Part shown: piece after piece, positions 1 to 10,748 of the stretch
Position numbering within the stretch: position 1 is the stretch's first letter
Layout of the letters: each line of letters begins with the position of its first letter
Source: Thermoleophilaceae bacterium
GTDB taxonomy: Bacteria > Actinomycetota > Thermoleophilia > Solirubrobacterales > Thermoleophilaceae
Assembly (NCBI GenBank): GCA_013695885.1
Contig: JACCZP010000038.1
Location: forward strand, 1-10,748
Direction: 5' to 3'
DNA: 10,748 nucleotides
Translations under genes and position numbers: made by a program
The notes under the pieces: model-generated
The model's database searches: none
Seen by the model: the letters and a program-made list of their open reading frames with translations, nothing else
Told to the model about the DNA's origin: nothing

Positions 1-1
1 A

Positions 2-3000
2 GCCGGTGTACGGGTGGAGCGCCGCTTCACGGAGCCGGGCGTGCACCCGTTCGAGGCGATCGAGTGGGAGGTCCGCGACGCGGTGATCGGCGACCCCGCG
101 GCGCCGGCCTTCGAGCAGCGCGAGGTCGAGTTCCCGGCCTCGTGGTCGCAGAACGCGACGAACATCGTCGCCCAGAAGTACTTCCGGGGCCAGCTCGGGG
201 CGGCGGAGCGCGAGCGGTCGGTCAAGCAGATGGTGTCGCGGGTGGCGGGCCGCATCACCGAGATGGGCCGCGACGGTGGCTACTTCGGCCGCCCCGATGA
301 TGCGGAGGCGTTCGAGGCCGAGCTCACCTACGTGCTCGTCAACCAGATGGCGGCGTTCAACTCACCGGTCTGGTTCAACATCGGATGGCGCCCGAAGGGC
401 GAGGAACAGTGCTCGGCGTGCTTCATCCTCTCGGTGGAGGACGACATGAGCTCGATCCTCGAGTGGAACACCAAGGAGGGCCACATCTTCCGCGGGGGCT
501 CGGGCTCGGGCATCAACCTCTCGAAGATTCGCGGCTCGATGGAGCCCCTGTCGAAGGGCGGCACCGCCAGCGGGCCCGTGTCGTTCATGCGCGGCACCGA
601 CGCGTGGGCGGGATCGATCAAGTCAGGCGGGGGCACACGCCGCGCGGCGAAGATGGTGGTGCTCGACGTCGATCACCCCGACATCGTCGACTTCATCTGG
701 TGCAAGGCCCAGGAGGAGGAGAAGGCGCTCGCTCTGCGCGATGCGGGCTTCGACATGTCGATCGACGGTGACGGCTTCACCTCGATCCAGTACCAGAACG
801 CCAATAACTCGGTACGGGTGACCGACGAGTTCATGGAGCGCGCCGAGCGCGGCGAGGCGTGGCAGACCACCGCGCGAACCACCGGCGAGCCGATCGGCGA
901 GCCGCTCGACGCGCGTGACCTGCTGCGCCAGATCGCCGACGCGGCGTGGCGGTGCGCCGACCCGGGCGTGCAGTACGACACGACCTTCAACGACTGGCAC
1001 ACCTGCCCTAACTCCGGGCGGATAAACGCCACTAATCCGTGCGCCGAATATGCACACGTAGACGACTCGGCCTGCAACCTCGCTTCGCTGAACCTCATGA
1101 AGTTCCGGCGGCCGGACGGCACGGTGAACGCGGAGTCCCTCGAGCACGTCGTCGACGTGATGCTGCTGGCCCAGGAGATCATCGTCGGCCCTTCGTCCTA
1201 CCCCACCGAGGAGATCGGCCGCAACGCGCGAGCGTTCCGCCAACTCGGACTCGGGTACGCGAATCTCGGCGCGCTGCTCATGTCCAACGGCCTGCCGTAC
1301 GACTCCGACGAGGGTCGGGGCACGGCCGCCGCCGTCACGGCGCTCATGACCGGGCGTGCGTACCGCAAGTCGGCCGAGGTCGCGGCCGCGATGGGCCCGT
1401 ACGAGCGCTACGCGGAGAACCGGGAGCCGCACAACTACGTGATGCGCAAGCACCGTGCGGCGGCGTACTCGATCGAGATGGGCTCCTGCGACGACAGCCT
1501 CCTCTCCGCGGCGCACCGCGCCTGGGACGACGCCGTGTCACTCGGTGACCAGCACGGCTACCGCAATGCGCAGGCCACGGTGCTCGCTCCGACGGGGTGC
1601 CTCACATCCGACTCCCTCGTGTCGACCAGTCGCGGTCTCGTCCGTCTGCGCAGCCTCGGAGACACGGAAGGGCCTCGGTGGCAGGACCTCGACGTGGAGG
1701 TGGCGACCGACGAAGGCCCTCGGCAGGCAACGAAGTTCTACGTCAACGGCGCCGAGCAGGTGGTCTCGATTCAGACTGGACGCGGATACCGCATCCAGGG
1801 CACTCCGACCCACCGGGTCAAGGTCGTCGACGAGCAGGGCGACTGGACCTGGCGACGCCTTGCCGAGGTGAAGCCGGGCGATCGTGTTCCGATGATGCTC
1901 GGGGGGCTTGTGGGTGAGCCTCGAGAGGTCGCGTTGCCGCCGCTCGGGGACCTGCACTGGAATTCTGGGCCCAAGACGCGGGTACCACGGCGGATGACTT
2001 CAGAGCTCGCTGAATTCGTCGGCTACTTCATGGGCGATGGCTCTCTGCACGCCAAGGGCTTGCGTCTCTGCATCACCGACGGAGACGATGACGTGGAGGA
2101 ACGCCTCGTCAACCTCGGTCGGGAGCTATTCGGCCTCGAGGCACATCGCCTGCCTCGTGAGGGCTACACGGAGCTCAGCTTCCACTCCGTGGCCCTCACG
2201 ATCTGGTGGGAGGCGTGTGGGTTCGCCAAGCACCCTCCGTTCGAAGGCCACAGCGGGAAGGGATGGTCACCTCACGTCCCCGACGCTGTGCTCCACACGA
2301 ACGACCGCTTCGCTTACGCGGCGTTCGTCCGGGGACTCTTCGAGGCAGACGGGAACGCAAACCACGGCTACGCGTACTGGAGCACTAGCAACGAGGAGTT
2401 CTCGCGAGACCTGCAGACGCTTTTGCTGGCGCTCGGCTTTGTCACGACGCGATTCCTGGACGCCGCCCGCGACAAGTTGGGCGGCCCCAGCCACCGACTT
2501 CGGCTGCTGAACGCCTCCGCGGCAGGGCGATTCATTGAAGAGGTCGGATTCATGTCGGAGCGCAAGAACGAAGCTCTCGCATCGGTTGACCATCCTCAGT
2601 CCGCTCGGTACGACCGGGTGCCCGTCACCCGTGCGCTGGTTGATGAGCTAGCGCCAGCCAACGATTCGCTGCGAAAGGCCCTCCTTCTGCAGCTCTCGAG
2701 GGTGGGAGGGGTGAGCCGGCAATCGGCCACAGCTTTGCTCGATCGCGGAGAGAGCGTCGACCTCGAGCATCTTCTCGGGTACTTCTACGACGACGTTGCG
2801 ACGTCCGAACTACTCGATGACCAGCCCACCTTCGACCTGTCAGTGCCCGACAACGTCACGTACGTGGCGAACGGCTTCGTAAGCCACAACACGATCTCGT
2901 TCCTCATGGACTGCGACACCACCGGTGTCGAGCCCGACTTCTCCCTGGTCAAGTTCAAGGAGCTCGTCGGCGGCGGGCGGATGACGATCGTCAACCGCAC

Positions 3001-4168
3001 CGTGCCCCTGGCGCTCGACACGCTCGGCTACGCCGGCGAGCAGATCGCCCAGATCGAGGCGCACGTGAACGAGCACGGGTCGATCGTCGAGGCGCCCGGC
3101 CTGAAGGCCGAGCATCTGCCGGTGTTCGATGTGGCGGTCGGTGAGCGCGCCATCTGCCCGATGGGCCACATCAAGATGATGGGTGCCACCCAGCCGTTCA
3201 TCAGCGGATCGATCTCGAAGACGGTCAACATGCCGGCCGATACGACGGTCGACGACATCGCCGACGCCTACCTCCAAGCCTGGAGGCTCGGCGTCAAGGC
3301 GCTCGCCATCTACCGCGACGGGTCGAAGACCGCGCAGGCGCTGCGCACCGAGGCCCACGACGAGAAGGGCGCCGAGGAAGAGGTCGCGGAGGTCGTGGCC
3401 GAGCCCCGGCCCTTCCGCCGGCGGATGCCGCGCGAGCGTCACTCGATCACGCACAAGTTCTCGATCGGCGGCCACGAGGGCTACATCACCGCCGGCATGT
3501 ACGAGGACGGCTCGGTGGGCGAGATCTTCCTCACCGACATCGGCAAGGAGGGCTCGACGCTGCGGGGGATGATGAACGCCTTCGCCACCGCGATCTCGAT
3601 CTCGCTCCAGTATGGGGTGCCGCTCGAGACCCTGGTGCGGAAGTTCTGCTACATGCGCTTCGAGCCTGAGGGGATGACCCAGAACACGGAGATCCCCTTC
3701 GCGAAGTCGATGCCCGACTACATCATGCGGTGGCTGGCCTCGCGCTTCCTCGGCGTCGACGTGCAGGAGGAGCTCGGGATCCTCACCCCGGAGGTTCGAG
3801 CCCGCAAGGCCTCGCAGGAGGCGCTCATGCGGGGGGACACCGCCGGGCCCGTGGCCGACGGCGGCAACGGGAGCGCGGGCAACGGTGGTGCGTCGAACGG
3901 GGGCACGAAGGCGCACGCCTCCGGACCCGCTACCTCCGGCGACACGCTCCCTTCTCCCCCGGCACCGGGTAGCCGGCCGGCGTCCGATTCGCAGCCCGCC
4001 ACCACGAAGGCCGCGGCTGAGGCGTTCACCGACACGCCGCCGGTCATGCCGGCGCGCCTCCACGGTCTCGACCTCGGCCCCGCGTGCGCGGCCTGCGGCG
4101 GGATGATGCAGCGGACGGGCTCGTGCTACACGTGCTCGAGCTGCGGCAACAACACGGGCTGCGGGTAG
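2..4168 (+). CDS. nrdJ: Vitamin B12-dependent (class II) ribonucleotide reductase, intein-containing, 5' end outside window
   Basis: Reduces ribonucleotides to deoxyribonucleotides in the cytoplasm using adenosylcobalamin as radical source. Residue numbers count the GTG at 14 as 1. That GTG is probably an internal Val: the frame is open to the window edge and the upstream residues (AGVR) still match the N-terminal region of actinobacterial NrdJ, so the true start lies further upstream. Visible signatures are the redox Cys136 in SACFILSV, the finger-loop NPCAE with the radical Cys343, its partner Cys354 in SACNLASLNL, and the substrate loop APTG/TIS, which is split by an intein (residues 529-959). 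A TSCPD domain spans about 1143-1225. A Gly/Ala/Ser/Pro-rich linker (about 1270-1345) leads to a Cys-rich tail (Cys1358, 1361, 1371, 1374, 1377, 1383) that probably re-reduces the active site. Without the intein about 953 residues remain, normal for the family. The stop is TAG at 4166. The family call is very secure. Confidence 0.96.
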   Translation, partial: AGVRVERRFTEPGVHPFEAIEWEVRDAVIGDPAAPAFEQREVEFPASWSQNATNIVAQKYFRGQLGAAERERSVKQMVSRVAGRITEMGRDGGYFGRPDDAEAFEAELTYVLVNQMAAFNSPVWFNIGWRPKGEEQCSACFILSVEDDMSSILEWNTKEGHIFRGGSGSGINLSKIRGSMEPLSKGGTASGPVSFMRGTDAWAGSIKSGGGTRRAAKMVVLDVDHPDIVDFIWCKAQEEEKALALRDAGFDMSIDGDGFTSIQYQNANNSVRVTDEFMERAERGEAWQTTARTTGEPIGEPLDARDLLRQIADAAWRCADPGVQYDTTFNDWHTCPNSGRINATNPCAEYAHVDDSACNLASLNLMKFRRPDGTVNAESLEHVVDVMLLAQEIIVGPSSYPTEEIGRNARAFRQLGLGYANLGALLMSNGLPYDSDEGRGTAAAVTALMTGRAYRKSAEVAAAMGPYERYAENREPHNYVMRKHRAAAYSIEMGSCDDSLLSAAHRAWDDAVSLGDQHGYRNAQATVLAPTGCLTSDSLVSTSRGLVRLRSLGDTEGPRWQDLDVEVATDEGPRQATKFYVNGAEQVVSIQTGRGYRIQGTPTHRVKVVDEQGDWTWRRLAEVKPGDRVPMMLGGLVGEPREVALPPLGDLHWNSGPKTRVPRRMTSELAEFVGYFMGDGSLHAKGLRLCITDGDDDVEERLVNLGRELFGLEAHRLPREGYTELSFHSVALTIWWEACGFAKHPPFEGHSGKGWSPHVPDAVLHTNDRFAYAAFVRGLFEADGNANHGYAYWSTSNEEFSRDLQTLLLALGFVTTRFLDAARDKLGGPSHRLRLLNASAAGRFIEEVGFMSERKNEALASVDHPQSARYDRVPVTRALVDELAPANDSLRKALLLQLSRVGGVSRQSATALLDRGESVDLEHLLGYFYDDVATSELLDDQPTFDLSVPDNVTYVANGFVSHNTISFLMDCDTTGVEPDFSLVKFKELVGGGRMTIVNRTVPLALDTLGYAGEQIAQIEAHVNEHGSIVEAPGLKAEHLPVFDVAVGERAICPMGHIKMMGATQPFISGSISKTVNMPADTTVDDIADAYLQAWRLGVKALAIYRDGSKTAQALRTEAHDEKGAEEEVAEVVAEPRPFRRRMPRERHSITHKFSIGGHEGYITAGMYEDGSVGEIFLTDIGKEGSTLRGMMNAFATAISISLQYGVPLETLVRKFCYMRFEPEGMTQNTEIPFAKSMPDYIMRWLASRFLGVDVQEELGILTPEVRARKASQEALMRGDTAGPVADGGNGSAGNGGASNGGTKAHASGPATSGDTLPSPPAPGSRPASDSQPATTKAAAEAFTDTPPVMPARLHGLDLGPACAACGGMMQRTGSCYTCSSCGNNTGCG
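1598..2890 (+). mobile_element. Intein with LAGLIDADG homing endonuclease inside nrdJ
   Basis: This 431-residue in-frame insertion (Cys529-Asn959) interrupts the NrdJ sequence APTG/TISFLM, which is continuous in intein-free relatives. Splicing blocks are all present: block A starts at Cys529 (CLTSDSLV), block B has Thr597-x-x-His600 in GTPTHRV, block F lies in the segment ending TYVANG, and block G is FVSHN with the His958-Asn959 pair. The first C-extein residue is Thr960. Two LAGLIDADG motifs are visible: EFVGYFMGDGSL with Asp675 and FVRGLFEADGNA with Asp779. Both acidic residues are kept, so the endonuclease may be active. The reading frame is intact and all splicing residues are canonical, so self-splicing is expected. 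Codon use is much less G/C-ending than in the flanking extein, which fits recent acquisition. Confidence 0.95.
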
Positions 4169-4213
4169 TCGTGAAGTAGGTAGCCAAGGCCGGTGCCGGA
4201 GTAGGTTCCTCGC

Positions 4214-4414
4214 GTGGCGGTCGATCAGCAGCGACGCCTAGGGGAAGCGGCGGCTCAAGCGCACGCCGCGCAAGACAACGGCGATCACGCCGCCGCCAAC
4301 GACGCCTGGCGGCGGTACGTGCTGATCGAAGATGCGCTAGGCGATCCGCAGGATCTGCTGGACGAGGGTGTCGCGCTGAGCAAGGTCGCGATCGATCTCT
4401 GGCGACAAGGTTGA
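4214..4414 (+). CDS. Small helical protein, putative partner of the downstream nucleotidyltransferase
   Basis: I do not recognise a named family. The 66-residue product starts at GTG (4214), 45 bp after nrdJ, with only a weak Shine-Dalgarno-like stretch upstream. It is Ala-rich and predicted almost wholly helical, roughly two amphipathic helices (residues 4-40 and 45-64) with a TPR-like pattern of Ala, Trp and Tyr. There is no signal peptide or membrane segment. Its stop overlaps the TTG start of the nucleotidyltransferase gene (stop 4412-4414, start 4411-4413), so the two are translationally coupled. A short protein directly upstream of an AbiEii-like nucleotidyltransferase is the arrangement seen for antitoxins. 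That role is inferred from position only. It could instead be a structural subunit of the transferase. Confidence 0.7.
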   Translation: MAVDQQRRLGEAAAQAHAAQDNGDHAAANDAWRRYVLIEDALGDPQDLLDEGVALSKVAIDLWRQG

Positions 4415-4884
4415 ACGACTTCGCGTCGGCCCTGCGCGATCTCAACGACGCGCAGATTCGCTACGTCATCGTCGGCGGCCTGGCGGTCATCCGCCACGGC
4501 GCGGTGCGCGCGACCAAGGACATCGACGCAGCGGTCGCGATGGATGCCGAGAACCTGTCGCGACTCGATGCGCTCGTCGGGCGCTGGGCGGCGACCAACC
4601 CGGACGGCACGCCGCTGCGGACGAAAGAGCTGCCGGCCGGCGGCGTGCTGGCCCTCCGCACGCGGCATTGCCTGGTGGACATCCTGTCCGCACAGCTTCT
4701 GCCCGCGCCGTTCGACGATGTGCTGGCCCGGTCGGATGTAAAGCGGATCGACGGCGTGAAGGCGCCGATCTGCTCGTTCGCCGACCTCGTCGCGATGAAG
4801 CGTGCAACTGGGCGGGGCAGCGACGAGCTCGACCTCGAGCGTCTGAGCGAGGCGCACGGCGGGCTGCCCGGCGATCCGCCGTGA
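4411..4884 (+). CDS. AbiEii-like / minimal nucleotidyltransferase, possible toxin
   Basis: This 157-residue protein carries the nucleotidyltransferase (Pol beta superfamily) signature: VGGLAVIRHG (Gly22-Gly23), then RATKDIDAAV with Asp37 and Asp39 as the metal-binding pair, and Asp90 in CLVDIL as the probable third acidic residue. The C-terminal stretch FADLVAMKRATGRGSDELDL is typical of the DUF6036/AbiEii type, where the Lys and the GR..D..DL pattern recur. Family members transfer nucleotides, in several toxin-antitoxin systems onto tRNA or partner proteins. The substrate here is unknown. The start is TTG at 4411, overlapping the stop of the small upstream gene. No in-frame ATG or GTG lies before the GG motif, which supports TTG. 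The catalytic residues are intact, so activity is likely. The toxin role is inference. Confidence 0.85.
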   Translation: MNDFASALRDLNDAQIRYVIVGGLAVIRHGAVRATKDIDAAVAMDAENLSRLDALVGRWAATNPDGTPLRTKELPAGGVLALRTRHCLVDILSAQLLPAPFDDVLARSDVKRIDGVKAPICSFADLVAMKRATGRGSDELDLERLSEAHGGLPGDPP

Positions 4885-4982
4885 ACATGACCGAGCGGCC
4901 GCCAGCGCATGAGACCAGCGGCGCCGCTGCGGATAGGCAAGGCGATGCTCGGCGGGCGATCGCTCGCGGCTACCACCCCGGG

Positions 4983-5792
4983 CTAGCGGCTCCGCAGCTC
5001 CTCACGCTGACGCGCGGCCCGGCGTGCAAGCTCCTCCCGCTGGCGGTTCGCCCGGCGCGCAAGCTCGTCGCGCTGACGCTGGGTCTGGCCCTGCTGCTCC
5101 TGCTGGGCCTGTTCGTCGACCTCGCGGTTCAGGCCGCCCATGGCACCGCCCAGCAGGGACACCCCGAGCAGCAGGAGGAGGATGGCCAGCAGTGACACGC
5201 CCGAGCCCACGGCGCCGAGGCCCAACCCGACCTTGGCGGCCGTTCGGTGCCTTCCTCCTCCCGGTCCGTGCTCGGCCCTGCGCTTGCCCTTGAAGCCGAA
5301 CACGATCGCAGCGATGCCGAGCGGCAGGGCAAGGAAGAAGAGCGCACCCAGGCTGACCACGAGCGATGCGACGGCCGCGATGCCGAGCACCAGAGCGAGG
5401 ATGGCGGGTGTGTTACCCCCGGAGCCCGCGTGCCCGCCGCGCTCGTCGTGGGGCTCCGCCGGCCGCCCCGTGACATGGCCGCCGTGCTCGCGGCTTGGCC
5501 CCCGCTCGTCGACGTAGCCCTCGCGCTGAGGCCCACCTGCGGATGCGGCCGGCTGCGCGGGTCGAGCCTCCTGCGTACGGTCGCGCGCCGCCGGCGAGCG
5601 TTCGGCGGCGGAGGCCCCCGAACGCGCACTCGGGCCGGCGGGCGCGGCCGGTGGCCCCTCTCGAGCTTCGGCGTCGGCGGCGTGGGGCTCTTCCTCGGCA
5701 CGGCGTCGGCCGCCCGACGCGCTGACCGCACCCCCTGGCCCCCGACGTCCACCGTCGCGGTCGCGTTCAGGTTCGTCGAAGCGATGGCTCAT
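4983..5792 (-). CDS. DUF4190-like membrane protein with disordered N-terminus and coiled-coil tail
   Basis: This 269-residue membrane protein has an unusual three-part build. Residues 1-127 are hydrophilic, rich in Arg, Glu, Gly, Pro and Ala, and probably disordered. Residues 129-167 form two hydrophobic segments with a small turn, followed by a basic loop (KGKRRAEHG) and a third long hydrophobic segment at 188-216. This resembles DUF4190 proteins of Actinobacteria, whose function is unknown. Residues 221-269 form a Gln/Arg/Glu-rich helix with three 11-residue repeats. The start at 5792 is fixed by AGGAGAGG five bases upstream; longer readings of this frame back to 6179 enter the PRC-barrel gene and have no ribosome site. 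It is divergent from the PRC-barrel gene and probably shares stress-type control with it. The membrane location is clear; the role is not. Confidence 0.82.
   Translation of the reverse strand: MSHRFDEPERDRDGGRRGPGGAVSASGGRRRAEEEPHAADAEAREGPPAAPAGPSARSGASAAERSPAARDRTQEARPAQPAASAGGPQREGYVDERGPSREHGGHVTGRPAEPHDERGGHAGSGGNTPAILALVLGIAAVASLVVSLGALFFLALPLGIAAIVFGFKGKRRAEHGPGGGRHRTAAKVGLGLGAVGSGVSLLAILLLLLGVSLLGGAMGGLNREVDEQAQQEQQGQTQRQRDELARRANRQREELARRAARQREELRSR
4986..5078 (-). repeat. Three 11-residue (33-bp) tandem repeats encoding a charged helix
   Basis: Residues 239-249, 250-260 and 261-269 of the DUF4190-like protein read RQRDELARRAN, RQREELARRAA and RQREELRSR. The last copy is cut short by the stop codon. 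At the DNA level the 33-bp unit is repeated with few changes. The 11-residue period with one Leu and one Ala per unit fits a hendecad amphipathic helix. Confidence 0.85.
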
Positions 5793-5797
5793 CGGAT

Positions 5798-5805
5798 CCT
5801 CTCCT
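5798..5805 (-). promoter_or_regulatory. Ribosome binding site of the DUF4190-like gene
   Basis: Read on the minus strand this is AGGAGAGG, five bases before the ATG at 5792. It decides the start against the longer open frame. The divergent PRC-barrel gene uses the identical octamer. Confidence 0.8.
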
Positions 5806-5859
5806 GGTCGACCGACACGCGGACCGTGCGCTTTCCCTTTCCGTGCCGCTACGTTCGAT

Positions 5860-5885
5860 GTACCCGTTGTGCTTCCGGTTGACTC
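5860..5885 (-). promoter_or_regulatory. Putative sigma-B-type promoter for the DUF4190-like gene
   Basis: On the minus strand GAGT (5885-5882) is followed after 16 bases by GGGTAC (5865-5860). This fits the Streptomyces sigma-B-type consensus GNNT-N14-16-GGGTAC/T. The predicted leader is about 60 bases. The -35 element is weakly constrained, so the -10 carries most of the evidence. Confidence 0.45.
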
Positions 5886-5901
5886 GAGCCAGTCGGGGTA
5901 T
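5877..5901 (+). promoter_or_regulatory. Putative sigma-B-type promoter for the PRC-barrel gene
   Basis: GGTT (5877-5880), a 15-base spacer and GGGTAT (5896-5901) match the stress-sigma consensus of Actinobacteria (GNNT or GTTT, N14-17, GGGTAT). The predicted start site is about 55 bases before the ATG at 5965. The element overlaps the -35 region of the opposite promoter. Confidence 0.55.
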
Positions 5902-5950
5902 CTCTCCCCTTGGACGTGGAACGTCGGCGCCACCGAACGCGCCGGAGTCG

Positions 5951-5958
5951 AGGAGAGG
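5951..5958 (+). promoter_or_regulatory. Ribosome binding site of the PRC-barrel gene
   Basis: AGGAGAGG lies six bases before the ATG at 5965. It fixes that start against an earlier in-frame start at 5869, which would lie upstream of the predicted promoter -10 and has no ribosome site. Confidence 0.85.
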
Positions 5959-5964
5959 GGAAGC

Positions 5965-6993
5965 ATGGCCCACGCTGACGCAGTGCTATGGCCGGGACTC
6001 AACATGCTGGATCGGGACGGCGACAAGATCGGGCGGATCGAGGACGTCTTCATCGACCCGGAGAGCAAGCAGCCCGAATGGGCGCTCGTGAACACCGGCC
6101 TCTTCGGCGTACGCTCGACGTTCGTGCCCCTCGAAGGGGCGACGGAGGATCGCCAGGCGGTGCTCGTTCCGTACCCCAAGAAGCTGGTTCAAGAGGCGCC
6201 GAGCTTCGAGCGCGACCACGGTCTCAGCGCCGAGGACGAATCGGGGATCTACCGGCACTACGGCGTGGACTCCGGCGCCACCGCGGTCGGCTCTCCCGGC
6301 CGACCGCCAGAGGCTCCATCCGCGCACGGAGGCTCGAGCCGGTTCCCGGGCGACGAGGGGGTCGCTCGCCAAGAGCGCCGCTACGCCTCCCATCCCGGAC
6401 CGGAGGGATCGGAGGGACGCCCGACGCCACCCGTCGACTCGCCGGGCGCGGCTGACGCGAGCGCGACCGCCGAGCCGACCGTACCGGCCGCCGCGCACGG
6501 TCCTGGCGAGGGCTCGACGCCTGGCGCGACGCCGGCGGGCGCCGGGACGAAGACGCACACCGGGTCGCCCACACCCGCTGGCGCGCCGCCGCACGACGCC
6601 AGCCGGCCGCCCGAGCGGGACGAGGGCGGGGATGATCGGGGCGTCCGCGGCCACGAGGGACGCGAGCGCACGGATCGGTCCCCGCTCACGGCCGGCCGGG
6701 TGCTCGTTGGCCTTCGCGAGCGGATCGACGGCGTGCTCGAGCGCTACAGCGCCCGGGAGGAGCATGACCGGCGCTCCGACGCGAATCCAGCTACCCATCC
6801 GGCGGGGACTGGAGAAGGCGCAGCGCGATCGCCCGCCGAGCCGACGACGCAACGGCCGGCGAGCGACTCCCACGAGGAGGACTCGCCGCTCCGCGAGGGC
6901 GATGAGATCGGGCGCCGGAGGGGAGCGGACGGCCGGATGCGGCGGTACGTGGTCACCGAGGTGATCGAGGAGCCGGGGGACCGGCCGGGCTAG
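5965..6993 (+). CDS. PRC-barrel domain protein with long disordered tail
   Basis: This is a 342-residue cytoplasmic protein. Residues 5-102 form a PRC-barrel of the type common in actinobacterial stress-related proteins: GLNMLDRDGDKIGRIEDVFI, then PEWALVNTGLFG, STFVPL, and the closing IYRHYGVD. Residues 103-245 are rich in Pro, Gly, Ser, Thr and Ala and look disordered. A short amphipathic helix follows (about 248-272, VLVGLRERIDGVLERY), then another disordered stretch, and the end MRRYVVTEVIEE resembles the first strand of DUF2382, the domain that often follows PRC in this family. The full DUF2382 is absent. PRC-barrels bind RNA or protein partners, for example in RimM and photosynthetic reaction centre H; the ligand here is unknown. 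A sigma-B-like promoter upstream suggests stress induction. The domain call is secure, the role uncertain. Confidence 0.88.
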   Translation: MAHADAVLWPGLNMLDRDGDKIGRIEDVFIDPESKQPEWALVNTGLFGVRSTFVPLEGATEDRQAVLVPYPKKLVQEAPSFERDHGLSAEDESGIYRHYGVDSGATAVGSPGRPPEAPSAHGGSSRFPGDEGVARQERRYASHPGPEGSEGRPTPPVDSPGAADASATAEPTVPAAAHGPGEGSTPGATPAGAGTKTHTGSPTPAGAPPHDASRPPERDEGGDDRGVRGHEGRERTDRSPLTAGRVLVGLRERIDGVLERYSAREEHDRRSDANPATHPAGTGEGAARSPAEPTTQRPASDSHEEDSPLREGDEIGRRRGADGRMRRYVVTEVIEEPGDRPG

Positions 6994-7003
6994 GCCGAGC
7001 CAA

Positions 7004-7043
7004 AGCGCTCCGGCCGACCGCTCGGTCCCGCCCGGGAGGCGCT
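7004..7043 (+). terminator. Possible GC-rich terminator after the PRC-barrel gene
   Basis: AGCGCTCC (7004-7011) can pair with GGAGGCGCT (7035-7043) with one bulged G, closing a GC-rich loop that can fold further. It lies ten bases past the stop codon. There is no T-run, as is usual in high-GC genomes, so the call is weak. Confidence 0.25.
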
Positions 7044-7081
7044 GGGCTAGAACGCCCCCCGCGTGATGCTTCGTCTGTCCT

Positions 7082-7106
7082 CGGAGGCGGATCGTGTCCG
7101 CTTCCG
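7082..7106 (+). promoter_or_regulatory. Strong hairpin in the leader of the sigma-amidotransferase gene
   Basis: CGGAGGCGGA (7082-7091) and TCCGCTTCCG (7097-7106) form a 10-bp RNA stem with one G-U pair and a five-base loop (TCGTG). The hairpin ends 26 bases before the ATG at 7133. It may be a leader element controlling the operon, a protein-binding operator, or a T-less terminator of the gene upstream. Confidence 0.45.
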
Positions 7107-7132
7107 TCCGCCCCGTTCGTCTCCAGTAGAAG

Positions 7133-8296
7133 ATGGGCACGATCTCCTTCCTCGAACGACAGGCGGAGCCGCTCACCCGGCGCCTCGAGCGCATGGTCGG
7201 ATCACGCGAGACGGCCGAGGACCTGCGCCAGGAGGCACTGCTGCGGGCGTGGCAGCACGGGCCCCGCGACGCCTCCGACGAGCGTCAGGCGGCCTGGCTG
7301 TGGCGCACCGCGTCGAACCTCGCGGTCGACGAGCTGCGCCGCCGCGAGCGCTGGGCGTGGAGCGAGCTCGAAACCGATCAGCAACAGGCGGCCACGGACG
7401 ACCCCGCCGAGCGTCTCGCGGTCCGCCACTCGCTGGAGCAGCTGAGCGCGCACGAGCGGTTCGTACTGCGGCTGCGCTTCGAGGCGGGCCTCTCGCACGC
7501 CGAGATCGGCAGCCTCCTCGCCATCTCCGAGGAGGCGGCCCGCAAGCGGGTGACACGGGCGCGCGCGGCGTTCTCCGGCGCCTGGCGCAGGACAAGGCCC
7601 GACCGCGGCCCGCTCATCCTCCTCGCGGAGCGCGGCGAGCACGAGGGGAGCGACGAGCCCTACGTCGGCTGGCTCGAGAGCGCCGGGGCCCGCGTACGGC
7701 GGCTCCGGTCCGAGCTCGTCGAGCGCGACCTGGCCACCGCGGACGCGCTGGTCCTGGCCGGGAGCGTGATCGACCTGCACCCTGCGCTATACCGGGAGCG
7801 ACCTCGGGCCGCCCTCAACCGACCCGATCTGCGGCGCGACCTGGCCGACCTGCGCGCGCTGCGCGCCGCCCTCCGCGCGGGGGTCCCAGTTCTCGGCGTA
7901 TGCCGCGGTCACCAGCTCCTGAACATCGCGTTCGGCGGCACCCTTCACCAGGACCTGGCCGTGGACGGGATCACCCCCCGCTCGCATCGGGCGGGCTCTC
8001 ACCGCCTCGACACATCTCCGGGTTCCTTCACCCGCCGCGTGCTCGGCAAGCGCCCGACCGTGTCCAGCGAGCACCACCAGGCAATCGCCCGTCTCGGGCG
8101 CGGCATCGTCCCGCTGGCCTCCTCTCCCGACGGGGTGGTCGAGGGCGCCGAGCTGAGGGGTCGTGCACTCGCGGTGGGCCTCCAGTGGCACCCGGAGTCG
8201 CCGGAGTCCGGGGTGGCCGGGCGGCGGATGGCCGACGCGCTGGTCGAAGCGGCGGCCCGGAGCGCGGAGGCGGACCGGAGGGGAGAGGCGGCGTGA
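7133..8296 (+). CDS. ECF-type sigma factor fused to a PuuD-like class I glutamine amidotransferase / gamma-glutamyl hydrolase domain
   Basis: This 387-residue fusion is in one uninterrupted frame. Residues 10-75 match sigma region 2 (AEDLRQEALLRAW; LWRTASNLAVDELRRRER) and 95-150 match region 4 with its helix-turn-helix (LSAHERFVLRLRF; SHAEIGSLLAISEEAARKRV). After a linker of only about eight residues, 159-375 form a peptidase C26/PuuD-like domain: the oxyanion-type loop is AGSVIDLHP, the nucleophile Cys257 is in GVCRGHQLLNIAFGGTLHQDL, SSEHHQAI matches the family's HHQA motif, and His353 and Glu355 sit in LQWHPE. All catalytic residues are present. The family hydrolyses gamma-glutamyl amides such as gamma-Glu-GABA. 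The fusion suggests sigma activity controlled by such a ligand (inference). The start is ATG at 7133 with a weak ribosome site (AGTAGAAG). The gene overlaps the next by four bases. No anti-sigma gene is adjacent. Confidence 0.93.
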   Translation: MGTISFLERQAEPLTRRLERMVGSRETAEDLRQEALLRAWQHGPRDASDERQAAWLWRTASNLAVDELRRRERWAWSELETDQQQAATDDPAERLAVRHSLEQLSAHERFVLRLRFEAGLSHAEIGSLLAISEEAARKRVTRARAAFSGAWRRTRPDRGPLILLAERGEHEGSDEPYVGWLESAGARVRRLRSELVERDLATADALVLAGSVIDLHPALYRERPRAALNRPDLRRDLADLRALRAALRAGVPVLGVCRGHQLLNIAFGGTLHQDLAVDGITPRSHRAGSHRLDTSPGSFTRRVLGKRPTVSSEHHQAIARLGRGIVPLASSPDGVVEGAELRGRALAVGLQWHPESPESGVAGRRMADALVEAAARSAEADRRGEAA

Positions 8297-8724
8297 GCGC
8301 CGCGACCGAACGCGCCCGTGGGCCGGTCACCCTCCGCCTCGCTCGGGAGGAGGATCGCGAGGCACTCCGCCGCCTCGCGGAGCTCGACTCGTCGACCGTC
8401 CCGCCGGCGCCGACAATGGTGGCCGACCTCGACGGCGAACTGCTCGCGGCCGTCTCGATCGCCGACGGCGCGACGGTGGCCGACCCCTTCGCGCCGACCG
8501 CCGACCTGGTCGATCTCCTGCGGCTGCGCGTGGGTCAGCTGCAGGCGACGGTCGGCCTCTCCGCGCCGTCGGTCGGCAGCGGCTGGGGCTCCCTCGTCGG
8601 CCGAGCGGCGAGGGTCGTCGGTCTGCTCGGTGAGGGCGAGGAGCGGCGGGCGGCCGCCTACGGGATGAGCGGAAGCCAGGCCCTTGTCGGGCAGAGGCTC
8701 GCGCACGGCCGTCGGCGCGGGTGA
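8293..8724 (+). CDS. Half-GNAT-like conserved actinobacterial protein
   Basis: The 143-residue protein begins at GTG (8293), overlapping the sigma-amidotransferase stop as GTGA, with a purine-rich GGAGGGGAGAGG just upstream. Residues 12-57 (VTLRLAREEDREALRRLAEL, then MVADLDGELLAAVSIADG) match the first strand, helix and strands of GNAT acetyltransferases. The acetyl-CoA-binding loop of that family (Q/R-x-x-G-x-G/A) is not visible. The chain continues VADPFAPTADLVDLLRLRVGQL and ends in a Gly/Arg/Ala-rich tail. Proteins of this shape are frequent in Actinobacteria and mostly annotated as hypothetical. Without the CoA site, acetyl transfer is doubtful; a ligand-binding or partner role is as likely. 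The tight overlap on both sides makes it part of the same transcript as the sigma fusion. Confidence 0.8.
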   Translation: MSAATERARGPVTLRLAREEDREALRRLAELDSSTVPPAPTMVADLDGELLAAVSIADGATVADPFAPTADLVDLLRLRVGQLQATVGLSAPSVGSGWGSLVGRAARVVGLLGEGEERRAAAYGMSGSQALVGQRLAHGRRRG

Positions 8725-9305
8725 GTGCGCCGCTGGCCTACCTCTTCTGGCACTGGCCGGCGAGCGGGATCGACCGGGCTCCCTACGAAGACGCCTTGCG
8801 TGGCTTCCACGCGGCCCTCGGCCGTGCCGGCTCGGTGTCCTTCCGGATCGCCGCCGGCGCGCCGCCGTTTCCCGGCGCAGGAGAGCCCCTCTACCTCGAC
8901 TGGTACCCGGTGATCGACTGGGCGGACCTCGGCCTGCTCAACGCCGTGGCAGTGAGCGACGTGCGCCGAGCGCCTCACGACACCGTGGCCGCGATGGCCG
9001 GCGGAGGCCACGGCGAGGTTCGGGCGTGGCTACGGGGAACTGCGCCGCCTCACGAGGCCTCTACCGCCCGGTGGTCGGCCAAGCCCACGGGCACCTCCTA
9101 CGAGGACCACCTCGCGTCCCTCGATGGTGCCCTCGAACCTCGGGACGCGCTCTGGCAGCGTCAGATGGTGCTCGGCGTGGCTCCCGAGCTCTGCGTGCTG
9201 TCGAGCTCGTCCGAGCGACCGCTCTCGCGGGTTTCTACCGGCGCCCACGGCGACCCGGTGCTCGTCACGAGGCTCGAGGCCGTCGCGGGATGTCCCGGGG
9301 GCTGA
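8721..9305 (+). CDS. Conserved protein of unknown function, third gene of the sigma-fusion operon
   Basis: This 194-residue protein starts at GTG (8721), again a GTGA overlap with the gene before. Recognisable blocks are the N-terminal YLFWHWP, PYEDALRGFHAAL, the aromatic LYLDWYPVIDWADLGLLN, then RRAPHDTVA, and ALWQRQMVLGVAPELCVLS near the end. From memory these blocks recur in uncharacterised actinobacterial proteins, but I cannot name a domain or reaction. There is no signal peptide or membrane span. The many Trp, Tyr, His and Asp residues in conserved-looking blocks suggest a small-molecule pocket or an enzyme (inference). The last 30 residues look less constrained. The gene ends 28 bases from the stop of the convergent amidotransferase gene. 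Confidence 0.78.
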   Translation: MSAPLAYLFWHWPASGIDRAPYEDALRGFHAALGRAGSVSFRIAAGAPPFPGAGEPLYLDWYPVIDWADLGLLNAVAVSDVRRAPHDTVAAMAGGGHGEVRAWLRGTAPPHEASTARWSAKPTGTSYEDHLASLDGALEPRDALWQRQMVLGVAPELCVLSSSSERPLSRVSTGAHGDPVLVTRLEAVAGCPGG

Positions 9306-9329
9306 CCGTCGTAGGACGCCGGCACCCCC
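9297..9329. terminator. Possible bidirectional terminator between convergent genes
   Basis: GGGGG (9297-9301) can pair with CCCCC (9325-9329), enclosing an inner hairpin CGTC-GTAG-GACG (9307-9318). It covers the 28-base gap between two converging stop codons. There is no T-run and the internal loop is imperfect, so the support is modest. Confidence 0.3.
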
Positions 9330-9333
9330 CGTC

Positions 9334-10095
9334 TCAGCGGCCGCCGTGCGCGCGGCAGTGGTCGGCGAAGGCCTCGAAGCCCCGGGTGGAGCGCGCGACG
9401 AGATCGCGCTCCGCCCGCAGCGCGCCCTCGCGAAGGAGACCGGCGTGGCCGGGACCGAGCGCCTGCTCGGCCTCGGCCGCCATGCTCGGCTCGGCGAGCC
9501 AGCGCTCGACCAGGCGGGCGTCGCCCTCCGCGTGGAAGAGGAGCCCCCACGCCGAGCGTCCGGCCCGGAAGGCCTGTACCGCGGTGGCCGCGGAGCGGGC
9601 GAGCGGCGTGGCGGTCGCGGGGAGGTCGAACACCTCGCCGTGCCAGTGGAGGACCTCCGTCGCGGGTGCCAGAGGGCCGACCACCGGGTCGTCGGGATCG
9701 AGCACGTCGACGGAACCCCATCCGATCTCCGGCGCCGGGGCCGGCCGGACGTCCGCGCCGAGCGCGCGCGCCAGCAGCTGCGCGCCGAGGCATACGCCGA
9801 GCACCGGAACCTCCCGGTCGAGCGCCTCGGCCATCCAGCCGATCTCGGTCGCCAGAGTAGGGAACCGGTCGGTGTCGTGGACGCTCATCGGGCCGCCCAT
9901 GAACACCGCGCCGGACACCTCGCCGGGCGGGGGCAGCGCCGCCGCGCGCGCCGTCTCGCTCACAGGCGCGGAGGAGCCGACGTCCGGCATCGCCACCCGT
10001 AGGAGCGGAAGGGCGGCGAGCGCGTCATCGATTCGGTGCGGCCCCTCCCACGCGACGTGCTCCACGACGAGGATCGGGGGTGGGCCGGGGCTCAT
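9334..10095 (-). CDS. Class I glutamine amidotransferase (GMP synthase GATase-like), stand-alone
   Basis: This 253-residue cytoplasmic protein has the class I amidotransferase fold signature. AVFMGGPMSVHD (residues 63-74) forms the oxyanion loop, PVLGVCLGAQLLARALGA (97-114) holds the nucleophile Cys102, and LLFHAEGD (185-192) holds His188 and Glu190. The triad is complete. A conserved LHWHGEVFDLP (149-159) is typical of the GuaA-like stand-alone group, in which some members hydrolyse glutamine or gamma-glutamyl compounds without a synthetase partner. The exact substrate cannot be read from sequence. The start is ATG at 10095, without a strong ribosome site. The gene converges on the sigma-amidotransferase operon, so two amidotransferase domains of different subfamilies lie within 3 kb. 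It is divergent from the TauE/SafE gene. Confidence 0.92.
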   Translation of the reverse strand: MSPGPPPILVVEHVAWEGPHRIDDALAALPLLRVAMPDVGSSAPVSETARAAALPPPGEVSGAVFMGGPMSVHDTDRFPTLATEIGWMAEALDREVPVLGVCLGAQLLARALGADVRPAPAPEIGWGSVDVLDPDDPVVGPLAPATEVLHWHGEVFDLPATATPLARSAATAVQAFRAGRSAWGLLFHAEGDARLVERWLAEPSMAAEAEQALGPGHAGLLREGALRAERDLVARSTRGFEAFADHCRAHGGR

Positions 10096-10191
10096 GCGCG
10101 AGAGGCGTGGACGTGCGAGACGGGGGGCATGGTGGCGTGAGGGTGAGCGCGTGCCGCGCCCGACGCCGCCCTACCCACGGCCGGGGTCGGG

Positions 10192-10220
10192 TTGAACGTC
10201 GCCGCGTGGCAGGGTGTGTG
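10192..10220 (+). promoter_or_regulatory. Weak candidate promoter for the TauE/SafE gene
   Basis: TTGAAC (10192-10197) is a fair -35 for the housekeeping sigma factor. After 17 bases comes TGTGTG (10215-10220), a poor -10. It lies 22 bases before the ATG at 10243, so the leader would be very short. It is kept as a possibility only. Confidence 0.2.
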
Positions 10221-10230
10221 ACCACGAACG

Positions 10231-10236
10231 AGGAGG
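10231..10236 (+). promoter_or_regulatory. Ribosome binding site of the TauE/SafE gene
   Basis: A perfect AGGAGG lies six bases before the ATG at 10243. An earlier ATG at 10238 is only one base away from it and opens a two-codon frame (ATG GAA TGA) whose stop overlaps the true start. Confidence 0.85.
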
Positions 10237-10242
10237 CATGGA

Positions 10243-10748
10243 ATGACCGCGATGGCCCTCGCCGTGATCGCCGTCCTGGCCGGCGCCCTCGTGCAGTCGG
10301 CCACGGGCTTCGGCTTCGCCCTGGTCGCCGGACCGGCGTTGCTGGCCGCCCTCGACCCGGCCGAAGCGGTGATGACCGCGCTCGGACTGGGTCTCGTGCT
10401 CAACCTTCTGATGCTGTTCGCCGAGCGCCGAGATCGTGAGGTGCGGACCGCCGACGTCGCCCGTTTCGGGGTGGGGGCGCTGCCGGGCGTGGGCGCAGGG
10501 GTGCTCGTGCTCCGCGCGCTGCCCAAGCCTGCGCTCCAGGTGCTCGTCGGCGCGGTGGTCGTGGCCGCCGGCCTGGTGGAGCTCCGCGGGCGGCGCGGCT
10601 TCCGCGGCCGGGCGCGCCCGGCGAGCGGGTACCTGATCGGGCTGGTCTCCGGCACGCTGACCACGTCCACCTCGGTCAACGGCCCGCCCCTGGTCCTCTG
10701 GCTCCAGGCGCGAGGGGCTCGGTCGGACGCCCTGCGCGACTCGACCAC
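10243..10748 (+). CDS. TauE/SafE (TSUP) family membrane exporter, 3' end outside window
   Basis: The first 168 codons of a polytopic membrane protein. The first helix with GALVQSATGFGFALVAGPALL (about residues 14-34) is the hallmark N-terminal motif of the TauE/SafE sulfite or organic-anion exporter family. Further hydrophobic spans lie at about 43-59, 75-91 and 97-112. After a basic cytoplasmic loop (RGRRGFRGRARP) the second half begins with YLIGLVSGTLTT, and TSVNGPPLVLWL repeats the motif of the first half, as expected for the internal duplication of this family. Members export sulfite, sulfoacetate or similar anions; the substrate here cannot be told. The start at 10243 has an ideal AGGAGG. 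The frame remains open at the window end, where about 80-100 residues should be missing. Confidence 0.9.
   Translation, partial: MTAMALAVIAVLAGALVQSATGFGFALVAGPALLAALDPAEAVMTALGLGLVLNLLMLFAERRDREVRTADVARFGVGALPGVGAGVLVLRALPKPALQVLVGAVVVAAGLVELRGRRGFRGRARPASGYLIGLVSGTLTTSTSVNGPPLVLWLQARGARSDALRDST

What the first reader, a model, noticed from the sequence alone, without database searches (positions are those of the whole stretch)
7133..8296. Sigma factor fused to a catalytically complete PuuD-like amidotransferase domain
One continuous frame joins sigma regions 2 and 4 (residues 10-150) to a C26/PuuD-like domain with an intact triad (Cys257, His353, Glu355). I do not recall this pairing as a described sigma-factor class. 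ECF factors with C-terminal sensor extensions (for example ECF41, ECF42) are known and usually lack an anti-sigma factor, as here. The fusion could make transcription respond directly to a gamma-glutamyl metabolite or to glutamine, or an amidase reaction could switch the sigma factor. The linker of about eight residues suggests close domain contact.
Basis: partly seen in the sequence, partly recalled or inferred. Interest (0 to 1): 0.88.

Follow-up and report, generated by a model that had tools for sequence, protein, structure and literature searches.

The report
Transcription switch fused to enzyme domain
A soil-type bacterium and some of its relatives carry a gene-switching protein (a sigma factor) joined to an enzyme-like domain of a kind that cuts small molecules, and it appears to switch on its own gene and one or two small companion genes, so it may read a metabolite directly.

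Summary
Window 7133-8296 (+) is one open frame joining ECF sigma regions 2 and 4 to a peptidase-C26 (PuuD-like) domain with Cys257/His353/Glu355. It is no assembly accident: 28 of 232 genomes of the order match above 260 bits (next 161), 21 in one complete frame; samples of the class (399) and phylum (396) showed it in this order only. One carrier is, by exact length, Conexibacter woesei, Solirubrobacterales.

New here: all 26 loci that include the gene start carry GTCCGS-N16-CGTC (23 strict, 3 variants), mostly 8-13 nt before the start codon, the geometry of ECF41 promoters. It also precedes an unlinked small gene in four genomes of G092's genus (two found through the promoter, two independent). 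A small partner gene adjoins the fusion in 11 of 28 loci. Two relatives lack catalytic His and Glu but keep Cys.

Best reading: a self-regulating ECF sigma factor whose C26 domain replaces the anti-sigma factor as ligand sensor. Ligand and direction unknown; no experiment.

The parts
7095..7122 (+). Predicted sigma-C26 promoter: -35 element TGTCCGCTT (7095-7103) and -10 element CGTCT (7118-7122); CGTC ends 11 nt before the ATG
   Evidence: strict form: mean 0.00 in 200 shuffles; 26 of 26 loci, three of them variants; the looser form alone is not significant in the window (0.51 expected)
7133..8296 (+). Sigma-C26 fusion gene, 387 aa, stop included
7169..7351 (+). Sigma-70 region 2 (residues 13-73)
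   Evidence: PF04542 E 5e-11
7415..7570 (+). Sigma-70 region 4 (residues 95-146)
   Evidence: PF08281 E 3.5e-10
7571..7612 (+). Interdomain linker (residues 147-160)
   Evidence: limits and secondary structure; model confidence low at 131-156
7613..8269 (+). Peptidase C26 / class-I glutamine amidotransferase-like domain (residues 161-379)
7901..7903 (+). Catalytic Cys257 codon
   Evidence: Cys in 26 of 28 rows (one row not covered, one off frame)
8189..8197 (+). His353-Pro354-Glu355 codons of the catalytic triad
   Evidence: His and Glu both kept in 22 of 24 rows where readable
8293..8724 (+). Partner gene, 143 aa, GTGA overlap with the fusion stop; resembles half an N-acetyltransferase (GNAT) fold by eye only, no Pfam or NCBIfam hit
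   Evidence: same family beside the fusion in 11 of 28 loci, window included

Best explanation
A one-protein transcription switch of the order Solirubrobacterales. The N-terminal half is an ECF sigma factor that recognises GTCCGS-N16-CGTC. It drives its own gene (near-leaderless transcript), in many members a small downstream partner gene, and in the genus of G092 an unlinked small gene. The fused C26 domain takes the place of an anti-sigma factor. It binds, and in most members can probably cleave, a gamma-glutamyl-type amide, and occupancy of the Cys pocket changes how the C26 domain packs on sigma regions 2/4, releasing or locking the sigma factor. Shown: fusion, conservation, one C26 clade, shared promoter, partner gene. 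Inferred: that the sigma factor itself reads this promoter, that C26 is the sensor, the direction of the switch, and the ligand class.
For: Domain content and triad. Fusion in 28 of 232 order genomes above 260 bits, with a gap to 161 bits. Fused C26 domains form one clade in a quick tree of 19 fused and 11 stand-alone domains (no support value was printed). Mean pairwise identity of 18 fusions: 53% sigma, 51% C26, 27% region 2-4 linker; dN/dS at most 0.61 in both halves in 7 pairs. Promoter in 26 of 26 loci with exact 16-nt spacing, 23 strict; motif information 1.67 bits per position against 0.29 in the upstream flank. The relaxed form that admits the three exceptions was set after seeing them and hits 1.1% of random 145-nt stretches of the same loci. 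Pattern TGTCCGSTY-N14-CGTCT over 232 genomes: 31 hits, reversed control 11; 13 at fusion promoters (others differ at a fixed base, often the leading T), 2 at a duplicated promoter, 2 at the small gene of G060/G092. Of the 12 hits in genomes without the fusion, 11 were read and none has a start of a frame of 50 aa or more within 48 nt, one of them readable for only 13 nt; G222 was not read. Small gene: 4 of 4 full-length copies carry the promoter; two (G060, G092) were found through it, so G140 and G141 are the independent cases. Partner gene adjacent in 11 of 28 loci, ATGA/GTGA overlap in 5, own promoter copy in G122. ECF41, a fused-extension ECF with one main target, uses TGTCACA-n16-CGTC (PMC3426412 passages). 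G000 has at least two stand-alone C26 genes, so the fused one is not its only one.
Against: No experiment. No ligand evidence. Self-recognition of the promoter is inferred from co-occurrence. C26 could be a scaffold. The model's domain interface is not reliable (pTM 0.55, junction pLDDT below 50). 17 of 28 loci show no partner gene, some because a contig ends. dN/dS of C26 reaches 0.6 in three pairs with G092. The fusion is patchy, 28 of 232. A looser promoter pattern has many chance hits (99 against 36 in the reversed control).
Confidence: 0.66

Rival explanations
1. Enzyme-first reading: the C26 half is a working gamma-glutamyl hydrolase whose turnover resets or times the sigma factor (the substrate activates, hydrolysis switches off).
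For: Triad and its surroundings conserved in most members and shared with stand-alone C26; fold match to PuuD and SpuA.
Against: G034 (single-contig genome, intact frame, intact promoter) has Lys/Gln in place of His/Glu; G124 has Gln/Gln, but in a broken draft frame. Fused domains changed positions that are fixed in the 11 stand-alone ones compared: Asp for Glu at 239 in 18 of 19, and Ser, Ala or Asp for Gly at 211 in 19 of 19, so the substrate may differ from PuuD's.
Confidence: 0.17
2. Scaffold reading: C26 binds a partner protein or stabilises the sigma factor and senses no small molecule, as proposed for the TPR extension of ECF42.
For: Triad loss in G034; a small partner protein is encoded beside the fusion in 11 of 28 loci.
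Against: Cys present in 26 of 28 rows and the active-site surround conserved; loci of G092's genus show no linked partner gene yet keep the domain.
Confidence: 0.12
3. Accidental or decaying fusion, or an assembly error.
For: Patchy distribution (28 of 232); broken frames in three drafts.
Against: 21 complete frames, several in single-contig genomes; dN/dS below 1 in both halves; promoter in 26 of 26 loci.
Confidence: 0.03

Closest known systems
ECF41 sigma factors (SnoaL-like C-terminal extension; SigJ of M. tuberculosis, Ecf41Bli)
   Same: ECF core plus fused C-terminal domain, no anti-sigma factor, one main self/adjacent target, TGTCnnn-N16-CGTC promoter geometry (PMC3426412 passages).
   Different: C-terminal domain is C26, no SnoaL hit; -35 is GTCCGS in 25 of 26 loci and GTCACA only in G167; the partner is a small unnamed protein, not a COE enzyme.
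ECF42 sigma factors (TPR extension)
   Same: Large C-terminal extension, no anti-sigma factor (PMC8999054 passages).
   Different: No TPR hit in the fusion; no YCII hit among the window proteins scanned.
Peptidase C26: PuuD, SpuA, Lin1909
   Same: Fold, Cys/His/Glu triad, CxGxQ and HHQ motifs.
   Different: Those are stand-alone proteins; the NCBIfam PuuD equivalog scores 60 against a cut-off of 266.
CorE-type ECF238
   Same: Sensor carried in the C-terminal extension (PMC8999054 passages).
   Different: CorE senses metals through a cysteine-rich domain.

Membership tests
ECF (group 4) sigma factor | Regions 2 and 4 present, region 3 absent | tested here: met
   (no region 3 hit); TIGR02937 63.3 bits, cut-off 42.9
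ECF (group 4) sigma factor | Own promoter with CGT-type -10 element (autoregulation) | tested here: inconclusive
   Promoter present in 26 of 26 loci; recognition by the protein itself not tested
ECF41 | SnoaL-like C-terminal domain | tested here: not met
   SigJ model 47.5 bits against cut-off 271
ECF41 | Promoter TGTCACA-n16-CGTC | tested here: not met
   Same spacing, different -35 in 25 of 26 loci
ECF41 | Adjacent COE enzyme gene | tested here: inconclusive
   No COE gene recognised by eye among the neighbours printed (cut to 150 aa); neighbours in relatives not scanned
ECF42 | TPR-rich C-terminal extension | tested here: not met
Peptidase C26 | C26 profile over Pfam cut-off and Cys/His/Glu triad | tested here: met
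   145 bits against 20.5; triad in the window; two relatives lack His/Glu
Peptidase C26 | Gamma-glutamyl hydrolase activity | not testable with these tools
   needs an enzyme assay
PuuD equivalog | NCBIfam NF008471 cut-off | tested here: not met
   60.1 against 266
ECF groups of the 2021 re-classification | Group-specific profile hit | not testable with these tools
   Paper not held; its profiles are in no library offered here

The most novel reading that the evidence does not exclude
A covalent transcription switch: the pocket cysteine takes up a gamma-glutamyl group from its metabolite, and the thioester state itself turns the sigma factor on or off. In members that keep His/Glu the state decays, giving a timer; in members without them (G034, perhaps G124) it is a latch. 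Solved structures titled 'SpuA mutant - H221N with glutamyl-thioester' (7d50, title seen) suggest that a C26 protein without its His can hold such an adduct. That would be a sigma factor controlled by a covalent enzyme intermediate.
Probability: 0.12. Interest if true: 0.88.

Novelty: new variant of a known kind. Interest (0 to 1): 0.7.

Why it matters
It adds an enzyme-type, small-molecule pocket to the domains fused to ECF sigma factors, conserved in several genera of a bacterial order and present in a genome that by its length is the cultured type strain Conexibacter woesei. Because a predicted promoter and a tiny regulon come with it, the question of how a C-terminal extension gates an ECF factor becomes testable with one protein, one promoter and a panel of gamma-glutamyl compounds. 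It could also serve as a metabolite-responsive one-gene switch.

Tried and rejected
Genomic neighbourhood as a clue to the pathway: outside G092's genus (neighbours that look like moaC and moaB/mogA by eye) no neighbour cluster was shared by more than five genomes; the two that reached five are the small partner family and a multi-copy family that looks like MFS transporters by eye. Extra promoter hits: 99 hits in 20 fusion genomes against 36 in the reversed control with a looser pattern, so many are chance. Of six followed up, one in G140 stands 10 nt before the start of an alpha/beta-hydrolase-like gene (by eye) and one in G122 18 nt before a GTG start; both are single-genome leads, and the other four gave no convincing gene start. 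A hit about 190 nt before a glutamate-synthase-like gene in G034 is tempting but single. Viral contigs: 22 loci that matched either the C26 part or the sigma part, none both; one sigma locus. Plasmids: 177 records match, 0 with one place over 80% of the query. Genome contigs: one sigma-part locus. Single-sequence AlphaFold2 failed. In the class and phylum samples only four candidates per genome were scored and the number of genomes outside the order is not printed. Papers: PMC8999054 read as passages and the figures/tables section; PMC8103513 and PMC3426412 passages only; PMC3035278 abstract and outline only; all others search listings only.

Full report
What was checked. The frame 7133-8296 (+) encodes 387 residues without a stop. 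Pfam finds sigma region 2, sigma region 4 and peptidase C26, each above its cut-off. The window is a whole contig of a draft genome, G000.

Real and conserved. A profile of seven complete fusions against 232 genomes of the same order gave 28 genomes above 260 bits; the next score was 161 bits and covered C26 only. Twenty-one of these, the window's own included, have the fusion in one complete frame. Three more are cut by contig ends (G046, G014, G126), three drafts have broken frames (G130, G124, G120), and G091 shows only the C26 half at a contig start. In a sample of 399 genomes of the class, 23 matched at E 1e-50, all of the same order. In 396 of the phylum, seven matched at E 1e-46: three same-order fusions, the window's own among them, and four C26-only matches. 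Both samples scored four candidates per genome. This naming is an inference from length.

One origin, both halves kept. Fused C26 domains form a single clade in a quick tree of 19 fused and 11 stand-alone domains, without a printed support value. Mean pairwise identity among 18 fusions is 53% for sigma, 51% for C26 and 27% for the region 2-4 linker; dN/dS is at most 0.61 in both halves in seven close pairs, the highest values being C26 in three pairs with G092. Most active-site positions are shared with stand-alone C26. Eight positions are fusion-specific by my thresholds, among them Asp239 (18 of 19 fusions; Glu in 11 of 11 stand-alone), and at 211, where stand-alone domains have Gly, the 19 fusions have Ser, Ala or Asp.

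Catalysis is usual, not universal. Cys is present in 26 of 28 aligned rows (one not covered, one off frame). His and Glu are both kept in 22 of the 24 rows where they can be read. G034 has Lys and Gln, and G124 Gln and Gln, in their place. G034 is a single-contig genome with intact frame and promoter; G124 is a draft with its halves in different frames. So binding, perhaps through Cys, is better conserved than turnover.

Promoter. Just before the start codon stands GTCCGS-N16-CGTC, with a T in front in 18 of 26 loci (counted). All 26 loci that include the gene start have it with exactly 16 nt between the elements, 23 in the strict form; the exceptions are CGTT in G016 and G130, and GTCACA...CGTT in G167. 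The relaxed form was set after seeing these three and hits 1.1% of random 145-nt stretches of the same loci (strict form 0.7%; these stretches may include the promoters themselves). In one search the -10 element ends 8-13 nt before the assumed start codon in 19 of 21 loci, so transcripts would be leaderless or nearly so. Motif positions carry 1.67 bits on average against 0.29 in the upstream flank, so this is not mere relatedness. In the window alone the strict form is unexpected (mean 0.00 in 200 shuffles) but the looser form is not (0.51 expected); the comparison carries the weight.

Regulon. The pattern TGTCCGSTY-N14-CGTCT hits 31 places in 27 of 232 genomes against 11 for the reversed control: 13 at fusion promoters, 2 at a duplicated promoter in G068 and G186, 2 in front of a small gene in G060 and G092, 1 near a glutamate-synthase-like gene in G034, 1 other in G122, and 12 in genomes without the fusion. 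Of those 12, 11 were read and none has a start of a frame of 50 aa or more within 48 nt; one could be read for 13 nt only, and G222 was not read. So outside the fusion family the pattern looks like chance. The small gene (66-71 aa; no Pfam or NCBIfam hit for the G092 copy) was sought in 12 genomes: four full-length copies, all in the genus of G092, all with the promoter at exact spacing. Two of these were how the gene was found, so G140 and G141 are the independent cases; a fifth, weak match (G137) could not be read. A second small family (window 8293-8724) adjoins the fusion in 11 of 28 loci: 9 downstream on the same strand, 5 of these with ATGA or GTGA overlap, and 2 on the upstream side where the promoter is duplicated. 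In G122 this gene has its own copy of the promoter. Several other copies of this family lie beside what look by eye like GntR- and LysR-type regulators, so the family may be a regulated output more generally in this order. In G000 one site matches the strict pattern.

How it most likely works. The closest working model is ECF41: a fused C-terminal domain instead of an anti-sigma factor, and essentially one target preceded by TGTCACA-n16-CGTC (PMC3426412 passages). Here the fused domain has a ligand pocket of the C26 type. I infer that ligand occupancy or acylation of the pocket repositions the domain on regions 2/4. The model supports the C26 fold but not an interface. Direction of the switch and ligand are open.

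Known or new. The review of non-canonical ECF factors counts at least 26 groups with extensions and names SnoaL-like, TPR, WD40-like, cysteine-rich and anti-sigma-like ones; words beginning with amidotransferase or hydrolase do not occur in it, and peptidase occurs once for another mechanism (PMC8999054, passages and tables section). Paper searches for the pairing listed nothing on it (listings only, several capped). The full 2021 re-classification is not held, so a mention there cannot be excluded. Filed as a new variant of a known kind.

Noticed in passing
L107, L112, L187 (genus of G092), L214, L215 (G122, G127), L179: Tandem GTAAGG repeats, 2-3 copies some 25-35 nt apart, followed by CGCCCGATGTG, stand upstream of several small-protein genes; 5 hits in 12 genomes, 0 in the reversed control (L179 by eye). 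In G092's genus they run into the sigma-C26 promoter. Unknown regulatory element.
   Followed up: partly
window 8293-8724 and L163-L179: Small unnamed family resembling half a GNAT fold (by eye), 0-5 matches per genome in 12 genomes searched, beside sigma-C26 or, by eye, GntR-like or LysR-like regulators.
   Followed up: partly
window 14-4168: Class II ribonucleotide reductase gene carrying an in-frame intein with a LAGLIDADG domain.
   Followed up: no
window 9334-10095 (-): A second class-I glutamine amidotransferase-like gene, GMP-synthase/PRK07053-like but below the curated cut-offs of those models, close to the fusion and on the other strand.
   Followed up: no
L040 about 14794-15401, L077 about 9482-9950: Duplicated promoter in G068 and G186; in G068 also what looks like a remnant of the sigma start upstream of the fusion.
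   Followed up: partly
L104 (G034:C1:4316853-4316880): Strict sigma-C26 promoter about 190 nt upstream of a glutamate-synthase-like gene (by eye) in the genome whose C26 lacks His/Glu; single case.
   Followed up: partly
L047 (G091), 1-773: Closest C26 without a visible sigma half; at the contig start it is preceded by a TPR-like stretch (by eye), possibly a chimera or another fusion.
   Followed up: no
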